Origin: Acidilobaceae archaeon | GTDB taxonomy: Archaea > Thermoproteota > Thermoprotei_A > Sulfolobales > Acidilobaceae | Assembly (NCBI GenBank): GCA_027080775.1 | Contig: JALWPV010000011.1 | Span: 1 to 64,000 of the forward strand | Direction of reading: 5' to 3' | Length of the DNA stretch: 64,000 bases | Part shown: positions 1 to 64,000 of the stretch, piece after piece | Numbering within the stretch: position 1 is the stretch's first letter | How the letters are laid out: every line of letters starts with the position of its first letter | Notes under the pieces: model-generated | The model's database searches: none | What the model was told of the DNA's origin: nothing | Seen by the model: only the letters and a program-made list of their open reading frames with translations | Made by a program: the position numbers and the translations under genes

Positions 1-233
1 CCGCGGCCCCCGCGCCTCGCCCTAACCAGGGGCTCTCCGAGGATCCTCTCCGCCCTTGCCAGCCTCTCCCAGAGCCTCGAGTACGCTATCCCGAGGATCC
101 TGCTAGCCGCCAGCAGGGAGCCCATCCTCTCGACGACGACGAGGGCTAGGCCTAGGTCCTCGTCGACCACAACCCTGCCCTTGTGAAGCAGCTCCACCCT
201 AGCCCTGGCCTCGAGGTCCACGCGGCGCCCCAA
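1..233 (-). CDS. ModE-like HTH regulator, 3' part outside window
   Basis: Partial gene: the N-terminal 77 residues are read on the minus strand from a TTG at 233 (GTG at 221 is an alternative); a purine-rich AGGAGGGG lies just upstream, and an in-frame stop follows at 246-248. Near the visible end, GSLLAASRILGIAYSRLWER followed by GEPLVRARRGG is the LysR/ModE-type winged helix of molybdate-responsive regulators (pattern GS..AA..LGISY..aW, then GG). Family members sense molybdate or tungstate or regulate its transport. Nothing visible shows whether this one has a C-terminal ligand domain. It diverges from the gene at 306. Confidence 0.6.
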   Translation of the reverse strand, partial: MGRRVDLEARARVELLHKGRVVVDEDLGLALVVVERMGSLLAASRILGIAYSRLWERLARAERILGEPLVRARRGGR

Positions 234-273
234 GATGGCCCCCGCTACCCCTCCTAGGCATCGCGTGGAGCCC

Positions 274-282
274 CCTTTAACC
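274..282 (+). promoter_or_regulatory. TATA-like box for the gene at 306
   Basis: CTTTAA lies about 26-30 bases before the GTG start at 306, in an otherwise GC-only stretch. This is the usual archaeal TATA position for a leaderless transcript. Confidence 0.4.
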
Positions 283-305
283 CCCGTGCGCGCCTCGCAT
301 GTGAT

Positions 306-2909
306 GTGGGGGACCCGGCTCTGCCTAGCAGGAGGGCCCTAGCGCTATCAATCGCCTGTGTGGCGCTGCTACTCGTGGCTACGGCATTCGCTAGCGTGGG
401 CTCGGGCCTCTCCCAGTTCCAGCTACCCAGGTACCGGGCCGTGAGCGTTAGGCTGACCCCCTACTATGGGGGGGCGGATGCGGCCCTGGTATTCAGGGTC
501 GACGACTTCGTCGTCGACGGGGCCCTCCTGCACAGGCTCCCTGACAGCATAGGCGAGCCCCATGAGTGGTTCGAGAACTATGAGTTGGACCTCATAGACT
601 ACGTCACCACCCGGTACCCCTGGCTCAGGCTGACGGTCGGGGTCATAACGTACTGCGGGGGCGATTGCGAGGGCACCTGGAGGCTATACGAAACCCTCGT
701 CAAGCGTTACGGCTGGGAAGTAGCCTCCCACTCCAGGTACCACGTCAGGCCCCCCAGGAGCCCCAGCGATTACCTAGGCTCCCTGAGCGATATTGAGGAG
801 AGAATACCGGGCTACAGGGTCTTAACTTACATAGAGCCATTCGGGAGGGCATCCCAGAGCGAGCTAGAGCAGCTGCGCGCCCATGGAGTAAGGGTCTTCT
901 GCACCACAACACTGGAGCCCCCCCTGAGGCCCGACGTGGAGGGCGGCGTGCTCAAGCTGGGGTTCACCGTTAAGGCCTCCGACAAGTTCCCCTGGCACAA
1001 GTGGCTCTCGGCCAGCATAAAGCTCGCCGAGGCCGATGGCGGAGTCGTCGTGGTATACACCCACGCAACCTCCTACGACTGGAGGAGCCCCTCCGACCTA
1101 CTCAAGGCCGTAGACTACATAGCTAGAGAGGCCGACTCCCCGAGGATATGGATAACCACGCCGGGCGAGCTATACTCGTACCTCGAGGAGCTGGGGTCCG
1201 CTAGTGTGAGTGCCTACTATGAGGGCAGCACGCTCCACATCAGGCTGGAGGGGGCCCCGGCCCACGGCGCCTGGAGGGTGCCACTGACTATCGCCGTTGA
1301 CGTGGGTGGAGCCAGGGTCGTGGGGGTCGCCGTGGATGGGAGGCCCATCCACGCGGTAGACGCCACGCACCTCGGCAAGCCCAGGGTAGGCTACTTCATG
1401 CGGGGCGGGGTCTTGTACATAAGCGCCGTGCCCCCCGCCAACATAACCGTGACCCTATCCCCAGCGAGCCCCGCGACCATAGTCATCCCGCATAGCATAG
1501 ACTCCGGCTTCAGGGGGCTCGACAGGGCTAGGCTCGCAGCCTACCTCCTCTGGCTCCCCTTCACCGTGATCCTGGTCTCAGCGTACCGCAGGGGCCGCGT
1601 GGTCCGAATCTACAAGTACAACCTGAGGAAGAGGAGCTGCCGGAGAGCTAGGGAGGCCCGCTACGCGGTAGTAATCCCTGCTAGGAACTCGGAGGATACG
1701 ATAGGCGACGTGCTGAGGGCCGCCCTGGCGCAGAGCGTCAGGCCCGTAGCTGTGGCCCTGCTAGACGACGCCTCAAGCGATGGGACCGTAGCCGAAGCCC
1801 TCAGGGTGCTCGAGGAGGCCGGAGCGGTCCTCGAGTGCCAGCGGAGCGAGGGGGCCCGTAGGATCCTATGCTACAGGCTCCCCTGGGGCGCCCCATTCTA
1901 CATGGTCTCTTTCGGCTCGCACACCGGTAAGTCCAGGATGATAAACTACGCCCTCGAGAAGGTGCTCTCCGAGGTTGACTATGACTACCTGCTGATACTG
2001 GACTCCGACACCCTCCTCGAGAGGGACTACGCCGAGAGGCTGCTAGCCAACATGCTGGGCGGCCCGAGGTACTCGGCCACCAACGGCCTCCTACTCCTCT
2101 GGAGGCCTGACCGACGAGGCCTTGCGGCGAGACTCATAGCGGGGGCGTTCAGGAACGTCGGCACAGCCATTCTAACACTGGGTATCAGGATGATAGAGTC
2201 GGCCGCCGGGGCCCTAGGGGGCCTCAATGGAGCTGCCCTCATGATAGAGAGGGGGCTCCTCGAGAGGCTGGGGGGCCTGCCGACGGGCACTACGGCCGAG
2301 GACGCCGAGGTCACCTGGAGGGCCATACTGGATGGTTACAGGGTCGGCGTCACACCCACGGCCGTGGCCTACACCGTGGACCCGGGGAGCCTGGGCTCCC
2401 TGGCTAGGAAGACGCTCAGGATCGCCACCGGCACCATAGAGTCGATGCTGAGGGTCGCCCCCAAGCTGGCGGCTAGGCGCAGGTTCAAGGCGCTCTTCTC
2501 AGTCCTCTATAACTCCCTCGGCGGGATCCCCCTAGCGCTCTCAGTCATACACCTAGCGCTCGTCGTCGCGCTCGCCTCCCTGGGCCTTCACCCTCAGGGC
2601 CTGGCCCTGAAGCTCGCCCTCCTCCTACCCTACACGCCGCTCTCCCTGGCGCTCCTACCGCTCCTAGAGAGCCCCCTGGGGTACCTAGCCTTCATGTACG
2701 CCATCGGCATGGGTGAGGCCTCGCTCCTCCTCGTAAGCCTAGCCCTAATCTATTACGGGGAGCCGAGGGTCTCGAGGAGGCTCCTAGCGGCGCTCGCCTA
2801 CGTACCCCTCTTCCCAGCGGTGCTCTGGCTCAACACGCTCATCCTGCTGGCCGCGATACCGAGGGCCCTCTACCACTACGCCACAGGCGTGCACCCCGAC
2901 AAGTGGTGA
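306..2909 (+). CDS. NodB-like deacetylase fused to a GT2 glycosyltransferase, membrane-anchored
   Basis: 867 residues with two enzymatic modules. Residues 1-35 are a signal/anchor helix. Residues about 60-290 look like a NodB-type polysaccharide deacetylase: VDD at 65-67 and the HxxxH of SHSRYH near 141-146 match its metal-binding motifs. A membrane helix near 410 leads to a GT2 glycosyltransferase starting with YAVVIPARNSEDTI (about 455), with DDASSDGT, the DSD metal motif and TAEDAEVTWRA. Several membrane helices follow to the C-terminus. Inferred topology: deacetylase outside, transferase inside, so the protein could make and deacetylate a surface polysaccharide. GTG start; the next gene overlaps its stop. 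Substrate unknown. Confidence 0.75.
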   Translation: MGDPALPSRRALALSIACVALLLVATAFASVGSGLSQFQLPRYRAVSVRLTPYYGGADAALVFRVDDFVVDGALLHRLPDSIGEPHEWFENYELDLIDYVTTRYPWLRLTVGVITYCGGDCEGTWRLYETLVKRYGWEVASHSRYHVRPPRSPSDYLGSLSDIEERIPGYRVLTYIEPFGRASQSELEQLRAHGVRVFCTTTLEPPLRPDVEGGVLKLGFTVKASDKFPWHKWLSASIKLAEADGGVVVVYTHATSYDWRSPSDLLKAVDYIAREADSPRIWITTPGELYSYLEELGSASVSAYYEGSTLHIRLEGAPAHGAWRVPLTIAVDVGGARVVGVAVDGRPIHAVDATHLGKPRVGYFMRGGVLYISAVPPANITVTLSPASPATIVIPHSIDSGFRGLDRARLAAYLLWLPFTVILVSAYRRGRVVRIYKYNLRKRSCRRAREARYAVVIPARNSEDTIGDVLRAALAQSVRPVAVALLDDASSDGTVAEALRVLEEAGAVLECQRSEGARRILCYRLPWGAPFYMVSFGSHTGKSRMINYALEKVLSEVDYDYLLILDSDTLLERDYAERLLANMLGGPRYSATNGLLLLWRPDRRGLAARLIAGAFRNVGTAILTLGIRMIESAAGALGGLNGAALMIERGLLERLGGLPTGTTAEDAEVTWRAILDGYRVGVTPTAVAYTVDPGSLGSLARKTLRIATGTIESMLRVAPKLAARRRFKALFSVLYNSLGGIPLALSVIHLALVVALASLGLHPQGLALKLALLLPYTPLSLALLPLLESPLGYLAFMYAIGMGEASLLLVSLALIYYGEPRVSRRLLAALAYVPLFPAVLWLNTLILLAAIPRALYHYATGVHPDKW

Positions 2910-3391
2910 TCCAAGCCTTGCCCAGCAGCCTGCTCTACGTGTACCTCCTATCACTCCTGCCCTCGGTAGAGGGGCGCTACGCCGTGCTAGCCGGGAGAGC
3001 CCTAGGGGTGAGCCTCTGGGCCGCACTACTAGCCTCTGCCCTAGGCGTGGCTACCCTCTCCCTCGTATTGCCCCGTGTCCTCTACCTCGTCGACACGCTC
3101 GTTGAATGGATGGCCGCTAGTGGGTGGCGCTCCCTGGGGAGGATGGCCTCACTCTATAAGAGATACGTCGAGAGAGCGCGGGAGAGGGCGGCCCCATACA
3201 TTGAGAGGTACGGGCTCCCGGGGCTCGTGGTGTTCGTCGCCATACCCCTACCCGCCACCGGCGTCTGGACGGGGGCCCTGGCGGCCTACCTGCTGGGCAT
3301 CGAGAAGGGTAGGGCCACCGCGGCCCTACTCCTCGGGGGGCTCCTCTCGATCGCCTTCATGCTGGTGCCCGCGTACCTCGCCGCCGGCTAG
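2903..3391 (+). CDS. COG2426 small multidrug-export-like membrane protein
   Basis: 162 residues, strongly hydrophobic. The segment RYGLPGLVVFVAIPLPATG followed by WTGALAA is the family hallmark (KYG.~GL..FVaiPlPgTGaWtGal) of the putative small multi-drug export proteins (PF06695). About four to five membrane segments, with a charged amphipathic stretch near 85-110. GTG at 2903 or 2906 overlaps the stop of the glycosyltransferase gene, so the two are probably cotranscribed. Its stop overlaps that of the convergent ABC ATPase gene by four bases. The transported substrate is not established for the family. Confidence 0.7.
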   Translation: MVIQALPSSLLYVYLLSLLPSVEGRYAVLAGRALGVSLWAALLASALGVATLSLVLPRVLYLVDTLVEWMAASGWRSLGRMASLYKRYVERARERAAPYIERYGLPGLVVFVAIPLPATGVWTGALAAYLLGIEKGRATAALLLGGLLSIAFMLVPAYLAAG

Positions 3392-4152
3392 GACCTGCTA
3401 GCGGAGCCCACGGCCCCCGCCATCCGCTCGGCGAACTCCCTGATGCGGGGGTTGGAGTCGAGCACCTCTCCCGGCCCGCCTACCGCTACCACGCGGCCAG
3501 CCTCCATGAATGCGAGTCTATCCGCTGCCTCGAGTGCGAAGTCGAGTTCGTGTGTCACTATTATCATGGACTTCCCCATGCGCGCCACCTCGAAGAGGGC
3601 CTCGAGGACGTCGAGCCTGGACTCGGGGTCAAGCGCGCTTGTGGGCTCGTCGAGGAGCAGCAGCTCGGGCTCCATGGCGAGGGCCCTAGCGAGGGCCACC
3701 CTCTGCCTCTGTCCCCCGCTCAGCTGTGTGGGGTACCTATCCGCCAGGCCGTCGACGCCGAATAACGCTAGGTACCTGCGGGCCCTCTCCTCCGCCTCCC
3801 GGCGGGGCAGGCCCCTGACTACCCTCAGCGGGAAGGCGACGTTGCCGAGGACTGTCATGTGGGGGAATAGGCCGTAGTGCTGTGGCAGGTAGCCTATCCT
3901 GGACCTCACCCTCCTCAGCAGGCGCTCGTCCCTTATCGCTGTGATCTCTAAGCCGTCGAAGAATATTCTGCCTCCACTCGGCTCTATGAGCCTGGGTATT
4001 ACTTTGAGGAGCGTGGACTTCCCGCTCCCACTAGGCCCCATTATGACTAGTCTCTCCGAGGGCTCCAGCGAGAGGGTTATGCCGTGCAACACCTCTACTC
4101 CATCGTAGGCCGCCTTGACGCCCTCGAGGCTGAGGAGGCTCACCTCGACCAC
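3388..4152 (-). CDS. Polar amino acid ABC transporter ATPase (GlnQ/HisP type)
   Basis: 254 residues. Walker A GPSGSGKST, Q-loop YLPQHYGLFPHMT, signature LSGGQRQRVALARALA, Walker B LLLLDEPTSALDPES and the switch histidine in VTHE are all intact. It powers import of amino acids together with the permease and binding protein encoded just upstream on the same strand. The GTG start at 4152 overlaps the permease stop by 13 bases, which suggests translational coupling. Third gene of the operon binding protein-permease-ATPase. Confidence 0.9.
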   Translation of the reverse strand: MVEVSLLSLEGVKAAYDGVEVLHGITLSLEPSERLVIMGPSGSGKSTLLKVIPRLIEPSGGRIFFDGLEITAIRDERLLRRVRSRIGYLPQHYGLFPHMTVLGNVAFPLRVVRGLPRREAEERARRYLALFGVDGLADRYPTQLSGGQRQRVALARALAMEPELLLLDEPTSALDPESRLDVLEALFEVARMGKSMIIVTHELDFALEAADRLAFMEAGRVVAVGGPGEVLDSNPRIREFAERMAGAVGSASRS

Positions 4153-4814
4153 CTCTCGAAGCCCGGTATGGCCAGGAGCCTCTCGAGGCTCTTAGAGGAC
4201 CTCATGAAGGCGTAGGATACCGCCAGGTATATGAGGGCAACCAGCATGTATGCCTGGAAGGCCCTGAAGGTAGCCGCAGTCATGTACTCGCCCACCCTCG
4301 TCAGCTCCATGACGCCTATCACGCTGGCCAGGGCGCTCTCCTTGAGTAGCATCACGTACTCGTTCGTGAGCGCTGGTATGGCGTTCCTCAGCGCCTGCGG
4401 CAGCACGACGTGTCTGAGCACCTGGGCCTCGCTTAGGCCGAGAGACCTAGCCACGAGGAGCTGCTCCTCATCCACCGACTTAGCCGTTGACCTCACTATC
4501 TCGGCCTGGTAGGCCCCACTGTTGAGGCCTATGGCGAGCGTTGCAGCCGTGAAGGCGTCGAGTCTCACGCCGAGGCTTGGGAGGCCGAAGAAGAGCATCA
4601 GGATCTGCACGAGGAGCGGGGTGCCCCTGAAGAAGGCTATGTACGCCTCGGCCACCGATCTAATGGGCCCCGGGCCTAGGAACCTGGCGAAGCTGAGCGC
4701 CGCGGATATGGCGAAGCCTAGGAGGAAGCTGAGGACCGCTATTGCTATGCTCCTACCGAGCCCAACCAGTAGGAGGTGCCCGTACTCGACTGCTAGGTCC
4801 AGCACCTGCCCCAC
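4140..4814 (-). CDS. Polar amino acid ABC transporter permease (HisM/GlnP type)
   Basis: 224 residues with about five membrane helices. The EAA-like loop is visible around ARSLGLSEAQVLRHVVLPQA, the site that contacts the ATPase, and the N-terminal LGRSIAIAVLSFLLGFAIS stretch is typical of the HisMQ group. It starts with GTG 39 bases after the binding-protein gene and overlaps the ATPase gene by 13 bases. Only one permease gene is present, so the channel is probably a homodimer. Confidence 0.88.
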   Translation of the reverse strand: MGQVLDLAVEYGHLLLVGLGRSIAIAVLSFLLGFAISAALSFARFLGPGPIRSVAEAYIAFFRGTPLLVQILMLFFGLPSLGVRLDAFTAATLAIGLNSGAYQAEIVRSTAKSVDEEQLLVARSLGLSEAQVLRHVVLPQALRNAIPALTNEYVMLLKESALASVIGVMELTRVGEYMTAATFRAFQAYMLVALIYLAVSYAFMRSSKSLERLLAIPGFERWSR

Positions 4815-4853
4815 CCCAGGCCGGGGGCGCTGCTAGAAAGATGTGGGAAGAGG

Positions 4854-5744
4854 CTACCCGCTGCCCTGCTGCGAGGCCTGCACGGCGAGCCACTTAGCCA
4901 CCTCCTTGTCTATGATCTGGTCTAGCTCCCCGCTCTGCTTGAGGTTCCATATGACCTGGGACACCTCCTGCTTGAGCTTGAAGGCGCACTTGGGCACGAC
5001 CACTGCGCTGCAGCTGAAGAAGGGTATCTTATCGACTATCTTCAAGCCGCTCTCATGCGACACTATGATCTTGGCCACGTCGGGTGCGAGTATCATGGCG
5101 TCTATCTGGCCGTGCTTGAGGGCCATCACCATCTCTGGGTAGACCCTGTCGAACGTCACTATCTGGGACTCGTTGCCGAAGTACTTCTTCGCTAGGTCCT
5201 GCTCGGTCGTGCCCAGCTGCACGCCTATCTTCTTCCCCTTGAGCCAGGAGTAACCGTTGTATGAGGAGGCGTCTGAGGCCCTCACGACTATCACCTTGCC
5301 CGACTCGCACCTGTAGGGGACGCTGAAGTCTACGGCGGCTAGCCTACCCGGCTTCATGGCCACATCCGCTAGCACAATGTCGACGTCGCCCCTCTGCACG
5401 GCCTCGAAGAGCGCTGCGAACTTCATATCCTTAATCTCCAGCTTGACCCCCAGGTAGTTCGCTATCTTCTTGGCTAGCTCTATGTCTATCCCGGCATATT
5501 TACCATCGGGTGTGACGTACTCGTAGGGCGGCCAGTCGGCGCTAGTGCCGACTATGAGCACCCCCCTCTCCTTAATCTTCTCGAGCTGGTTATAGTGGAG
5601 CAGGCAGTCCTTAGGCACGTTCACCTGCTTGCACTGCGTGGGCGATGAGGCATGCGAGCCCTTCAGTGCAAAGCCTAGGGCGCCAGCCACCACGGCTACT
5701 ATAACAATAGATGCAACAACTATTGCCTTTAGTGTTGCATCCAT
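4854..5744 (-). CDS. Amino acid ABC transporter substrate-binding protein (family 3)
   Basis: About 296 residues. An N-terminal hydrophobic anchor (LKAIVVASIVIVAVVAGALG) without a lipobox is followed by a bacterial-type family 3 binding domain: LIVGTSADWPPYEYV, GIDIELAKKIA, and later GVQLGTTEQDLAKKY. The ATG at 5744 is chosen over an in-frame start at 5780 because GGTGAT lies four bases upstream and a TATA-like ATTTAATA lies about 40 bases upstream. At least five cysteines (CKQV, DCLLH, YRCE, SCSA, KCAF) suggest disulfides in the extracellular fold. First gene of the transporter operon, divergent from an ACT-domain regulator. Confidence 0.88.
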   Translation of the reverse strand: MDATLKAIVVASIVIVAVVAGALGFALKGSHASSPTQCKQVNVPKDCLLHYNQLEKIKERGVLIVGTSADWPPYEYVTPDGKYAGIDIELAKKIANYLGVKLEIKDMKFAALFEAVQRGDVDIVLADVAMKPGRLAAVDFSVPYRCESGKVIVVRASDASSYNGYSWLKGKKIGVQLGTTEQDLAKKYFGNESQIVTFDRVYPEMVMALKHGQIDAMILAPDVAKIIVSHESGLKIVDKIPFFSCSAVVVPKCAFKLKQEVSQVIWNLKQSGELDQIIDKEVAKWLAVQASQQGSG

Positions 5745-5824
5745 ATCTATCACCGGTTGCGGCGCTGGGAGAGGCCCCATTATTAAATCTTACTGAATCG
5801 ATAGTATCAAGCTTAAAAAGACCA

Positions 5825-5838
5825 GTAACAAATGTTAC
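5825..5838. promoter_or_regulatory. Perfect palindrome in the divergent transporter/regulator promoter
   Basis: GTAACA-AA-TGTTAC: two perfect 6-base inverted arms with a 2-base centre, between the amino acid transporter operon (minus) and the ACT-domain regulator gene (plus). It lies beside the TATA-like GCTTAAAAAG (5811-5820) of the regulator gene and about 40 bases upstream of the transporter's TATA box. Placement and symmetry suggest an operator for a dimeric regulator; the neighbouring regulator is the obvious candidate, by inference. Confidence 0.5.
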
Positions 5839-5853
5839 CATGGGGATGCAGGC

Positions 5854-6528
5854 TTGGACGCCAGCACCGCACAGCTCGTGCGAGAGAGAGTCCTATCAGA
5901 CCCCTGCCTGAGCGAGTGCCTAGCCAGGGGCGTGGTGAACCTAAGCGAGCTGGCCCGCCAACTCTCAAGCGAGATTGAGAGGATGGGTCTCGGCAGGCCC
6001 CGTGTAGCAGCGGTCAAGATGGCCCTCTACAGGCTCTCGAGGAGGCTCCGAGAGCAACGCTTGTCCCAGCGCGTGATCAAGCTACTAGCCCGCTCCAGGA
6101 TCATAATCCACGATTCAGTCAGTATACTCACGTTCCCCGGAGAGCTAATGCCTAGGGCCCTAGCCGTCGCTGCCGAGATAGCCTCGAGGGCCAGGTTCAT
6201 ACAGGTCACACAGGGATTCAGGAACGCCACCATAGTAGTCTCGTCCGAGGACGCCGACAGGCTCGTCTCTAGGATCGGAGAGCCCATTGACAGGATAGAC
6301 GGGCAGACAGCCATAGTGATCGTGAGCCCCGAAGACATAATAGAGACGCCAGGCGTCATCTCAATACTCACAGGCTACCTAGCATCAAACGGGATAAACA
6401 TTACACAGATAATATCCTGCTACGTCGACACAATAATAGTGCTGGACGCCCGTGACGCTCTGAAAGCATTCAATCTCCTCCACAACATAATCCATGGTAT
6501 GGAGGGGGAGGGCGCTCGAGGCCGCTAA
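5854..6528 (+). CDS. Predicted amino acid metabolism regulator with ACT domain (COG2150-like)
   Basis: 224 residues. The N-terminal half is basic and helical (VNLSELARQLSSEIE, VAAVKMALYRLSRRLRE) and fits a DNA-binding HTH. The C-terminal half reads as ACT-like: AIVIVSPEDIIETPGVISIL, then GYLASNGINITQIISCY. This matches the archaeal group predicted to regulate amino acid metabolism. TTG at 5854 with GGGGATG just upstream; the ATGs at 5840 and 5846 are out of frame. Divergent from an amino acid transporter across a palindrome, which suggests it controls that operon in response to an amino acid. Confidence 0.7.
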   Translation: MDASTAQLVRERVLSDPCLSECLARGVVNLSELARQLSSEIERMGLGRPRVAAVKMALYRLSRRLREQRLSQRVIKLLARSRIIIHDSVSILTFPGELMPRALAVAAEIASRARFIQVTQGFRNATIVVSSEDADRLVSRIGEPIDRIDGQTAIVIVSPEDIIETPGVISILTGYLASNGINITQIISCYVDTIIVLDARDALKAFNLLHNIIHGMEGEGARGR

Positions 6529-7400
6529 CCCGGCCGTCGAGCCCCTCTAGCCGCCAGCCCGAGGGTCTCACGTATAATCTTAGCGGCTGCGTAAGCCGTG
6601 ATCCCAGAGCAGTCATAGCTTGGTATGAGCTCTACTACATCGAAGCCGATGACGTCCACCCTAAGAGACCTAACCAGGTCGACCAACTCCCTCGTAGAGA
6701 GGCCCCCGGGCTCCGGGTTCCCAACGCCTGGAGCATGGGCCGGGTCGAGAACGTCTAGGTCAAAGGAGATATAGGCCCTGTCAAAGCTTAGGTTAAGCTC
6801 TGTGAGACGCCGCGCCTCCGATGCCGTGATAATCTTTATCCCTGCCTCCTCGGCGTATACTATTTGCTCCCTAGTAGGGGCTCTAACGCCGACTATGACT
6901 ATATTGGATGGGTGCACGAGTCCATCCTCTACTATGCGCCTTAACACGCAGGCATGAGAGTATGGATCCCCCTCGTACGATTCATAGAGGTCCGGGTGAG
7001 CGTCGAAATATACGAGGCCAAAGCCTTCAGGCGACGCCTCCTTCAAGGCCCTGACGGTCGCATACGTTATGGAGTGGTCTCCACCTAAGAACAGGAACAG
7101 CTGGCCCAAGTAGCGACTTGTTACAATAGACTTAACACGTTCGACTATCTCGCCGAATGTAGAGCCCGCCACATCCCCTAGGTCGTCATAAGACCAGGCC
7201 TCTCTGAGGTCAACGAGATCCTCGGTGAAGCTATTGTAGAGAGCCTCGCTGGTAGCCGCACGTATGACCCTGGGAGCCCCGCTTGCACCCCTCCTAAAAG
7301 AGGAGGAGCCATCCCAGGCAACCCCTAGTACATAGAGATTAGGAACGCTAGACCTGGGGATCCCGAAGAGCAAAGCCCCCACCCCAGCCTGCCTCCACAT
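6525..7400 (-). CDS. speB: Agmatinase / ureohydrolase family protein
   Basis: 291 residues. All manganese ligand motifs of the ureohydrolases are present: GGDHS, DAHPDLY and SFDLDVLDPAHAPG followed by GNPEPGG. HACVLRR before the third motif is closest to agmatinases, which convert agmatine to putrescine and urea in archaeal polyamine synthesis. ATG start at 7400. Its stop overlaps the convergent ACT regulator gene by four bases. Specificity (agmatine versus another guanidino compound) is inferred from resemblance only. Confidence 0.82.
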   Translation of the reverse strand: MWRQAGVGALLFGIPRSSVPNLYVLGVAWDGSSSFRRGASGAPRVIRAATSEALYNSFTEDLVDLREAWSYDDLGDVAGSTFGEIVERVKSIVTSRYLGQLFLFLGGDHSITYATVRALKEASPEGFGLVYFDAHPDLYESYEGDPYSHACVLRRIVEDGLVHPSNIVIVGVRAPTREQIVYAEEAGIKIITASEARRLTELNLSFDRAYISFDLDVLDPAHAPGVGNPEPGGLSTRELVDLVRSLRVDVIGFDVVELIPSYDCSGITAYAAAKIIRETLGLAARGARRPG

Positions 7401-7518
7401 ATAGGCCGTACCAGCGGCTTAACCTCCATTATAGAGGCGTACAATAATAATCGAGACCGCGGGCCCGATCCATCATTACATCATTACAGGTGATGCTCTC
7501 CTTCCTCTGCTCGAAACC

Positions 7519-7692
7519 TCATCTAACTACTGGAACCCTCGGCTCTCCTCTAGCAGGCCCTCGGCTACCCAACGTACCCCCTGGAGCCCTATCCCTCGGG
7601 TCTGAGCTCCAGCTTATGAACTCGACCAAGTACTCCTCCACACTGGCACCCAGCCTACTAGCTTCCTCGATGATGCAACGGGCAAGGCAACC
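7519..7692 (-). pseudogene. Antitoxin / PaREP1-like N-terminal fragment
   Basis: On the minus strand between an upstream in-frame TAG (7693-7695) and a TGA (7519-7521), the reading frame encodes IIEEASRLGASVEEYLVEFI followed by SWSSDPRDRA. That resembles the start of crenarchaeal PaREP1/VapB-type small proteins (EEA.RLG.SVEEYLVEL...DP..RA). There is no usable start codon and the C-terminal part has become low-complexity. Probably a decayed remnant at the outer edge of the tRNA-Val island. Bases 7401-7518 and 7693-7854 hold nothing else I can support; A+T content rises sharply from about 7720. Confidence 0.4.
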
Positions 7693-7854
7693 CTACTATC
7701 CCGAGTAATCCGTGGAATATAGTCCCTTGTATACTTTTTTATTCTATGCAGTAATTAAGTCTAAGGGGAAGTAAGTTTGCTCAACTGAAGCTATAATTCA
7801 TTTTGATAAGCTTTTTGGAATAGCAGGAAAACTTTAATGCAACAGCTATTTGAT

Positions 7855-7892
7855 GGGCCCGCGGGGATTTGAACCCCCGGACCTCCGCCGTG
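7855..7892 (-). repeat. tRNA-Val 3'-half copy 1 (distal att-like site)
   Basis: Minus-strand reading runs CACGGCGGAGG, then a T arm with TTCAAAT, then CGGGCCC, matching the intact tRNA-Val from the 3' anticodon stem to the acceptor end, with one extra G in the T-stem region. It is immediately abutted by GGCCCACCACC (7892-7902), an inverted copy of the tRNA 3' end plus CCA. It marks the far boundary of the island. Confidence 0.75.
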
Positions 7893-7938
7893 GCCCACCA
7901 CCTATGGGAACTTTCCATGTGCCTCAAAACATTATCTG

Positions 7939-7953
7939 AGCTTTAAATAAAGG
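7939..7953 (+). promoter_or_regulatory. TATA-like box for the VapB-like gene
   Basis: GCTTTAAATAAAGG lies about 45 bases before the GTG at 7994. This would place transcription start near 7972 with a short leader. Confidence 0.35.
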
Positions 7954-7993
7954 AAAAGGATATGAGGAGGCGTCCCTACCATAAGCTTGGGAT

Positions 7994-8197
7994 GTGGGAT
8001 TGTCGGAGACCATTAGGGTGAAGAAGAGTATATATGATATCTTGGTTAGAATTGCAAGGGAGCAGGGCATGTCTGCAGAGAAAGTATTGGAAGAGCTGGT
8101 TCTCGAAAAAGCTGGCATTCCTAGAGACATGTTTGGCATTGATAGAGACAGGGTTAAGCCGTATACAGAGAAGGATAGGATGGAGGATAGGGGATAA
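7994..8197 (+). CDS. VapB-like antitoxin
   Basis: 67 residues. The N-terminal LSETIRVKKSIYDILVRIA then MSAEKVLEELVLEKAG has the shape of a small ribbon-helix-helix or SpoVT-like antitoxin of VapBC systems, and the charged tail would bind the toxin. It stands directly before a PIN-domain coding stretch whose start (8203) follows the antitoxin stop by five bases, as in vapBC operons. GTG 7994 or TTG 8000 could be the start. The partner toxin is frameshifted, so this gene may be an orphan. Confidence 0.65.
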   Translation: MGLSETIRVKKSIYDILVRIAREQGMSAEKVLEELVLEKAGIPRDMFGIDRDRVKPYTEKDRMEDRG

Positions 8198-8202
8198 GCG
8201 AT

Positions 8203-8582
8203 TTGCCTGTATATGATACATATGCGTGGATTGAGTATTTTAGAGGTAGTGAGAAGGGTGCTGTCGTGAAGCGGCTTCTGGAGTCGCAGAAAGGGTATAC
8301 TCCATCGATAGTCCTAGCTGAAGTAGCAATGATGATGATATTCTAAAGAGATTACTGTTTATTGTTGGCAAGACGGAAGTAGTAACAATCGATATAGAGA
8401 TATCGCTGAAAGCCTCCGAAATATATCTGGAATTATTAGAGCTATCTAAAAAGCTGAGATTAAGAACACCTAGCCTAGCTGATGCAATAGTATATTCTAT
8501 TGCAATGCTAAAGCAGGACAAGCTCGTCACTGGAGATAAGTTATTCAGAAATATGGAAAATGTTATTTATATTAGAGATTAA
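8203..8582 (+). pseudogene. Frameshifted VapC-like PIN-domain toxin
   Basis: Frame 1 from TTG 8203 gives LPVYDTYAWIEYFRGSEKG and later YTPSIVLAEVA, the PIN N-terminus with its first acidic residue, then stops at TAA 8344-8346. A +1/-1 shift near the GATGATGATGATA run (8329-8343) opens a second frame: LKRLLFIVGKTE, then LRTPSLADAIVYSIA and LVTGDKLF, which is the PIN C-terminus with its conserved aspartates. Together the two halves make a normal-length VapC ribonuclease. The lesion could be genuine decay, a sequencing error in the trinucleotide run, or recoding. Confidence 0.7.
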
Positions 8583-8636
8583 AAATAAATACTACATGTT
8601 CATTATATAAATTAATTGGACTTACGAGAGCCATAC

Positions 8637-8878
8637 ATATCTGATGGTGTTTGATATCGAAATTGATATCCTTGTTGTTATGCATTTTGGATTATATGAG
8701 TATAGCTGATATACACTATTGCATATCTGTGTGTTCTCACCGCGGGGATTTAAACCCCCAGACCTCCGCCATGAGAGAACACACAGATATTAATAATTCC
8801 TCATATGACAGATATGCGTGGAGTCAAAAAAGAATATCAACACAAGGATATCACTGGAGATATCAAACACCATCAGAT
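8637..8878. repeat. 242-bp imperfect inverted repeat centred on a tRNA-Val fragment
   Basis: The left arm (8637-8739) and the reverse complement of the right arm (8773-8878) share identical blocks in the same order: a 22-base block at the outer ends (8637-8658 against 8857-8878), a 12-base TGATATCCTTGT block, and a 16-base ATATCTGTGTGTTCTC block at the inner ends. Between them lies the tRNA-Val fragment at 8741-8773. The right arm is repeated as a diverged direct copy after the third tRNA fragment (9578-9690). No credible gene covers 8583-8950. Confidence 0.8.
8741..8773 (-). repeat. tRNA-Val 3'-half copy 2
   Basis: Begins at CGCGGGGATTT and matches the tRNA T arm and 3' anticodon stem, with TTTAAAT instead of TTCAAAT in the T loop. 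It lacks the GGGCC acceptor end that copies 1 and 3 keep, because an inverted arm joins at 8740. Continuing bases ATGAGAGAACACACA are shared with copy 3 but not with the tRNA. Confidence 0.75.
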
Positions 8879-8904
8879 ATGCATGAGGATTGCTCTATCT
8901 CGGG

Positions 8905-8918
8905 CTAGCTTTAAGAGA
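8905..8918 (+). promoter_or_regulatory. TATA-like box for the DUF433 gene
   Basis: AGCTTTAAGAG lies about 40 bases before the GTG at 8953, leaving a short leader that contains the GGGGAGATG ribosome-binding stretch. Confidence 0.35.
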
Positions 8919-8952
8919 GCTGGGTAGGTCAAATAACTCCTGGGGAGATGGT

Positions 8953-9189
8953 GTGGAGCGGAAGTTTAAATGGATTGAAATAAATCCGAATGTTTGCCAT
9001 GGTAAACCGGTCTTCAAGGGTACAAGAGTCCTGGTGGCTGATGTTCTTGAAATGATTGCGTCTGGTATGAGTATCGAGGAGATTTTAGAGGAGTATCCCC
9101 AGCTAAACAAGGAGATGATTCTTGAGGCAATAGCTCTTGCAGCCGAGCTCCTTAGGAGGGAGAGACGTGTCATACCAATTCCTGCTTGA
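8953..9189 (+). CDS. DUF433 antitoxin
   Basis: 79 residues from GTG 8953, chosen because GGGGAGATG precedes it and because the upstream in-frame residues are unlike the family. IEINPNVCHGKPVFKGTRV then VADVLEMIASGMSIEEILEEY is the DUF433 (PF04255) signature, a small HTH-type antitoxin fold. It overlaps the DUF5615 toxin gene by 23 bases, the standard partner arrangement, so it should neutralise that toxin and repress the pair. Middle cassette of the tRNA-Val island. Confidence 0.85.
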   Translation: MERKFKWIEINPNVCHGKPVFKGTRVLVADVLEMIASGMSIEEILEEYPQLNKEMILEAIALAAELLRRERRVIPIPA

Positions 9190-9511
9190 CGAAAACGTAC
9201 CCAGAACAATTTTTAAGCTACTAAGACAGAAAGGCTTCTACGCTGAATATGTACCTCAAGGTGTTGACGATAGAACAGTTATTGAAATAGCTAGAGAAAA
9301 GAACTTGATATTAATTACAAGAGATAGCGATTTTGCCGACGAGTTGAGGTATCCACCAGACTCTCATCCAGGTATAATTGTGCTCCGCATCCACCCTTCA
9401 CTACCAAGAGTAATGGCTGAGCGCTTAGCATTCGTGCTGGAAAACGTCAAAGAGTTAAGTGGAAGGATTACAATAGTATATAATGATAGAATAGAGATTA
9501 TTGGAAGATAG
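9167..9511 (+). CDS. DUF5615 PIN-like toxin
   Basis: 114 residues from GTG 9167, preceded by GGAGGGAGAGA; a longer in-frame extension lies inside the antitoxin gene and is unlikely. FLLDENVPRTIFKLLRQKG, DDRTVIEIAREKNLILITRD, then SDFADEL carry the acidic residues (DEN, D, TRDSDF) of the DUF5615/Mut7-C-like PIN fold (PF18480), predicted ribonuclease toxins. The gene is intact and coupled to its DUF433 antitoxin, so this cassette is probably functional. Confidence 0.82.
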   Translation: MSYQFLLDENVPRTIFKLLRQKGFYAEYVPQGVDDRTVIEIAREKNLILITRDSDFADELRYPPDSHPGIIVLRIHPSLPRVMAERLAFVLENVKELSGRITIVYNDRIEIIGR

Positions 9512-9537
9512 TAATTTTCTACAATGTTACCGATTAT

Positions 9538-9580
9538 GTGGTGGGCCCGCGGGGATTTAAACCCCCAGACCTCCGCCATG
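9538..9580 (-). repeat. tRNA-Val 3'-half copy 3
   Basis: GTGGTGGGCCCGCGGGGATTT matches the intact tRNA including the encoded CCA, then continues through the T arm (TTTAAAT variant) and anticodon stem. After 9580 it carries the same AGAGAACACACA extension as copy 2. Confidence 0.78.
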
Positions 9581-9690
9581 AGAGAACACACAAGTGTGCA
9601 AGAGTTCACATCCAGAGTATGCATGAAGTCCAAGCTGATAGATGTCATGGATATCCAGGTTGAATATCAACAACCGTGAGATATGCATAG
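9578..9690. repeat. Second copy of the tail repeat beside a tRNA fragment
   Basis: Diverged direct copy of 8771-8886. Shared in order: ATGAGAGAACACACA, a TATGC(A/G)TG(G/A)A block, GGATATC, ATATCAA, and AGATATGCAT near the end. There is no coding frame with family resemblance in it. The following bases 9691-9731 hold nothing I recognise. Confidence 0.65.
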
Positions 9691-9731
9691 CCACAAAATA
9701 GAGTATTCTACTCCAGGAGTTAGAAGGGTTT

Positions 9732-10079
9732 TTACTTTAAATCAAAAATACTCTTTAATTCCTCCTTGACATTAAGTAGAGCCTTTTCAGTGAGTTTGCC
9801 GACAACCTTTATCACTAATTTCTTCTCTACAGTAAAAATACTTGAACAATCTATATAGCTTGGCTCCTTCTTTAAACGGCCAATGGCTAAGTCCGATTGT
9901 GTTATTGGTACTCTATGCAGGCCAGGAGAGCTGGTTATCTTAGCTACCATTATATCGTTGCCCAAGTCTATGGCATTCAATACCAAGACAGACCTTAGTT
10001 TAGAGCCGAGTAAATCTGTGAAGGGGAGTTCTAGGACAACAATATCTCCTTGCTTATATCTCGAAAAGTTCTTCGGCAT
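9732..10079 (-). CDS. MazF/PemK-like toxin
   Basis: About 115 residues. GDIVVLELPFTDLLGSKLR then SVLVLN is the PemK/MazF opening (PF02452), and DIMVAKITS continues the SH3-like barrel. Family members are sequence-specific mRNA endoribonucleases. ATG 10079 is preferred over GTG 10085 because GGAGG sits six bases before the ATG. It overlaps the upstream antitoxin gene by 26 bases. This cassette points to the minus strand, opposite to the other two in the island. Confidence 0.8.
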   Translation of the reverse strand: MPKNFSRYKQGDIVVLELPFTDLLGSKLRSVLVLNAIDLGNDIMVAKITSSPGLHRVPITQSDLAIGRLKKEPSYIDCSSIFTVEKKLVIKVVGKLTEKALLNVKEELKSIFDLK

Positions 10080-10239
10080 CCTCACCCTCCCTTAAAAGCC
10101 TAAGATATGAATAGAGCTTCTCGGCATCGACACCCTCAACCTCTACTATCTTTATTTTGACCTTCTTGCCCTCAAGCTCTGTTAAGGGCTTAAGCGGAAT
10201 AATTACACCGCCCTTTACAATACCCTCTACCTCAGACAT
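10054..10239 (-). CDS. AF2212-like (DUF104) antitoxin
   Basis: 61 residues from ATG 10239. VEGIVKGGVIIPLKPLTELE followed by GKKVKIKIVE is the AF2212-like antitoxin pattern (small beta protein, family PF01954), and the acidic helical tail (REGEDAEELFEI) would wrap the toxin. It is translated just before and overlapping the MazF-like toxin gene. An in-frame start at 10284 exists, but the family begins close to the chosen ATG. Confidence 0.8.
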   Translation of the reverse strand: MSEVEGIVKGGVIIPLKPLTELEGKKVKIKIVEVEGVDAEKLYSYLRLLREGEDAEELFEI

Positions 10240-10274
10240 CTTCGAAGACCCACATATTACTGCTACTACAGTGA

Positions 10275-10291
10275 GGCTAATCAAGTTAGCC
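10275..10291. promoter_or_regulatory. Perfect hairpin/operator before the AF2212-MazF pair
   Basis: GGCTAA-TCAAG-TTAGCC: a perfect 6-base inverted repeat with a 5-base spacer, in the leader 36 bases before the antitoxin start and just downstream of an A/T-rich promoter stretch (10309-10326, minus strand). This fits an operator for toxin-antitoxin autorepression or a leader hairpin. Confidence 0.45.
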
Positions 10292-10343
10292 TACACCATT
10301 CTCCTAATTTTTATAATAATATAAGAGTTAATGCAGAAGTAGG

Positions 10344-10421
10344 TGGTGGGCCCGCGGGGATTTGAACCCCGGACCTCCGCCGTGTGAGGGCGGCGTCCTA
10401 ACCAGGCTAGACGACGGGCCC
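10344..10421 (-). tRNA. tRNA-Val (anticodon CAC)
   Basis: A complete 75-base cloverleaf on the minus strand from 10421 to 10347, with CCA encoded to 10344. Acceptor GGGCCCG pairs with CGGGCCC; the D arm is GTCT/GGAC; the anticodon stem CCGCC/GGCGG encloses loop CTCACAC, giving CAC for codon GUG; the T arm is CGGGG-TTCAAAT-CCCCG. No intron. Its 3' half is duplicated three times in the island downstream, so it is the integration target. Confidence 0.95.
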
Positions 10422-10448
10422 CCATGGCTTCTGCTCCTGCTTGTGGGG

Positions 10449-10456
10449 GTTTAAGT
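10449..10456 (-). promoter_or_regulatory. TATA-like box of tRNA-Val
   Basis: Minus-strand CTTAAAC lies about 30 bases before the tRNA 5' end, showing that the intact copy keeps its promoter. Confidence 0.45.
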
Positions 10457-10530
10457 GGTTTCCTCGGTGCCCCAGGGGCTCCTATCCGTTGCGATCCACT
10501 GCTGCGTATGGGTGGGGGCCTGAGGGTAGA

Positions 10531-10539
10531 CTGTTATTC
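10531..10539 (+). promoter_or_regulatory. TATA-like box for hutU
   Basis: CTGTTATTC centred about 26 bases before the hutU ATG (10561), as expected for a leaderless hut operon. Confidence 0.4.
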
Positions 10540-10560
10540 CGGTAGCACCGCTAGACATGC

Positions 10561-12318
10561 ATGGTGGGCTCTGGGTTGCCCGAGGTTCCTGGGTGGGTTG
10601 CGGAGAGTTATCACGGGCGCCCCATTTGGAGGTTGATCGAGGAGGGCTACTATAGGCCCTGGGAGAGGCTCCGTGTCAGGCACATCGTAGGAGAGGACCT
10701 CCATGTGAGGAGCGGCTCGTGGCAGGTCGAGGGCGTGCTTAGGATGCTTTTCCACGTCCTCGACCCTGAGGTGGCTAAGGACCCCGAGCACCTGATAGTC
10801 TATGGCGGCACGGGTAGGGCCGCCAGGAGCTGGGAGGCGTTCGAGGCCATAGTTGACACCCTAATGGAGATGGATGAAGATGAAACCCTCGTAGTCCAGA
10901 GCGGTAAGCCCGTGGCTGTCTTCAAGACCCACAGGATGGCCCCTAGGGTTGTGATAAGCAACGCCGTCCTCGTGCCCAAGTGGGCTGACTGGGACTACTT
11001 CAGGGAGCTGGAGAGGAAGGGCTTGATAATGTATGGCCAGATGACGGCTGGCTGCTGGGCCTACATCGGGACCCAGGGGATCCTCCAGGGCACCTACGAG
11101 ACCCTAGCGTTTGCTGCCGAGAAGCACTTCCCCGAGGGCACCCTCGAGGGCAGACTGGTCCTCACCGCTGGGCTGGGCGAGATGGGCGGCGCTCAGCCCC
11201 TCGCCGTCACGATGAACGGTGGAGTCGCTATTGTCGTCGAGGTTGACAAGAGGATGATTGAGAGGAGGATACGCCACGGCTACCTCGACACCTGGACGGA
11301 TAGCCTCGACAAGGCCCTAGACATGGCGCTGAAGGCGAAGGAGAGGAGGGAGCCCCTGAGCATAGGCCTCCTAGGCAACGCTGCCGAGGTCTTCCCTGAG
11401 ATACTGAGGAGGGGCATAGTGCCGGACGTCGTCACGGACCAGACGCCGGCCCACGATCCCCTGAGCTACGTGCCGGCGGGCATGAGCCTCGAGGAGGCCG
11501 AGAAGCTTAGGGATGAGAACCCGGAGGAGTACAAGAGGAGGGCCCTCGAGAGCATGAAGGAGCACGTGAGGGCCATGGTGGAGTTCAAGAGGAGGGGCGC
11601 TGTCGTGTTTGAGTACGGAAACAACATAAGGAAGATGGCCTACGAGGCCGGCTATAAGGATGCATTCGAGTTCCCAGGCTTTGTGCAGGCCTACATAAGG
11701 CCCATGTTCGAGGAGGGACGCGGCCCCTTCAGGTACGCGAGCCTCACGGGCAACCCCAAGGACATAGAGAGGCTAGACGACGAGATAATAGCCACGTTCA
11801 AGGACAACAAGAGGCTCGTCCGCTGGATAGAGAAGGCTAGGAAGTACGTCAAATTCCAGGGCCTACCGGCTAGGGTAGTGTGGCTAGGCTACGGTGAGAG
11901 GGCCCGCTTCGGGAAGCTGATGAACAGCCTCATCAGGCTAGGCGAGATCGGCCCCATGTGGATAGGTAGGGACCACCTAGACTCTGGCAGCGTAGCCAGC
12001 CCCTACAGGGAGACGGAGGGGATGAAGGATGGGAGCGACGCCGTCGGCGACTGGCCCGTGCTGAACGCCCTGCTAAACGCCGCCGCCGGCGCCACCTGGG
12101 TGTGCTTCCACCACGGCGGAGGCGTCGGGATAGGCTACAGCCTCCACGCTGGCCTGGGCCTCGTGCTAGATGGGAGCCCCGAGAGCGAGCTGAGGGCCGA
12201 GAGGGTCCTCACCGCGGACCCCGGCCTCGGCGTCGTCAGGCACGCCGACGCTGGCTACGAGAGGGCCCGCCAGGTTGTATGCGAGAAGGGAATCAAGGCC
12301 CCAATGATTAAGTGCTGA
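10561..12318 (+). CDS. hutU: Urocanate hydratase
   Basis: 585 residues, slightly longer than the usual 555. Catalyses step two of histidine degradation, urocanate to imidazolone propionate, with NAD+ as cofactor. Family landmarks are clear: [69 protein letters not shown] and [15 protein letters not shown]. Odd point: the conserved ARICW segment, whose cysteine corresponds to the annotated active-site Cys410 of the Pseudomonas enzyme, reads ARVVW here (Val440). First gene of a hutU-hutG-hutI operon. Confidence 0.95.
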
Positions 12319-12324
12319 TGAGCC

Positions 12325-13263
12325 ATGAGCCCCCTAGAGGCCCTGCAGCCCCCGGGGGAGCCCCTCCTCAGGGACCCCAGGGACGAGAGGATCCCCTGGG
12401 GCCCCGGGGAGGGGCCCGTGGTGAGCCTCGTGGGCGTCCCCTGGGACTGGAGCGCCGCCGGGGTCCCCGGGGCGAGGCTCGCGCCAGCCAAGATCAGGGG
12501 GTACCTCAGGGCCCTGAGGCCCCACGCGCCTGGCGTCGGCTCGGATTTCCCCTGCAGGATAGTGGATCTAGGCGACGTCAGGGTGGCCCCAGGCGACTAC
12601 GAGGCCACTAGGCCCAGGATAGTGGAGGCGGCCCGCGCAGCATACGAGGCCGGCTCTATAGCGGCGTTCCTCGGGGGCGACCACTCCATCTCAAGGTGGA
12701 CCGTTGAGCCCCTAGCCTCGGGGGGCGAGGCGCTCGCCCTCCTCGTTCTAGACGCACACTACGACATGAGGAGCGTCTCGGAGGGCCTCACGAGCGGCTC
12801 CTGGCTCTGGGACCTCCTAAGGAGCCACCCCAGCACCGTGCGCGTCGCCGTCGTCGGCGTCGCGGACTACTCAAACCCCCCCTACCTCTGGGAGAGGGCC
12901 CGCGAGGCGGGGGCCCTGGTGGTCCCCAGGGCCTCGCTCCTCGACGGCCTAGAACCCGCTCTAGAGGCGATCGACACTATAGCCTCCGAGGCCGGCGTGG
13001 GCTACATCAGCATTGACATGGACCACCTAGACCAGTCGTGCGCCCCCGGCGTCAACTCCCCCACGCCCCTAGGCCTCACGCCCCCCGAGAGCCTGGCGAT
13101 ACTCAGGCACGCGGCCCGCAGGCTCAAGCCCCGGGGGGTGGACGTGGCCGAGGTGACACCCACCGTGGACGTGGGCGACGCCACCAGCAGGCTCGCCGCG
13201 AGGCTGCTAGCCTACACGCTCCACTGGGCCTGCGAGGCCTCCGGGGTGATGCGGGGTGCCTAG
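12325..13263 (+). CDS. hutG: Formimidoylglutamase, ureohydrolase family
   Basis: 312 residues. Manganese-binding motifs are FLGGDHSIS, LDAHYDMR and SIDMDHLDQSCAPGVNSP. As the second gene between hutU and hutI it should hydrolyse N-formimidoylglutamate to glutamate and formamide, step four of histidine degradation. DAHYDMR rather than the DAHPDLY of the agmatinase paralogue at 6525 separates the two. Six bases follow the hutU stop; hutI overlaps its 3' end by eight bases. The organism thus appears to use the direct hydrolase route rather than a formiminotransferase. Confidence 0.85.
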   Translation: MSPLEALQPPGEPLLRDPRDERIPWGPGEGPVVSLVGVPWDWSAAGVPGARLAPAKIRGYLRALRPHAPGVGSDFPCRIVDLGDVRVAPGDYEATRPRIVEAARAAYEAGSIAAFLGGDHSISRWTVEPLASGGEALALLVLDAHYDMRSVSEGLTSGSWLWDLLRSHPSTVRVAVVGVADYSNPPYLWERAREAGALVVPRASLLDGLEPALEAIDTIASEAGVGYISIDMDHLDQSCAPGVNSPTPLGLTPPESLAILRHAARRLKPRGVDVAEVTPTVDVGDATSRLAARLLAYTLHWACEASGVMRGA

Positions 13264-14518
13264 GGCCGACCTAGTAGTCTACAATATAGGCGAGCTCGTG
13301 ACCTTCAAGGGGGGCCCCACGGCGAGGCCTAGGCCCGGGGAGGCCGGGATCCTCAGGGGGGCCGCCGTCGCCATCAGGGGCTCCAGGGTAGTCGAGGTGG
13401 GGCCGAGCAGCCTCCTGAGGAGCAGGTACACCGCCCTCGAGTGGCTCGACGCCGAGGGGAGGCTGGCGACGCCGGGCCTTGTGGACATGCACACCCACCC
13501 ACTCTTCGCTGGCAGCAGGGAGGACGAGTTCGAGGCCAAGCTCTCGGGGGTGAGCTACGGGGAGATACTCGCGAGGGGCGGGGGGATCTACAGGACCATA
13601 AAGGCTACCAGGGCCGCCTCTCGGGAGGAGCTGCTAGGCCTCCTACTCGAGAGGCTCTACAGGATGCTCTGGGGTGGCACGACTATAGTGGAGGCCAAGA
13701 CGGGCTACGCCCTCAAGCCCCGCGTGGAGGTTGAGCACCTGAGGATAATCTCGGAGGCCGCGAGGCTAACACCCCAGCTGGTTGTGCCAACCCTCCTAGC
13801 CCACGTGCCCCCACGCGAGGGCGACAGGGAGGCGTACATCGAGGAGTTCAGGGGCGCCATACGCGCCGCCGCCCGCCAGGGCCTGGCGAGGTACTTCGAC
13901 GTCTTCTGCGACCGGGGAGCCTTCACGCCGGTCGAGTCGAGGATCCTCCTCGAGGAGGCCTGGAGGGCGGGTCTGAGGCTAAGGATGCACGCCGACCAGC
14001 TCGAGTACCTGGGGTGCTCTAGGCTGGCCGCTGAGCTACGCCTGGATAGCGTGGACCACCTCGAGGTCATGCCACCCGAGAACGCCCGGGTGCTAGCGGA
14101 GGCCGGAAGCACGGCGGGGCTCCTGCCGACAAGCATCATGGCCATGATGCAGGCCGAACGCCCCCCCATCAAGGCCATAAGGGAGGCGGGGGTCCCCATA
14201 GCCCTGGGGAGCGACTACAACCCCAACAACATGACCCCACTGGTCCAGACCGCGCTCCAGGTCGCACCCTACATCCTAGGCCTCACACCGCTCGAGGCCC
14301 TAGCGGCTGCCACGGTCAACGCCGCGGCCAGCCTTGGCCTGGCCGGCATAGCAGGCAGGGTGGTCCCGGGCTTCAGGGCGGATCTCGTTGTGTGGGACGC
14401 CGAGAACTATAGGTGGCTCGGGTACGAGTGGGGCTACAATATGGCCCTCCACGTCGTGGCAGCCGGCCGCCCCGCCCTCGTGGATGGGAGGCCCGTCCTC
14501 AGGCCTCCCCAACGCTGA
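13256..14518 (+). CDS. hutI: Imidazolonepropionase
   Basis: 420 residues, normal length. Amidohydrolase of step three of histidine degradation (imidazolone propionate to N-formimidoylglutamate). Metal and substrate motifs: MHTHPLFAGSR, GGGIYRTIKATR, RMHADQ, VDHLE and LGSDYNPN. The GTG start overlaps the hutG stop, so translation is coupled. The last 20 bases overlap the convergent OsmC gene. Confidence 0.93.
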   Translation: MPRADLVVYNIGELVTFKGGPTARPRPGEAGILRGAAVAIRGSRVVEVGPSSLLRSRYTALEWLDAEGRLATPGLVDMHTHPLFAGSREDEFEAKLSGVSYGEILARGGGIYRTIKATRAASREELLGLLLERLYRMLWGGTTIVEAKTGYALKPRVEVEHLRIISEAARLTPQLVVPTLLAHVPPREGDREAYIEEFRGAIRAAARQGLARYFDVFCDRGAFTPVESRILLEEAWRAGLRLRMHADQLEYLGCSRLAAELRLDSVDHLEVMPPENARVLAEAGSTAGLLPTSIMAMMQAERPPIKAIREAGVPIALGSDYNPNNMTPLVQTALQVAPYILGLTPLEALAAATVNAAASLGLAGIAGRVVPGFRADLVVWDAENYRWLGYEWGYNMALHVVAAGRPALVDGRPVLRPPQR

Positions 14519-15029
14519 GCGAGACCTCCCTCACCTGGCGGAGAGCGTTTGCTATCGGGCACCTGGATAGAGCCTCCTCCACAGCCTCCCGGGCCCTCTC
14601 GATGCTCTCGCCCTCGGAGAGCCTGAGCCTCGCAACGACGGAGACATCGTGTATGCCCTTCCTCTCCCGCCTCGGCACCTCGCCCCGCAGCTCTCTCAGG
14701 TCCACCTTAGCCTCAACCTCGACCTCAACCGACTCTATCCTGAGGCCCCGCTCCCGCGAGACCCTTCTCGTGAGAGCGGCCACGCAGGCCGCGAGCGCGG
14801 CTATGGTATACTCTATCGGCGTGGGCACGCCCGTGCCGCCGAGGGGCTTGGGGGGCTCCGCCACTATGACGTGCTCCCCCCTAACCCTAGCGAGTACAGC
14901 CGGGGCGGGCCCCCAGGTCGCGACCGCCCTAGGCCTGGCTATCTGGGGCTCACCCAAGTCAACCCACCACGCCCCCACGGCCTGGAGACGGCTCAATGCG
15001 TTGAGGGGGTTTTTGATTGATTCAAACAA
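14499..15029 (-). CDS. OsmC-like peroxiredoxin-fold protein
   Basis: 176 residues. PTPIEYTIAALAACVAAL carries the first conserved cysteine and EALSRCPIANAL the second; this pair is the redox centre of the OsmC/Ohr family, which reduces organic hydroperoxides or related thiol substrates. The N-terminal 40 residues are uncertain: TTG 15029 is the longest start, and a downstream GTG is possible. Convergent with hutI, overlapping it by 20 bases; no functional link is implied. Confidence 0.75.
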   Translation of the reverse strand: MFESIKNPLNALSRLQAVGAWWVDLGEPQIARPRAVATWGPAPAVLARVRGEHVIVAEPPKPLGGTGVPTPIEYTIAALAACVAALTRRVSRERGLRIESVEVEVEAKVDLRELRGEVPRRERKGIHDVSVVARLRLSEGESIERAREAVEEALSRCPIANALRQVREVSLSVGEA

Positions 15030-15134
15030 TATACGCCCGACTATCAGCTCTTACGAGCCGTAATCACACCCCCTTAACCCCCGGAGGCCCCGGCGGGCGC
15101 CCGTAGGGCCCTAGGGGTGCAGGGCTGATCCGGG

Positions 15135-16343
15135 GTGCACGGACTCGGGGTACTGCTGGCGTTCGCCGCCGCCTACGCGGCCCTAGTAGTTGCGGTGGCT
15201 CTGAGAGCCAAGGTCATGACTGCGATAGCGGTGCTCATACTCGTCTACGCGGCCCTTACCTGGTCCTGGGCCGAGGCTGGGCGGGCCCTAGTCGAGGTCT
15301 TCGATAAGTGGGTCAACCTGAGGGTTTTCGTCTACATATTCTTCAGCATGCTACTAGCCGGCATCCTCAGGGAGAAGGGCATCCTAGACCTCATGGTGGA
15401 CTCGGCGGGGAGCATTGGCTGCAGGTTCAGCCTCGCCGCCGTCCCAGCCATGATAGGGTTAATGCCGATGCCGGGTGGGGCCCTCGTATCAGCTATAGCT
15501 ATGAAGAAGAGGTACTTCGAAGACGCTAAGCTATCGAGGGAGTGGGCGACGTACCTGAACTACTGGTTCCGCCACGTCTGGGTCCCGAGCTGGCCCCTCT
15601 TCCAGAGCATGGTGATAACAGCCGCGGTCTTCGGGGTGGAGCCTACCCTGATAGCGAGCCACACGTGGCCGGCCACCCTGGCGGCGATAATCGCTGGGCT
15701 GCTAGTCGCGAGCCCCATCCTAGCGAGGCTCAAGTGCCCCCGCCTCGAGGGCTCCGGTATGTGGGGGCTCCTCGAGAGCCTCTCCCCCTTCATACTAGTA
15801 GCTGTCCTAGCATTCGGGCTCCACGTGAACCTCCTCTACAGCCTCATAATAACCGTGGCCGTAGTGGCCGCCGTCCTCAGGCCCAACAGGGAGCAGCTCT
15901 CTAGGGCCCTCAGGCTCGCCACCAGCCCCAGGATACACGCCATAATCCTCGAGGCCCTACTCTTCAAGAACCTCCTCATAGCCACCGGAGCCCCCCAGGC
16001 GCTCATGCACGCCCTGGGGGGCAGCAGCCTCCCCCTGGGAGCCGTAGTCTACCTTATACCATTCATACTGGGCCTGAGCGCCGGCGGCGAGACATTCTTC
16101 GCGGCGTCCGCGATGCCCCTCCTCGCAGGCGTGATCGCCGGCCCCCAGGGGGTCGACTGGGGCTTGATGCTCCTAGCCTACACTGGGGGGTACCTCGGGG
16201 TAATGGCGAGCCCCGTGCACCTCTGCATAGCGCTCACTGCCGACTACTACGAGTCGGGTCTCGGGAGGCCCCTGGGCCTCTCCCTGGCCTCTATAGGCGT
16301 AACGACCCTCATAGTGGCGCTACTCGCCTGGCTCCCCGTTTGA
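15135..16343 (+). CDS. DUF401-family membrane transporter
   Basis: 402 residues, about ten membrane helices. LLAGILREKGILDLMV, GLMPMPGGALVSA, NYWFRHVWVPSWPLFQSMV and YTGGYLGVMASPVHLC are typical of the DUF401 family (PF04165), which is distantly related to anion/sodium-coupled carriers. The substrate is unknown. GTG start. It lies after the hut region but is separated by an opposite-strand gene, so a link to histidine use is only a guess. Its end overlaps the convergent meaB-like gene by 24 bases. Confidence 0.75.
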   Translation: MHGLGVLLAFAAAYAALVVAVALRAKVMTAIAVLILVYAALTWSWAEAGRALVEVFDKWVNLRVFVYIFFSMLLAGILREKGILDLMVDSAGSIGCRFSLAAVPAMIGLMPMPGGALVSAIAMKKRYFEDAKLSREWATYLNYWFRHVWVPSWPLFQSMVITAAVFGVEPTLIASHTWPATLAAIIAGLLVASPILARLKCPRLEGSGMWGLLESLSPFILVAVLAFGLHVNLLYSLIITVAVVAAVLRPNREQLSRALRLATSPRIHAIILEALLFKNLLIATGAPQALMHALGGSSLPLGAVVYLIPFILGLSAGGETFFAASAMPLLAGVIAGPQGVDWGLMLLAYTGGYLGVMASPVHLCIALTADYYESGLGRPLGLSLASIGVTTLIVALLAWLPV

Positions 16344-17336
16344 GGCCGTGAGCTTGGAGACCTCGCCGCATGCCTTCCCGGCTAGGTGGAGGGCCTCCTC
16401 TAGGAAGCCGCGGGCGGCCCTCGCGGCCTCCAGGATCCTCTCCCGCTCCCGGGAGGCGGCGTCCTCGAGGCTCTCGGCTAGGAGCCTCTCAGCTATGAGC
16501 CTCATCAGGAGGGCTCTCCTCGAGTAGACTCTCTCCCAGCGGAGCCCCGCTGACTCCACGTAGGACCAGTGCTCCTCGATCGCGTCGACGAGTTCCCTTA
16601 TCCCCTGGCCCATGACCGCGCTGGTCCTGAGGAGCCTGGGGACCCACGCGGCCCCGCTCCTGCCTATGTCGCCCTTCTCGAGTGCGAAGCTGACGTACTC
16701 GTAGGTCCTCGATGCCTCGGGCTTGTCACTCTTGTTGACCACGTATATATCGCCTATCTCCATGACGCCCGCCTTCAGCGCCTGGATGTCATCGCCCGCC
16801 CCCGGCATTGTGACGACCACGATCGTGTGGGCAGCGTGCATTATGTCGACCTCCGCCTGGCCCACGCCGACGGTCTCTATGAGTATCTTATCGTAGCCGA
16901 GGGCATCGAATGCCTCAATCAGCGCTAGGGCCGCGAGGCTGAGGCCCCCGCGGAGGCCCCTGGTTGATATGCTCCTTATGAAGACGCCGGGGTCGGTGCT
17001 GTGCTCCTGCATCCTGAGCCTGTCACCCATGAGGGCCCCCTGGCTCAGGGGGCTCGTGGGGTCGATCGCTACTACAGCGACCTTGTAGCCCCTCCTCCTC
17101 AGCTCCCCTATCACCCTGGAGACGAGGGTGCTCTTCCCAGCGCCGGGTATGCCTGTGAAGCCCACCACCTGGACGCCGCGGGCCATCGAGGCGAGCCTCT
17201 CCACGAGCCTAGCCGAGAGGGCCCCGGGCTTCTCGAGGAGGCTTAGGAGCCTGCCCATAGCCCTCATGTTGCCCTTGAGCGCGTTCTCGAGGAGCGACTC
17301 CGCGGCCTCTGGAAGCTCCACGGCCACCCGCGGCAC
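16320..17336 (-). CDS. MeaB/ArgK-type G3E GTPase
   Basis: 338 residues. Walker A GFTGIPGAGKST, AIDPTSPLSQGALMGDRLRM, the ETVGVGQAEVD segment, TMPGAGDDIQA and the NKSD guanine motif define the MeaB group. These chaperones load and protect adenosylcobalamin in methylmalonyl-CoA mutase. No mutase gene is in this window, so the client must lie elsewhere or differ. Start at 17336 encodes a Pro-rich MPRVAVELPEAAESL beginning. Confidence 0.85.
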   Translation of the reverse strand: MPRVAVELPEAAESLLENALKGNMRAMGRLLSLLEKPGALSARLVERLASMARGVQVVGFTGIPGAGKSTLVSRVIGELRRRGYKVAVVAIDPTSPLSQGALMGDRLRMQEHSTDPGVFIRSISTRGLRGGLSLAALALIEAFDALGYDKILIETVGVGQAEVDIMHAAHTIVVVTMPGAGDDIQALKAGVMEIGDIYVVNKSDKPEASRTYEYVSFALEKGDIGRSGAAWVPRLLRTSAVMGQGIRELVDAIEEHWSYVESAGLRWERVYSRRALLMRLIAERLLAESLEDAASRERERILEAARAARGFLEEALHLAGKACGEVSKLTASNGEPGE

Positions 17337-17408
17337 ACCCGGGAGGCTTTGGGGGTGCGATGGGGGCTTATAGTAGGATTATACCGGTCTGTCATGGATA
17401 AGCTGGGC

Positions 17409-18302
17409 TTAGCCGAAGAGGCCCCTCAGGCCGAAGTACGTGCCTATCAGCTCCCCGAAGAGGTAGGATCCCAGGGCCGTCGCCAGCATCAGCCCGGTGC
17501 TCTCCAGGAACTCCCTGGCGAACTTCCTGTCGAACACCACCGAGCCGTAGTAGGTGAACGCCGCTATGAGGGCCACGCCCAGTAGCACGGAGACCGTGAA
17601 GGCTACGAGCATGCGGTGGGTGAAGAAGTAGGGCGCCGCCAGAGTGAAGCTCGCCGCGAGGTAGCCGAGCCCGGTCATTAGGGCGGAGGTCATGGGGCTC
17701 CTCTCCATCTCATGCTTGGCCTGCAGGTAGGCGGCGCTCGCCATTGAGACCGCTGCTGAGAGGCCCACCACGAGGCCCGCTATACCGGCCATGACAGTGT
17801 AGTCGGTTACGCCTAGGAAGCCCGCGTGGACCCCGTTTATCTCCACTATGGCGTCGGCTAGGCCGAGGACTATGAAGCTCATGTACTTGACTATGGTCTC
17901 CTCTATACCGCTCATGAGACCCTTCTCGTGCTCCTCCTCATCCCTAATTATCTCCTCGAGCCTCTTCCTCTCCTCTCCCTCGAGCTTGTCTAGATAGGCC
18001 TTGTAGGCCTCCACCACCCTCTCCTCGTGCTTCTCGAGCCACTTTAGGGTGAAGGTCAGCCCGAAGACCCTGCGCATCAGCCTTATGAGGCGGAGCCTGG
18101 CCTTGCCTACCTCGCGGGCGCAGTCCCTGCCTATGACCCCGCGCCAGAAGAGGTAGTGCTCGTACTCCTCGCGGGCGAGCCTCTCAAGTATCTCCCTTAG
18201 ATCCCCCCGGGCTTCGTGCTCCGCGAGGTAGCTATAGATAACGTAGTCCTCGTACTCGTCCCGGCAGAACTCCTCGGCCAACCTTAGGTCGCCCGCCTGC
18301 AT
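17409..18302 (-). CDS. Ferritin-like domain fused to VIT1/CCC1 transporter
   Basis: 297 residues. Residues 1-130 form a four-helix ferritin-like (rubrerythrin-type) domain with carboxylate/histidine pairs EEFCRDEYEDY, EEYEHYLFW and IIRDEEEHEKG. From about 135, GLADAIVEINGVHAGFLG, GLSAAVSMASAAYLQAKHE and further helices form the VIT1/CCC1 divalent metal transporter. This is the membrane-bound ferritin-like (Mbfa) arrangement and should export or detoxify iron or manganese. A promoter-sized gap separates it from both neighbours. Confidence 0.8.
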   Translation of the reverse strand: MQAGDLRLAEEFCRDEYEDYVIYSYLAEHEARGDLREILERLAREEYEHYLFWRGVIGRDCAREVGKARLRLIRLMRRVFGLTFTLKWLEKHEERVVEAYKAYLDKLEGEERKRLEEIIRDEEEHEKGLMSGIEETIVKYMSFIVLGLADAIVEINGVHAGFLGVTDYTVMAGIAGLVVGLSAAVSMASAAYLQAKHEMERSPMTSALMTGLGYLAASFTLAAPYFFTHRMLVAFTVSVLLGVALIAAFTYYGSVVFDRKFAREFLESTGLMLATALGSYLFGELIGTYFGLRGLFG

Positions 18303-18380
18303 CCCTCAGCCGCCACCCCCCAGGCGTTGCGGGCTAGCCCCTCGGTGCCGCTACGTGGTAGGCACCTTTAAGGGAGGGCA

Positions 18381-19319
18381 TTAGACGGCCCTGGGCGCGC
18401 ATGCCTCAACCTCTCTGGCCAGGAGGAGGCCGAGTGAGGCCGCGAGGATGTCGAGGGCTGCGCCCGGGCTCCAGCCTCGGGGCCTCCACTTGGAGTCGAG
18501 CCACTCCAGGGCCTCTCGGAGTGTGAGCCTCCCCTTCTCGTATAGGGTCAGCGCTACCCGGGCCTCCTCCATCGAGCGCTGGTACGCTCTGAGGCCCCAC
18601 CTAGCCGCTATCAGGGTGTCCCCGCGCCGCGCCAGTATCGAGAGGAGCACCCTGGCTGCGGCCTCCCCGAGCCCCCAGCCGCCGGCCCTCAGGGTCTCCA
18701 GTTCCTCGAGGGCCTCCCGGGTGGCCGGGTACGAGTTGAGCAGCTCAGAGTGAACTAGATCCCACCTCGCCGCCCGTAGCACGTCGCTGAAGCTAGCCGG
18801 GTAGCCCTCGCCGACCCCGGGGACTGGGCCCTCGTAGCGGCCTAGGTGCCTGGGCGAGAGGCTCTGGAGTAGGTCGTAGTAGGCCCTAGCCGCCCCGGCC
18901 CCGGCCTCGAGGGCTACCCTGGAGGCCTCGGCGGTGAGGAGCGCGGCGTCGCAGGGGCCCAGCCTGGGGAGGGCCGCGGCGAGCGGGATGAGGAGGAGCG
19001 CCGTCCCGAGGCCCACGTTCCCCGGGGGTAGCGGGAGGATCCTCAGACAGGCCGCGTACGCCCTGAGGCCGTCCTCGAGTGGGTCCCCTCTCGAGTGGCA
19101 TGAGGCCTCGAGGGCCTCTCGTAGGGCGACCGCGTGGACGACGAAGTCCTGGAACGACTTATCGCCATGGCTAGCGCACGGCGTTACAGCCCCCGGCTTC
19201 GGGTGCACGCTAGCCTCCAGGACGCTCCCAGCCGCGAGGAGGGAGGCGTACCAGGAGCACTGGCGGCGGGGCTCGCCGGGGAATCGCTCCACACCGGCTA
19301 CTCCTCGGTGTCGCTCCAC
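18381..19319 (-). CDS. CitG/MdcB-like triphosphoribosyl-dephospho-CoA synthase family protein
   Basis: 312 residues. EASVHPKPGAVTPCASHGDK, with F(Q)DFVVHA, corresponds to the KPG and HxD motifs of the CitG family, and NVGLGTALLLIPLAAAL is also shared. CitG makes the prosthetic group of citrate lyase, but archaeal homologues occur without that enzyme and their real reaction is unsettled. No citrate or malonate enzyme genes are visible nearby. The true start may lie up to 20 codons downstream. Confidence 0.6.
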   Translation of the reverse strand: MERHRGVAGVERFPGEPRRQCSWYASLLAAGSVLEASVHPKPGAVTPCASHGDKSFQDFVVHAVALREALEASCHSRGDPLEDGLRAYAACLRILPLPPGNVGLGTALLLIPLAAALPRLGPCDAALLTAEASRVALEAGAGAARAYYDLLQSLSPRHLGRYEGPVPGVGEGYPASFSDVLRAARWDLVHSELLNSYPATREALEELETLRAGGWGLGEAAARVLLSILARRGDTLIAARWGLRAYQRSMEEARVALTLYEKGRLTLREALEWLDSKWRPRGWSPGAALDILAASLGLLLAREVEACAPRAV

Positions 19320-19373
19320 TAGCTCACCGCCCCGCCGGGGCGCAGTAGGGGGGCAGGGGCGTATTAGCGGGCC

Positions 19374-20114
19374 TCAGGGGGTGAGGATCCTGATTATTAT
19401 CCTCGCGGAGGCGTAGGCGAGGGCCGCTATCGCTATGGCTAGCACTATGAGGGACGTGTAGGGGTCGATGTAGTCCCACGTGTTATACATGCCGAACCGT
19501 ATCACCTCCGTCACGTAGACTGAGGGGAAGAGGTATGCCAGCCAGGCGAGCCTCGGGGGCATGAATGCCTTGGGGAACAGTATGCCCCCTAGGAATACCA
19601 TCGAGAACCTGACTATGTTGAGCACGGCAACAGCGTGGACTGGGTCGTAGTAGAATGCTATGAGCACGCTTATGAGTGAGTACACGACCGCCCCGAGGAC
19701 AACCCCGAGGATGAAGTAGAGGGGCCTGATCATAACGAGGTGGCCTGCAACGATATACGAGACTAGGGCAGCGACCCCAGCGCCCCCGATGCCATACGCA
19801 ATCCCCCCAAGGCTCTTAGCTAGTACTAGGTCGGCCCCCGTCAGGGGGAGGTAGAGGATCCTCGCCAGTGCGCCGCTCAGCTTCTCGAAGCTTATAGCCA
19901 CCTGGGCCATGCTTGATGAAGCGAAGAGCAGGGTAATGGAGAACATGGCGGGCACAACCCTGGACTCGCCGAACATCCTCATGTTGAGGCTCATGAGCGC
20001 CATGACTGTCACGGGGAATAGGATCCCCCAACTCAGCACGGGGGCCTTCAGGTAGTAGGCGCGGAGGTCCTTAGCGAATATCCTTAGGGCCCTCAACCCG
20101 CTCGGCCCCCGCAT
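19374..20114 (-). CDS. ABC-2 type transporter permease
   Basis: 246 residues with six predicted membrane helices and the ABC-2 pattern (FEKLSGALARILYLPLTGAD, FLGGILFPKAFMPP, VTEVIRFGMYN). It overlaps the ATPase gene upstream by 22 bases, so the pair forms an exporter. Family substrates range from drugs to polysaccharides; nothing here decides between them. Confidence 0.82.
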   Translation of the reverse strand: MRGPSGLRALRIFAKDLRAYYLKAPVLSWGILFPVTVMALMSLNMRMFGESRVVPAMFSITLLFASSSMAQVAISFEKLSGALARILYLPLTGADLVLAKSLGGIAYGIGGAGVAALVSYIVAGHLVMIRPLYFILGVVLGAVVYSLISVLIAFYYDPVHAVAVLNIVRFSMVFLGGILFPKAFMPPRLAWLAYLFPSVYVTEVIRFGMYNTWDYIDPYTSLIVLAIAIAALAYASARIIIRILTP

Positions 20115-21076
20115 GGGCAGGCGGCCCGGCCGCCGGCGGCCTCGATGTGGGCCTTGAACACGTCGTCCCAGCTAGGCGGTAGGACCTCAACGTCCACGAC
20201 GCGGAGGCCCCTCTCCCTCAGGAGGCGTATTGAGGCCTCCAGAGCCTCCACGGTCCTCGACGCCTTGAAGGATAGCGCCCCCCTCTCTATCTTGAGATCC
20301 TCCACTCCATACGCCCCCAGCGCCTCGCGGGCCTCCACGGAGAGGCTCTGGGGGGGCTCGCCGGTGTAGTATATGGTCACCCTCTTCTTAGACAGCACCC
20401 TCCTCAGCATGGCCGGGGTGCCCTCGACTATCTTCGAGCCCCTGTAGAGTATGAGCGCCCTATCCGCCAGGGCCATGACCTCCTCTATGTAGTGTGATGA
20501 TAGTACCACCGTCTTCCCCTGCCTCGCGAGTGCTGCTATTCTCTCCCTCAGCCTCGAGGCGGCTATGACGTCGAGGCCACTCGTGGGCTCGTCGAGCAGG
20601 AGTATGGGTGGGTCGTGTATGAGGGCAGCCGCTATGTCAACCCTCCTCTTGAGGCCCTTCGAGAGCCTCCCGTAGCGGACTCCCAGGTAGTCCCCGAGGC
20701 CCAGGGCCTCAGCGGTCTCCCGGGCCCTCCTACGGGCCTCGGAGCGGCTGAAGCCGTAGATGCCGGCTATGAACTCCAGGTTATCCCTCACAGTGAGCTC
20801 GGGGAATAGGCTCGGGAGCTCCGGCACCACGCCTACGAGCCTCTTAACCCTCAAGGGCTCCCTCGCGGGGTCTACACCCTCCACGAGGATCCTGCCCCTG
20901 GTGGGCCTCAGGGCACCCGCTATGGCCCTGAGGGTGGTGGTCTTACCCGCCCCGTTGGGGCCCAGGAGCCCGTAGACCTCCCCTCTCGCCACGGTGAAGG
21001 AGAGGCCCTTGAGGGCGTAGGTGTCGCCGTACCTCTTCACAAGGCCCTCCACTACTACGGCATCGCCACCACCCAA
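20093..21076 (-). CDS. ABC-2 type transporter ATPase (CcmA/DrrA type)
   Basis: About 327 residues. GLLGPNGAGKTTTLRAIAGA, VVPELPSLFPELTV, the signature RLSKGLKRRVDIAAALIHDP and ILLLDEPTSGLD are intact, and a C-terminal 100-residue domain follows. TTG 21076 is preferred over ATG 21121 because a TATA-like CTATTAAC lies about 30-35 bases before it, inside the longer frame. Energises the permease encoded next. Divergent from the FG-GAP gene. Confidence 0.85.
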   Translation of the reverse strand: MGGGDAVVVEGLVKRYGDTYALKGLSFTVARGEVYGLLGPNGAGKTTTLRAIAGALRPTRGRILVEGVDPAREPLRVKRLVGVVPELPSLFPELTVRDNLEFIAGIYGFSRSEARRRARETAEALGLGDYLGVRYGRLSKGLKRRVDIAAALIHDPPILLLDEPTSGLDVIAASRLRERIAALARQGKTVVLSSHYIEEVMALADRALILYRGSKIVEGTPAMLRRVLSKKRVTIYYTGEPPQSLSVEAREALGAYGVEDLKIERGALSFKASRTVEALEASIRLLRERGLRVVDVEVLPPSWDDVFKAHIEAAGGRAACPCGGRAG

Positions 21077-21142
21077 GACGCGGCGCCTCGCTGGTCCCCC
21101 GGTTAATAGTGTGGGGAGCATTTTGAGTGCGGGGGTTCCCTC

Positions 21143-22657
21143 TTGAGGCCCGGCCTAGCCGCTGTTACCGCCCTTGCGCTTGTAGCAGCCTCAGCGCTCC
21201 TAGTGGCCAGCGCCTCCCAGCCCCTAGGGCGTTGGGGGGTCTCGTGGCCTACCTACAAGTACTCTATGACGCGGAGTGGCTACGTGGACTTGCATAGGCT
21301 CTACCCGGGGTTCCATTATGTGGGCTTCAGGGTCCTGTGGAAGGTTAAGACTCAGCTCTGCATATCCTCCTCCCCGGCCGTGGGCGACTTGAACGGGGAC
21401 GGGAGGCCGGAGGTTGCCTTCAGCTCTTGCGATGGCCACTTGTATGTGGTTGACGGTGCTACTGGCAGGATACTCTGGAACTCCACGACGGGTGGGGGCT
21501 TCGCGAGCCCCACGATCTGGGATCTCGATGGGGATGGGAGGCCCGAGGTCGTAGTGATGGGTGCAAGCGGCGTCGTCTACGCGTTCAACGGTGAGGGCCG
21601 CGAGGAGTGGGAGGTGGCGGGCTACTTCCTCCGCGGCTCCGTGGGCGTGGCCGACGTGAACGGCGATGGGAGGTATGAGGTGCTGGCCCCAAGCTTTGAC
21701 GGGCGCCTCTACGTGATAGACTATAGAGGCAGGGTACTGGAGTCCATACGCGTGGGCCCCTACCCCGTCTCGACGCCAGCGATAGCCGATGTGAATGGCG
21801 ATGGGAGGCCCGACGCCGTGGTGACTGACGGCTCCTACGTGGTACTAGCCGAGTTCGGCCCCGGAGGCAAGGCGAGCGTCTACAGCATTAAGGTTGGAGG
21901 CGACCTCGTGGGCCCCCCAGCCCTCTACGACTTGAATGGCGACGGGCACCCGGACGCGGTCGTCGTCTCCCACAGCTGTAGGGTATCCATCGTAGACCTC
22001 GCGCGGGAGAGGGTTGAGGCCTCCCTGAGGCTACCGGGGGCCAGTGAGTGCTACTCGCCCCCCTCTGTAGGCGATGTTAACGGGGACGGTAAGCCGGATA
22101 TAGTGGTTGGGAGCCTCCAAGGCCTTTACGTGCTCTCCGCGAACCTGAGCGTCGAGTACTCCTTCCCGGAGGTGAAGGTGTACACCTCAAGCCCCATCAT
22201 AGGGGATGTAGACGGGGACGGCCGCAACGAGATAGTCGTGGGCCAGGAGTCAGGCGAGGTAGACGTGATAGACGTGTCTCACGCGGGCCAGCCCTACGAG
22301 GAGATAGAGTGGTTCCTCGAGACAGGGGCACCCATCATGGGCTCAGCCGCCATAGCAGACGTTAACGGGGACGGCTCCCCCGAGATACTGATCGGGAGCA
22401 GGGACTTCAACCTCTACTGCATAACCGGGATAAAAGCGCCCACCACAACCACGACCCTACCAGGCCCCACGAGCACCTCCCACACCCAGGCCTCCACGGA
22501 GGCAGCGGCTACCACACCCAGCCCCGCCGGGGAGGGGGTCCACGCCACACCCGGGCCAGCCGGGGGTAGGGCCTCGGTGGACTGGGTCGTGGTGGCGGGG
22601 GCTGTGGTGGCTGCCTTGCTGATCGTCGCCGCCGCTACCCTCTACGCTAGGAGGTAG
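21143..22657 (+). CDS. Secreted FG-GAP/VCBS repeat protein, C-terminally anchored
   Basis: 504 residues: a signal peptide (LAAVTALALVAASALLVASA), then eight calcium-binding beta-propeller repeats of the type DLNGDGRPEVAF or DVNGDGKPDIVV spaced about 45-55 residues, then a Thr/Ser/Pro-rich stalk (about 430-475) and a C-terminal membrane helix ending in YARR. The eight DxNxDG motifs resemble integrin-type FG-GAP blades. It is displayed on the cell surface, probably for adhesion or ligand binding. TTG start at 21143. It faces the divergent ABC-2 exporter. Confidence 0.8.
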   Translation: MRPGLAAVTALALVAASALLVASASQPLGRWGVSWPTYKYSMTRSGYVDLHRLYPGFHYVGFRVLWKVKTQLCISSSPAVGDLNGDGRPEVAFSSCDGHLYVVDGATGRILWNSTTGGGFASPTIWDLDGDGRPEVVVMGASGVVYAFNGEGREEWEVAGYFLRGSVGVADVNGDGRYEVLAPSFDGRLYVIDYRGRVLESIRVGPYPVSTPAIADVNGDGRPDAVVTDGSYVVLAEFGPGGKASVYSIKVGGDLVGPPALYDLNGDGHPDAVVVSHSCRVSIVDLARERVEASLRLPGASECYSPPSVGDVNGDGKPDIVVGSLQGLYVLSANLSVEYSFPEVKVYTSSPIIGDVDGDGRNEIVVGQESGEVDVIDVSHAGQPYEEIEWFLETGAPIMGSAAIADVNGDGSPEILIGSRDFNLYCITGIKAPTTTTTLPGPTSTSHTQASTEAAATTPSPAGEGVHATPGPAGGRASVDWVVVAGAVVAALLIVAAATLYARR

Positions 22658-23462
22658 CGCCGCGCGCCGCCCGGGCTAGGCGCCTCAGCCTCTCGGGGTC
22701 CAGGGGCTCGCCGGCCCTGCCCCCGGCCCTCACGTAGGATCCCACGACGACGCCGTCTATGTATGGCCTAACCCTGGAGAGGAGCTCGGGGCTGGCGCCG
22801 CTGGCCAGGTATACCGGCAGGCCGTGCCTCCGGGCCTCGCGGGAGGCCGCCTTCAGGTACTCCACGCTGGGGGGCTCGCCTGTTCTGGGGCCGGTCACGG
22901 CTATACCCATGAGCCTGAGGGGGCCGCTCCTGTGGGCGCACTCAGCCACCTCCCAGGCGAGGCTGTACTCTGGGCTGAGGGGGAGCCCGTGCTTGACGTC
23001 TACATCGGCTAGGATCTCGATGGTCCCCGTGCTGCTGGCGGAGAGCGCGAGGGCCTCCGCCGCCTCGGCTAGGGAGGGGCCTATCACGCCCTCTGGGGTG
23101 ACCCTTGGGGCGCATAGGGCGTTGACCCTCACGAAGCTGGCACCCGAGGAGGCGGCCGCCTCTATTGCCTCGCGGGGCGCGTTCCTTAGGAGGCTGAGGC
23201 CGACCCTGAGGCCCGTGGCCCTCCTGACCTCCCACGCCGCTATGGCTGTGAGGGCCACCGCCCCGGGGCCTGGCCTTTGGGTGTATGGTGCGTCTCCGTA
23301 GTTCTCTATTATAACGGCGTCATAGCCGGCCTCCTCGGCCATCCTCGCCTCCGCCACAGCCCTCTCTACCGCCTCCGCGGGGTTGGGGCGCCCGGCTAGG
23401 GCGTAGGCAGGCGAGCCCGGCGTGGGGGGTAGGTGTATGACTAGTATCAAGTCGAGGCCCAT
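22647..23462 (-). CDS. BtpA family TIM-barrel protein
   Basis: 271 residues. VIHLPPTPGSPAY, EAGYDAVIIENYGDAPY, FVRVNALCAP, ILADVDVKHG and VYLASGASPE, with VVGSYVRAGG at the end, match the BtpA family (PF03437). The cyanobacterial member is needed for photosystem I stability; archaeal members have no established role. Sits seven bases after the leucyl aminopeptidase stop on the same strand, so probably cotranscribed. Convergent overlap of 11 bases with the FG-GAP gene. Confidence 0.78.
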   Translation of the reverse strand: MGLDLILVIHLPPTPGSPAYALAGRPNPAEAVERAVAEARMAEEAGYDAVIIENYGDAPYTQRPGPGAVALTAIAAWEVRRATGLRVGLSLLRNAPREAIEAAASSGASFVRVNALCAPRVTPEGVIGPSLAEAAEALALSASSTGTIEILADVDVKHGLPLSPEYSLAWEVAECAHRSGPLRLMGIAVTGPRTGEPPSVEYLKAASREARRHGLPVYLASGASPELLSRVRPYIDGVVVGSYVRAGGRAGEPLDPERLRRLARAARGATS

Positions 23463-23468
23463 ACGGGC

Positions 23469-24965
23469 CTAGCCCCCGGCCTTGGAGCGCACGTACTCGA
23501 CTAGGAGCCTCACACCCCACCCTGGGGCTAGGCCCTGGGGCCAGTACTTCGGGGCCATGGGGCCCGCGTCGCTGCCTATGCCGGGGCCCGCTATGTCGAG
23601 GTGCGCCCAGGGCTTGCCGTGCGTGAACCTCTCGAGGAAGAGGGCCGCGCATATGGCGCCGCCAGCCCTCATGGCCGCGTTGGCTACCTCGCCGACGGGG
23701 GCCTTCTTGCCTAGCATCGCCTTGTACTCGTCCACGAGCGGGAGGCGCCAGACCCTCTCGCCGGTCTTCTTCGAAGCCTCCTCTATGGCCTTTGCTAGGT
23801 CCTCCCTGCGGGTGAAGAGCGCGGCGTATAGTGGGCCTAGGGCTATCCAGGCGGCGCCCGTGAGGGTCGCCAGGTCTATGATCTCCCTCGCAGCGAGGGA
23901 TTTCGCGGCGTACGCTATGGCGTCAGCCAGCACTAGCCTGCCCTCGGCGTCGGTGTTCGTGACCTCGACGTAGGTGCCGTCCCACATCCTTATCACGTCG
24001 CTCGGCAGGTAGGAGGAGCCGCTCGGCACGTTTATCGCCGCGGGGACCAGCGTGACTAGGTTGACCTTGAGGCCGAGCCTCGCTATAGTCCAGGTGGCCC
24101 CTACGACGGCCGCGCCACCAGCTTTGTCGGCCCTCATCTCGAAGAGAGACTGCGAGGGCTTGAGGTTTATCCCGCCAGCATCGAATACTATGGTCTTACC
24201 CACGAGGGCTACGGGGTCGCCCTCGCCGCCCCTGTACCTTATGACTACGAGTCTGGGCTTCTCCTCGCTGCCCCTCCCCACATTAACTATGCCGCCGAAG
24301 CCCTCCCTCACGAGCCTGTCATAGTCGAATACCTCAACATCAACGTTTTCGAGGCCCGAGAAGAGGTCCCTAAGCCTCTCCGCGAGCCTAGGCGGGGCCA
24401 CCTCGTGGGGAGGGGCGTTAGCCAGATCCCTCGCCAGGTAGACGCCCTCCGCTATGGCGACCGCCTCCCTTATGGAGTCACCTGGGAGGTCGACTAGTAG
24501 CCTGGAGAGCCTAGCCTTCTTCTCGTTCTTGAACGCCTCCATCTTATACGCTCCTAGGAGGGCGCCCACGAGCGCCTCCACACCAGCGTTCCCCAGCTCC
24601 GAGAGGACTAGGGTGGCCTCCTGGGACTTCTCGACGAGCCCCTTTACAGCGGCGGCGAGGGCGCTCCTGGCATTCTCGAGCATCTTATGCTCCTCGACTC
24701 CCTCCTCACCGACGCCCACGAATACTACGCTCCTACCCTCGCGGGTGTAAGCCGCTAGGGTCTCGCCGACGTCCCCCTTGAACCGGCCGGCCTTGACGGC
24801 CCCCGATAGGGCGCCCCCAACAAGCTCGTCGGCACGGGCGGCGGTGCCCTCGAGCTTCACACTGCCATCCTTGGACTTGAACACCGGAACCACGACGTCG
24901 CCAGCGCCTGCCTCGAGCGGGTCGCCCTCGAGCGCCTCGACCCTGGGAGGTCTCGTGTACAACAA
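23469..24965 (-). CDS. pepA: Leucyl aminopeptidase, M17 family
   Basis: 498 residues, standard length. Active-site and metal motifs: VGKTIVFDAGGINLKPS, MRADKAGGAAVVG, and the signature NTDAEGRLVLADA. It removes N-terminal residues from peptides in the cytosol as a hexamer, consistent with a peptide-fermenting lifestyle. The region upstream (24966-25178, 213 bp) has no gene or RNA that I can support. Confidence 0.93.
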   Translation of the reverse strand: MLYTRPPRVEALEGDPLEAGAGDVVVPVFKSKDGSVKLEGTAARADELVGGALSGAVKAGRFKGDVGETLAAYTREGRSVVFVGVGEEGVEEHKMLENARSALAAAVKGLVEKSQEATLVLSELGNAGVEALVGALLGAYKMEAFKNEKKARLSRLLVDLPGDSIREAVAIAEGVYLARDLANAPPHEVAPPRLAERLRDLFSGLENVDVEVFDYDRLVREGFGGIVNVGRGSEEKPRLVVIRYRGGEGDPVALVGKTIVFDAGGINLKPSQSLFEMRADKAGGAAVVGATWTIARLGLKVNLVTLVPAAINVPSGSSYLPSDVIRMWDGTYVEVTNTDAEGRLVLADAIAYAAKSLAAREIIDLATLTGAAWIALGPLYAALFTRREDLAKAIEEASKKTGERVWRLPLVDEYKAMLGKKAPVGEVANAAMRAGGAICAALFLERFTHGKPWAHLDIAGPGIGSDAGPMAPKYWPQGLAPGWGVRLLVEYVRSKAGG

Positions 24966-25178
24966 GGCCGACCGACACCTCCAAGAGAGCCGGTGCTAGG
25001 GCTGGATTATACGCTCTAACCGTGAGCGCACCCTATGAGCTGCCGCCACCCGGAGGGTGTACGGGTAGGAGCCGAGGACCGGCCGCAAGGCACCCGCCTT
25101 CACTGCTCCCGCGTGACGCGCGAGCCTCCGGCGGGCACGGGTCCGTCTTAGAGGGTGGAAACGGGGGGTTAAGGGGGT

Positions 25179-26039
25179 TTAGCACTCGCAGGTGAAGTCG
25201 ACGCCACCAAGCTTGTAGGCGCTTCCCAGCCTCTCGGCTAGGGCGCCCTGCACAAGGGGTCCCGTGCAGTGTGTTGCCGCTAGCAGTTTGGGCCTCTTCT
25301 CGCCAAGGTACGAGACGACGGCCGCCATCCTCTCCCTTGGAGCCCCCAGTAGGTGGAGGCCGCCTATGAGGCCGTGGAGGCTCTTTGTGCTTGTCAGGGA
25401 TAGGCCGTACTCTACTATGTTCTCGACTCCAGCGTGGCCGCAGCCCGTTATCGCTAGCAGGCCCTCGCTAGTCTCTATGTATAGCGCCATGTCGTCCCTC
25501 ATGTCGTCCTCGACTAGGCCCCCGTCCTCTAGGCGCAGCATTCCCCAGGCGTGCGTTGGCCCCCACTCCCTGGGTATCTCCCCCGAGACCGTGATGTTCT
25601 CAGTGAGCTTCAGGGGTTTCCTGATGAGGAGGAACCTGGCGCCGAGGGCCTCCAGCTCGCCCCTAGTGAATGGCAGGCCTATGTCGCGGAGGGTGCCGCC
25701 TAGGGCCTTTATCCTGGCGTAGGATGGCTTGAAGAGGCTCTCGTGTGCCACAACTGTGACGGGCTTGCCACCGCGCATCTCGAGGAACGCCTTCAGGCCA
25801 CCCGTGTGGTCGTAGTGGCGGTGACTTAGGACGACGTAGTCGACCCTGGAGGCGTCGACGCCTAGAGCCTCCAGGTTGTGCCTGAGGGCTACGCCCGTCG
25901 AGCCCGTGTCGAATAGTATGGTTGAACCGGACTCCAGGTCCTCGACCAAGGCGGAGAAGCCGTACTCCGCGAGGAGCCTAGTGGGCAGGGGAGCGGAGTT
26001 ATCAACTAGGATCCTGACCCTGAGGGATGCCACTCCCAC
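25179..26039 (-). CDS. MBL-fold hydrolase, COG1237 (DHPPS-like)
   Basis: About 287 residues. VLSHRHYDHTGGL is the HxHxDH metal motif; ITGCGHAGVENIVEYG, GGLHLLGAPRERM, THCTG and the C-terminal GVDFTCEC typify the group annotated as 7,8-dihydropterin-6-yl-methyl-4-(beta-D-ribofuranosyl)aminobenzene-5'-phosphate synthase. GTG 26039 is chosen because the longer frame (26099) would overlap guaA and add an unconserved leader; GTG 26033 is equally possible. A role in methanopterin-like cofactor synthesis is suggested by the family label only. Confidence 0.72.
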   Translation of the reverse strand: MGVASLRVRILVDNSAPLPTRLLAEYGFSALVEDLESGSTILFDTGSTGVALRHNLEALGVDASRVDYVVLSHRHYDHTGGLKAFLEMRGGKPVTVVAHESLFKPSYARIKALGGTLRDIGLPFTRGELEALGARFLLIRKPLKLTENITVSGEIPREWGPTHAWGMLRLEDGGLVEDDMRDDMALYIETSEGLLAITGCGHAGVENIVEYGLSLTSTKSLHGLIGGLHLLGAPRERMAAVVSYLGEKRPKLLAATHCTGPLVQGALAERLGSAYKLGGVDFTCEC

Positions 26040-26089
26040 ACCACCCCCACGAGCTAAGTGGCTGGGGAGGTATTCAAGGCGCCCCCGGG

Positions 26090-27637
26090 CTACTCCCACT
26101 CTATGGTCGCCGGGGGCTTGGGTGTTATGTCGTATACGACCCTCGTGACCGCGGGTATCTCACCCGTTATCCTGGCGGCGATCTCCTCAAGCACCTCCCA
26201 AGGCAGGCGGGCCGGGTTAGCCGTCATGGCCTCCCTGCTCTCGACGACTCGCACGGCAACAACGTAGCCGTAGCTCCTCCTATCGCCCTTGACTCCCGTG
26301 GCCCTCGAGGCCGTGAGGACGGCGAAGTACTGCCAGAGCCCCCGGTGGAGCCCCCTCGACTCTATCACCTCCCTCACTATGGCGTCGGCCCTCCTGGCTA
26401 TCGCTAGCTTCTCCCTGGTAACCTCCCCCTCTATCCTCACGGCCAGGCCTGGGCCGGGCACTGGCTGCTTCTCCAGGAGGCCCTGGGGGAGGCCGAGCCT
26501 CCCCGCTATAACCCTGACCTCGTCCTTGTAGAGCCAGCGCAGGGGCTCAACGACCACGAGGCCCAAGTCGCGGGGGAGCCCGCCGACGTTGTGGTGTGTC
26601 TTTATAACGTCGGCGCCCGGCCTGGCCCCCGACTCGATCACATCTGGGTAGATGGTCCCCTGCACCAGGTAGCCCGCCCCGAGCCTCCTGGCCTCTCTAT
26701 GGAGCACCTCAGCGTAGACCCGCCCCACTATCCTCCTCTTCTCCTCTGGGTCAGACACGCCCCTAAGGGCCTCCAGGAACTCGTCCGAGGCGTCAACGAC
26801 TAGTGGGTCCAGACCGCTGGCCCTGAGGAGCCCTAGGGCCCTCTCAACCTCTCCCTCCGGGTGGAGGCCGTGGTCTATGAATATGGGGGTGAGCCTATCA
26901 CCCAGGGCCTTCTTTGCTATGACGGCCGCCACGGTCGAGTCGACGCCGCCGCTGACGGCGGCCACCGCTCTGCCGTCGCCCACGCGGGACCTCACATACT
27001 CCACCAGCTCCCCTATTACGTCACCCGGCCTCCAAGTGCCGAGGAGGCCCGTCTGCTCGGCCCAGTTCCTGAGGAGGCTGAGCCCCCCCTCACTATGCGC
27101 CACCTCCGGGTGCCATTGCACCCCATGCACGGGGGGCAGGCCCTCGCGCCTGTACTCGAAGGCGGCGACGGGGGAGCCCGGGCTAACGGCTAGAACCCTA
27201 GCCCCCGGAGGGGCCTCTAGTACGGCGTCGTTATGGCTCATCCACACCCTAAGCCTCCTGGGGAGGCCGCGTAGTATGACGTCCTCCTCCAGCACCTCTA
27301 CCACGGTGGGGCCGAACTCCCCGCGGGGCGCCCGATCAACGCGCCCCCCGAGTATCTTGGCGAGCAGCTGGTGCCCATAGCATATCCCGAGCACTGGCAC
27401 CCCGAGGCCCAGCGCCCACTCGGCTATGTCGTCGTGGGAGGCCTCCCAGACACTCGCGGGGCCCCCGCTCAGGACGACGCCGCGCACGTCGAGGCCCCGG
27501 GCCTCCGCCTCGACACCCTCCACGCCCCACGAAGCGCTGGCGAGAGCGGCGAAGACCCCGAGCCCCCTGAGGGCCCTGGCTATGAGATGAGCGTACTGGC
27601 CCCCGAAATCCACGACGAGAACCGAGGGCCTCCTCAA
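26090..27637 (-). CDS. guaA: GMP synthase (glutamine-hydrolysing), fused form
   Basis: 515 residues combining both subunits. The glutaminase part has VLVVDFGGQYAHLIARA, GICYGHQLLAK (nucleophile Cys) and GVQWHPEVAHS; the synthetase part has AAVSGGVDSTVAA (PP-loop) and GTIYPDVIES; it ends in TRVVYDITPKPPATIEWE. Converts XMP to GMP. Many archaea encode the two halves separately, so the fused form is worth noting. ATG/GTG start at 27637; divergent from the gene at 27713. Confidence 0.95.
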   Translation of the reverse strand: MRRPSVLVVDFGGQYAHLIARALRGLGVFAALASASWGVEGVEAEARGLDVRGVVLSGGPASVWEASHDDIAEWALGLGVPVLGICYGHQLLAKILGGRVDRAPRGEFGPTVVEVLEEDVILRGLPRRLRVWMSHNDAVLEAPPGARVLAVSPGSPVAAFEYRREGLPPVHGVQWHPEVAHSEGGLSLLRNWAEQTGLLGTWRPGDVIGELVEYVRSRVGDGRAVAAVSGGVDSTVAAVIAKKALGDRLTPIFIDHGLHPEGEVERALGLLRASGLDPLVVDASDEFLEALRGVSDPEEKRRIVGRVYAEVLHREARRLGAGYLVQGTIYPDVIESGARPGADVIKTHHNVGGLPRDLGLVVVEPLRWLYKDEVRVIAGRLGLPQGLLEKQPVPGPGLAVRIEGEVTREKLAIARRADAIVREVIESRGLHRGLWQYFAVLTASRATGVKGDRRSYGYVVAVRVVESREAMTANPARLPWEVLEEIAARITGEIPAVTRVVYDITPKPPATIEWE

Positions 27638-27712
27638 AGCCGCGCACTACCCCCTGGGTCCCTAGGGGGGCGCGGGAGCCCTTAACCACGAAAGGCCTTC
27701 CCTATTCCTGGT

Positions 27713-28978
27713 GTGCGTAGGGTGGCCGCCGCTCCTAGGGGGTGGAGGAGGGCCGCCTCGGTTAGGGTGTGCTACAGGGTACTGGGGGCGCGGGGCTCCG
27801 AGGACTACTCGCGCCTCGTCGAGGGACTTCTCCTAAGCGATGCAGAGAGGCTTGCACTCGATATCGAGAGGGCCCCCCGAGGGGGTGGGGGATGCGATGC
27901 CCTGCTCCTGCTCCTAGCGACGGGTGGGGTCGAGCGTGAGGCTCTTGAGGTGGCTACTGCCTCCTGGCCCGTCGCCGTCCTAGCGCACTCCGCGGCCAAC
28001 AGCGCCGCCAGCCTCGCCGAGATCCAGGGGGACCTGGAGAGCCTTGGGGCCCTGCCAGTCTACCTGGGGGCCCTCGGCGTCGGCTCCAGGGAGGCGCTCG
28101 AGGGCCTCGCAGCCGCCTATAGAGCGGTTAGGGCCGCCGCGGCCTTGAGGGGCTCGAGGCTTGGGCTAGTCGGGGAGCCCGCGCCCTGGCTCCCCCACTC
28201 TCCAGGGAGACTCGCTGGGAGGCTTGGAGTCGAGGTCGCCAGGATCCCGGTCGAGGAGCTGCTGCGGGGGATCCCCACGGAGCCCCCCAGGCCCCCGGCG
28301 TGGCTCCTGGAGCTTGCTCTCGGGGTCAGGGCCAGCGGTGAGGCCCTCCGGAGGGCCATGAGGGTCTACGCCGCCCTGAGGAGGCTTGCCGAGGAGGAGG
28401 GGCTCGACGCCATAGCACCCAGCTGCCCCAGCTTCCTCGAGGAGGCCGGCTCCAACGCTTGCCTCGCAATGACCCTCTTGAACACGGAGGGACTGACTGT
28501 CGGCTGCGAGGGGGACGTACCCGCTACTATCACCCTACACCTCGCGCAGCTAGCCGCTGCCAGGCCGGGCTTCCTCGCCAACACAGCCTGGGCAAGGCGC
28601 GGCGTCGTAGGCCTCGCGCACTGCGGGGCGCCGCCCTCGATGGGGCTGGCTTATAGTATTGAGAGGCACTTCATCACAGGCTCAAGCCCCACCCTAGCCG
28701 TCTGGATCCCCGCCGGGCTCAGGGCCACCCTCGCACAGGCCTCCTGGGACGCCTCGAGGCTCATCGTCGCGGAGGGCACGATAGCCTCCGGGGCACCCTG
28801 GAGAGGCCGCCAGTGCGAGACCCAGGTCGAGATCAGCCTTGATACAACCAGGCTGGGGCTCCTCGGGGCGGGGAACCACGCCGTCCTACTCCTCGGGTCC
28901 TGGGGCAGGGCGATAGCGCTTGCCTGGAGGGCGTTAAACCCTGGAGCCCCCGTGGAGGCCGTCGGTGTGAGCCCGTGA
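27713..28978 (+). CDS. L-fucose/L-arabinose isomerase-like protein (COG2407)
   Basis: 421 residues. APSCPSFLEEAGSNACLAMT, GLTVGCEGDVPATITLHLAQ, FLANTAW and LAHCGAPPSM correspond to the C-terminal substrate/metal-binding region of FucI/AraA-related proteins. The family interconverts aldoses and ketoses, but the archaeal COG2407 members are uncharacterised and the sugar is unknown. The first 18 codons are Arg/Ala-rich and a later start is possible. Overlaps the following MBL gene by four bases (GTGA). Confidence 0.65.
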   Translation: MRRVAAAPRGWRRAASVRVCYRVLGARGSEDYSRLVEGLLLSDAERLALDIERAPRGGGGCDALLLLLATGGVEREALEVATASWPVAVLAHSAANSAASLAEIQGDLESLGALPVYLGALGVGSREALEGLAAAYRAVRAAAALRGSRLGLVGEPAPWLPHSPGRLAGRLGVEVARIPVEELLRGIPTEPPRPPAWLLELALGVRASGEALRRAMRVYAALRRLAEEEGLDAIAPSCPSFLEEAGSNACLAMTLLNTEGLTVGCEGDVPATITLHLAQLAAARPGFLANTAWARRGVVGLAHCGAPPSMGLAYSIERHFITGSSPTLAVWIPAGLRATLAQASWDASRLIVAEGTIASGAPWRGRQCETQVEISLDTTRLGLLGAGNHAVLLLGSWGRAIALAWRALNPGAPVEAVGVSP

Positions 28979-29715
28979 GCCTCTCGCTGTACATACTCGG
29001 CGCCGGGGGCTCCTACCCGCCCCCGGGCTACGCTGGGCCGTCCCTGCTCGTCGAGGCCCCGGATTACAGGCTCCTCTTGGACTGCGGCGACTCCTGCGCG
29101 GCCCGCCTCGAGGAGGCCGGCTTCGACCCCTGTGATGTCGACGCGGTATACGTGTCGCACAGGCACGCCGACCACTGGAGCGGGCTCGTGCAGCTGCTGA
29201 GCAGCAGGGGAGCCCGGGGGTGCCCTAGGCTGGAGGTCATAGCCCACAGGAATGTTGCAGTGGAGCTACTCCGCCTCCTCGAGCCCCTGGTGCCCGGTAA
29301 CGCCGAGGTGTCGCCGAGAATCCTCGGGGACGAGGAGCCCTTGAGGCCCGGGGTGCTGGAGGCCAGCCTCTTCAGGGTCAGGCACCAGGTGCCCACGTAT
29401 GGCGTCTCGATACGGGAGGGCGGGGAGGGGCTCCTGGCCTATACCGCTGATACCGCCTACGACGAGGGGCTGGCAGAGAGCCTGAGGGGGCACCTGGTTG
29501 TTGTGGCTGACTCGACGCTCCCCCCGAGTGGTGAGTCCGAGAGGGCGGCCATGTTTCATATGAGCGTCAGGCAGGCCTGGAGGCTCGCGGTGGAGCACGC
29601 GGGTGCTGATAGCGTGGTGGCTTTCCACCTGAGCCCCGAGAGCCTCGAGTACGCCCGCCGGAGCAGGCTTCCGGGGCTCCTAGTGCCGGGCGAGGGATTG
29701 AAGATGACCCTCTAG
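28975..29715 (+). CDS. MBL-fold hydrolase (RNase Z-like)
   Basis: 246 residues. LYILGAGGSYPPPGYAGPS, VYVSHRHADHWSGL (metal motif), AYTADTAYD and VAFHLSPES follow the RNase Z-like metallo-beta-lactamase pattern. At 246 residues it is shorter than tRNase Z (about 300) and lacks an obvious exosite arm, so I call it only a RNase Z-related hydrolase. Translationally coupled to the sugar isomerase-like gene. Its 3' end overlaps convergent surE by 36 bases. Confidence 0.7.
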   Translation: MSLSLYILGAGGSYPPPGYAGPSLLVEAPDYRLLLDCGDSCAARLEEAGFDPCDVDAVYVSHRHADHWSGLVQLLSSRGARGCPRLEVIAHRNVAVELLRLLEPLVPGNAEVSPRILGDEEPLRPGVLEASLFRVRHQVPTYGVSIREGGEGLLAYTADTAYDEGLAESLRGHLVVVADSTLPPSGESERAAMFHMSVRQAWRLAVEHAGADSVVAFHLSPESLEYARRSRLPGLLVPGEGLKMTL

Positions 29716-30480
29716 GCCCCTGGCCAGCTCGGAGGCCCACTCAAGCGCCTCCCTCGGGGGCTCGGAGAGCCCCGCGAGGCACACAGGAGTCACGGAGGCG
29801 TAGCCACTCAGCACGGCCTCGACGTCGCTCCCGGGCCTCGTGTCCCAGTACCTCTCCCTGAAGCCGTGCCTCCTGGGGGCTATAGAGGCTCCCTCGGCTC
29901 TTAGGGGGATCCTGTAGTCGTTCCAGGCCAGCCTGGTCGCCTTGACGCCGCGGGGCACTCCCTCGGGCACGTTCACTACCAGGAGCCCCGCTGCCCCTGG
30001 GGGAGGGGGATTCGATGCCACGAGGCCTGCGAGGTCCGCAGCAAGCTCAGCCGCCACCCTGTAGTCGTCAACGCTGTGGCCAGCGTCGGTTGCCAGACTG
30101 ACGGCTATGGCTGGGAGGCCGTGGAGGACGGCCTCTACAGCCGCTCCGATGGTGCCACTAGTGAAGAGGTCCTCTACGCCCATGTTGGGCCCCCGGTTTA
30201 TGCCCGACACGACCAGCTGGGGCCTCTCCGGCAGTAGGAGACCGAGGGCTGCGAGGACCGCTGCTGCGGGCGTTGAGTCGACCCACCACGCCCTCAACGC
30301 GCCGTCTACACGCGCCTCCCCGTAGGTGGCCGGGTAGAGGAGCGCCTTGCCGTAGCTGCTCGAGGGCCTACGCGGGGCCGAGACGTATACCCGGAAGCCC
30401 CTGGAGGCCAGGGCGGCCACGAGGGCCCTCAGGCCTGGGGCGCTTATACCATCGTCGTTTGTTACCAGCACGGTTTCCAA
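29680..30480 (-). CDS. surE: 5'/3'-nucleotidase SurE
   Basis: 266 residues from TTG 30480. VLVTNDDGISAPGLRAL gives the metal-binding DD, SAPRRPSSS follows, and VVSGINRGPNMG with YTSG-equivalent LFTSGTIGAA complete the SurE active site. A metal-dependent phosphatase acting on nucleoside monophosphates and possibly polyphosphate. Region 30481-30650 (170 bp) contains only a TATA-like ATTAAATAG near 30631 for the next gene. Confidence 0.92.
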   Translation of the reverse strand: METVLVTNDDGISAPGLRALVAALASRGFRVYVSAPRRPSSSYGKALLYPATYGEARVDGALRAWWVDSTPAAAVLAALGLLLPERPQLVVSGINRGPNMGVEDLFTSGTIGAAVEAVLHGLPAIAVSLATDAGHSVDDYRVAAELAADLAGLVASNPPPPGAAGLLVVNVPEGVPRGVKATRLAWNDYRIPLRAEGASIAPRRHGFRERYWDTRPGSDVEAVLSGYASVTPVCLAGLSEPPREALEWASELARGLEGHLQSLARH

Positions 30481-30650
30481 GTCAGCCCATCACCCCGCCG
30501 CAATAGCGCTCACTACCTGCCAGAAGGCTTTTTGATAGCTCGCCTCACAGCCCCCCGTGAGCTCCCTCCTATACGGCAGTATCCCCCGTGGAAGGAGCGA
30601 CAGCGTCGCCGGGGCCCATCGAGTGTACTCATTAAATAGGCCTGGAGGCT

Positions 30651-31607
30651 TTGGAGAGCAGAGGGAACCCGGGGGCCAGTGGGGCCGGGGTGAAGCTGCT
30701 GGCTGTACTCAGGATTGGCAGGGGGAGTAGGGCCGTCATAGCACTCATGCTCGTCCTCTCAATAGTCGCCCCCGTCCTGGCCCTCATAAGGACGAGTATA
30801 CCCCTCCCCGCTATACTCGGCCTCCTAACCCTCGCCTGGATCGCTTCCTACCTCCTCGTCGATAAGATCCTCGATACCGCCCTCCACGGAGCCATGCATG
30901 TACTAGAGGAGAGCTCCGTCGCCCTCCCAGGCATGGAGGCCCCCCGGGGCTCGGAGGCTGTTACTCCCAGCATGAGCAGGCCCCCCGTGGGGCTCCCGGA
31001 GATAGGCGTGGAGGGCCTCGCAGGGGCGGATGAGGATCAGGGTGACATAAGCGAGGCGTCCCTGCTCGTCTGGGGGCTCGTGAGGAGCCTCTTCGAGGAG
31101 GTTTCCGGGCATAAGGTGGCCGTCTACGTTGCTGTTCACGACGAGGGGGTAATCTATTACATCTACCCTGAGAACTATGGTGACAACGTCTACAAGCTTA
31201 TAGATGAAGACGCCACAGGCGATATAAGCATAGCGAGAGCAGGCGACAACAGCTACCTAGCCATACTAAGCGAGGATGCCGTAGAGGAGTTATACTACAT
31301 GGCCAGCGAGGGCTCGGGCGAGAGGCTGGTGGTCGAGAGCAGCAGCCAGGCCCAGCTGCTCTACAAGCTAGCACTCGAGATAGCCCGGTCCTACCTGGGA
31401 GGAGAGGCGCCCGAGGCCTACCTAGAGTACGTGGCCTACAAGGCGCTAGTAAAGCTCAGCCTGAAGGGCGTGCTACAAACCGAGGGAGCCAACCTGGAGG
31501 ACATACTAAACGTTGACAACGACACCAAGACCAGGATAAAGAAGCAAGTAGACGAGGAGCTAGGCTCCCTAGGCTCCGGGAACCCCGGCGCCGCCCTACC
31601 ACAGTAG
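30651..31607 (+). CDS. Unknown protein with two membrane helices
   Basis: Not recognised. 318 residues. Two hydrophobic helices (about 26-45 and 50-68) form a hairpin, then an acidic linker (85-130), then a mixed alpha/beta soluble part with KVAVYVAVHDEGVIYYIYPE, DEDATGDISIARAGDN and a helical C-terminus. Acidic overall, no cysteine motif. TTG 30651 is used; GTG 30690 would also keep both helices. Stands alone between surE and tRNA-Ile. Confidence 0.6.
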   Translation: MESRGNPGASGAGVKLLAVLRIGRGSRAVIALMLVLSIVAPVLALIRTSIPLPAILGLLTLAWIASYLLVDKILDTALHGAMHVLEESSVALPGMEAPRGSEAVTPSMSRPPVGLPEIGVEGLAGADEDQGDISEASLLVWGLVRSLFEEVSGHKVAVYVAVHDEGVIYYIYPENYGDNVYKLIDEDATGDISIARAGDNSYLAILSEDAVEELYYMASEGSGERLVVESSSQAQLLYKLALEIARSYLGGEAPEAYLEYVAYKALVKLSLKGVLQTEGANLEDILNVDNDTKTRIKKQVDEELGSLGSGNPGAALPQ

Positions 31608-31739
31608 AGGACACAAGCCACCCGCAGACCCAGCGGGATCCCTCTTAGGGAGACAGAGCGGGCATAGACTCCAGCGGCTAATCATTTATAGCCCGCTCAT
31701 CCCATACGCTCGTACCACTGGAACCCCCAAGAGGGGCGG

Positions 31740-31816
31740 GGGCCCGTAGCTCAGCCCGGTAGAGCGCCCGGCTGATAACCGGGTGGTCGGGGGTTCAAAT
31801 CCCCCCGGGCCCACCA
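31740..31816 (+). tRNA. tRNA-Ile (anticodon GAT)
   Basis: Acceptor GGGCCCG pairs with CGGGCCC; the anticodon stem CCCGG/CCGGG encloses loop CTGATAA, giving GAT. The T loop contains TTCAAAT, and CCA is encoded (31814-31816). No intron. A TATA-like ATTTATAG lies upstream (31683-31690). The following 31817-32078 (262 bp) holds no gene I can support. Confidence 0.95.
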
Positions 31817-32078
31817 ATACAGAGCACTAATACCTCAATCCCCCCGGATGCCTCCCAGGGCCTCCTCGTCGTGTGGATCCGTGGCGTACACCCTACTAGG
31901 GAGAACACATCCAGCCCCTAGCGAGCGATAGAGGCGGCTGGCATGACGCCCCCTGCTGGCATTAGGACCCCTTTTTGGCGGCCCTCCTGAAGGGGGATGT
32001 AGGAGCGGATGATTGGTGACTCCAATAGCGACCCGCCAAAATGATGGGTGGGGATGAGCGGGTCCACCCTTACTGACG

Positions 32079-33146
32079 CTACCTCTTCTGGGTTAGGTAT
32101 TGGTGTATCTTGTTGGCTGCGTCTACGCCGCTCTTCAGGGCTGGCCCTATGAGGCTGGGGCCGTGTCTCACGTCTCCGGCGGCGAATACGCCCTCCCTGG
32201 TGGTCATGAAGTTCTCGTCGGTCTTTATTGTGCCGTTGGGGTTGACCTCTATGCCGCAGCAGCCGTTCTCTACTGGTGGTGTTGGGAGCACGCCTACTGC
32301 CTTTAGCACGTAGTCGAACTCGGCCTCGAACTCGCTCCCCTCTATGGGCACGGGCCTCGGCCTCTTCTCGCCTTCAACTGGTACGAGTTTCATTCTAACG
32401 AACCGCACTATCCTCTTGCCACCCTCCTCCCTGAACTCTATGGGCTGCGTTAGCTCCCAGTACTTGGCGCCCTTCGCTATGAGGCTCTCGATCTCCTTGG
32501 GGCCCATTGGCGCGTACTCCTTGGTCCTCCTGTAGCTGAGAACTACCTCCTTCACCTTACCCTTCACTTCGGGGTAGGTCTCGGGTATGAGCACTGCGTC
32601 CGCCGCCGTCAGGCCGCCGCCTATTACCAGTATCCTCCCCTCGAGTGGTGGTACCGTGCTCCATGGCTTGTAGCCGTACTTGGCCATGTGGAGGGCTACT
32701 ATCCACTCTACGGCTGGGTATACCCAGGGAAGATCCTCGCCGGGAACCTTCATCTCCCTAGTCCTCCAGGTCCCGGTGGCTATGAGGACTGCGTCGCTCC
32801 TCTTAATGACATCCTCCAGGTGTATCCTCTGCTTCGGTGATACGACCTCCTCCATCATGCCTAGGTTGGTTGTCATGTCGACCTTCGTGTTTAGGACGAA
32901 CCTGACGCCAGCATCCATGAGTTCCTTTATGCCCCTCCTAACGGGCTCCTTGGGGATTCTAGTCACGGGTATCCCAAATATTATCAGGCCGCCGGGCTCG
33001 GGGTTCATGTCGTAAACCACGACCTCGTGGCCCTTGCACCTCAGTATGCCAGCCGCGCCTAGGCCAGCAGGGCCAGCTCCTATGATTGAGACGACCTTAC
33101 CCGTTGAGGGGGGTATCTTGTCAGGCTTGCATCTCAGGAACTTCAC
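32079..33146 (-). CDS. GltD-like FAD/NADPH oxidoreductase, lacking the N-terminal Fe-S domain
   Basis: 355 residues. VSIIGAGPAGLGAAGILRCKG is the FAD Rossmann motif; GGLIIFGIPVTRIPKE, LIATGTWRTREMKVPGED, ILVIGGGLTAADA (NADPH motif) and FAAGDVRHGPSLIGPA are typical of the glutamate synthase small subunit and of NfnB/SudA proteins. Those relatives carry an N-terminal double [4Fe-4S] domain of about 100 residues that is absent here. No glutamate synthase large subunit or NfnA partner is adjacent; the electron partner is unknown. GTG start. Confidence 0.82.
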   Translation of the reverse strand: MKFLRCKPDKIPPSTGKVVSIIGAGPAGLGAAGILRCKGHEVVVYDMNPEPGGLIIFGIPVTRIPKEPVRRGIKELMDAGVRFVLNTKVDMTTNLGMMEEVVSPKQRIHLEDVIKRSDAVLIATGTWRTREMKVPGEDLPWVYPAVEWIVALHMAKYGYKPWSTVPPLEGRILVIGGGLTAADAVLIPETYPEVKGKVKEVVLSYRRTKEYAPMGPKEIESLIAKGAKYWELTQPIEFREEGGKRIVRFVRMKLVPVEGEKRPRPVPIEGSEFEAEFDYVLKAVGVLPTPPVENGCCGIEVNPNGTIKTDENFMTTREGVFAAGDVRHGPSLIGPALKSGVDAANKIHQYLTQKR

Positions 33147-33232
33147 CTCTAATCCACCTCCACGCTAATAGGTTCTCCCAGCGGCTATCGAGTCCGGGGG
33201 CCCGGTATTAATAGGTGATGGCCCTGGAGTTG

Positions 33233-34603
33233 TTACCCACCCCTCTTCCCCGATAGGAATTCCCTCAGGATCCTCCTCTTCGAATACGCCTTCGGCACGG
33301 TTCTCATGGGCAGCCAGAGAGCCGGGGATGAGGCTAGCTCCAGTATCCTCAGGGAGCCACTCCAGGAGCCCGCGTAGCCCTCCAGCATCTCCAAGAGCAG
33401 GCTGTCCTCGGCATCGAAGAGTCCGGAGTAGGATAGAGCCACCACTATGTCCCAGGCCGCCCCGCGTAGGCTGAAGCGCCTGGCCTGCTCGGCGTCGACA
33501 ACCCAGGGCAGCCCCCGCGGGTCGACGACTACGTTACCGGGGTTCGAGTCACCCATTACATAGCCAGCCTCGTGGAGGCGGCCTAGGACCTCGCCAGCCA
33601 GCCTCCAGTGGCGGGGCTCCTTGGAGGCTAGGACCGACTCGCCTTCCACGTACTCCCTAGAGGAGGCTGCCCTCGCTATGTCGCTGCAGACTGCCACGAT
33701 CCTGGGGGTATCTACGATATCCCTGAATAGCCTGAGGTACCTGTACTCCGCTGCGAGCCTGCTCCTGGGCCCCAGACGGTAGCGGACGGCCACACTCGAG
33801 GCTATCGCGGCGGGGAGCCATTTGATGGCCATCTTCATGTAGTCCTTCACTATCACCCTCCTAGAGCCGCTCACGCATAGGTAGGCGCTCGAGAAGCGGG
33901 GGAGGGGCCTGCAGTCGCCCTCACCCAGGATGCTGAGGGGCTCCTCCTCGCAGAAGCCGGCGAAGACTCCCTCCGGCATCCTCACCAGGCGTCCAATACC
34001 TCCGAAGACGGCGTCGAGGTCGCACTCCCGCCCCTCCCAGGGGGTCCTCGGCACGGGGATCCTGTGGGATATGCTTAGCAGCGTAGCCCTAACCCTGGAG
34101 GCTAGGGCCCTGAACTCGAGACGCAGACTGGGCGTTCTAAGCCTGAGGAGGCCCGAATCAACGCTCGCCACGTCCCTGCTCAGCTCTAGGTACGATCTAC
34201 CCAGCTCGGCGCCGTCCCGGAGCCCTGTGGGGCAGGGGGCGACCCTTGCTAGGAGCCTGAGCCTCGAGTAGAGGGGGTAGAGGGGGTTGACCAGCGCCTC
34301 CGAGACGAGGGGGCCCACGCGGACTGCCAGATCGTAGAGCTGCTCTACCACAACCCTCCTCCTATAGGCCTCAACAAGACCCGCGAGCCTCGAGGCCAGG
34401 CTCCCCGGGCAATCCCTGAGCTCGTGGGGAAGCATTAGGGGGGCCGCGAGCCTCTCGCCCACAACGGAGGCCACGGCGTCAGCCCTGAGGAGCGGTAGTG
34501 TGACCTCAAGCTCCCCCCCGACTAGGCGAGCCCTCCATAGGGGGGAGTCCACGACCCTCAGCTGGAACCCCTCACCAGCTACCAGGCATCCCTTCTGCAA
34601 CAA
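33233..34603 (-). CDS. Atypical protein-kinase-like protein
   Basis: 456 residues. The C-terminal half has a kinase-like core: GRLHEAGYVMGDSNPGNVVV corresponds to the catalytic loop (H-x-D-x4-N as GDSNPGN) and WVVDAEQARRFS to the metal-binding DFG/DxE segment, as in Bud32/RIO/lipopolysaccharide kinases. KDYMKMAIKWLPAAIASS may hold the ATP-contacting lysine. The N-terminal 200 residues are Arg/Leu-rich and unrecognised. The substrate could be a protein or a small molecule. Confidence 0.55.
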   Translation of the reverse strand: MLQKGCLVAGEGFQLRVVDSPLWRARLVGGELEVTLPLLRADAVASVVGERLAAPLMLPHELRDCPGSLASRLAGLVEAYRRRVVVEQLYDLAVRVGPLVSEALVNPLYPLYSRLRLLARVAPCPTGLRDGAELGRSYLELSRDVASVDSGLLRLRTPSLRLEFRALASRVRATLLSISHRIPVPRTPWEGRECDLDAVFGGIGRLVRMPEGVFAGFCEEEPLSILGEGDCRPLPRFSSAYLCVSGSRRVIVKDYMKMAIKWLPAAIASSVAVRYRLGPRSRLAAEYRYLRLFRDIVDTPRIVAVCSDIARAASSREYVEGESVLASKEPRHWRLAGEVLGRLHEAGYVMGDSNPGNVVVDPRGLPWVVDAEQARRFSLRGAAWDIVVALSYSGLFDAEDSLLLEMLEGYAGSWSGSLRILELASSPALWLPMRTVPKAYSKRRILREFLSGKRGG

Positions 34604-34633
34604 GCCCCCGAGGACCGCGGCGGGCCTCCCAAG

Positions 34634-34641
34634 GGTTTAAC
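34634..34641 (+). promoter_or_regulatory. TATA-like box for the beta-RFAP synthase gene
   Basis: GGTTTAAC lies 26-30 bases before TTG 34664/GTG 34667, which argues for those starts over the longer frame at 34643. Confidence 0.4.
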
Positions 34642-34666
34642 GTTGAGAGCCCCCCGGGGGTCCTTG

Positions 34667-35635
34667 GTGGCTCCCATGCTCGTCAGGGTCTCGAGTCCTA
34701 GCCATGTATACGCTGGGGTAGTAGACCTGCATGGGGGCCTGGGCAGGGTCTGCGGGCTCCTCGGCTTCGCCCTCCAGGAGCCTAGGGTGGTTGTCGAGGC
34801 CGAGGATGCCCCGGGGGGCCTCGCGGTCGAGGATCCCTGGAGCGGCGGTGACGCGCTAGCCTACGCTGAGGAGGCTTGCAGGCTCTACAGGTGTGAGGGG
34901 GCCCGCGTCAGGGTCCTCGAGGCTCCGCCGCGCCACGCAGGCCTCGGCTTCACCGCGCAGCTGGCCCTATCGATAGCGTGGGCTGTAGCCGCCCTCCACC
35001 GGAGGAGGTTCGACCCCGCCGAGGCCGCCGTGGGCCTAGAGCTAGGCCTTGAGGCCGGTGTAGGCGTGAACGCCTTCACATACGGGGGCTTCATAGTGGA
35101 GGGCGGCTTCCCCTCCACAAGCCTCGGGAGGAGGGTGCCGCCGCTGGTCTACCGCGGCGTTGTCCCGAGGTCTTGGCGCGTCGTTGCGGTGCTCCCCTCT
35201 AGGCCCCTCCGGGACCCTGGCAGCCGGGAGCTGCCGGGCTGCACTCCCGGTCCCCTGGAGAGTGAGGAGGAGGCATGCGTTAGTAGCAGGCTCGTGCTTA
35301 TGGGGCTCTTACCCGCTGCCTCGGAGGGTGACTGGGCTAGGGCCTCGGCCTTCCTGCAGGAGGTAAACGATCGCACAAGGAGTCGTCTAGCCCCTGGCGG
35401 CGATGGGGAGTACTGCTGCGGAGAGGCCGAGCTAGTAGCGGGTGCCCTGAGGGCGGCAGGGGCCCCTTGCGTGTGCCAGTCGGGCCTAGGGCCCATGGTC
35501 TACTCCCTTGCCCCGGCCGGGGTTACTAGGAGATTGCTGGCAGCGGCTAGGAGAGCCTTGGGGGAGGCTGGCGGGGGCTCCGCCTGGGTTACAGGCGTCG
35601 ATAACCGGGGGGCTCACATATCAGTCGCCAAGTAG
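34667..35635 (+). CDS. Beta-ribofuranosylaminobenzene 5'-phosphate synthase family (GHMP fold)
   Basis: About 322 residues. VRVSSPSHVYAGVVDLHGGL, then the GHMP motif PPRHAGLGFTAQLALSIAWA, GVGVNAFTYGGFIVEGG, and QSGLGPMVYSL near the end match beta-RFAP synthase, the first committed enzyme of (tetrahydro)methanopterin-type cofactor synthesis (PRPP plus p-hydroxybenzoate). Three further cysteines cluster near EYCCGEAE and PCVC. The start is set by the TATA box. The pathway link in a non-methanogen is inferred from family membership. Confidence 0.78.
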   Translation: MAPMLVRVSSPSHVYAGVVDLHGGLGRVCGLLGFALQEPRVVVEAEDAPGGLAVEDPWSGGDALAYAEEACRLYRCEGARVRVLEAPPRHAGLGFTAQLALSIAWAVAALHRRRFDPAEAAVGLELGLEAGVGVNAFTYGGFIVEGGFPSTSLGRRVPPLVYRGVVPRSWRVVAVLPSRPLRDPGSRELPGCTPGPLESEEEACVSSRLVLMGLLPAASEGDWARASAFLQEVNDRTRSRLAPGGDGEYCCGEAELVAGALRAAGAPCVCQSGLGPMVYSLAPAGVTRRLLAAARRALGEAGGGSAWVTGVDNRGAHISVAK

Positions 35636-35727
35636 CCTGGGGGGCGTGGGGCTCTAGGCCTACGCGGGGTCTCCCCGGCTAATCCTTAAAATTCTTCGGC
35701 GCCGGGAGCCGGGGAGGGGTCAAGGAA

Positions 35728-35937
35728 GTGGCCGCCGTCGTGCCCAGGAGGATAGACGTCTACGACCCGGTAGAGCCACCCGTATGCACGAGCTGCGGTA
35801 GGATAATCCACCCCACGGAGAGGGCCGTGGCGTTCTACTGCCCTAACTGCGGTAAGGCCCTGATATGGAGGTGTGCTAAGTGCAGGAGGCAGGGAACGCC
35901 ATATAAGTGCCCCTACTGTGGCTTCGAGGGCCCGTGA
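35728..35937 (+). CDS. Small zinc-ribbon protein (COG2888)
   Basis: 69 residues with four CxxC motifs: CTSC, CPNC, CAKC and CPYC, giving two zinc ribbons. It matches the archaeal predicted Zn-ribbon RNA-binding protein that is regularly encoded just before elongation factor 1-beta, as here (12 bases separate them). A role in translation is inferred from that conserved pairing. GTG start. Confidence 0.82.
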
Positions 35938-35949
35938 GGTGAACTAGGC

Positions 35950-36222
35950 ATGGCTAGGGTCGCTGTCATACTGAGGGTTCTCCCCTCCAGCATCGATATA
36001 GACCTGAACGCTCTGAAGTCGAAGATCGAGGACTCACTGCCTGAGGGCTACAAGGTTGAGGGGAGCGGGGTTGAACCCATAGCCTTCGGGCTGAAGGCCC
36101 TAAAACTCATAATATCGATGCCCGAGGAGACGGAGGGCGGCACCGAGGCCCTCGAGGAGAGGCTCCGGAGCCTCCCGGAGGTGGATCAGGTAGAGATAGA
36201 GGCTGTCCATAGGCTCTCCTAG
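35950..36222 (+). CDS. ef1b: Elongation factor 1-beta
   Basis: 90 residues, standard for archaeal aEF-1beta. VAVILRVLPSSIDIDL, GYKVEGSGVEPIAFGLKALK and DQVEIEAVHRLS align along the family's ferredoxin-like fold. It is the nucleotide exchange factor for EF-1alpha. The gene follows the zinc-ribbon gene in an apparent two-gene operon. Confidence 0.93.
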   Translation: MARVAVILRVLPSSIDIDLNALKSKIEDSLPEGYKVEGSGVEPIAFGLKALKLIISMPEETEGGTEALEERLRSLPEVDQVEIEAVHRLS

Positions 36223-36306
36223 AGTGTTACGCCTCCTTAGCAGACATTACATCCTGCTATTAAGCCTCCCCGGGCCTTGAGACTCGGGGGGCCTGGATAG
36301 TTAGGG

Positions 36307-38544
36307 GTGCACTATAGGATGCCGAGCGCTACCGGCGGCGAAGGTGAGAAGAGGCCTACGAGGAAGGAGGTTGTCCTGCGGGTAGCAGAGGCGAGGCCTA
36401 GGGACTCCGGGAAGAGGAAGGTTAGGATAGATATTAACGTTATGAGGCTCCTCGGCGTCGAGCCCGGAGACGTCGTTGAGATAGAGGGTAAGAAGAAGAA
36501 GACCGTCGCTATAGCTTGGCCGGCTCTGCCGGAGGACCAGGGCCTGGATATTATTAGGATGGACGGGATACTAAGGAAGAATGCTGACGTTAACATTGGA
36601 GACAAGGTAATCGTGAGGAAGGCGGATGTGAAGCCAGCTGTCAAGGTGAGGCTGGCGCCCACTTCACAGCCAATGAGCGTTGACGAGGCCTTCAGGAACT
36701 ACGTGAAGAAGAAGCTCATAAACACCCCCCTCCTCGAGGGCGACATAGTAGTTATACCAGTGATAGGGCAGGCCGTGCAGCTCCAAGTTATCGATACGAG
36801 GCCGCGTGGAGCCGTAATAGTGACCGACAGAACTATCGTGGAGGTCCTCGAGAAGCCCGTCGGCTCCATATCCCTCCCGAGGGTGACGTACGAGGACATA
36901 GGCGGCCTCAAGCACGTAATATTCAAGATAAGGGAGCTGGTGGAGCTACCCCTGAGGCACCCGGAGCTGTTCAAGAGGCTGGGCATTGAGCCCCCCAAGG
37001 GGATCCTACTCTACGGGCCGCCCGGCACGGGTAAGACACTACTAGCGAAGGCTGTGGCGAATGAGAGCGACGCTTACTTCATTAGTATCAACGGCCCCGA
37101 GATCATGAGCAAGTTCTACGGTGAGAGCGAGCAGAGGCTCAGGGAGATCTTCGAGGAGGCCCGTAAGAACGCGCCGAGTATTATATTCATAGACGAGATA
37201 GACGCCATCGCACCAAAGAGGGACGAGGTCGTCGGCGAGGTTGAGCGCAGGGTGGTGGCGCAGCTACTAACACTAATGGATGGGCTGGAGAGCAGGGGCC
37301 AGGTCATAGTCATAGGCGCCACTAACAGACCCAACGCTGTCGACCCGGCCCTCAGGAGGCCCGGGAGGTTCGACAGGGAGATAGAGGTCCCCCTACCGGA
37401 TAAGCAGGGTAGACTGGAGATCCTCCAGATACACACTAGGCACATGCCACTCGCCGATGACGTGGACCTCGAGAAGATAGCCGAGATGACCCGCGGCTAC
37501 ACAGGCGCCGATCTGGCAGCACTAGTAAGGGAGGCGGCGATGCACGCCCTCCGCCGCTACCTACCGGAGATAGACATCGAGCAGGAGAGGATACCAGTCG
37601 AGGTCCTCGAGAAGATGGTTGTTAAGATGGAGGACTTCCTGGCAGCGTTCAAGGAGATAACGCCGAGCGGCCTCAGGGAGATACAGGTCGAGGTGCCCGA
37701 GGTCCACTGGGACGACATAGGTGGGCTGGAGGAGGTCAAGCAGGAGCTACGTGAGATCGTCGAGTGGCCCCTCAAGTACCCCGAGGCCTTCAGCAGGCTC
37801 GGTATCAGGCCCCCCAAGGGGATCCTACTCTTCGGCCCGCCCGGCACGGGTAAGACACTACTAGCAAAGGCGGTTGCAACTGAGAGCGGGGCGAACTTCA
37901 TAGCCGTCAGGGGCCCAGAGATACTATCAAAGTGGGTCGGGGAAAGCGAGAAGGCGATAAGGGAGATATTCAGGAAGGCGCGCCAGTACGCCCCGGCCGT
38001 AGTCTTCATAGATGAGATAGACGCCATCGCCAGCGTGAGGGGAACCGACATAGGCTCGAGGGTCACCGAGAGGATAGTGAGCCAGATGCTCACCGAGATA
38101 GACGGTATCTCCGACATGTCGAATGTCGTGGTTATAGCGGCCACCAACCGGCCGGATATGGTTGACCCCGCCCTGCTTAGGCCCGGCAGGCTGGAGAAGC
38201 TCATCTACGTGCCACCGCCCGATAGGAGGGGTAGGCTCGAGATACTCAGGATACACACCCGCAACATGCCGCTGGCCGATGACGTGGACCTCGAGGATAT
38301 AGCAGCTGCGACCGAGGGCTATACCGGCGCCGACCTGGCGGCCCTAGTAAGGGAGGCGGCGATGATAGCCCTTAGGGAGGACATCTCAGCGACACTCGTT
38401 AGAAGGAGGCACTTCGAGGAGGCCCTGAAGAAGGTCAAGCCGAGCGTGTCGCAGTACATGATAGAATACTACAAGCGCTGGATGGAGCAGGCCAGGGAAC
38501 TCGGCGCCAGGAGGAGGGTCGAGGTGCCAACAATACACGTCTAG
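36307..38544 (+). CDS. Cdc48/VAT-type AAA ATPase
   Basis: 745 residues. N-domain with double-psi barrel (about 20-190), then two AAA modules: Walker [19 protein letters not shown] with [15 protein letters not shown], and [18 protein letters not shown] with [15 protein letters not shown]. Both have arginine fingers and sensor motifs ([14 protein letters not shown]). A hexameric unfoldase that feeds substrates to the proteasome and disassembles complexes. GTG 36307 or ATG 36319 are both possible starts. A small winged-helix gene follows. Confidence 0.96.
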
Positions 38545-38567
38545 CACCGCCAATACTGCTCTAGGGG

Positions 38568-38822
38568 GTGTCGCAGGTGATACCTTGGAGGAGCCTTCCC
38601 ATTGTGAACATGGTCTATGAGGCTGTCGAGGAGAGGACTGCTGGCGGCGACAGGCCAGTGAGGATTGAGGAGGTCAGTGACTGGGTGCTGAAGAGGTTCG
38701 ACTACAGGCTCTCCGAGGCCGAGCTCTCGAAGAGCCTCCTAACACTCGAAACGCTTGGCTACGTGAGAGTCCTCAGGACGGGAAAGGACGTCATAGTGAA
38801 GCTTGTCAAGAAGGTCGAGTAG
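38568..38822 (+). CDS. Small winged-helix-like protein
   Basis: 84 residues. VRIEEVSDWVLKRFDYRLSE, then LSKSLLTLETLGYVRVLRTG and DVIVKLVKK, read as helix-turn-helix plus a beta wing. GTG start 23 bases after cdc48, so probably cotranscribed. I recognise it as a conserved crenarchaeal-type small protein, not as a named family; DNA or RNA binding is inferred. Bases 38823-39041 contain nothing I can support. Confidence 0.65.
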   Translation: MSQVIPWRSLPIVNMVYEAVEERTAGGDRPVRIEEVSDWVLKRFDYRLSEAELSKSLLTLETLGYVRVLRTGKDVIVKLVKKVE

Positions 38823-39041
38823 CGGCGGTCGGCCGGGTACGTTCTCCACACAGCGGTGCGGACCGGGAGTAAGCCCTCACCCCGCCGCTCCAACGAGGCG
38901 AGGGGCACTCTAGCCTTAAGGCCTCCTCGCCCTCTCCCTGGGAGCGGCCGCCGGGATGAGGATACTTGCCCCCAACCGAGGCTTCAATGAAGGAATTATC
39001 GCGGGCCAACCGGCGGGCCCAAAAGGCCTTCTAGGCCTAAG

Positions 39042-39419
39042 GTGGATGCTGGGGGTGCCTGCTGGTTGGCTGGGTGGAGCGGCAGGGCTAGGAGGATCCT
39101 CGAGGAGGCCGGTATGACTGTGAGCGAGAAGGAGGTACGCTACAGGACCCTCACGGGAGAGGCCATTGGTGAGTCCAGGGTGACCGGCTACTCGCGTGAC
39201 GGGCTCCTCAAGATATCCCTCAGCCAAAGGGAGGGCGAGGGCTATGTGAGGGTGAGCGTGACCGCGCGGGGGGCGGCGAGCCGCGCGAGCCTCGCGGAGA
39301 GCCTCGAGGCCCAGGGGGCTAGCGTCGACTTCGAGGAGGGCGAGCGCATGCATGCAGTTCTGAAGAGGGTGCCGCCCAGCGATGTCGACCGGGTACTCAG
39401 AGATATTCTCGAGTCTTAG
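39042..39419 (+). CDS. Hypothetical protein
   Basis: Not recognised. 125 residues from GTG 39042; TTG 39066 is also possible. The predicted fold alternates beta strands and two helices (ARRILEEAGMTVSEKEVRYR, ESRVTGYSRDGLLKISL, VRVSVTARGAASRASLAESL, VDRVLRDILES) and looks like a small alpha/beta sandwich domain. It overlaps the next unknown gene by 38 bases, which suggests a coupled pair. Confidence 0.55.
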   Translation: MDAGGACWLAGWSGRARRILEEAGMTVSEKEVRYRTLTGEAIGESRVTGYSRDGLLKISLSQREGEGYVRVSVTARGAASRASLAESLEAQGASVDFEEGERMHAVLKRVPPSDVDRVLRDILES

Positions 39420-40590
39420 CCCCCTAGACTGGTGCTCGTACCTCCAGGAGGATCCCAGGGGCCTCCTGGGCGCCCCGGTGGTCGCGGCGCTCTGCGGCAT
39501 CAAGAGCCGCCCCGACGGGGAGCCCGTAACTCTAGCCTGGGGCAGCGCCAGCCTCGACTTGGGCGGGGGAGGCCTCCGAGCGCTTCTAGGCGGGCCTCCG
39601 AGGCTCAGTGTCAGGCCGCCAGCAACGCCCCAGCCGCGTGGCAGTGGGGGCCCTTGGATAGCAAATACGCTACTCCACAGGAGGGTCCTCCCAGCCCGCG
39701 CCGCCAGCGCCTTCCCCGGGTGCCTTGAAGCCCCTGACACCGCGAAGGTGGGGTTGCTGAGGTTGGAGCCCCTCGAGGCCGCGAGGGCCCCCGAGGCGTG
39801 TGGCAAGAGGGAGTGGAGGCGTGGCGGCCCCCCGAGGCTGGGTCCCGCGGTAGTAACTGGGCATGGCTTGAATTGCTCCTGGGCCCTTGACGCCCGCGGC
39901 TCCAGGGTGGTAATATGCAGTGGAGACGAGCACTACCTCGTAGCATCTGAGAGTGGGGCGCTTCTGGTGGAGGGCAGCCTCGCTCTGAGGACTGGATGCG
40001 CCGACTACATGCTCTCAACCATCCACCCCGGAGGCCCCATTACGATATACGTCTGGGGGCACAGCGAGGTAGAGGGTGTGGCATTCACTATAACATGCAG
40101 CGAGGGGAGGCTATTCGCGGCGTCACCCTGGGGGCTCAAGCTGAGGCTCGCCCCAGGCTCGATGCGGCTCGAAGCCCTGGGAGGCCCCGTAGCCCTAGGT
40201 CCAGGCGGCCCCCTTGAGGCGGTGAGAGGCCTCTTCGAGGCCTGGATGCCAGCCGACTACAGGCTCGCAGAGGATGAGGTTGGCCATGCCAGGTGCGCTA
40301 ACTGTGCTGGCAGCGCCGCTTATGATCCCGCTAGGCGCGAGCTCTGGCTCTACGCTTGGACGCCCACGGGGAAGGCGGGGATTCTGGAGGTGAGGCTCAG
40401 GAAGCCCTCGGAGGCCAGGGCGCTTGTTATTGATGCACACGGAGAGTCATGGGTGCCAGTGGAGAGGGGCCTCTTCCGGGTCCCCCTGCCTCCAGGGTGG
40501 CACACACTCGTCAATGTAAAGCTGAGGGAGGGGGAGGGGCTCGCGGACCTGCTAAGGAGTAGACTCGGCCGCCGAGGGGGGACGGGCTAG
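39382..40590 (+). CDS. Hypothetical protein, beta-rich
   Basis: Not recognised. 402 residues. Begins with MSTGYSEIFSSLSPLDWCSY, then a Pro/Gly-rich segment (60-150), then many short beta strands (GSRVVICSGDEHYLVAS, PITIYVWGHSEVEGVAF, ELWLYAWTPTGKAGILEV). Cysteine pair CANC near 305. No signal peptide or membrane helix. Its ATG lies inside the preceding unknown gene; its stop overlaps the convergent disulfide oxidoreductase gene by four bases. Confidence 0.55.
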   Translation: MSTGYSEIFSSLSPLDWCSYLQEDPRGLLGAPVVAALCGIKSRPDGEPVTLAWGSASLDLGGGGLRALLGGPPRLSVRPPATPQPRGSGGPWIANTLLHRRVLPARAASAFPGCLEAPDTAKVGLLRLEPLEAARAPEACGKREWRRGGPPRLGPAVVTGHGLNCSWALDARGSRVVICSGDEHYLVASESGALLVEGSLALRTGCADYMLSTIHPGGPITIYVWGHSEVEGVAFTITCSEGRLFAASPWGLKLRLAPGSMRLEALGGPVALGPGGPLEAVRGLFEAWMPADYRLAEDEVGHARCANCAGSAAYDPARRELWLYAWTPTGKAGILEVRLRKPSEARALVIDAHGESWVPVERGLFRVPLPPGWHTLVNVKLREGEGLADLLRSRLGRRGGTG

Positions 40591-41324
40591 AGGCTGGTCG
40601 CGTCCTCGTACTCCTTTAGGACTAGCTCGTCGAGCCTGCCCTCGGCTGCCGCGGTTACATAGTGTATGAAGTCCTCCTCGTAGGGGACCCCGATGAAGGC
40701 CATCTCCCCATTGAGCGCTATGGCAGGTACGCTCATTACGTTGTATTTGTCTGCTATGTCGGGGTTCTCATAGGCCTCCACCGTGTCCGCTATGACCGCC
40801 TTACTACCACTCTTCCAGGCCTCGTAGGCGAACATGTTTGCCAGGAGCACTGCGTAGGGACAGTAGGGGCAGCTCGGCGTCACTACGACCTCGATGTAGA
40901 CTCTATTCTTGAGGTTTGCAAGGGTCTCCTTGGTCTCCTCGTCGAGACCGCTGTCGCCCTCACTTATCCTGAGGATCGTCTCGACTAGCCCCCTGACCTC
41001 CTCGCCCGCGGGTATGCCAGTATACCTGATATAACCGTCTATTAGGGTGACACTAGGCACCCTCTCGATGCCCTGCCTCGCGAACTCCCTCCTATCCTCC
41101 TCCCTGCTCTTATCGAATACCCTGACTTCGAGCAGCTTCCTGCCGTGGACCTCTGGCGCCGCCTCCTCGAAGGCTCTCAGTAGTTTCACTGTGTCCTCAC
41201 AGGTCTCGCAGTTCGGCCCGACGAATACATCGACCCTGACAGGCTCCACCATGTCAGCTAGGCTCTCCCTGAGGTCCTCCATGAACTCCGGGCTCAGATC
41301 CAGCTCGTAATACCTACCAGCCAC
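40587..41324 (-). CDS. Protein disulfide oxidoreductase (two thioredoxin folds)
   Basis: 245 residues. Two tandem thioredoxin-like domains with active sites CETC (39-42) and CPYC (about 150), each followed by a cis-Pro segment (RVPSVTLI and SVPAIALNG). This PDO family supports the cytosolic disulfide bonds of hyperthermophiles. GTG start at 41324. It shares a divergent promoter region with the regulator at 41422. Confidence 0.92.
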   Translation of the reverse strand: MAGRYYELDLSPEFMEDLRESLADMVEPVRVDVFVGPNCETCEDTVKLLRAFEEAAPEVHGRKLLEVRVFDKSREEDRREFARQGIERVPSVTLIDGYIRYTGIPAGEEVRGLVETILRISEGDSGLDEETKETLANLKNRVYIEVVVTPSCPYCPYAVLLANMFAYEAWKSGSKAVIADTVEAYENPDIADKYNVMSVPAIALNGEMAFIGVPYEEDFIHYVTAAAEGRLDELVLKEYEDATSL

Positions 41325-41360
41325 GCCACTGGCACCCCTAGGGGCTCCTCATTACGAGAG

Positions 41361-41371
41361 TATATTAACGC
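41361..41371. promoter_or_regulatory. Shared TATA-like region, PDO and COG2522 regulator
   Basis: AGTATATTAAC in the divergent intergenic region. It reads as a TATA box in both directions, about 37-47 bases from the PDO start and about 55 bases from the regulator start. Confidence 0.4.
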
Positions 41372-41421
41372 TGTTACTTCCACCGCCTTGGAGGGGATTA
41401 GTTCCCTTCTCGGTGAGGGGA

Positions 41422-41862
41422 TTGCCTAAGAGCGGGCACAACGGCGGGGGAGTCAGTAGGATCGCCGAGATGCCCTGCGAGCTGGCGGCGCGCGAGATAA
41501 TCCCCTCGATAAGGGCCGCCCTAGCAATAGCGATGGTGAAGAAGGGTGCCAGCCGCTATCGCGTTGCCTCCCTCCTGGGTTTAACCCCGGCCGCGGTCAC
41601 CTACTACGTCACAGGTAGGCGCGGCGGCAGGTATCTAAAGGAGATACTTGCCGACGAGGAAATGAGGCGGCTGGTCGAGAGAGTCGGCGACGTCCTACTA
41701 GGCGAGGCTCCTATACGCGAGAAGGAGAAGGCCTTCAAGGCCCTCATATGCTATATATGTAGCAGACTAAATAGGTACGAGTGCAGCGCCCCCTTCGCCA
41801 GGGACAGTGAGGAGCTACTTGCCTCACTTGAGAAGGAGGCCTCGAGGGGGGTGGGGGGCTAA
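41422..41862 (+). CDS. COG2522-type HTH regulator
   Basis: About 146 residues. MPCELAAREIIPSIRAALAI, then SRYRVASLLGLTPAAVTYYV with TGRRGG, is the characteristic HTH of the archaeal COG2522 regulators; cysteines in CYICSRLNRYEC suggest metal or redox sensing. TTG 41422 follows GGTGAGGGGA; the family usually begins at the Met at 41470, so that ATG is a serious alternative. Divergent from PDO, which may be its target (inference). Confidence 0.72.
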   Translation: MPKSGHNGGGVSRIAEMPCELAAREIIPSIRAALAIAMVKKGASRYRVASLLGLTPAAVTYYVTGRRGGRYLKEILADEEMRRLVERVGDVLLGEAPIREKEKAFKALICYICSRLNRYECSAPFARDSEELLASLEKEASRGVGG

Positions 41863-41865
41863 TAC

Positions 41866-42864
41866 CTAGTCTCCCACGACTCTGATGCACGACGCAATAG
41901 ACTCCGCGCTCTCCTCACCCATGCAGGTCATGAAGGCTGCCTTGGGGTTACCATAGGGGTACCCCCTCCTACTGAAGAGGGTCACAACCCTGCCGCCATG
42001 GTTCAGCTTGAAGCCGGTGTGGACGGCCTCGTGGGCCCTTATTATGTACTTTACTCCAAGCTTCTTTACGGCTAGCTCCGTCGCCTTCGGCCCCCACTCG
42101 TAGCCGACCCCTCTCATGTTCGGCTTCCTGAAGTCAACTGACTCCGTGGGGTCGTTCCATAGTATCTCTACCATTACATCCATGGGGTCGTCTCTCGGGG
42201 CGCCCAGTATCTCTAAGGGATCCTCGTGTCGGAGCAGCGACTCCGTCGGGACACCGCCGTGGACCAGGAGAGCCCAGCCCTTTATGTAGACAGCGTAGGG
42301 CATGGTATCGAATAGCTCGCGGGCGGCCTGGTAGAGCTCCGGTGCCCTTCTGTCGTATAGGTTCAGGAGGGCCATGGGGAAGTCATGGGGTGATGGCTCG
42401 AGGTTGGGGGGAGGCTCGTGGTTACCCCTAAGCAGTATGACCCGATCAGGCATCGCCTTTTTCAGTCTTAGTATAGCTGCTAGCACGGCCGCCTGGCCCT
42501 GGGGCGGCCCTCTATCTATATAGTCCCCGAGGAAGACTATGTGGGCGCCCTTCTCCTGTAGGAGGCCCCAGACCTTGGATAGTATGAGCCTCAGCGTCTC
42601 CACGTCACCGTGTAGGTCCCCTACCACGATCAATGGGCTAGGCCTTTCCTTGTAGATCACGACTCCGCCGAGCCTCCTCGCTTGGCCTACTAGCCTGGTT
42701 TTACGCTCCCTCGTGTGAATGGCTTTTACCTCATTTATGAGGTCGAGTAGCTCGCCAGCAGATGGTATCGAGAGCAGGCCCTCCCTCTTCATACCTGCAA
42801 GCTCCCCTTCCAAGCACACTACCCGGGAGAGTGCGGGGGCGCTCGCCCACATAAAAGCCTCCAT
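41866..42864 (-). CDS. Serine/threonine protein phosphatase (PPP family)
   Basis: 332 residues. Catalytic metal motifs are in order: VVGDLHGD, FLGDYIDRGPPQGQA, LLRGNHEPPP, LLVHGGV and RAHEAVHTGF. Archaeal PP1/2A-type phosphatase acting on phosphoproteins. A leading 50 residues are unconserved. ATG start; a promoter-sized gap separates it from the divergent regulator at 42892. Its stop lies four bases from the convergent regulator gene at 41422. Confidence 0.9.
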   Translation of the reverse strand: MEAFMWASAPALSRVVCLEGELAGMKREGLLSIPSAGELLDLINEVKAIHTRERKTRLVGQARRLGGVVIYKERPSPLIVVGDLHGDVETLRLILSKVWGLLQEKGAHIVFLGDYIDRGPPQGQAAVLAAILRLKKAMPDRVILLRGNHEPPPNLEPSPHDFPMALLNLYDRRAPELYQAARELFDTMPYAVYIKGWALLVHGGVPTESLLRHEDPLEILGAPRDDPMDVMVEILWNDPTESVDFRKPNMRGVGYEWGPKATELAVKKLGVKYIIRAHEAVHTGFKLNHGGRVVTLFSRRGYPYGNPKAAFMTCMGEESAESIASCIRVVGD

Positions 42865-42891
42865 TCACAATACATAAACAGGGGCCGTGGC

Positions 42892-43875
42892 GTGGGGGGG
42901 CTCAAGGAAGCGTTCTACAGGGTGCTAGCGATACTCTACAGGTACTCCGAGGAGGTGGCCGTGATCGACTACCCGGATAGGATAGAGAAGAGGAGCCTAG
43001 ACGTGGCTGTCAGGATCGGCGGCGGGAGGGTCCTGCTGCTGAAGATAGCTGATGATATAGTGGATGTGCCGAAGTCCGAGGTGAACGAACTCAAGGGCCT
43101 GGGGGCGGCTATGGGCCTCCCCGCGGGCATAATTGCCACTAAGAGGAGAGGCAGGGAGCTGGCGCCTTACGTGGCCTATGAGAGGCAGGGCCTCCCCGTG
43201 GTTAGCCCTGAATCCCTCGAGGAGTACCTGCGGAGCGGTGGGGCTGGCATATACGCCTACCAGTCGAGGGACTCCATAAGGGTTAAGATAGACTCGGAGG
43301 CCCTCAAGAGGGCCCGCGAGGCCCTGGGCCTGAGCCTAGGTGATGTAGCGAGCTTCCTTGGGGTAAGTAGGAAGATGGTTTACCAATACGAGAAGGGAAT
43401 GGCGGATCCCACGCTCGACAAGGCAGAGAAACTCGCGAGCCTGCTGGGCGAGAAGGTCATAGAGTCGTGGGACCCCTTCAAGGAGCCGCCCAGGCCCCCA
43501 GCCAGCCATCCACCCTTCGACGAGGAGGGCGAGGAGGCCCTCGCCATGGAGCTTGCCAGGAGGGGTCTCAAGGTGTTCCACGCGAAGAAGACTGCCGCCG
43601 ATATAACAGCCTCGGCGCCCCCCGAGCCCCGTATAGTGATTGCCTATCAGCACCGCCGGGAGCCCCTACCGAAGCTCGTAGACAGGGTAGACAATATCGT
43701 CAGGCTCTCTAGGGTCGCCGAGTCGAAGCCCATAGCAGTAGTCGAGGGCAGGGAGGAGGAGGCCGAGCTAAGCTCTATCAAGGGCGTGACACTGATCCGC
43801 AGGAGCCGGAGAGTGAGCCTGGATGAGCTGCTCGGCGAGGAGGCTACTGATAACAGGGAGGCCGGGGGTCGGTAA
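42892..43875 (+). CDS. COG1395-type XRE-family regulator
   Basis: 327 residues. The N-terminal 120 residues resemble a restriction-endonuclease-like or sensor domain (DVAVRIGGGRVLLLKIADD). Residues about 136-195 carry an XRE HTH: LKRAREALGLSLGDVASFLG, VSRKMVYQYEKGMADPTLDK. This matches the archaeal group COG1395. The target is unknown. GTG start. The next gene (THEP1-like NTPase) overlaps its 3' end by 53 bases. Confidence 0.82.
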   Translation: MGGLKEAFYRVLAILYRYSEEVAVIDYPDRIEKRSLDVAVRIGGGRVLLLKIADDIVDVPKSEVNELKGLGAAMGLPAGIIATKRRGRELAPYVAYERQGLPVVSPESLEEYLRSGGAGIYAYQSRDSIRVKIDSEALKRAREALGLSLGDVASFLGVSRKMVYQYEKGMADPTLDKAEKLASLLGEKVIESWDPFKEPPRPPASHPPFDEEGEEALAMELARRGLKVFHAKKTAADITASAPPEPRIVIAYQHRREPLPKLVDRVDNIVRLSRVAESKPIAVVEGREEEAELSSIKGVTLIRRSRRVSLDELLGEEATDNREAGGR

Positions 43876-44425
43876 GAGCACCCTGTTCTCCAGGCTGGTA
43901 GGCGAGCTCAAGAGGCTCGGCTGTAAGGTGGGCGGCATAGCCGCGCCAGAGGCCCGGGGCCCCAGTGGTAGGAGGGAGGGCTTCTACATAGTAGACCTGG
44001 CCAGCGGTGAGAGGGCCTGGCTTGCCCGCGTAGGAGCCGGCAGGGGGCCCCGCGTGGGCAGGTACACTGTGCTTGTTGACAGCGCAGAGAGGCTCGGCGT
44101 GGGGGCCCTGAGGAGGGCCCTTGAAGGCGCCGACGTCATTGCCATAGACGAGGTCGGCCCAATGGAGCTTGCCGTACCCAGTCTCAGGGAGGCTATACTC
44201 GAGGCCGCGAGGGCGGCGAAGCCCCTCCTAGCGGTGGTTCACGCACGACTGGCGTCGAGGGACCCGGTGGTCCACGGGGTTCTCGCAGCGAATTCCAGGA
44301 TAGTAGAGGTGACGCTCGATAATAGAGGCATCCTAGCCTCGAAGGCGCCGGAGCTTGCGGGGTGGCTAGTCGATGGCGGCCGATGCTGTGGTCGCAGAGG
44401 GGAGGGCCCTCGTCTGGATACCTGA
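43823..44425 (+). CDS. THEP1-type nucleoside-triphosphatase
   Basis: 200 residues. LLITGRPGVGKSTLFSRLVG (Walker A), GGIAAPEARGPSGRREGFYI and VIAIDEVGPMELAVP (Walker B) are typical of the THEP1/NTPase_1 family, which hydrolyses NTPs in vitro and has no settled role in the cell. It overlaps the regulator upstream by 53 bases and trm1 downstream by 53 bases, a tightly packed three-gene unit. Confidence 0.85.
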   Translation: MSCSARRLLITGRPGVGKSTLFSRLVGELKRLGCKVGGIAAPEARGPSGRREGFYIVDLASGERAWLARVGAGRGPRVGRYTVLVDSAERLGVGALRRALEGADVIAIDEVGPMELAVPSLREAILEAARAAKPLLAVVHARLASRDPVVHGVLAANSRIVEVTLDNRGILASKAPELAGWLVDGGRCCGRRGEGPRLDT

Positions 44426-45602
44426 CCCCACGGGCGCCGTGGCTGGTAGGAGGCTCGAGCCGGCCTGGCTACCCGTCTTCTACAATCCCGTGATGGAGTT
44501 CAACCGGGATCTAAGCGTTGTAGCCCTCCAAGCCTACATTGACCTATACGCCCCACACAAGCCCGTCACTATAGTCGAGCCCCTGACGGCTACAGGCGTC
44601 AGGAGTGTGAGGTACGCCCTCGAGGTGGAGGGGGTTGGGAGGGTCATAGCAGGGGACATAGACCCTGAAGCCGTGGAGTACGCCGCCAGGAACGTCAGGT
44701 CGAACGGGGTCGAGGATGTAGTGGAGGTGAGGAGGGCTGACGCCTCAGCACTCCTCTACAGAGTCTCCCGGGAGGAGGGAGAACCCGTTCTAGTTGTAGA
44801 CCTGGACCCCTTTGGGAGCCCCGCCCCCTTCATGGACGCTGCACTAGCCGCCATTGGCCACCGCGGCCTGCTCGCAGTCACCGCCACCGACCTCGCCGTG
44901 CTAGAGGGATCCAAGCGCAGGGTAGCCCTCCGCCGCTACCATGTCAGGATAGAGAGGATCCCGCAGGCGCGCGAGATCGCTCTAAGGGTTCTGCTGGGCT
45001 ACGCTGCCAGGGTGGCGGCGGCCCACGACAAGGCCTTGAGGCCCCTCCTGGCCTACTGGGCCGACCACTACGTGAGGGCCTACATGCTCGTGGAGAGGGG
45101 GGCGCGGGCGGCCGACCGCATGCTGGAGGAGTGCATTGCAATGGCCCGCTGGTGCCGGGACCTAGGCCACCCACTCTTCGAGGGATGCCCCACGCCTACT
45201 AGAGCACCAGAGCTGGGCCCCCTCTGGGCCTGCGATTTAGGAGACGAGGATTTCGCGGCCCGACTGGCCAGACTCGCCCCAGAGAGGTACGGGTACCTAG
45301 CCAGCATAGCGAGGATCAAGTCCTTAGTGAGCGTCCTCCTAGAGGAGCTACCCCTAAGCAGGGGCAGGTTCTACTATGAGACGTGGGCGCTCGCCGCCAG
45401 CCTCAAGATCGACACTCCCTCGAGGAGGGGGCTCGCTGAGGAGTTGGAGTCGAGGGGGTGGAGGTCCTCGCCCACGCATTTATCCCCAGCGGGCCTGAGG
45501 AGTGATGCCCCCCTGGTTGAGGTCGTGGACGCGGCTGTCAAGCTTTACCATCATCGCCGAGGAGCTCGCGGGCCTTCCTCTCGAGCCAGGCTTGAAGTAT
45601 AG
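44373..45602 (+). CDS. trm1: tRNA (guanine(26)-N2)-dimethyltransferase
   Basis: 409 residues. VFYNPVMEFNRDLSV is the Trm1 N-terminal motif; EPLTATGVRSVRYA binds SAM; VVDLDPFGSPAPFMDA is the catalytic DPFG. The SAM-dependent enzyme makes m2,2G26 in tRNA, stabilising the fold at high temperature. The end of the gene overlaps convergent TFE-beta by 65 bases, the largest such overlap in the window. Confidence 0.94.
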   Translation: MAADAVVAEGRALVWIPDPTGAVAGRRLEPAWLPVFYNPVMEFNRDLSVVALQAYIDLYAPHKPVTIVEPLTATGVRSVRYALEVEGVGRVIAGDIDPEAVEYAARNVRSNGVEDVVEVRRADASALLYRVSREEGEPVLVVDLDPFGSPAPFMDAALAAIGHRGLLAVTATDLAVLEGSKRRVALRRYHVRIERIPQAREIALRVLLGYAARVAAAHDKALRPLLAYWADHYVRAYMLVERGARAADRMLEECIAMARWCRDLGHPLFEGCPTPTRAPELGPLWACDLGDEDFAARLARLAPERYGYLASIARIKSLVSVLLEELPLSRGRFYYETWALAASLKIDTPSRRGLAEELESRGWRSSPTHLSPAGLRSDAPLVEVVDAAVKLYHHRRGARGPSSRARLEV

Positions 45603-45942
45603 GGCACGTCCTGGGGTCGTTGAAGTTGCCTGGCCCGCACTGCCCTAGGAAGGGGCAGGTGAAGCAGGGTATGTCGAGCACGTCCTCTATGTCGACCTTT
45701 AGCTTCAACTCGAGGCTCGGGGGCCTGGTGTACCTGAGCCTGTAGGTCCTCCTCCCATTGACGACCACCTGCTCCCTCCTGATGAGCCCCTTCTTAGCCA
45801 GCCTGAGCACTAGCCTCGAGCCCTCCCTGCTATCGAGGCCCAGCCTCCTCCAGAGGTCGCTCTGTAGTATACCCGTGGAGCCGCTGTTCCTTATCATCTC
45901 TAGGGCGGTCTTCTCCAGCTCCTCCATGCTGACCTTCGGCAC
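45538..45942 (-). CDS. Transcription factor TFE-beta (RPC39-like)
   Basis: 134 residues. An N-terminal winged helix (TGILQSDLWRRLGLDSREGS, RLAKKGLIRREQVVVNGRRTY) is followed by a four-cysteine cluster domain: IPCFTCPFLGQCGPGNF ... RTCPILQAWL, predicted to bind a [4Fe-4S] cluster. This is the crenarchaeal TFE-beta, which pairs with TFE-alpha to open promoters. Convergent with trm1. Confidence 0.85.
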   Translation of the reverse strand: MPKVSMEELEKTALEMIRNSGSTGILQSDLWRRLGLDSREGSRLVLRLAKKGLIRREQVVVNGRRTYRLRYTRPPSLELKLKVDIEDVLDIPCFTCPFLGQCGPGNFNDPRTCPILQAWLERKARELLGDDGKA

Positions 45943-46060
45943 GCTACCTACACCTCCACGGCTTGTCTGGAGGGTGGCTTCTCAGCGCCTAGGAGTAGAT
46001 AGTGCATTCTGGGGGGTTTATAGTTTAGGATAGGGAGCGTTAGCCCTATGCGACGTGGGC

Positions 46061-46981
46061 TTAGACTTTAACTATTATGACGAGGTCGGAGAGTATGAAT
46101 CTGAACTGCTTCCGTATAGTCGACTCCATAACCGATAGGGTGCGGGCCACGTCGCGCTGCGAGACCCTGTAGCCGTAGAGCCTCGCCGCGAGGTACACGG
46201 CAGCCCCCGCGAGGGCCTCGGGCCTCCTGCCCTCGACACCCTTACCCATCTCCACGACCTTATCGAGGATCCTGAGGGCGAGCCTGGTCACCTCATGGGG
46301 AAGCTTCAGGTCGCCGGTGGCCTTTACCACGAAGCTCCGCATCATGTCTATGTGTGTGGATAGCCTCCCCCTGCCAGCGACGTAGTTCATGCTCCAGATC
46401 CTACTTAGGACGCCAGAGTCGTTCAGCTCGCGTGTTCCCTTCCAGAGCTCGCTCCTGGTGATGCCTAGGGCCTCGAGGATCCTGGCCTGTGGTATGCTGT
46501 ACTTGTGCAGGCCCACCGCCTCCTTTATGGCGGCGCCCACTATCTGGCGGGCCTTGCTGGGCTTCGGCTTCCCGTTCTCGAAGTACATGTGAAGTATCAT
46601 GCCAGCTGTCTCCTGGACCTCGCGGGGCAGATTAAGGGTGCTCGCCACGTCCTTCAGGAGCTTGAGGTGCTCGAAGTGGACTCTCTCCGAGTACGTCAGA
46701 CCGAGTCTCCCGCGGCACCTCCTCCCCCGGCAACGCCTCAGGAGCATGAGCCTCCTCGTCCTCGAGGACCTAGGGGCCTCGAGGCCAACCTGCTCCCTTA
46801 GGGCGTGGTGGGTGTACGTGGAGCGCACGGAGGCTCTGGCCCTATCTATGCCCTTCTCCCTGTCCCTTGCGGCGTTCCACTCTGGACCCACGTCCATGAC
46901 CGCGCCTAGCACCCGCCCCGTATCCGCGCAGATCACGTTCCCGAACTCGTCTACCACCTTTCTGCACGACACGCCCGGCAC
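46061..46981 (-). CDS. tfb: Transcription factor B (divergent paralogue)
   Basis: 306 residues. The N-terminal ribbon is reduced to SCRKVVDEFGNVICADTG, keeping the crenarchaeal C...CxxTG form with only two cysteines, then MDVGPEWNA. Two cyclin folds follow (about 100-195 and 205-300), with TRSELWKGTRELNDSG and GYRVSQRDVARTLSVMESTI as core helices. It recruits RNA polymerase to TBP-bound promoters. A basic, Arg-rich linker (RRCRGRRCRGR) sits where the B-reader/linker should be. The first 140 bases overlap the gar1-like frame. Confidence 0.85.
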   Translation of the reverse strand: MPGVSCRKVVDEFGNVICADTGRVLGAVMDVGPEWNAARDREKGIDRARASVRSTYTHHALREQVGLEAPRSSRTRRLMLLRRCRGRRCRGRLGLTYSERVHFEHLKLLKDVASTLNLPREVQETAGMILHMYFENGKPKPSKARQIVGAAIKEAVGLHKYSIPQARILEALGITRSELWKGTRELNDSGVLSRIWSMNYVAGRGRLSTHIDMMRSFVVKATGDLKLPHEVTRLALRILDKVVEMGKGVEGRRPEALAGAAVYLAARLYGYRVSQRDVARTLSVMESTIRKQFRFILSDLVIIVKV

Positions 46982-47321
46982 CCCTACGCCTACCGCGGCC
47001 GGCGGGCGCCTCCCTCCGAGGCGGGTGCATCACCACCTGGACGCCCGCCTGGAGGCCCTGCAAGAGACCCCTCTCGGATGGCTTCACGACAACGTAGGGG
47101 TCCCCCACATTACCTATTATATCGCTGACAACACCAATCCTCCCACCAGACCCGTCCAGCACTTCCCAGCCGAGCCTTGGGAGGCCGTTGGAGGGCTTCA
47201 CTACTATATGGCCAGTCCTCACCAGCGCCCATACCTCGCCTCTAACTACACGCTGCCTCTGCCTCTTGCGCGCCGCACGCCTACCCTGCAAGCGAGCACC
47301 CGCCTCGGAGGGGTGAGGCAC
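46842..47321 (-). CDS. Gar1-like H/ACA RNP protein
   Basis: The core GHIVVKPSNGLPRLGWEVLD, then GRIGVVSDIIGNVGDPYVVV with KPSERG, is the Gar1 beta-barrel that binds Cbf5 in the H/ACA pseudouridylation complex. An Arg-rich N-terminus precedes it. The frame runs 140 bases into tfb, giving an Arg/Gly-rich tail; that tail may be genuine (RGG-like) or the annotation may hide a frameshift, since archaeal Gar1 is usually 75-110 residues. gar1 next to tfb is a common archaeal order. Confidence 0.65.
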   Translation of the reverse strand: MPHPSEAGARLQGRRAARKRQRQRVVRGEVWALVRTGHIVVKPSNGLPRLGWEVLDGSGGRIGVVSDIIGNVGDPYVVVKPSERGLLQGLQAGVQVVMHPPRREAPAGRGRRRGAGRVVQKGGRRVRERDLRGYGAGARRGHGRGSRVERRKGQGEGHR

Positions 47322-47428
47322 CCCCCTCTTAAGGCGCCATGGAGACCTGTGGGGGAATGGGTTTAAGGAGGGTCTCGGCCCTAGGGAGCGGAGAATACAT
47401 TTAATCAGGGCGCCCAGCTTCTCTGGGT

Positions 47429-47737
47429 CTAGCCGCCGCGGCCCCTGCTCCTGAGGCGCCTGATCTCCCTGGCTATCTCCAGGAGGGTGCGCCTCTTCGA
47501 GCCGATCTTCTTGACCGAGACCCTCCTGGTCTGCCTGTACCAGGAGCGGGGGTAAGCCTTGTCCTCCACGATGGGTTCCAGACCCAGGCTCTCAGCCGCT
47601 TTGACTATCTCGTCCAGGCGTGGCTGTGGCACGGCTTCGCTTCTCGGTATCTTCCTGCCCTCTCTGGTGGTTGCAGATGAGTCTATGTTAACGGGCCAGA
47701 AGACGACGCGGCGCCCCTTATAGTCTCTACTGCTCAC
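47429..47737 (-). CDS. srp19: Signal recognition particle protein SRP19
   Basis: 102 residues. RRVVFWPVNIDSSATTREGR, KIPRSEAVPQP and YPRSWYRQTRRVSVKK are the RNA-binding surfaces of SRP19, which prepares 7S RNA for SRP54 binding. The C-terminus is basic. It sits between S8e and gar1 in an information-processing block. Confidence 0.94.
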   Translation of the reverse strand: MSSRDYKGRRVVFWPVNIDSSATTREGRKIPRSEAVPQPRLDEIVKAAESLGLEPIVEDKAYPRSWYRQTRRVSVKKIGSKRRTLLEIAREIRRLRSRGRGG

Positions 47738-47819
47738 AGCGGCTCCCCACGAAGGATCCTATCGGGGGTCGCGGGCTTCTGCCTCCTACTTTTAGGGGCT
47801 AGTGAGCAGGGGCGGCGCG

Positions 47820-48224
47820 CTAGCCCCGCTTCTCAGGCTCGCCTATGAGTACCGCGTTCACCACACCATCTTGCCCGGGCCTGCTTGTGACCCTGGCTAG
47901 CCCTGCCTCTGTCTGGATTATGACTCCCCTCACGATTATCCCTCTCCTGGCGAACTCCCTGTTAGGAGCGCTCTCTACGACCCTCAGGATACGCGCCTTC
48001 ACGCTCTTACCCGTCTTCGGGTCGGAGACCACAGCGTAGGCGGCCCTCCTCACTCTAACCTTGAAGTTGCCTCCGCGCACCCTGATCTTGGCCCTCTCAT
48101 CCTTGTCTGAGAGCACCGGCGGAACGAAGGGCCTCCCATAGGCGTACTTCCTCTTGACCTTGTAGTACCAGCTCCTCTTACCCCCGCTGGGCTTCTTGTG
48201 GTCCCTCCACTGGTAGACGCCCAT
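47820..48224 (-). CDS. rps8e: 30S ribosomal protein S8e
   Basis: 134 residues. MGVYQWRDHKKPSGGKRSWY, VRGGNFKVRVRRAAYAVVSD and IIQTEAGLARVTSRPGQDG are the archaeal S8e pattern. Normal length, no insertion. Confidence 0.95.
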   Translation of the reverse strand: MGVYQWRDHKKPSGGKRSWYYKVKRKYAYGRPFVPPVLSDKDERAKIRVRGGNFKVRVRRAAYAVVSDPKTGKSVKARILRVVESAPNREFARRGIIVRGVIIQTEAGLARVTSRPGQDGVVNAVLIGEPEKRG

Positions 48225-48269
48225 TGCCTGCCTCCACCCCTAGGCGTGGCGGGGGGTTGATGGGGGCCT

Positions 48270-48908
48270 TTAAGCTGTTTCCAGGCGGGCCCCGAGCTTC
48301 TCCGCGAGATCCACGGCGCTCTGGAGCCACTCGCCGCCCCTAAGCCAGGGTATGAGGGCTGCCTCTATCGCCTGCTCGGTGAGCTCCTGCCTGGTCGTGT
48401 AGCCCATGCTCTCGACGCCGATGTAGCCTATGCTCTCGCCTATGTCTCCACGCCTAGGCCTATAGGCCTCGCCCAGCTCCCTGCCCGACAGCATCTCCTC
48501 CACCAGCCACGGCGGCAGCTCAAAGGAGCTGCTGAGACCCACGCTGGCCCTCAGCCTCGGGCCCACTATGACGGCTGCCTGGGTCTCGATGAACCCTGTG
48601 CTGGTGGGCATCTCGAATAGGCCAGCCTCGACGCCGACGCCGTAGAGGCCCCCCGTTAGGGCGCGCGAGCGGTACGCCCTCTCGAGGGCCCCCCGGAGCA
48701 GCTCGTCAAGCCCCACCGGCTGCCTGGGCACGCTCGTCTCGATAGGGACCCCCCTAACGGGAAGGCCTACCAGGCGCGCGAAGACCCTCTGGGCAGCCCT
48801 TACCTTGACGGGATTCGACGTGCCTATGACGGCGAAGGCCCCCTCCAGCGTTTTGCACCCAGTACTCGGGGTGGACGGGGTGAGGCTAGTAATAAGCCCT
48901 CGCCACAC
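48270..48908 (-). CDS. DUF84-family inosine/xanthosine triphosphatase
   Basis: 212 residues from GTG 48908. FAVIGTSNPVKVRAAQRVFA is the NTP-binding N-terminus; GLYGVGVEAGLFEM, FIETQAAVIVG and GDIGESIGYIG match the DUF84/YjjX family that removes ITP and XTP from the nucleotide pool. About 20 unconserved residues precede the family start; no better start codon is in frame. Divergent from uppS. Confidence 0.82.
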   Translation of the reverse strand: MWRGLITSLTPSTPSTGCKTLEGAFAVIGTSNPVKVRAAQRVFARLVGLPVRGVPIETSVPRQPVGLDELLRGALERAYRSRALTGGLYGVGVEAGLFEMPTSTGFIETQAAVIVGPRLRASVGLSSSFELPPWLVEEMLSGRELGEAYRPRRGDIGESIGYIGVESMGYTTRQELTEQAIEAALIPWLRGGEWLQSAVDLAEKLGARLETA

Positions 48909-48934
48909 CCCACAGCCCCGGGGGGCAGCTGTAG

Positions 48935-49579
48935 GTGCCCAGGGCTCCGCTCCATGTAGGCATTATCCCAGATGGCAACCGCAGGTGGGCGCGTAGGCAC
49001 GGGGTCTCCCTTGATGAGGCCTATGAGAGGGGCTATGAGACCCTGAGAACCATCATAGACCATCTATACTCCTGGGGGTCCCGGTACGTCACAGTGTACG
49101 TTCTCAGCCGTGACAACGCTCTCCGGAGGAGCAAGCTTGAGCTATCCCTCGTGTTCCGCCTGGTAAGGAGGGGGCTCAAAGACCTCATGAGCGACGAGGC
49201 CCTCGAACGTAGAGACGTCAGAGTCGAGGTCCTCGGTGACACTAGCGTCCTCCCCGCCGACGTAGCGGATCTAGCCCGGAGGCTCGAGGAGGAGACATCC
49301 CATAGGAGGGGGGGCCTTCTAGTCTTGCTTATAGGCTACTCGAGCCTCTGGGAGCTGGCCCTCGCCCTGAAGGGCATAGAGCCCCCAAGCACTAGGCTGC
49401 CCCCCGTGGACCTAGTCATAAGGACCGGGCGCTGGAGGAGGCTTAGCGACTTTGTGCCCTTCGCCGCCCGCTATGCAGAGCTATATTTCACCGAGACTCT
49501 ATGGCCCGACTTTACTATTGAGGAGCTGGAGAGAGCGCTAGACTGGTTCTCGAGCGTCAAGAGGAACTTCGGGGCCTAG
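48935..49579 (+). CDS. uppS: Cis-prenyltransferase (undecaprenyl diphosphate synthase family)
   Basis: 214 residues, shorter than the typical 240-260. VGIIPDGNRRWARRHG is the catalytic DGNRRWA; SWGSRYVTVYVLSRDN and LVIRTGRWRRLSDFVPFAARYAELYF (written in two parts: VIRTGRWRRLSDFVP and ARYAELYF) are the substrate-binding C-terminus. Makes the polyprenyl lipid carrier used for glycans. GTG start. Confidence 0.92.
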   Translation: MPRAPLHVGIIPDGNRRWARRHGVSLDEAYERGYETLRTIIDHLYSWGSRYVTVYVLSRDNALRRSKLELSLVFRLVRRGLKDLMSDEALERRDVRVEVLGDTSVLPADVADLARRLEEETSHRRGGLLVLLIGYSSLWELALALKGIEPPSTRLPPVDLVIRTGRWRRLSDFVPFAARYAELYFTETLWPDFTIEELERALDWFSSVKRNFGA

Positions 49580-50766
49580 CTGGCCTCTGTAGCCTGGGGG
49601 CTAGACGCCCCGGGGCTTTCCCGGCGTTCACCCTCGCCCCTCCTGCTTAGAGCCTTGCCGGCTAGCTCGACGAGGCCCGCTAGGGAGGCGCCTATTATTG
49701 AGAGCTCTAGGAAGTCACTCTCTAGCAGAGCGCTTGTTAGGGCGCTCGGCAGGTCGGGGCCCCTAACGTATTGGAGGCTCTCCCCGAGCCTGTAGAAGGC
49801 TGCCGTGGCGAATAGGAACAGTATTATCGCCGCCACTTCCCCGTAGACCTCGAAGTCCCCATTGACAGTCATGTAGAGTATCCTCCCTATTATAATGTAG
49901 CCTATTGCACCTATTGAGAAGAGCATTACAGAGTACCTGAAGAAGTTAGCCATGCCCTCTATGAGGCTCTGGCTCTGGGAGATGCTATAGTAGGCCACTA
50001 CGGCGCTGGCGGCCGTGAACATAAGCATGATGACATAGCCAGCCATGACTAGCCCGGGCCTGGACGAGAACCAGGCTATCTCCCTCTTGATTACCGGCTC
50101 TAAGTTGAAGCCGTGTACCACCATTGCTAGGCCTAGGAGTGCAGCCACGGACTTGAATACCAGGCCCCCGAGGCCGAATATGCTGAGGAGCCCCGCCGTT
50201 GCGAGTAGAACGCCGGGTATACCCACGGTGTACTTAGCGAAGCGGGGGTCGGTTACGGCTTTCTTGATGTACCTAGCCACTAACATATAGCTAGCCTCGA
50301 TTCCCAGGTGCTGCTCTACTACAACACGCTTTATCCCTAGTAGTGGTAGGTGACTCCTTATTACCTCAGCTATGAGCATGTCATACTCGCTATCAGAGAC
50401 CAGTATAGCTCCAGCGGGCCTCCCGAAGTCCTGGAGTATCCTTGAGAGCTGCTCTGAGACCCTCCTCTGACCAGCTAGTAGATCCGTGGGGTGCCCAGCT
50501 AGGAGCACGACCTCGGCGTCAGCTCCCTCACTTCTCAACTGCCTGTAGACATGAAGACCGGCGAATATCGTGTTTACATCCGAATCCTCCGGCCTGGCGA
50601 TCGCGAACTGTATAGCCGCCTCCAGTACATTCTCATACCCGATAATGGGAGTCTTTAAGCCCACCGTTGAAAGGTCGTCGTCAAGATCCACTATTATTAC
50701 CAGTATCCTTCGGCCTTCGAGACCGCCTATACTCTCGACGTCTACGTCTAATATCGCTCTCTCCAT
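49576..50766 (-). CDS. DUF373 membrane protein
   Basis: 396 residues. The soluble N-terminal half (ILVIIVDLDDDLSTVGLKTP, EVVLLAGHPTDLLAGQRRVS, AILVSDSEYDMLIAEVIRSH) and about seven membrane helices from 195 match archaeal DUF373. The function is unknown. The last 25 residues are polar and disordered. Overlaps uppS by four bases (convergent). Confidence 0.8.
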   Translation of the reverse strand: MERAILDVDVESIGGLEGRRILVIIVDLDDDLSTVGLKTPIIGYENVLEAAIQFAIARPEDSDVNTIFAGLHVYRQLRSEGADAEVVLLAGHPTDLLAGQRRVSEQLSRILQDFGRPAGAILVSDSEYDMLIAEVIRSHLPLLGIKRVVVEQHLGIEASYMLVARYIKKAVTDPRFAKYTVGIPGVLLATAGLLSIFGLGGLVFKSVAALLGLAMVVHGFNLEPVIKREIAWFSSRPGLVMAGYVIMLMFTAASAVVAYYSISQSQSLIEGMANFFRYSVMLFSIGAIGYIIIGRILYMTVNGDFEVYGEVAAIILFLFATAAFYRLGESLQYVRGPDLPSALTSALLESDFLELSIIGASLAGLVELAGKALSRRGEGERRESPGASSPQATEAS

Positions 50767-50808
50767 TGGAGGGCCCCTACCACGCTCCCCAAGAGCATCA
50801 CGGAGCTA

Positions 50809-50826
50809 GCAGGCCTATAAGCCTGC
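50809..50826. promoter_or_regulatory. Perfect hairpin with TATA-like loop upstream of the DUF373 gene
   Basis: GCAGGC-CTATAA-GCCTGC: 6-base perfect arms around a TATA-like hexamer, 43 bases before the DUF373 ATG. On the minus strand it reads TTATAG, so the TATA box itself is framed by an inverted repeat, a plausible repressor site. A second TATA-like TTTTTAAG lies at 50881-50888. No gene is seen in 50767-50959. Confidence 0.4.
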
Positions 50827-50959
50827 AATCAGGAAACCCTAAATAGACGGCCTGGGAAATCAGGGGCTATCCCGGGAGAGTTTTTAAGCCTTCCTTGGGA
50901 CTCCCGCGGTTCCACTAAGCCAAATATACAGCGTGCGGGCGCGGGGAACACGAGGAATC

Positions 50960-51940
50960 CTAAGAGCGGCTGGAGCGGCCTATGATCTCGTCGAACTCGC
51001 CGTAGAGTATCCTTAGCTCCTGCAGGCTCAGTGGCTCTCCGCGCTTGTACTTCTCCATGACCTCCTTCCTCCTCTTCTCAAGTTCCTCTAGCGACATCCT
51101 GTACTGACGGGCTAACTTGAGCTCGCGCACTTTCACCATTATCTCCCTGTAGACCGCATAGAGCAGATCGAGCTGCCTCGAGAGGTCGTCGAGTATCGCG
51201 CTTCTCTCGTTTATCTCCTCGCTTAGGGCGTCTATCTTCTTGTTATACTCCTCTATGCGCTCTACCAGGCTCTGGATCTCCCTCTTGACCTCCCCTATGG
51301 ACTCCCTTATCTCGTTGATCCTCTGCGTGAGATCCCTATTCTTCAGGCGTAGCGCCTTCACCTCGGCCTCGAGCTCCATTATTGAGAGGACCTGCTGCTT
51401 TGCCTTGCGCACCCTTTCGATGAGCTCCTCGAGCCTGCTTATCTCCTCTACTATCCTCTTCTCGGCCTCGGGCGGTAGGACGCTCGTCATCTGCCTCCAC
51501 TCGAGATCCTCGAGCCTCCTCTGGAGCCTCTTGAGGGAGAGCTTGGCCAGGTCACCCTCCTTCTCGGCGAGCTTCCTCGCGAGCTGTAACTGCTCCCTCT
51601 TCTTCTCTAGCTCCTCCCTGATCTTGTCTCTCTCACTCTTCAGCTGCCTCAGCTGCTCCATCAGCTCGTTCCTCTTCCTCCTCACCTCCTGTAGGCGGCT
51701 TGTGAGCTGTCTCTTCTCCTCTATGAGCCGCCTCCTCTGGGCCCTGAGCTTCCTGTTCTCCTCTACAAGCGTCCTCCTCTGGTCCTTGATGGATATTATC
51801 TTCTCCCTATACTCCTCGGCCAGCTTGAGGAGTTCGTCCTCGCTCATGTCCTTGAGCTTCTCAATTACTCCGCGTACCTCTTCTGGGAGTGCTTCCTGCG
51901 GACCAGCGCTCTCCTGCTTCACCAGATCCTCACCCTTCAC
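50960..51940 (-). CDS. Archaeal coiled-coil protein (COG1340)
   Basis: 326 residues, almost entirely charged heptads from about 20 to 290 (for example LVEENRKLRAQRRRLIEEKR, QLKSERDKIREELEKKREQL), with few prolines or glycines. It matches the uncharacterised archaeal coiled-coil COG1340, sometimes likened to SMC/Rad50 arms but without ATPase ends. It overlaps the ACD gene stop by four bases, so it is the second gene of that operon. Confidence 0.82.
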   Translation of the reverse strand: MKGEDLVKQESAGPQEALPEEVRGVIEKLKDMSEDELLKLAEEYREKIISIKDQRRTLVEENRKLRAQRRRLIEEKRQLTSRLQEVRRKRNELMEQLRQLKSERDKIREELEKKREQLQLARKLAEKEGDLAKLSLKRLQRRLEDLEWRQMTSVLPPEAEKRIVEEISRLEELIERVRKAKQQVLSIMELEAEVKALRLKNRDLTQRINEIRESIGEVKREIQSLVERIEEYNKKIDALSEEINERSAILDDLSRQLDLLYAVYREIMVKVRELKLARQYRMSLEELEKRRKEVMEKYKRGEPLSLQELRILYGEFDEIIGRSSRS

Positions 51941-54096
51941 ACGATTATCCTCGCATCCGCTATCGCGGCTCCCCGCTCGTACGACATCACGGGGTTCAAG
52001 TCCAGCTCTCGCACCTGGGGGATGTCAAGCATCAGCCGGGCGATTTTTAAGATTACCCCCGCGAGGGCCCTCTTGTCCCTAGGGGGCATGCCCCTGTAGC
52101 CCTCGAGGAGTCGCCTGCCCCTAATATCATTGACCATATCCAGCGCCTCGCAGGGCTCTATGGGCGCCACCCTTATCGAGACGTCCCTGATCGCCTCTAC
52201 TAGGACGCCGCCGAGGCCGAAGAGTAGCACTGGACCGAAGGTCTGATCCCTCCTGGAGCCTACTATGACCTCGAGGCCTTCAGGCACCATCTGCTGGTAT
52301 AGCACGCCCACGAGTCTGGCATCGGGTTTGTGAGCGGCCAGGCTACGGCTTATCTCATTGAACGCTCTCTCGGCCTCCTCAACGCTCTTGATACCGAGGA
52401 TTACCCCCCCAACGTCACTTTTGTGGATGACGTCGGGGCTAACTACCTTCGCCACAGCCGGCGTCCCGACCCTCTCGAGGCATGATGCCGCCTCCGAGCT
52501 ATCCCTAGCCAGGCAGTAGCGGGGCACTGGCAGGCCATAGGCCTCGAGGACCGCGAAGGCCTCGTGCTCGAGCAGCTTGCCTCCCCCACGCTTGACGGCC
52601 TCTTCGACTATGCGCTCAGCCTTCTCCTTAGCGTCGCCCGGCACGACCGCCCCAAGGCTCTCATAGGTCTCGCCACATGGCCTGGCGCCCCACCTGCAGG
52701 TGGAGCATCTGTAGAGGGCGTAGAGGGCGTTCGCAGCCTTATCGGGGAAGTCGTATACGGGTATGCCCCTGTTCTCTAGGTACTCCCTCATCCTCTTGGC
52801 GTACTCTGAGCCTATCGTCACCGTGACTACAGGCTTATCCCTATGCCTCCAGGCTACATCGGCTATGATATCAGCTATCCTCTCATGCATTGTTGGGGGC
52901 TGCATGAGAGCTAGGACCATCAGCATGTCAACCTCGTCGCTCTCTATGACTATCTTCATGGCCTTCTCGAAGTCCTCGGGCGTCGCGTCCCCCGTGAGGT
53001 CGACGGGGTTACCGACGGCTACCCTCTCAGGGAAGAACTGGCGGAGCCTGGCTTTGAGTTCTTCTGTGAACCTAGGGACTACGAGACCCAGCTCGGCCAG
53101 CCGATCAGCCGCTATCACACCCGGGCCCCCGGCGTTCGTCACTATCCCAACCCTGGGCCCTCGGGGCGGCGTGAGCCTGGCTAGGGCCTTGGCCATGTCG
53201 AAGAGTTTTATGGGCTCATCGACCTCTATCACTCTGGCTTGCTTGAAGGCTGCGCGGTAAACAGCGTAGTCGCCGGCTAGGGCTGCTGTGTGGCTCGCGG
53301 CGGCGGCTGCCCCGGCGCTGGTCCTGCCAGCCTTGAGTACCACGACGCTTTTACCCGCCTCCGTGAGCCTCCTAGCAGCCTCTATGAAGGCCCTGCCGCG
53401 GCCGGGGTTTATGGATTCGAGATACATAACTATGACTTTTATGTGCTCGTCCTCGGCGAAGTACTCTAGGAGGTCAACTTCGTCTACATCAATCTTGTTG
53501 CCGAAGTTCACCGCCTTGCTTATGCCTATACCTTCATCGGCCGCCCAGTCCATGATGCTGGCGAGGAAGGCGCCGCTCTGGCTTATGATAGCTATGGGCC
53601 CCTTGTGGGGCCTCTTCATCCTATCCTTCGGTAGGAAGAAGGTGTCAACGCCCGAGAGCGCGTTGTAGACGCCTATGCAGTTGGGCCCTATGAGCCTCAT
53701 GCCGTACCTCTTTATTATTGCCTTTAGCTGCTCTTGCAGCATCCTACCCTTCTCTCCAGACTCGGCGAAGCCGCCGCTTACCACTATCACTCCCTTAGCG
53801 CCGACGCGTCCAGCCTCCTCCACTATGGGGGGAGTCGCCTCAGCCCTCACTGCGACTACTACGAGCTCCGGGGGCTCCGGGAGTGATGAGAGGTTTGGGT
53901 AAGCTTTCAACCCGAGTATCTCATCGTACTTAGGGTTGACGGGGTATATTGCTCCCTTATAGGATTCTAGGAGGTTCTCTACTATGGCCCGCCCTATGCT
54001 CCCCGGCCTCTTGGAGGCGCCCACCACTGCTATGCTCTTGGGGTAGAAGAATACGTCGATCTCGGTCTTCGAGGGTTTAACTATCCTCCTCTCCAA
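51937..54096 (-). CDS. ADP-forming acetyl-CoA synthetase, fused alpha-beta
   Basis: 719 residues. Alpha part (1-460): FFYPKSIAVVGASKRPGSIG, LIGPNCIGVYNA, ISQSGAFLASIMDWA and the phosphohistidine region AAASHTAALAGDYAVYRAAF. Beta part (about 485-719) is an ATP-grasp domain (LLEHEAFAVLEAYGLPVPRY, VAKVVSPDVIHKSDVGGV). Converts acyl-CoA, ADP and phosphate to acid, CoA and ATP, the main substrate-level ATP step in peptide-fermenting archaea. A trace of two cysteines (CSTCRWGARPC) lies in the inter-domain linker. Confidence 0.92.
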   Translation of the reverse strand: MERRIVKPSKTEIDVFFYPKSIAVVGASKRPGSIGRAIVENLLESYKGAIYPVNPKYDEILGLKAYPNLSSLPEPPELVVVAVRAEATPPIVEEAGRVGAKGVIVVSGGFAESGEKGRMLQEQLKAIIKRYGMRLIGPNCIGVYNALSGVDTFFLPKDRMKRPHKGPIAIISQSGAFLASIMDWAADEGIGISKAVNFGNKIDVDEVDLLEYFAEDEHIKVIVMYLESINPGRGRAFIEAARRLTEAGKSVVVLKAGRTSAGAAAAASHTAALAGDYAVYRAAFKQARVIEVDEPIKLFDMAKALARLTPPRGPRVGIVTNAGGPGVIAADRLAELGLVVPRFTEELKARLRQFFPERVAVGNPVDLTGDATPEDFEKAMKIVIESDEVDMLMVLALMQPPTMHERIADIIADVAWRHRDKPVVTVTIGSEYAKRMREYLENRGIPVYDFPDKAANALYALYRCSTCRWGARPCGETYESLGAVVPGDAKEKAERIVEEAVKRGGGKLLEHEAFAVLEAYGLPVPRYCLARDSSEAASCLERVGTPAVAKVVSPDVIHKSDVGGVILGIKSVEEAERAFNEISRSLAAHKPDARLVGVLYQQMVPEGLEVIVGSRRDQTFGPVLLFGLGGVLVEAIRDVSIRVAPIEPCEALDMVNDIRGRRLLEGYRGMPPRDKRALAGVILKIARLMLDIPQVRELDLNPVMSYERGAAIADARIIV

Positions 54097-54164
54097 ACCG
54101 GGGTACCCCCGCTCTGATAGGTGGCGGGCATAGGAATTAAAGTGAGAGTGAACGCGTGAGACAC

Positions 54165-54947
54165 TTAGCCTACGTAGTCGTAGAATACGTAGTCATCACC
54201 TGCTGCCAGTATCTGCTGCAGCTTAGCGTAGAGCCTGGCAAGGCTATCAGGGTCGTGCACGCTGACGGGCAGCACTTCCCCTATGAAGCCCGACAGGTAG
54301 AGGGCCTCCGATATGCTGAGTGCCAGGTTCCTCGTAAAGTCATCGATGCCATCCATGGAATTCACGAGGCTAGAGAGGTACCCCTCCTCGCCTAGGCGGG
54401 GGATTATCTCCTCCAGCACCTCCCGCCGGAGGAGGTCCGCCTTGCTCACCACGTTTACCTGGGGCAGCTGTAGCCTCACCGCCACGCTAGAGGCTAGCGT
54501 TAGTATCGAGACCATGCCTATTGGCTCCTCGAAGAACATGGGGTCCATGAGGAAGACAGTCGCTGAGGGTCTATCCTCTATGATCGCTCTCACGACGACC
54601 GGCCCTCCGATACGGTAGGCGAATAGCTCGAGCTGGCCGGGGGTATCGATTATCACGTAGTCCGGGTTTATATCATCTATCTTTGATCTAATCTCCGTGA
54701 CATGGGCGAACGATGTATCCACGGCAGCTATCAGGGCGCCATTCGGGCCGAGGCCCCTCTCCATAAACTCCTCGACGCTCACATAGTCCCTAATATCAAC
54801 CTCTGGGTCATAAGGAAGCTTCTCGGCCGCAGGGTCATAGTTGACCCTGGCAACACTCGGCCCATATCCCTCAATGGTATCCGCCAGCTCCGCCGTAAGA
54901 GTGGACTTACCGCTCCCAGCAGGCCCCACCATCACTATGAACCGCAA
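54165..54947 (-). CDS. GPN-loop GTPase
   Basis: About 260 residues. FIVMVGPAGSGKSTLTAELA (P-loop), ARVNYDPAAEKLPY, the GPN insertion in RGLGPNGAL, and VIIDTPGQLELFAYR define the GPN GTPases, which act as dimers and help assemble RNA polymerase in eukaryotes. TTG 54947 is chosen: the frame runs on to 55127, but those 60 residues are Pro/Arg-rich, unlike the family, and coincide with a strong hairpin. Confidence 0.88.
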   Translation of the reverse strand: MRFIVMVGPAGSGKSTLTAELADTIEGYGPSVARVNYDPAAEKLPYDPEVDIRDYVSVEEFMERGLGPNGALIAAVDTSFAHVTEIRSKIDDINPDYVIIDTPGQLELFAYRIGGPVVVRAIIEDRPSATVFLMDPMFFEEPIGMVSILTLASSVAVRLQLPQVNVVSKADLLRREVLEEIIPRLGEEGYLSSLVNSMDGIDDFTRNLALSISEALYLSGFIGEVLPVSVHDPDSLARLYAKLQQILAAGDDYVFYDYVG

Positions 54948-54995
54948 CCTCCAAGGCACCCTTCTAGCCCGCCTGGAAGGGCCGGGAGTGACCCG

Positions 54996-55041
54996 CCCCG
55001 TGCACACGCGTCCCCGATACTCGGGGCCTGTTCGCACGGGA
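54996..55041. other. Nested GC-rich hairpin upstream of the GPN GTPase gene
   Basis: Outer arms CCCGTGC (54997-55003) and GCACGGG (55034-55040) enclose a perfect inner hairpin CCCCGA-TAC-TCGGGG (55012-55026), leaving unpaired internal segments on both sides (55004-55011 and 55027-55033). The shape, a stem, an internal pocket and an apical stem, resembles a structured RNA such as an H/ACA guide, but no ACA box or kink-turn is certain. A terminator or leader structure is the alternative. Confidence 0.4.
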
Positions 55042-55206
55042 CCGGGGTCCGGCTGCAGGGTAAGGAGTGGAGGCCTATAAGCGCTTACATACACGGAGGG
55101 TTGCCCAGGGGCGGAAGTTGACCTCATAGCCCCCGGGCGGCTCGGTGCTGGAACGCTCGGCCATCCCCTCCACGAGGCCCTCAGCAGGGTGTGGGTATAA
55201 GTTGGA

Positions 55207-55479
55207 CTACTGGCCCCTTAACTCCTCGCGGGCGGTCCTCATCTCCCTCATGGTCTTCCAGAGCGTGGGCTGCACCCAGAGGATCCACGCTGGGACCTTC
55301 TTCACGAACTCGTATGCCTCCTCCCAGCTCTCGAGGCCGAGAGCGGCTGCCAGCTGCTCGAGACTCATCTCGACCCTTACATACCTCTGGAGTATATCCA
55401 GGACTTCCTCATCTATCACTATCTCCTTCTCGCCGACCTTCACCTTGTAGACCCTCTCCTCCGACACCCGGGAATGCAC
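55207..55479 (-). CDS. Small conserved-type hypothetical protein
   Basis: Not recognised by name. 90 residues: beta start RVYKVKVGEKEIVIDEEV, then helices LDILQRYVRVEMSLEQLAAA and LESWEEAYEFVKKVPAWILW, and a basic end. GTG 55479 or GTG 55467 could start it. Balanced composition and codon use like its neighbours make it a probable gene. It lies between the GPN region and tRNA-Pro. Confidence 0.6.
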   Translation of the reverse strand: MHSRVSEERVYKVKVGEKEIVIDEEVLDILQRYVRVEMSLEQLAAALGLESWEEAYEFVKKVPAWILWVQPTLWKTMREMRTAREELRGQ

Positions 55480-55530
55480 CCCCTAGGGGGGAGCTTGCCG
55501 GCAGGACTCTATAAAAGGACTATGCAGCGA

Positions 55531-55642
55531 TGGTGGGGCCGCCGGGATTTGAACCCGGGACCACCAGCGCTCCGGGCGTGCCCCCAGAGCGGGGGGCTTC
55601 GCGCCCCAGGCTGGCATCCTAGCCAGGCTAGACGACGGCCCC
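55531..55642 (-). tRNA. tRNA-Pro (anticodon GGG) with 34-base intron
   Basis: Mature part on the minus strand: acceptor GGGGCCG/CGGCCCC, D arm GTCT/GGAT-type, anticodon stem CCAGC/GCTGG with loop CTGGGG-C, T arm CCGGG-TTCAAAT-CCCGG. CCA is encoded at 55533-55531. The loop is interrupted after position 37 by a 34-base G+C-rich segment, the canonical archaeal intron site, to be removed by the splicing endonuclease. A TATA-like CATTATAAC lies at 55675-55683. Confidence 0.85.
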
Positions 55643-55771
55643 TCCCACTGCTACTTGTTCTCCCTGGCCAGGGTTATAATGCATTACCGGCGCCTCGAGT
55701 GGTTAGCGGTGATGCCTGTTAAAGAATAACCTGGTAGTGTGGGGAGCGGCTAGAAGTTGCGTTCTGTAGCC

Positions 55772-56131
55772 CTAGTGTACTACGAATATCAGCAGTATCG
55801 ACACGAGTAGCCCGTAGATGGCGATTCCCTCTCCCATAGCGACTATCAGGAGGCCCATACCGCTTACTTCTCTCTTCTCTGCGATTGCACTCACAGCGGC
55901 TGCGCCCGCGACGCCTACGGCATAGCCCCCGCCTATGCCTGCTAGGCCAACGGCTAGGCCGGCGCCGAGCGTTTTACCTAGTGCTGCGCCGCTGGTGCCA
56001 CCGCCGCCGCCTCCGCCTGCCTGTGCTGAAGCTATGGTTGGCGCCGTCGCTAGCGCCAAGGCGACGGCGACGAACGCCACGCTGGCCAGTACCAGCAGGG
56101 CGGTTCTCCTCGTGATAGCCACTAAGTTCAC
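55772..56131 (-). CDS. atpK: A/V-type ATP synthase subunit K (proteolipid c)
   Basis: About 119 residues from GTG 56131. An N-terminal helix and Gly-rich linker are followed by two membrane helices: GLAVGLAGIGGGYAVGVAGA and GMGLLIVAMGEGIAIYGLLV, the second with the ion-carrying glutamate (MGEG). Forms the rotor ring of the membrane sector. The start is set by a TATA box 28 bases upstream; the frame extends to 56215 without family resemblance. Alone here, not in an atp operon. Confidence 0.88.
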   Translation of the reverse strand: MNLVAITRRTALLVLASVAFVAVALALATAPTIASAQAGGGGGGGTSGAALGKTLGAGLAVGLAGIGGGYAVGVAGAAAVSAIAEKREVSGMGLLIVAMGEGIAIYGLLVSILLIFVVH

Positions 56132-56154
56132 CCGGGATACACCTTGAAGGACCG

Positions 56155-56163
56155 GTATAAAAG
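56155..56163 (-). promoter_or_regulatory. TATA box for atpK
   Basis: Minus-strand CTTTTATACC centred 28 bases before GTG 56131, a textbook archaeal TATA box that fixes a leaderless start. Confidence 0.6.
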
Positions 56164-56290
56164 CACGGTGCCTACCACCGGAATGTATCCCCCAGAGCAT
56201 GTAGGAGGGTGTCACACGCTAGATACAGGGGCCGCCCTCCCAAGCATCAGCCGCGCCTAGCTTCCTCTCCGAGGGTAGCGGGTGGTCTAG

Positions 56291-56833
56291 ATGATACTAT
56301 CAGACCGCGATATAGAGGCGCTCATAAGGATTGGAGAGTTGAGGGTTGAGCCGCTCTTCCACGACACTATCAGGGAGAATGGGCTGGACCTGAGGTTGGG
56401 CAGGGGGTACTGCGTGCTGAGGGGCAGACGGGACCTCGTCCTAGACCCTAGGAGCCCCCCGAACCCTCTAGAACTGTATGATTGCAGGGAAGCGGGTGAC
56501 CACCTGATAGTACCCCCCGGGAGGAGGATGCTCCTCCACACGCTTGAGTATATCAGGCTACCGGAGTACGTCGCCGGGCTGGTGAACCTGAGGAGCACGT
56601 GGGCCAGGACGGGCATCTACATACCCGCCACGGTGGTTGACGCGGGCTTCGAGGGCCAGCTCACCATAGAGGTCGTGGGTAGCGAGTTCCCAGTCAAGCT
56701 CTACCCCGGGGACAGGTTCCTCCACCTAGTCCTAGTGAAGTTAAACACTCCCACAGCGAGGCCGTACAGCGGCGAGTACCACGGCCAGAAGGGTGTGAGG
56801 CTTCCAAAGTTCATGGCTTGGAAGGCCTCGTGA
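56291..56833 (+). CDS. dcd: dCTP deaminase
   Basis: 180 residues. MILSDRDIEALIRIGELRVE opening, then LRSTWARTGIYIPATVVDAG and GFEGQLTIEVVG carry the catalytic Glu and substrate loop. Converts dCTP to dUTP for thymidylate synthesis. Full-length trimer-forming enzyme with an intact C-terminal Tyr/Gln region (YSGEYHGQKGVRLPKF). Confidence 0.95.
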   Translation: MILSDRDIEALIRIGELRVEPLFHDTIRENGLDLRLGRGYCVLRGRRDLVLDPRSPPNPLELYDCREAGDHLIVPPGRRMLLHTLEYIRLPEYVAGLVNLRSTWARTGIYIPATVVDAGFEGQLTIEVVGSEFPVKLYPGDRFLHLVLVKLNTPTARPYSGEYHGQKGVRLPKFMAWKAS

Positions 56834-56905
56834 GTCCTGGGCGCTGCTCCGCCGTCGCCTCTACAATAAAATCCTCAGGTACCAGCCCTCCCCTAGGGAG
56901 GAGGC

Positions 56906-58384
56906 TTGACTTCCGCCGACTCCGCGGTATTAAAGCTGACCTCAGCGTCCTGCCCCAGCCTTGATGAAATAGTTAGCGCTGCCCTGGGAGAGTCGAGGGT
57001 CATTGTCGGCAGCGACCTGAAGGAGAAGACTGCGGAGGCGAGGCGGCTCTACCTAAAGGAGGCCGAGGCAAGGCCCCTTTACGGCTACTGCACGGGGCTC
57101 GGGGCCCTCCAGGGGGAGAAGGCCCCCTGCGGCCCGGGATATGAAGACCGCATCCTAGACGAACACGCCGCCGGCATCGGCCCCTGGGCTCCCCCGTGGC
57201 TTGTCAGGGGCTTCCTCGCCATATGGCTCAGCCAGGCCTCTAGGGGAGGCCACCCCCTGAGGCCTCTCCTAGTCGAGCAGGTGGAGGAGGCCCTCGCAGC
57301 AGGACTCATCCCCCTGGTACCTCTCTATGGAAGCGTGGGGGCAAGCGGCGACCTAGCACCATCGTCGCACGCGCTTAGGTGCATACTGAGAGGGCGGGGC
57401 GAGGCCCTGCTGGGGGGCGAAAGGCTCCCCTGCAGGGAGGCCCTCGCTAGAGTAGGCCTGGGCCCCGTGGATCTCGAGGCCGGGGAGGCGCTAGCAGCCA
57501 TAAACAACACCGCGTGGAGCACAGCCCTTGCAGGGGCCGCGGTCTGGTCAGGCCTGACGCTGCTGGAGACTGGGTTGAGGGTGGCTGGGTACGCCCTCGA
57601 GGCAATAGGCTTCAACCCAGAGGAGTTCGGCCTAGGCGCCCAGGCGAAGCTCCACGAGGGCCAGGCCCGAGTCGCTAGGAAGCTGGGAGCCCTCAGGCCC
57701 CGCGAGAGGCCTGAGAGGCTCCAGGATCCCTACAGTATGAGGTGCATACCCCAGGTCTATGGGGCCAGCCTCGAGGCTCTGGAGTGGGCTAGGGGCCTCG
57801 TGGAGAGGGAGGCCTGCAGCCCCACCACGAACCCTGTTATAGCCGGGGGAAGGGCGTGGCACACCTGCAACTTCAACACGATCTACGCTGGCCTGGCCGC
57901 TGAGGCCTCGGCGCTGGCGTTGGTTCAGGTGGCCAATATTACACTTTATAGGATAGAGAGGCTCCTAGAGGCGAGGATTAATGGTGTGAGCGACTTCCTC
58001 GCCGCCCCTGGGAGTAGTGTGGGGGCGATGATACTCCAGTACACCGCTGCATCCCTAGCCGCCGAGGCCAGGTCGCTCATGCACCCCAGGCTCGCGGAGT
58101 GGATACCGACGAGTCTGGGCCACGAGGACGCCAACCCCATGAGCCCCAACGCAGCCCTGAGGGCCCTGAGGGTGGCGTGGATCCTCTCCTGGCTCCAGGC
58201 CATAGAGGCCGTTATGGCCTCCCTGATAAGGGCCAGGAAGGGCCTACCAGACCCCCTAGGCGTTAACGCCTCCCTCGAGGATCCCTCGGGCTCTGCCGCT
58301 AGGGCGAGGAGGGCCATACATAGCGGCCGCCTACTCATTATCCTAGACAGCCTGGGCCAGCCTCGGGGGGCAGCGGTTGCCTAG
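56906..58384 (+). CDS. hutH: Histidine ammonia-lyase
   Basis: 492 residues. GSVGASGDLAPSSHALRC holds the Ala-Ser-Gly that forms the MIO electrophile; YGYCTGLGALQGEKA replaces the usual YGVNTGFG; INNTAWSTALAG and SPTTNPVIAGG are further active-site strands. Deaminates histidine to urocanate, the substrate of HutU encoded 45 kb away. Not in an operon with the other hut genes; it overlaps the polynucleotide kinase gene by eight bases. Confidence 0.92.
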   Translation: MTSADSAVLKLTSASCPSLDEIVSAALGESRVIVGSDLKEKTAEARRLYLKEAEARPLYGYCTGLGALQGEKAPCGPGYEDRILDEHAAGIGPWAPPWLVRGFLAIWLSQASRGGHPLRPLLVEQVEEALAAGLIPLVPLYGSVGASGDLAPSSHALRCILRGRGEALLGGERLPCREALARVGLGPVDLEAGEALAAINNTAWSTALAGAAVWSGLTLLETGLRVAGYALEAIGFNPEEFGLGAQAKLHEGQARVARKLGALRPRERPERLQDPYSMRCIPQVYGASLEALEWARGLVEREACSPTTNPVIAGGRAWHTCNFNTIYAGLAAEASALALVQVANITLYRIERLLEARINGVSDFLAAPGSSVGAMILQYTAASLAAEARSLMHPRLAEWIPTSLGHEDANPMSPNAALRALRVAWILSWLQAIEAVMASLIRARKGLPDPLGVNASLEDPSGSAARARRAIHSGRLLIILDSLGQPRGAAVA

Positions 58385-59666
58385 GGTGACCCTTGACCTC
58401 ACGCTGGGCGAGCAGGCGCGGATCTTCGGGCCGGCGAGGGTCAGGGTCGTCAAGGGCTCTGTCAGCATCCTCGGGGCCGAGCTGGGCTCGGGCGAGGAGT
58501 TCGAGCTGCGCAGGTTCAGGAGCTACCCCATAACCTCGCTGTCAGAGCACAGCAGCGTCGAGGTAGACGTAGGAGAGGGGGGACGCGTGGAGGCCCCTGT
58601 CGAGGGGGAGAACCACTACTTCCAATGGCTCGAGGCCGCCGACGAGGTCATCAGGGAGTCCAGGGGGCCCACAGTCGTGGCAGTCATGGGCCCCGTCGAG
58701 GCCGGTAAGACAAGCTACGCCGCCCTCCAGGCCAACAGGGCCTTGGCGCATAGCATTGTCTCGGCCATCATAGACGCCGATATAGGCCAGGCCGACATAG
58801 GCCCCCCGGGGTTCGTGAGCCTCGCAATACCCTCCTCGTGGGTCGAGTGGCTCAGGGCCCTCGAGCCTCTTAGGATGAAGTTCGTCGGCTCGATAGAGCC
58901 CGCACCCGTCGCCGGGAGGCTCATAACCGCCTCGCGGGAGCTAGTCGATGCCGCTAGGAGGAGGGGCTCGGGGCTCGTCGTGGTCGACACTGACGGGTGG
59001 ACCGAGGGCTGGCAGGCCATGGAGTTGAAGTCCGACCTAGCCTGGGCCATAGAAGCCGATTACATCGTAGTCCTAGGCGACGACGAGCTGGCGCGCTACA
59101 TGAGGAGGGCCACGCAGGCCAGCGTCTACAGCCTGCCCTCCCCAACAGTGAAGGCTGAGAGGGACCGCGGCGACAGGCGCCTCCTCAGGGCCGAGAATTA
59201 TAGGAGGTTCCTAACCGGCGCCCGCGTCGAGGTGGACCTTGAGAGGGTATCGGTTAGGGGTAGCTGCTCGCTGTCCGGGACGCCGGTTAGGGACGAGCAG
59301 ATAACTAGGGAGACCGTCCACAGCCTCGGTGTGGAGGCCGTACGCGTGACCAGGTACCCCGGTGGCCTCTGTATTGTAGTAGACAGCCAGAGCCCCCCGG
59401 ACCCCCAAGCCGTCAGGAGCCTTCAGAGGCGGCTGGGCGTTAGGGAGCTACTCGTAGCCTACACCGGAGGCTTCGACGGCGTCCTCTCAGCCCTCACGAC
59501 GAGGGACGGGAACGAGTACCCAGCCCTCCTGAGGGAGGTGGACCTCAACTCGATGAGGGCTGTCTTCGACACATGCTGCCACGTAGAGCCTGTGGCTGTC
59601 TCGTTCAGCAGGTTGAGGCTAGGTGAGAACTACAGCGAGGTGGGGAGGGGCAGGATATGGGTGTAA
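58377..59666 (+). CDS. Polynucleotide 5'-hydroxyl-kinase (Clp1/Grc3 family)
   Basis: 429 residues. Central P-loop AVMGPVEAGKTSYAAL, SAIIDADIGQADIGPPGFVS and VVVDTDGWTEGWQAM match archaeal Clp1-type RNA/DNA 5'-kinases, flanked by an N-terminal beta domain and a C-terminal beta-rich domain. Acts in RNA 5'-end healing or tRNA/rRNA processing. TTG start overlaps hutH by eight bases. Confidence 0.85.
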   Translation: MPRVTLDLTLGEQARIFGPARVRVVKGSVSILGAELGSGEEFELRRFRSYPITSLSEHSSVEVDVGEGGRVEAPVEGENHYFQWLEAADEVIRESRGPTVVAVMGPVEAGKTSYAALQANRALAHSIVSAIIDADIGQADIGPPGFVSLAIPSSWVEWLRALEPLRMKFVGSIEPAPVAGRLITASRELVDAARRRGSGLVVVDTDGWTEGWQAMELKSDLAWAIEADYIVVLGDDELARYMRRATQASVYSLPSPTVKAERDRGDRRLLRAENYRRFLTGARVEVDLERVSVRGSCSLSGTPVRDEQITRETVHSLGVEAVRVTRYPGGLCIVVDSQSPPDPQAVRSLQRRLGVRELLVAYTGGFDGVLSALTTRDGNEYPALLREVDLNSMRAVFDTCCHVEPVAVSFSRLRLGENYSEVGRGRIWV

Positions 59667-59805
59667 GTCATCGGGGAGGTACCGCTTAAGCCTCTAGCTA
59701 ATCAACTCCCACTACCCCCAGAAGCGATGGGGCCCGATGAGGAGCGATGGGCAGCCTCAGCCCCCAATGAGGGGCTATGTGGAGCCATTGTAGCGCTGAG
59801 GGCGC

Positions 59806-60543
59806 ATGGGGGGTCGAGGCGTGGGGGGGCTCTATGCTACGGCGGATATACACGCCCCCAGGTACTACGCCCTCTTCCGGGAAGCTCTAGCTAGACTCTC
59901 CCGGGAGGCTGGTGAGGTGTGCGCCCTGATTCTGGCCGGCGACATCGTCGATAGTGGCAAGGCGTCTATGTTGGAGCCCGTATTGAGGGCGATAGACTCG
60001 GAGCTGGGCGCTGTCAAGGTTGTGGCCGTCTTCGGCAACGAGGAGTACGAGGAGGTTAGGGATACTCTCAAGAGGATAAGTGCTGGGAGGGTCGAGTGGC
60101 TCGATGATAGCGTGACATACGTGGAGTGTAACGGCGAGAGAGTGGGCATAGTCGGCACCTCGGGGGCCCTCGACAGGCCTACGCGGTGGCAGAGGAGACA
60201 CAAGCCACACCTTGCCAGGCTCTACGCTGAGAGGCCGAGGATAGTTGAGGGCCTCCTCTCTGAGGCTAAGCGTAACGCTGACAGGGTGGTACTGGTATCC
60301 CACTACGGCCTCTCCCGGGCCACCCTCAGGGGTGAGGATCCGAGGTTCTGGCCCGAGATGTATAGCAGTGCTCTAGAGGATGTCGTTAGGAGGCTCAGGC
60401 CCGACGCCGCAGTGCACGGCCACGCCCATAATGGCACACCCTACGCCCTCGTCGGCGGCGTGCCCGTGTATAATGTGGCCCTCCCCTTGAATAGGAGGAT
60501 TGTTGAGGTGAAGTGGAGGAGGGGCCTAGAGGCCTTCCTGTAA
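59806..60543 (+). CDS. Metallophosphoesterase (COG2129-like)
   Basis: 245 residues. LYATADIHAPRYYALF, LILAGDIVDSG, VFGNEEYEEV (GNE/D-type), VLVSHYGLSRAT and VHGHAHNGTPYALV are the five metal-binding blocks of a calcineurin-like phosphoesterase. The substrate is unknown. ATG 59806 or GTG 59821. The 139 bases before it contain repeated GATGRGG words but no feature I can establish. Overlaps the next convergent gene by 18 bases. Confidence 0.82.
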   Translation: MGGRGVGGLYATADIHAPRYYALFREALARLSREAGEVCALILAGDIVDSGKASMLEPVLRAIDSELGAVKVVAVFGNEEYEEVRDTLKRISAGRVEWLDDSVTYVECNGERVGIVGTSGALDRPTRWQRRHKPHLARLYAERPRIVEGLLSEAKRNADRVVLVSHYGLSRATLRGEDPRFWPEMYSSALEDVVRRLRPDAAVHGHAHNGTPYALVGGVPVYNVALPLNRRIVEVKWRRGLEAFL

Positions 60544-61170
60544 GAGGCCCTCCTCGTCCCACATTATACCAGCCTCGAGGAGCCTCTTAACGCCCGGCGC
60601 TATCCAGGGCCCTCCATCCCTCACGGGGTAGGCGTAGGGCAGCTCTAGCTCCAGGCTACCCAGGGGCGTCTTAATGGTGAGCCGGGGCGAGACCGCTAGC
60701 TCTATCTCGTCGAGGCTCGCACCCCCAGCGACCATGAGCGCCACCTTGACGGCACCGTCGATGCTTAGCTGCGCCCTCCCCAGGTTCCTCTTGGCGGCAT
60801 TCGTGTATATCATTGAGAGGAGCCTGGTCCTACCCCTGGGGGGGTGATCGCCCATGATGCCCCCAACGATTATACAGCAGGCTCTGGAGGCCTCCCATGG
60901 CTCCAGCCTCCTAGGAGCCCAGGGATCCAGGACTATGGCCTCGGTCCTATTGTAGAGCGTTGATCCGCTCCAGAGCATGGCCTCGGCACCCAAGCGCTCC
61001 ACGAGGGCGGCCAGCTCTGGCCTCCTGAGGTTAGCTATTGTAACCCCGAAGCCCTCGCTCTCCGCGACCCTGACAGCCTCCCTGTACTCCTCCAGCATCC
61101 ACCTCGACATTCCATCCTCCATGTGCTCTATGACCACCCTCAAGCGGGGCCCCAGGGGCTTTGGAGGCAA
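60526..61170 (-). CDS. SFM1-like SPOUT methyltransferase (PF04252)
   Basis: 214 residues. VVIEHMEDGMSRWMLEEYRE, IVLDPWAPRRLEPWEASRAC, the knot segment IIVGGIMGDHPPRGRTRLLS, NLGRAQLSIDGAVKVALMVA and SLDEIELAV match the SFM1/DUF431 group. Yeast SFM1 methylates an arginine of ribosomal protein uS3; the archaeal substrate is unknown. The start is uncertain: TTG 61170, or TTG 61143/GTG 61137 if the TATA at 61172-61183 is used. Confidence 0.75.
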   Translation of the reverse strand: MPPKPLGPRLRVVIEHMEDGMSRWMLEEYREAVRVAESEGFGVTIANLRRPELAALVERLGAEAMLWSGSTLYNRTEAIVLDPWAPRRLEPWEASRACCIIVGGIMGDHPPRGRTRLLSMIYTNAAKRNLGRAQLSIDGAVKVALMVAGGASLDEIELAVSPRLTIKTPLGSLELELPYAYPVRDGGPWIAPGVKRLLEAGIMWDEEGLLQEGL

Positions 61171-61171
61171 C

Positions 61172-61183
61172 GCTTTTATATCG
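61172..61183. promoter_or_regulatory. TATA box between the SFM1-like gene and alba
   Basis: GCTTTTATATCG can serve alba on the plus strand (predicted leader about 40 bases, with GAGGTG before the ATG at 61244), and its complement GATATAAAAG is an equally good TATA for the minus-strand methyltransferase gene. Confidence 0.45.
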
Positions 61184-61243
61184 CCTACCTAGGCCTCTCA
61201 GGCTGGCGCACCAGCAAAGACGCCGGAGTAGAGGTGGGCAAGT

Positions 61244-61546
61244 ATGGTCTGCGAGGGAGCACCCGAGGTCAGGATCGGTAAGAAGCCCGTGATGAACTAT
61301 GTGCTCGCGATACTAACCACCCTAATGGAGCAGGGCAGCGGTAAGGTCGTGGTAAAGGCCAGGGGGAGGAACATCAGCAGGGCAGTAGACGCCGTGGAGA
61401 TCGTGAGGAACAGGTTCGTGCAGAACATCAAGGTCGAGAGCTGTGTCACTGGCAGCCAGGAGATAACAGTCACCGACCCCCAGACCGGCGAGCAGAGGAC
61501 ACGCAGGGTCAGCAGCATAGAGATCTGCCTCTCGAAGGAGGGCTAA
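61244..61546 (+). CDS. alba: Chromatin protein Alba
   Basis: 100 residues. [20 protein letters not shown] with [20 protein letters not shown] includes the DNA-contacting lysines (GKKPVMNYV). Dimeric DNA/RNA-binding chromatin protein. ATG start after GAGGTGGGC. Region 61547-61740 holds a T-rich stretch (CTTTCT, 61588-61593) and the deoC promoter only. Confidence 0.95.
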
Positions 61547-61702
61547 CCCCCTCCCTCGAACGGAGGCGACACGAAGAACAGCGGATCTTTCTGAATATGT
61601 GCAACCCATTCTAATCTGCTTCTGAACACCTCACACTTAACAGGGCTCCCTAATACTAGCACGGCCCCTCAGGAGGGGAATCCCGCGGGGTCTCGGGCGT
61701 CG

Positions 61703-61712
61703 CATTAATTAG
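61703..61712 (+). promoter_or_regulatory. TATA-like box for deoC
   Basis: CATTAATTAG centred about 30 bases before GTG 61741, consistent with a leaderless start. Confidence 0.45.
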
Positions 61713-61740
61713 GCATGCGTATGCCGGAAGACCCTGCTGG

Positions 61741-62460
61741 GTGGTGTATCCAGTGCCCGGGCAGGCGATCCACGAGCTCGTGAGGAAGCTGGGCATTAGC
61801 AGGGATAGGCTCGCGTCAATGATTGACGCTACTATTCTATCGCCGACTGCAACGCTGGAGGATTACAGGAGGCTCATTAGTGACGTGGCCAGCGGCGGCT
61901 TCCACTGCGCTATGATGCCCCCACAGGCTGCGCTCCTGCTCGCCCGTGAGGCTTCGAGCAGCGGTGTGATGCTCTGTAGCGTCGTGGGGTTCCCCTACGG
62001 CTACGAGCCGGTCGAGCATAAGGTCGGCCTCCTCGAGGCCCTAGCCGAGGGAGGCGTGGGGGAGGTTGACGCGGTCGCTAACCTCTCCCTCGTGCTCTCC
62101 GGCGAGTGGGGTAGGGTCGAGGAGGAGGTCTCCTCGCTGGCTGACGCCGCGAGGTCAGCCGGGGTCAAGTTGAAGCTCATCGTGGAGGCCCCAGTGCTAA
62201 GCGACGAGCAGCTCGCCCGCCTAGCCTCCATAGCCAGAGGGGCCCGTGTCGACTACCTGAAGACCAGCACCGGCGTCATCTCCAAGGGGGGCGACCCCTA
62301 CACGGTCGCCAGGCTCTACAGGGTCGCAGGAGGCGTGCCAGTCAAGGCTGCGGGTGGTATAAGGACCGGCTACGACGCCCTCATGGCCATAGCAGCTGGC
62401 GCAGCCAGGATAGGGGCGTCGAGCTACAGGAGGATAGTCGAGACGCTGCCCGTGGGGTAA
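61741..62460 (+). CDS. deoC: Deoxyribose-phosphate aldolase
   Basis: 239 residues. LASMIDATILSPTATLEDYR, SVVGFPYGYEPVEHKVGLLE, LKLIVEAPVLSDEQL, VDYLKTSTGV (Schiff-base lysine) and VKAAGGIRTGYDA (second lysine) are the DeoC active site. Interconverts deoxyribose 5-phosphate with acetaldehyde and glyceraldehyde 3-phosphate. GTG 61741 or the next GTG. Confidence 0.94.
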   Translation: MVYPVPGQAIHELVRKLGISRDRLASMIDATILSPTATLEDYRRLISDVASGGFHCAMMPPQAALLLAREASSSGVMLCSVVGFPYGYEPVEHKVGLLEALAEGGVGEVDAVANLSLVLSGEWGRVEEEVSSLADAARSAGVKLKLIVEAPVLSDEQLARLASIARGARVDYLKTSTGVISKGGDPYTVARLYRVAGGVPVKAAGGIRTGYDALMAIAAGAARIGASSYRRIVETLPVG

Positions 62461-62488
62461 GGGCTCTACACCCTGGGGGAGGGCCCCT

Positions 62489-63952
62489 GTGGGGTGCAAG
62501 GATAGGATAGTACTCCTCACGAGCAGGGCTGCTGAGAGAATAGTTAGGCACTTCGCCTCGGAGTTCGACTGCGTCGAGGTCGAGGTACTACCTGTTAATG
62601 TCGCATCATTCCTGAGCGCCGAGGCGCTTGAGGCCCTCATCGAGCGTGACCCAGGGCTCCTCGAGAGGCTTCGAGGGGCAAGCCTCGTGGTTGCCCCCGG
62701 CCTTGTCAAGGGAGACCTCTCACGCCTCTCGGAGAGGCTGGGGGTTGAGGTTGTCAAGGGGACCCGCTCAGCCTCTGGCATCCCAGCGCTGCTTGAGCAC
62801 ATAAAGTCCGGGGGGAGGCTCTCACCTAGGGAACCGGCTGATTACGTAATAGGCGGTAGGGCTAAGCTGAGGGCCGAGAGGACCCTGAGGCTAGGCCCCG
62901 TGGAGGTACCCCTCAGGGGCCCCCCGCTCCTCGTGGCCTCGGAGGTGCCTCCGGGCCGGGAGGCCCGTGAGGCCGCCAGACTCGTTGGGGAGGGCGCAGA
63001 CATCATAGTGATTGGTGTCCTACCCAGCGATGACCCTAGCCGGGTCAAATCCTCTGTCGCGGAGGCTCTCGACGCCTCCTCGGGCAGGGCAGCTGTCCTA
63101 GCCGAGGCCCCCACACCAAACCATGCGAGGGCTGCCGTGGAGGCGGGGGCGCATGGAGTGGTTGCCTCTCCGGAGGTGGCTCTGGCGTCCTCCGAGCACC
63201 TAAGGGGGCTAGCCGCTGTTGTCGGCGAGCGGGACGTTGACAGCCTCTTCCTCGCGCTGGAGGCCCTCAAGTCGCGGGGTGTCAGTGTCATAGCTGACCC
63301 CGTGGTCGACGCCCCCCTGATAGGGTTCGCCTCGAGCCTGGAGAGGTACATCGAAGCCTCCGAGAGGCTCGATGCACCCCTGGTTTTCTCGGCGGCCAAC
63401 GCGTCCACGGAGGTTGAGGCCGACACCCACGGTATCCACGCCCTGCTGGCCGCCGTCGCCCTAGAGGTCGGGGCCAGCATCTACTACGTGGTCGAGGATA
63501 GGTACAAGGACGTCCACTCCACGGCGGAGGCCGCCGAGGCCGTCTCCCTGGCTGAGAGGGCCTATGAGGCCAGCCTCACCGAGAGGGGCCTCGCTAGTAG
63601 GCTACTCATACTAAAACAGGCCCAGCCACCCCCACCGCCTAGGCTACCCCCGGGTAGGAGAGTAAACAACGTGCCTCCGACACTGGACCCCGCGGGGTAC
63701 TTTATAGTTGACGTTGACCACTCACGCGGCGTCATCATTGTGGAATTCCGGGGCGCCCGGGGCACCCTGAGGCTCGAGGGTAGGAGCGCTAGAGACCTAG
63801 CTAGGGCCATGCTCCGCGAGGCCAGGGTCTCCCTGGAGCACGCGGCCTACCTGGGGTACGAGCTCTGCAAGGCCGAGCAGGCTCTTAGGCTCGGGCTTAC
63901 ATACATACAAGACGAGGACCTCCTCAGGCCCCCGTGGGTGGCGGATGCTTGA
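62489..63952 (+). CDS. Archaeal dihydropteroate synthase-related protein
   Basis: 487 residues. The N-terminal 150 residues include LVVAPGLVKGDLSRLSERLG and DYVIGGRAKLRAERTLRLG; residues about 155-380 form a DHPS-like TIM barrel (EAARLVGEGADIIVIGVLPS, SVIADPVVDAP, VFSAANASTEVEADTHG); a C-terminal 90-residue domain follows a proline run. Archaeal members are proposed to join a pterin to beta-RFA-phosphate in methanopterin synthesis. GTG start after GGGGGAGGG. Confidence 0.78.
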   Translation: MGCKDRIVLLTSRAAERIVRHFASEFDCVEVEVLPVNVASFLSAEALEALIERDPGLLERLRGASLVVAPGLVKGDLSRLSERLGVEVVKGTRSASGIPALLEHIKSGGRLSPREPADYVIGGRAKLRAERTLRLGPVEVPLRGPPLLVASEVPPGREAREAARLVGEGADIIVIGVLPSDDPSRVKSSVAEALDASSGRAAVLAEAPTPNHARAAVEAGAHGVVASPEVALASSEHLRGLAAVVGERDVDSLFLALEALKSRGVSVIADPVVDAPLIGFASSLERYIEASERLDAPLVFSAANASTEVEADTHGIHALLAAVALEVGASIYYVVEDRYKDVHSTAEAAEAVSLAERAYEASLTERGLASRLLILKQAQPPPPPRLPPGRRVNNVPPTLDPAGYFIVDVDHSRGVIIVEFRGARGTLRLEGRSARDLARAMLREARVSLEHAAYLGYELCKAEQALRLGLTYIQDEDLLRPPWVADA

Positions 63953-64000
63953 GCCCGGAGCCAAGGCTCGCTGTGGCGTCAGCCCCCGGCAAGGTCATAC
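63949..64000 (+). CDS. Mevalonate-kinase-like GHMP kinase, 5' end only
   Basis: The last 52 bases encode LSPEPRLAVASAPGKVI from TTG 63949, which overlaps the previous stop (TTGA). VASAPGKVI is the typical start of mevalonate kinase (SAPGKVILFGEH), but a related GHMP kinase cannot be excluded with 17 residues. The gene continues beyond the window. Confidence 0.5.
   Translation, partial: MSPEPRLAVASAPGKVI

Follow-up and report, generated by a model that had tools for sequence, protein, structure and literature searches.

The window, a stretch of 64,000 nucleotides from an Acidilobaceae-type archaeon, encodes close to its start a deacetylase and a glycosyltransferase (GT) in one reading frame. 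The features of this locus are as follows, with residue numbers referring to the encoded protein.

306..2909, + strand: fusion gene, 867 aa, GTG start (ORF call, second-genome copy, dN/dS)
336..392, + strand: first transmembrane helix (TM1) or signal anchor, residues 11-29 (hydropathy 2.54; model helix 8-34, partly of low confidence)
432..1199, + strand: CE4/NodB-fold deacetylase domain, residues about 43-298 (AF2 model, VIA, Foldseek)
501..506, + strand: motif 1, D66-D67, catalytic base and metal ligand by homology (invariant in nine aligned rows and the outgroup L055)
729..743, + strand: motif 2 metal ligands, H142-S-R-Y-H146 (both His invariant in the nine rows and L055)
828..845, + strand: motif 3 equivalent without the CE4 Arg, Y-I-E-P178-F-G180 (alignment, L055, and the motif definition as given in PMC5855634)
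1056..1082, + strand: motif 5, Y-T-H253-A-T-S-Y-D-W, catalytic acid His by homology (H and DW invariant in the nine rows and L055)
1200..1484, + strand: beta-rich accessory domain, residues about 299-393 (strands in the AF2 model)
1527..1583, + strand: TM2, residues 408-426, weakly hydrophobic at 1.69 (hydropathy; model confidence low here)
1650..2435, + strand: GT2 (GT-A) domain, residues about 449-710 (Pfam profiles, VIA)
1998..2012, + strand: DxD motif, L-D566-S-D568-T (invariant in seven of seven)
2295..2309, + strand: (T)ED motif, A-E665-D666-A-E (E and D invariant in seven of seven; aligned with the ED of BcsA)
2406..2432, + strand: replacement of QxxRW, R-K-T-L-R705-I-A-T-G709 (BcsA alignment, family pattern)
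2532..2858, + strand: C-terminal membrane region of about four TM helices, residues 743-851 (model and hydropathy; low model confidence at 740-789)
2903..3391, + strand: neighbouring ORF for a small membrane protein of PF06695 (Sm_multidrug_ex), sharing 7 bases with the fusion gene

The frame has no internal stop and encodes a membrane anchor, the CE4/NodB-fold domain, a beta-domain, a weak TM helix, the cellulose-synthase-like GT2 domain and a C-terminal set of about four TM helices, in that order. A preliminary description of this DNA had recognized a deacetylase and a GT2 in one polypeptide, arranged as deacetylase, membrane helix, transferase and exit helices; both points are borne out by the structure model, the Pfam matches and hydropathy, with an N-terminal anchor helix added. 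The same ORF recurs in G002 (record L002), another genome of the genus, at 96% protein identity, and dN/dS between the window's genome (G000) and G002 is 0.14, indicating purifying selection. Because of this copy and this selection the frame is neither a misassembly nor a chance event, and both are likewise ruled out by the homologues proposed as a check, the CE4-GT2 fusion being present in five genomes of two genera. The fused copies form one group in both the GT and the deacetylase trees. The fusion gene is thus real, and its host is an Acidilobaceae-type archaeon.

The AlphaFold (AF2) model of the deacetylase domain (pLDDT 84, pTM 0.86) has the CE4/NodB fold, a (beta/alpha) barrel. Matches include 1z7a (VIA Z 19.9 over 232 residues), 3qbu (VIA Z 19.4) and 3rxz (Foldseek E 2.7e-8), and most of the top structural matches bear the titles of polysaccharide or peptidoglycan deacetylases, with many given as putative. 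ArnD, the Pel modification enzyme PelA (9cgy; VIA Z 15.5 over 278 residues), acetylxylan esterases (7fbw; Foldseek E 2.6e-6) and PuuE allantoinase (3cl6; VIA Z 19.6) are also among them; GH30, GH39 and GH57 matches were taken to reflect the shared barrel. A Pfam and NCBIfam search with the window protein gave no match in this domain, the curated cut-off of PF01522 not being reached, and a PDB search with a sequence profile of the domain gave nothing credible. At E<=0.1, PF01522 does match six of the nine family members in the alignment; the G042 copy scores best (7.1e-5) and, with 23.2 bits, just passes the cut-off of 23.1. An ordinary PF01522 deacetylase was discarded as a description of the domain, since the genome's one PF01522 match is elsewhere (C28), in a separate 253-aa protein.

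Nine sequences (g1, g2 and f8, with the two g12 copies left out) were aligned, and L055, a true relative, was used as outgroup. D66, D67, H142, H146 and H253 (D28, D29, H104, H108 and H215 in domain numbering) are invariant in all nine; H142-S-R-Y-H146 aligns with the HTxxH of a NodB-type protein, and H253 with a His of such a protein. The His-His-Asp metal triad, Asp base and His acid expected of CE4 enzymes are all present by alignment. The metal ligands, whose loss would have counted against the preliminary description, are kept in the window protein; they are lost in the g12 relatives. The motif 3 Arg (RxPY) is absent from these nine sequences and L055, the family having Y-I-x-P-x-G, and no conserved DxxD(W/Y) copy of motif 4 lies between motifs 3 and 5 in the same set; PNAG deacetylases of CE4 are described as also deviating at motifs 3 and 4 (PMC5855634). 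Other weak matches were rejected by eye: L048 (G100) reads as a V-ATPase, L056 and L057 as other NodB-type proteins, and L058, L059 and L061 as unrelated or uncertain.

The aligned ranges of 4dwe and PelA 9cgy extend into the beta-rich accessory domain. This domain, which separates the deacetylase from the second helix, was overlooked in the preliminary description. Model confidence around TM2 is low (pLDDT < 50), and the 15 residues after it carry a net charge of +6. Among 13 family GTs, TM2 hydropathy is < 1.5 in six (one of them truncated at a contig end), and the charge after TM2 exceeds that before it in 11 and equals it in two. The deacetylase is likely outside and the GT inside the cell; since TM2 itself has weak hydrophobicity, we regard this topology as likely, not established. 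It is the prediction that the two domains lie on opposite sides of the membrane, as the preliminary description proposed, and not on the same side.

Pfam profiles recognize the GT2 domain (PF13632, E 2.8e-14; PF13641, 4e-13; PF00535, 3.2e-11). The best VIA chains are PcManGT (6yv7; Z 28.7, 315 residues aligned at 20% identity), BcsA (26.8), the chitin synthase Chs1 (25.7) and HAS (25.1), and hyaluronan synthase is first in the Foldseek ranking. With a single GT sequence PcManGT is the only PDB match under E 0.01, whereas the family profile of the whole GT places chondroitin synthase (7e-12) and cellulose synthase (2e-11) above PcManGT (1.5e-9), and that of the acceptor region gives 8e-10 for cellulose synthase versus 2e-5 for PcManGT. 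The best NCBIfam match, to PgaC (PgaC/IcaA equivalog TIGR03937), scores 75.4 bits and does not reach the cut-off of 422.3; HpnI and GT21 profiles also score. The GT-A fold with DxD and (T)ED is present, as in processive membrane GT2 synthases, and the GT part has about five TM helices by hydropathy. QxxRW occurs in none of the 13 family GTs, all of which carry [KR]xxR[IV]xxG; as a control, 21 other GT2 loci were scanned with a pattern, which located a frame in 10, and seven of those ten have QxxRW. The earlier characterization of the GT as processive-looking fails on this motif, and the best VIA match is PcManGT.

A split form, in which deacetylase and GT genes lie side by side, was found at seven loci in six genomes, and the GT is fused or adjacent in all 11 genomes of the order that have the deacetylase. 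The split genes do not keep one order: G017 has the deacetylase gene ahead of the GT gene, and six loci in five genomes start with the GT. The constant association despite this points to a functional pair. One genome (G453, 85% complete) has a GT relative with no deacetylase detected. None of the viral contigs searched has relatives, and tblastn against plasmids gave a single match, covering only the GT region and unannotated.

The PF06695 protein is a possible partner of the fusion protein. A MatA/IcaD-like role for it was set aside, its gene adjoining the fusion only in G000 and G002; none was seen after the gene in G003, G014, G022 and G017, where frames were read by eye. In G017 a GH5 hydrolase gene is directly upstream of the deacetylase, and synthase operons often include a hydrolase. 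GH5 homologues occur in 14 of 214 genomes of the order (one match, in G175, is weak and one, in G006, has stops), three of which have the deacetylase, and G000 has a relative of the G017 GH5 (C65; 51% identical, 169 of 332) away from the fusion. The GH5 was rejected as a component of the system, as the link is confined to one lineage and in the other 11 genomes no deacetylase was found; its position in G017 counts as weak support for a synthase-type locus. GlmS is encoded in the window's genome. In G042, genes of the GlmS and hexapeptide-transferase types are close to the pair; none were seen in 13 kb around the G052 pair. Pantothenate genes adjoin the pair, recognized by Pfam as panB/panE in G052 and by eye elsewhere, with no mechanism seen.

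The absence of QxxRW, the position of PcManGT in VIA and in the single-sequence search, the scoring HpnI and GT21 profiles and the ArnD match would all suit a non-processive, PcManGT-like GT that transfers one sugar or a few onto a carrier lipid or a lipid of the membrane, for N-glycans or glycolipids, with the outward deacetylase editing the flipped product. HpnI/HpnK and ArnD follow a comparable logic. We consider this a serious though unlikely possibility, since the family profiles favour chondroitin and cellulose synthases, Foldseek puts hyaluronan synthase first, and PcManGT is described as having three TM helices (PMC10569066) against about five here. A title in a reference list places PcManGT in N-glycan synthesis, and its own predicted mannosyltransferase function is reportedly unconfirmed by experiment (PMC8993221).

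It seems improbable that the CE4-fold domain belongs to the O-deacetylases of acetylxylan-esterase type, or hydrolyses some other amide, with a non-glucosamine surface glycan as substrate, so that the pair would make an O-acetylated or plain beta-glycan, trimmed in G017 by the GH5. The acetylxylan esterase and PuuE matches and the G017 neighbour argue for it, and the titles of most top matches against it. Still less probable is a deacetylase module that contributes little catalysis and serves chiefly as a structural domain for exit or binding, with the GT as the essential function. The two fused g12 copies, from the second genus, retain the domain minus its metal ligands, at a dN/dS of about 0.12 between two species (with dS saturated), and deacetylation is therefore dispensable in g12. 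Between G000 and G002, moreover, conservation is stronger in the GT (dN/dS 0.068) than in the deacetylase (0.113). Against this, the deacetylase is the more conserved part between G000 and G003 (62% identity, dN/dS 0.286, versus 54% and 0.386 for the GT), and the catalytic-type residues are invariant in the nine g1, g2 and f8 sequences.

We favour a surface-glycan synthase/deacetylase working like Streptomyces MatB, with a divergent GT, and give it about an even chance of being correct. The cytosolic GT-A domain would add a sugar, probably N-acetylated, to a growing or lipid-anchored glycan, with UDP-GlcNAc as the simplest donor; the C-terminal helices would let the product through the membrane or retain it there; and the CE4-fold domain, facing outward and anchored by two helices, would remove N-acetyl groups from the product, using a metal bound by D67, H142 and H146, with D66 as base and H253 as acid. 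The sugar would presumably be glucosamine, and the exported product a polymer. The CE4 fold, the polymerase-like GT fold, the invariant ligands, the charge after TM2, the gene pairing, GlmS and the MatB precedent argue for this MatB-like reading; it is weakened by the absence of QxxRW, a best VIA match (PcManGT) that is no polymerase, the low PgaC score, the missing motif 3 Arg and motif 4, the weak TM2, the ligand loss in g12 and the G453 GT without a detected deacetylase. A bolder proposal, which we think unlikely, is a separate archaeal aminopolysaccharide machine: a QxxRW-less polymerase of cellulose-synthase fold, joined to an outward CE4-type deacetylase in a fusion event separate from that of MatB and making a chitosan- or PNAG-like surface polymer in archaea of hot environments. 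The dead g12 deacetylase would then guide or bind the chain as it emerges.

Crenarchaeal surface polymers are poorly linked to genes. Glucosamine and N-acetylglucosamine are reported as minor sugars of Sulfolobus acidocaldarius biofilm, and for glucosamine the authors could not separate in-cell deacetylation from acid hydrolysis (PMC9549778). The fused, presumably heat-stable synthase/deacetylase is a single gene for expression and assay and would test whether GT2 polymerases can work without QxxRW; the g12 species, with their ligand-less deacetylase, provide a natural control.

Among known systems, IcaA/IcaB and PgaC/PgaB, for PNAG synthesis and de-N-acetylation, likewise pair a GT2 synthase with a CE4-type deacetylase beyond the cytosol, as separate proteins. 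BcsA and the hyaluronan and chitin synthases (Z 25.1-26.8) share the GT-A fold, membrane helices, DxD and ED; hyaluronan and chitin synthases carry QxxRW, as does BcsA where the archaeal family aligns [KR]xxR[IV]. PcManGT of Pyrobaculum calidifontis, the closest VIA structure of the GT part, is a 345-residue chain without a deacetylase, and PelA and BACOVA_03992 (4dwe, Z 19.4) have a CE4-like fold with no transferase in their titles. PNAG deacetylases are described as having a circularly permuted CE4 domain (PMC5855634). The preliminary description took the two modules to be usually separate proteins, which a bacterial fusion qualifies: MatB (SLI_3306/SCO2962) of Streptomyces lividans/coelicolor is described as a single chain with an N-terminal, extracellular CE4 deacetylase, a TM helix and a C-terminal, intracellular GT2 synthase, producing PNAG with MatA (PMC5972031, PMC4391728). 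The archaeal protein has the same three parts in one polypeptide, on the same predicted sides. The MatB GT is, however, PgaC-like by BLAST (PMC5972031), whereas the archaeal GT scores 75 bits against a PgaC cut-off of 422 and lacks QxxRW; and the CE4 domain of the window protein has diverged too far for PF01522 to match and leads into a beta-domain. No archaeal CE4-GT2 fusion was noticed in the literature searched. The existence of archaeal split relatives suggests, with MatB compared by description only, that the archaeal fusion arose independently. The architecture is thus already known from MatB of a soil bacterium, and the archaeal version is apparently built from different parts.

The fusion gene and the membrane segments given by hydropathy in its product are as follows:

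306-2909, + strand: fusion gene, an ORF with a GTG start, 867 aa
Residues 11-29: TM1
Residues 408-426: TM2
Residues 743-761, 766-784, 797-815 and 833-851: four C-terminal helices

The host genome (G000) is 1.78 Mb and 99.9% complete, and the window is the start of its contig C11. The sole named match to the protein is in an Acidilobaceae metagenome-assembled genome of the same genus (96% identity); dN/dS between these two copies is 0.14 (866 codons), with 0.113 for the deacetylase, 0.483 for the beta-domain and 0.068 for the glycosyltransferase (GT). Compared with G003, the order is reversed: the deacetylases share 62% identity with a dN/dS of 0.286, and the GTs 54% with 0.386.

No Pfam or NCBIfam family matches residues 1-398 of the window protein at E≤1. 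An AlphaFold model of the deacetylase from a nine-row alignment (pLDDT 84, pTM 0.86) was compared with the PDB using Foldseek, which places polysaccharide deacetylases at the top (best E 2.7e-8, 3rxz); GH chains that look unrelated are interspersed from rank 7 on. Matches with VIA are:

1z7a: Z 19.9, 232 residues, 3.0 Å
PuuE allantoinase: Z 19.6
3qbu: Z 19.4
4dwe: Z 19.4, 287 residues
PelA: Z 15.5, 278 residues

D66, D67, H142, H146, P178, G180 and H253 are invariant across the nine aligned members, a set that leaves out the degenerate copies of genus g12 (window residue = alignment position +38). PF01522 matches six of the nine at E≤0.1, and the G042 copy slightly exceeds the curated cut-off; neither the window copy nor that of G003 reaches E≤0.1. 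Compared pairwise as profiles, the family and the archaeal NodB-type protein L056 line up at their HTxxH, P-F-G and His motifs (E 2.4e-8, a value for this single comparison). A second such comparison links the family over 267 columns to L055 (E 1.7e-10), a CE4-type protein with PKD repeats that matches PF01522 at cut-off and perhaps represents a wider family to which the window deacetylase belongs. L055 (genome G447) shares part of the beta-domain as well; beyond a masked stretch, its frame ends in what resembles an unrelated protein. The CE4 motif 3 Arg is absent and motif 4 is not recognised in the aligned members; CE4 PNAG deacetylases likewise deviate in motifs 3 and 4 (PMC5855634). Model, fold matches and motif alignment identify the deacetylase domain of the preliminary description as CE4/NodB-type, and its predicted metal ligands are D67, H142 and H146, invariant in the nine; the g12 copies have lost theirs.

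The g12 fusions have a deacetylase-like domain without metal ligands:

L006:1525-2580 (G014)
L007:1498-2556 (G022)

Their GTs are 45 and 44% identical to the window protein, and their deacetylases only 28 and 26%. These deacetylases have lost the second Asp, the two metal His and the His of motif 5, and the domain is retained, about 40 residues shorter, with a dN/dS between the two species of 0.124 (a rough value, as dS is saturated). Judged by sequence, this domain, under purifying selection, is a putative natural CE4-type pseudoenzyme.

A deacetylase-domain query matched 12 of 214 genomes of the order; one match (G100) was read by eye as a V-ATPase and rejected. Of the remaining 11, six belong to family f1 (three in genus g1, one in g2, two in g12) and five to family f8. 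A family GT is fused or adjacent on the same strand in all 11: fused in G000, G002, G003, G014 and G022; adjacent with the deacetylase first in G017; and adjacent with the GT first in G042, G052, G113, G114 and two loci of G118. Contig ends truncate the second G017 copy (C41 and C6) and G118:C15. The GT profile (E≤1e-20) matched 16 of the 214 genomes, 12 at at least 256 bits and four at no more than 113 bits; G001, with a GT truncated at a contig end, is the only one of the 12 in which no deacetylase was found. Across 398 genomes of the phylum, the deacetylase profile gave 12 matches, with clear members only in G000, G014, G042 and G052, and the GT profile added one close relative, in G453 (417 bits). 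No deacetylase was found in G453 (85% complete), and the transferase is therefore probably able to exist alone. This GT (L100/L106, G453:C55) sits between genes resembling, by eye, Gfo/Idh-type dehydrogenases.

Fused copies form one group in both trees, with support of 94/90 for the deacetylase, slightly under the tool's star threshold (5 fused, 6 split and one outgroup row; g12 and outgroup branches very long), and 100/100 for the GT (4 fused, 5 split and one outgroup row; G001, G002, G113 and both G118 copies left out). The most parsimonious interpretation is a single fusion event in the g1/g12 lineage; alternatively, the split loci may reflect fission of an ancestral fusion.

A GH5 gene lies directly upstream of the deacetylase in both G017 copies (PF00150, 2.7e-15), and G000 encodes a GH5 51% identical to it on a contig other than the fusion's. 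GH5 homologues occur in 14 of the 214 genomes, just three of which have the deacetylase. The Topoisomerase VI subunit A gene adjoining the GH5 gene contains an intein with a LAGLIDADG-like domain:

L115:4165-6612 (G000:C65)
L116:4131-5822 (G002)

Split pairs lie near pantothenate genes in two families—panB, plus panE in f8 (L029, L030, L031, L071, L072)—identified with Pfam for G052 and by eye for the rest. Two short overlapping ORFs in the window (8890-9511) resemble, by eye, a DUF433/PIN-like toxin-antitoxin pair. GlmS, a general gene, is encoded in the window's genome.

In the two split deacetylases that were analysed, those of G017 and G042, an N-terminal anchor is the sole membrane helix, and the deacetylase domain is therefore predicted outside. 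Net charge over 15 residues is greater after TM2 than before it in 11 of 13 family GTs and equal in two; since a positively charged flank marks the cytosolic side (the positive-inside rule), the GT is predicted to be cytosolic. GT2 enzymes require cytosolic nucleotide sugars, so with the deacetylase outside the fused chain should span the membrane between the two domains. TM2 is the weakest element of this prediction: its hydropathy is 1.69 in the window protein, and six of the 13 family GTs, one of them truncated at a contig end, fall below 1.5; in the full-length model, pLDDT is below 50 across much of this region. A further hydropathy segment, residues 325-343, is a strand in the model. The proposal of domains on opposite sides of the membrane thus agrees with hydropathy, charge and the split anchors, although the helix before the GT is weakly hydrophobic.

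The preliminary description also proposed a processive-looking GT2. The GT2 domain itself stands, with Pfam GT2 families matching (best E 2.8e-14, others weaker) and DxD (D566, D568) and ED (E665, D666) invariant in seven of seven GTs, but the processive hallmark QxxRW occurs in none of the 13 family GTs, a count that omits the truncated G001 copy. All 13 have [KR]xxR[IV]xxG. In a colinear alignment of the acceptor-region profile to cellulose synthases of bacteria (E 8e-10), [KR]xxR[IV] stands where those enzymes carry QxxRW; the more distant G453 GT has KxxRM or RxxRM. As a control, a simple pattern located the frame in 10 of 21 other GT2 loci, seven of these 10 having QxxRW. Family GTs end in a basic residue and an invariant Trp (DKW, NKW, PRW, SKW, SRW; window residues 866-867), and the G003 GT has RW followed by six further residues.

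PgaC is the top NCBIfam model for the window GT (75.4 bits against a cut-off of 422.3). With the full-length model (pLDDT 77.7, pTM 0.51), VIA ranks PcManGT, a reported Pyrobaculum mannosyltransferase, best (Z 28.7), followed by BcsA, chitin and hyaluronan synthases (26.8-25.1); Foldseek places hyaluronan synthase first (E 4e-13), and by sequence profile chondroitin and cellulose synthases score above PcManGT. A non-processive GT, a rival that draws some weight from the missing QxxRW, the PcManGT structural match, the degenerate g12 deacetylase and the lone GT of G453, seems to us rather unlikely. For the window fusion we infer substrate, product, processivity, export and metal.

New here are the archaeal case (our searches of an open-licence library showed no archaeal CE4-GT2 fusion), the divergent CE4-fold domain and a GT without QxxRW, together with split relatives whose two genes are strictly paired and a deacetylase site that nature has abolished in g12. 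The preliminary description regards deacetylase and GT2 domains as usually separate proteins; the fused architecture itself is already known: Streptomyces MatB has an extracellular CE4, one helix and an intracellular GT2, with PNAG as product (PMC5972031, PMC4391728). Like MatB, the window fusion joins CE4, a transmembrane helix and GT2 in one chain, on sides that are predicted, and its anatomy fits a putative synthase of a surface glycan, coupled to a deacetylase that faces outward.

Follow-up and report, generated by a model that had tools for sequence, protein, structure and literature searches.

A long imperfect palindrome centered on a tRNA fragment very probably arose where one toxin-antitoxin (TA) cassette inverted precisely within a tRNA-anchored row of such cassettes. 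The tRNA fragment plus its adjoining tail would act as the attachment site (att) in this array, and a pNOB8-type integrase would move the cassettes. The palindrome itself is a scar, and the main interest lies in the cassettes. The window, the whole stretch of DNA that was analyzed, is 64,000 nucleotides long and comes from an archaeal genome (1.78 Mb, 85 contigs); related public contigs are labeled as Acidilobaceae or Desulfurococcales MAGs.

Global alignment of the two palindrome arms (8632-8739 and 8775-8886) gives 86 identical bases among the 104 aligned, which confirms that the structure is real. A repeat search detects the inverted arms as 8632-8675/8842-8885 (44 nt, 89%) and 8723-8738/8775-8790 (16 nt, 100%). 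The sequence-only reading had described a 242-bp palindrome with identical blocks of 22, 12 and 16 bases around a tRNA loop. The inverted repeat is present and its blocks are found again, as 16, 12 and 23 bases, but its span is 254 bp, the length over which the region matches its own reverse complement (E = 4e-20). As had been proposed, a tRNA fragment forms the loop, here 35 bp of the tRNA-Val 3' half (about 8740-8774). Arm columns outside the exact blocks are identical in 35 of 53 cases (66%). A comparison with shuffled sequence had been named as the check that could overturn the palindrome, and the arms pass it because their whole-arm alignment score of 70 far exceeds the scores of 500 dinucleotide shuffles (mean -38, sd 9.7, maximum -11). 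The suggested folding check showed that the region folds far better than its shuffles, with a z-score of -10.1 as DNA and of -12.3 and -11.2 for RNA from the two strands. A scan of Rfam finds no family that matches the palindrome, with only tRNA reaching the cut-off, and a bacterial promoter/terminator scan is at or below chance.

Each palindrome arm is the conserved tail (~105 bp) of a repeat of ~150 bp that begins with the tRNA-Val 3' half. Three tRNA-Val 3'-half fragments lie 3' of the intact tRNA-Val(CAC) gene (about 7854, 8740 and 9541) and split the region into three ~800-bp units containing vapBC, DUF433/DUF5615, and PemK/AF2212-like genes (Table 1). In the att repeat of cassette 2, the fragment (8740-8774) is followed by a tail (8775-8886) that is the right arm of the palindrome. 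The fragment with its ~105-bp tail is also found at the third fragment of the window and in relatives. Orthologues of the vapC pseudogene have open frames in loci L016 and L017, and the L016 copy matches PF01850 (E = 1.8e-14).

Table 1. Features of the cassette array in the window, with one larger repeat-bounded element from genome G016 (last line)
Feature	Position	Strand	Basis
tRNA-Val 3'-half fragment copy 1, left boundary of cassette 1	7854..7892	+	sequence; R1 match 7849-7942, agreement in fragment part only
Cassette 1 (vapBC), inverted, 847 bp	7893..8739	-	breakpoints 7892/7893 and 8739/8740; junctions read
vapB-like antitoxin, cassette 1	8000..8197	+	open frame; orthologue of L016_9620_9826
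vapC (PIN) toxin, cassette 1, pseudogene	8194..8583	+	frame change
Palindrome left arm = tail of cassette 1, reversed	8632..8739	-	R1 match 8632-8766, minus strand, 74.9 bits
att repeat of cassette 2	8732..8885	+	R1 98.6 bits, E=9e-29
DUF433 antitoxin, cassette 2	8890..9189	+	PF04255 E=7e-24
DUF5615 (PIN-like) toxin, cassette 2	9137..9511	+	PF18480 E=2e-18
att repeat of cassette 3 (fragment + tail)	9537..9688	+	R1 103.8 bits
PemK/MazF-like toxin, cassette 3	9732..10085	-	PF02452 E=3e-11
AF2212-like antitoxin, cassette 3	10054..10284	-	PF01954 E=5e-5
Intact tRNA-Val (CAC), array anchor (attB/attR)	10344..10421	-	ARAGORN; Rfam RF00005
G016 defence-like element	L113 7048 to L016 7397 (G016:C5:267047-281396)		bounded by tRNA-Val-type repeat

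Comparison with related genomes shows that the repeat belongs to a family and that the array is one of many. R1, a sequence-only model built from 20 repeat copies, detects the repeat in 43 of the 229 genomes of the class (E<1e-12), and about 80 tail-bearing repeats were collected from ~45 related archaeal genomes. The repeats usually form rows toward the tRNA-Val gene, with up to five per row (L086) and a tight spacing (median 801 bp). Recognized TA genes are present in 60 of the 68 gene-bearing cassettes, and the cargo consists of PemK with AF2212-like, DUF433 with DUF5615, ParE-like, VapBC, and PIN/PIN_2 genes. The usual cassette starts with the tRNA-Val 3' half, followed by the ~105-bp tail and the TA genes, all cassettes run in one direction, and the array ends at the intact tRNA-Val. 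The tail contains repeated GATATGCAT/GATATC motifs. A gene-free att repeat 150 bp from tRNA-Val (L120 4520-4722) resembles a cassette emptied of its genes, or else the product of a deletion. A different, dispersed repeat of ~310 bp near the cassette array of the putative Aeropyrum pernix genome (G015:C1:326733-327043) recurs at about ten other places with 95-98% identity.

Seven genomes hold a relative of cassette 1 (72-88% identity), in every case oriented opposite to the copy in the window. It aligns in reverse orientation to L016 9922-9052 (87.8%) and L017 10470-9606 (84.3%). Roughly 33 matches to cassettes 2 and 3 all have the same orientation as the window, and tail-bearing copies are co-oriented within each array with the sole exception of window 8632-8766. 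The comparison with all seven relatives therefore indicates that cassette 1 flipped in the lineage of the window. The inversion set the cassette 1 tail against the next fragment and tail, which created the palindrome, and it is the reason that fragment copy 1 has no tail. These results bear out one of the two earlier proposals for the palindrome, the scar of an inversion between two att sites. The palindrome is not conserved in relatives, the reversed tail being present in the window only. The recombining unit is probably the ordinary repeat of tRNA fragment plus tail rather than its palindromic version.

The inversion, known from one contig of one metagenome assembly, is base-precise with one ambiguous base when its junctions are compared with genome G016. 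At the junctions, CCGCCGTG is joined to GCCCACC and TTCTCA is joined to CCGCGGGG. One breakpoint falls within the anticodon of one fragment, between GTG and TGAG, and the other within the acceptor stem of the following fragment, between GGGC and CCG. Along the direction of the exchange, CCGC(C/G) precedes both. Strand exchange by IntSSV1 takes place in the anticodon loop (PMC8371274), and a misdirected integrase reaction may therefore have produced the inversion. Microhomology repair is another possible origin. The acceptor stem is no normal crossover site for these enzymes, and the second breakpoint counts against the best explanation.

Genome comparisons show that cassettes come and go, replace one another, and pass between families. 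The congener G002 is 97% identical to the window in the flank right of the tRNA and 94% identical left of the array, and it has a single PemK cassette (87% identical) compared to three cassettes in the window, with cassettes 1 and 2 missing. Window cassette 3 is closer to its counterpart in another genus (G060, 92%) than to the copy in this congener. Cassettes 2 and 3 are found together in G014 at 89-92% identity, with hutU at 83%, beside tRNA-Val(GAC) and not CAC. The cassette order is DUF433-PemK-vapBC in G016 versus vapBC-DUF433-PemK in the window. DUF433 is 91-96% identical between the order-level families f1 and f9 (three genomes), with eIF5A at 67-73%, and a fourth f9 genome (G078) has a lower DUF433 value of 72%. 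By these comparisons, directly repeated sites bound units that are exchanged individually. The trees built from the PemK, DUF5615, and ParE proteins are too short to give firm counts of transfers.

The same comparisons show that the tail is common to the cassettes and to an integrase-bearing element. In L028 (genome G017), a 6.5-kb element comes after a tail and carries a GmrSD-like gene, an AAA ATPase, and a tyrosine recombinase (467 aa; PF00589, E = 3e-10) that adjoins tRNA-Val(CAC). This tail and that of a ParE cassette from the same genome (L029) match at every base over 116 bp. The L028 contig begins within its tail, so the left boundary of the integrase element depends on a single contig edge. 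Near-identical integrases are located at the same place in G063 (97%) and G006 (89%), and integrase relatives adjoin tRNA-Val(TAC), Gly, Thr, His, Asn, Arg, and Phe genes. The L028 integrase matches the pNOB8 plasmid integrase (NC_006493) at 34.8% over 89% of the query (E = 1e-54). It retains R..K..YxxR..Y, and GLR, YELR, and HYL are present in both L028 and L200; the R...YXXR...Y signature characterizes pNOB8-type integrases (PMC8371274). The L028 integrase gene is intact and directly adjoins tRNA-Val, as expected for the pNOB8 type. In the G016 array, a BrxL/DUF1156-methyltransferase defence-like element of about 14 kb precedes three small TA cassettes, all with the same tRNA-Val-type repeat.

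A search of the window's own genome found no tRNA-Val(CAC)-type integrase, only a distant homologue beside tRNA-His (C68, L209 4795-6033), so the window array may be inactive there. An intact SSV-type integrase is encoded elsewhere in this genome (C28, L148 10851-11822), and its N-terminus reads through tRNA-like sequence. SSV-type integrases (PF16795) were considered as the movers and rejected; they occur in 20 of the 48 family genomes, and the examined loci are all without a tail. Public phage, plasmid, and viral contigs gave no real match to the tail, with three short exact IMG/VR matches that score poorly. The Val-type integrase was absent from viral and phage records, and its matches in plasmids were limited to Sulfolobales conjugative-type relatives. 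A sequence search against solved structures returned no match.

Eight genomes carry another type of tail at tRNA-Gly(CCC), and here too it accompanies TA cassettes, TumE among them. A ~17-kb element at tRNA-Gly in G130 (L233, G130:C8) is bounded by the Gly-type tail and an integrase that is 49% identical to the Val-type enzyme; it also has a primase/helicase-like gene. Integrase, tail, and tRNA thus switch as a set, which would follow if the tail were the arm site of the integrase. L234 (G104:C199) is a row of four Gly-type repeats in which one PIN_2 plus antitoxin cassette resembles the Val cassette of L023, pointing to cargo that crosses between att families. A third repeat type at tRNA-Gly (L033 5565-10476) has cassettes of 2.3-2.6 kb with two TA pairs each.

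The proposed mechanism starts from three observations, the same tail, the same tRNA, and an integrase nearby, from which we infer all further steps. A circular cassette with one fragment-plus-tail site would recombine with the tRNA-Val gene or with another repeat, using an integrase supplied by a larger element that has the same tail. The tail would be the arm-binding site of this enzyme. Each insertion would restore the tRNA and leave a fragment at the outer end, and repeated insertion would build the cassette array. TA cargo may make the loss of a cassette costly. The TA cassettes would thus be non-autonomous units mobilized in trans by the integrases of larger elements, and the flip of cassette 1 may be a by-product of the same enzyme.

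The other proposal of the sequence-only reading was that the palindrome itself is the functional element, an active folded recombination site or RNA (an attC-like hairpin or cruciform) maintained by selection on its structure. The predicted fold is strong (z of about -10 to -12), which favors this idea, as does the action of integron tyrosine recombinases on folded single strands. However, a flipped cassette yields such a structure trivially, there is no Rfam match, and the other tail-bearing repeats have no inverted arm. Single canonical repeats also have no conserved fold, with z-scores of -0.4 to -5.1 and a covariation term of -0.03 kcal/mol across 20 repeats. A folded site is scarcely credible on this evidence. 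Joining of cassette 1 in the wrong orientation during assembly is very improbable. The sequence is a MAG contig and the flanking repeats are similar, but the flanking fragments are direct rather than inverted repeats of about 35 bp, and a simple mis-join between them would delete the cassette and not flip it. The junctions are also precise to the base, and the arms have diverged (74% alike).

Two further explanations concern the origin and movement of the cassettes. The array could be the decayed remnants of ordinary viruses or plasmids integrated at tRNA-Val, with the TA genes merely survivors. Integration at tRNA genes is common and remnants are often degenerate (PMC3718332), some cassettes are degraded (cassette 1 among them), and the att is common to larger elements. 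This origin is nonetheless quite unlikely, because cassette length varies little from about 800 bp, with room for no more than the two genes present, and because the compact units recur at 80-92% DNA identity, non-coding sequence included, in several genera and families. Such recurrence indicates that the cassettes travel as compact units. It is also unlikely that the cassettes move and flip solely by homologous or microhomology-mediated recombination. The repeats are 70-75% alike with almost identical tRNA parts, and the breakpoints have just CCGC(C/G) and one ambiguous base in common, all of which speaks for such recombination. Yet it leaves unexplained why capture occurs at a tRNA gene and gives fragments with precise ends, the tail identity between cassette and integrase element, and the parallel tRNA-Gly set.

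The cassette system works like an integron, yet it is not one. Integrons, including those of archaea (PMC9668308), also have directly repeated sites, one per small cassette, in an array anchored at one site, with shuffled order and content and common TA cargo. The anchor here is instead a tRNA gene, and in place of a folded attC the site consists of a tRNA 3' half and a conserved tail. No intI gene with the IntI-specific domain lies next to the window array, which has only TA and host genes around it, and the linked recombinases are pNOB8-type relatives. Nearly all cassettes here are TA pairs, compared to 10.5% of function-assigned proteins in archaeal integrons (PMC9668308). The pNOB8-type (type II) plasmids and elements of Sulfolobales have the same integrase family beside a tRNA 3' end, use the tRNA 3' half as target, and keep the integrase gene intact (PMC8371274). 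These elements are tens of kb long with their own integrase, unlike the ~800-bp two-gene cassettes without one. SSV1-type integration (PMC8371274) has its exchange site in the anticodon, where one inversion breakpoint lies, but the integrase here is not split on integration, and SSV integrases were not found beside these tails.

CIMEs are bacterial cis-mobilizable elements that are bounded by att sites, have no recombination genes, and accumulate beside elements with the same att. The cassettes similarly lack a recombinase, have the att of an integrase element (the L028/L029 pair and the Gly pair in G130), and accrete beside elements with that att. They differ from CIMEs in being very small, regular, TA-filled, and widely spread as individual units.

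We consider it an even bet that hyperthermophilic archaea possess an integron-like but separately evolved platform, with capture at tRNA-Val and tRNA-Gly, fragment-tail sites, pNOB8-type integrases acting in trans, a nearly pure cargo of addictive TA pairs, and reshuffling of order, content, and orientation. Such a platform would explain how TA modules travel between archaeal genomes pair by pair. It would also be a second, tRNA-based way for prokaryotes to build exchangeable cassette arrays, with a named and testable recombinase, sites, and cargo. No earlier description of a tRNA-anchored TA cassette system was found in the literature searched, which had most subscription journals outside its scope and does not prove novelty.

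Two complete genomes have arrays at the same locus, with common flanks (86-94%) and a shared distal vapBC cassette, and their tRNA-proximal cassettes differ. We take these genomes to be those of the cultured Aeropyrum pernix and A. camini, and their different cassettes at one locus would make the system testable in cultured organisms.
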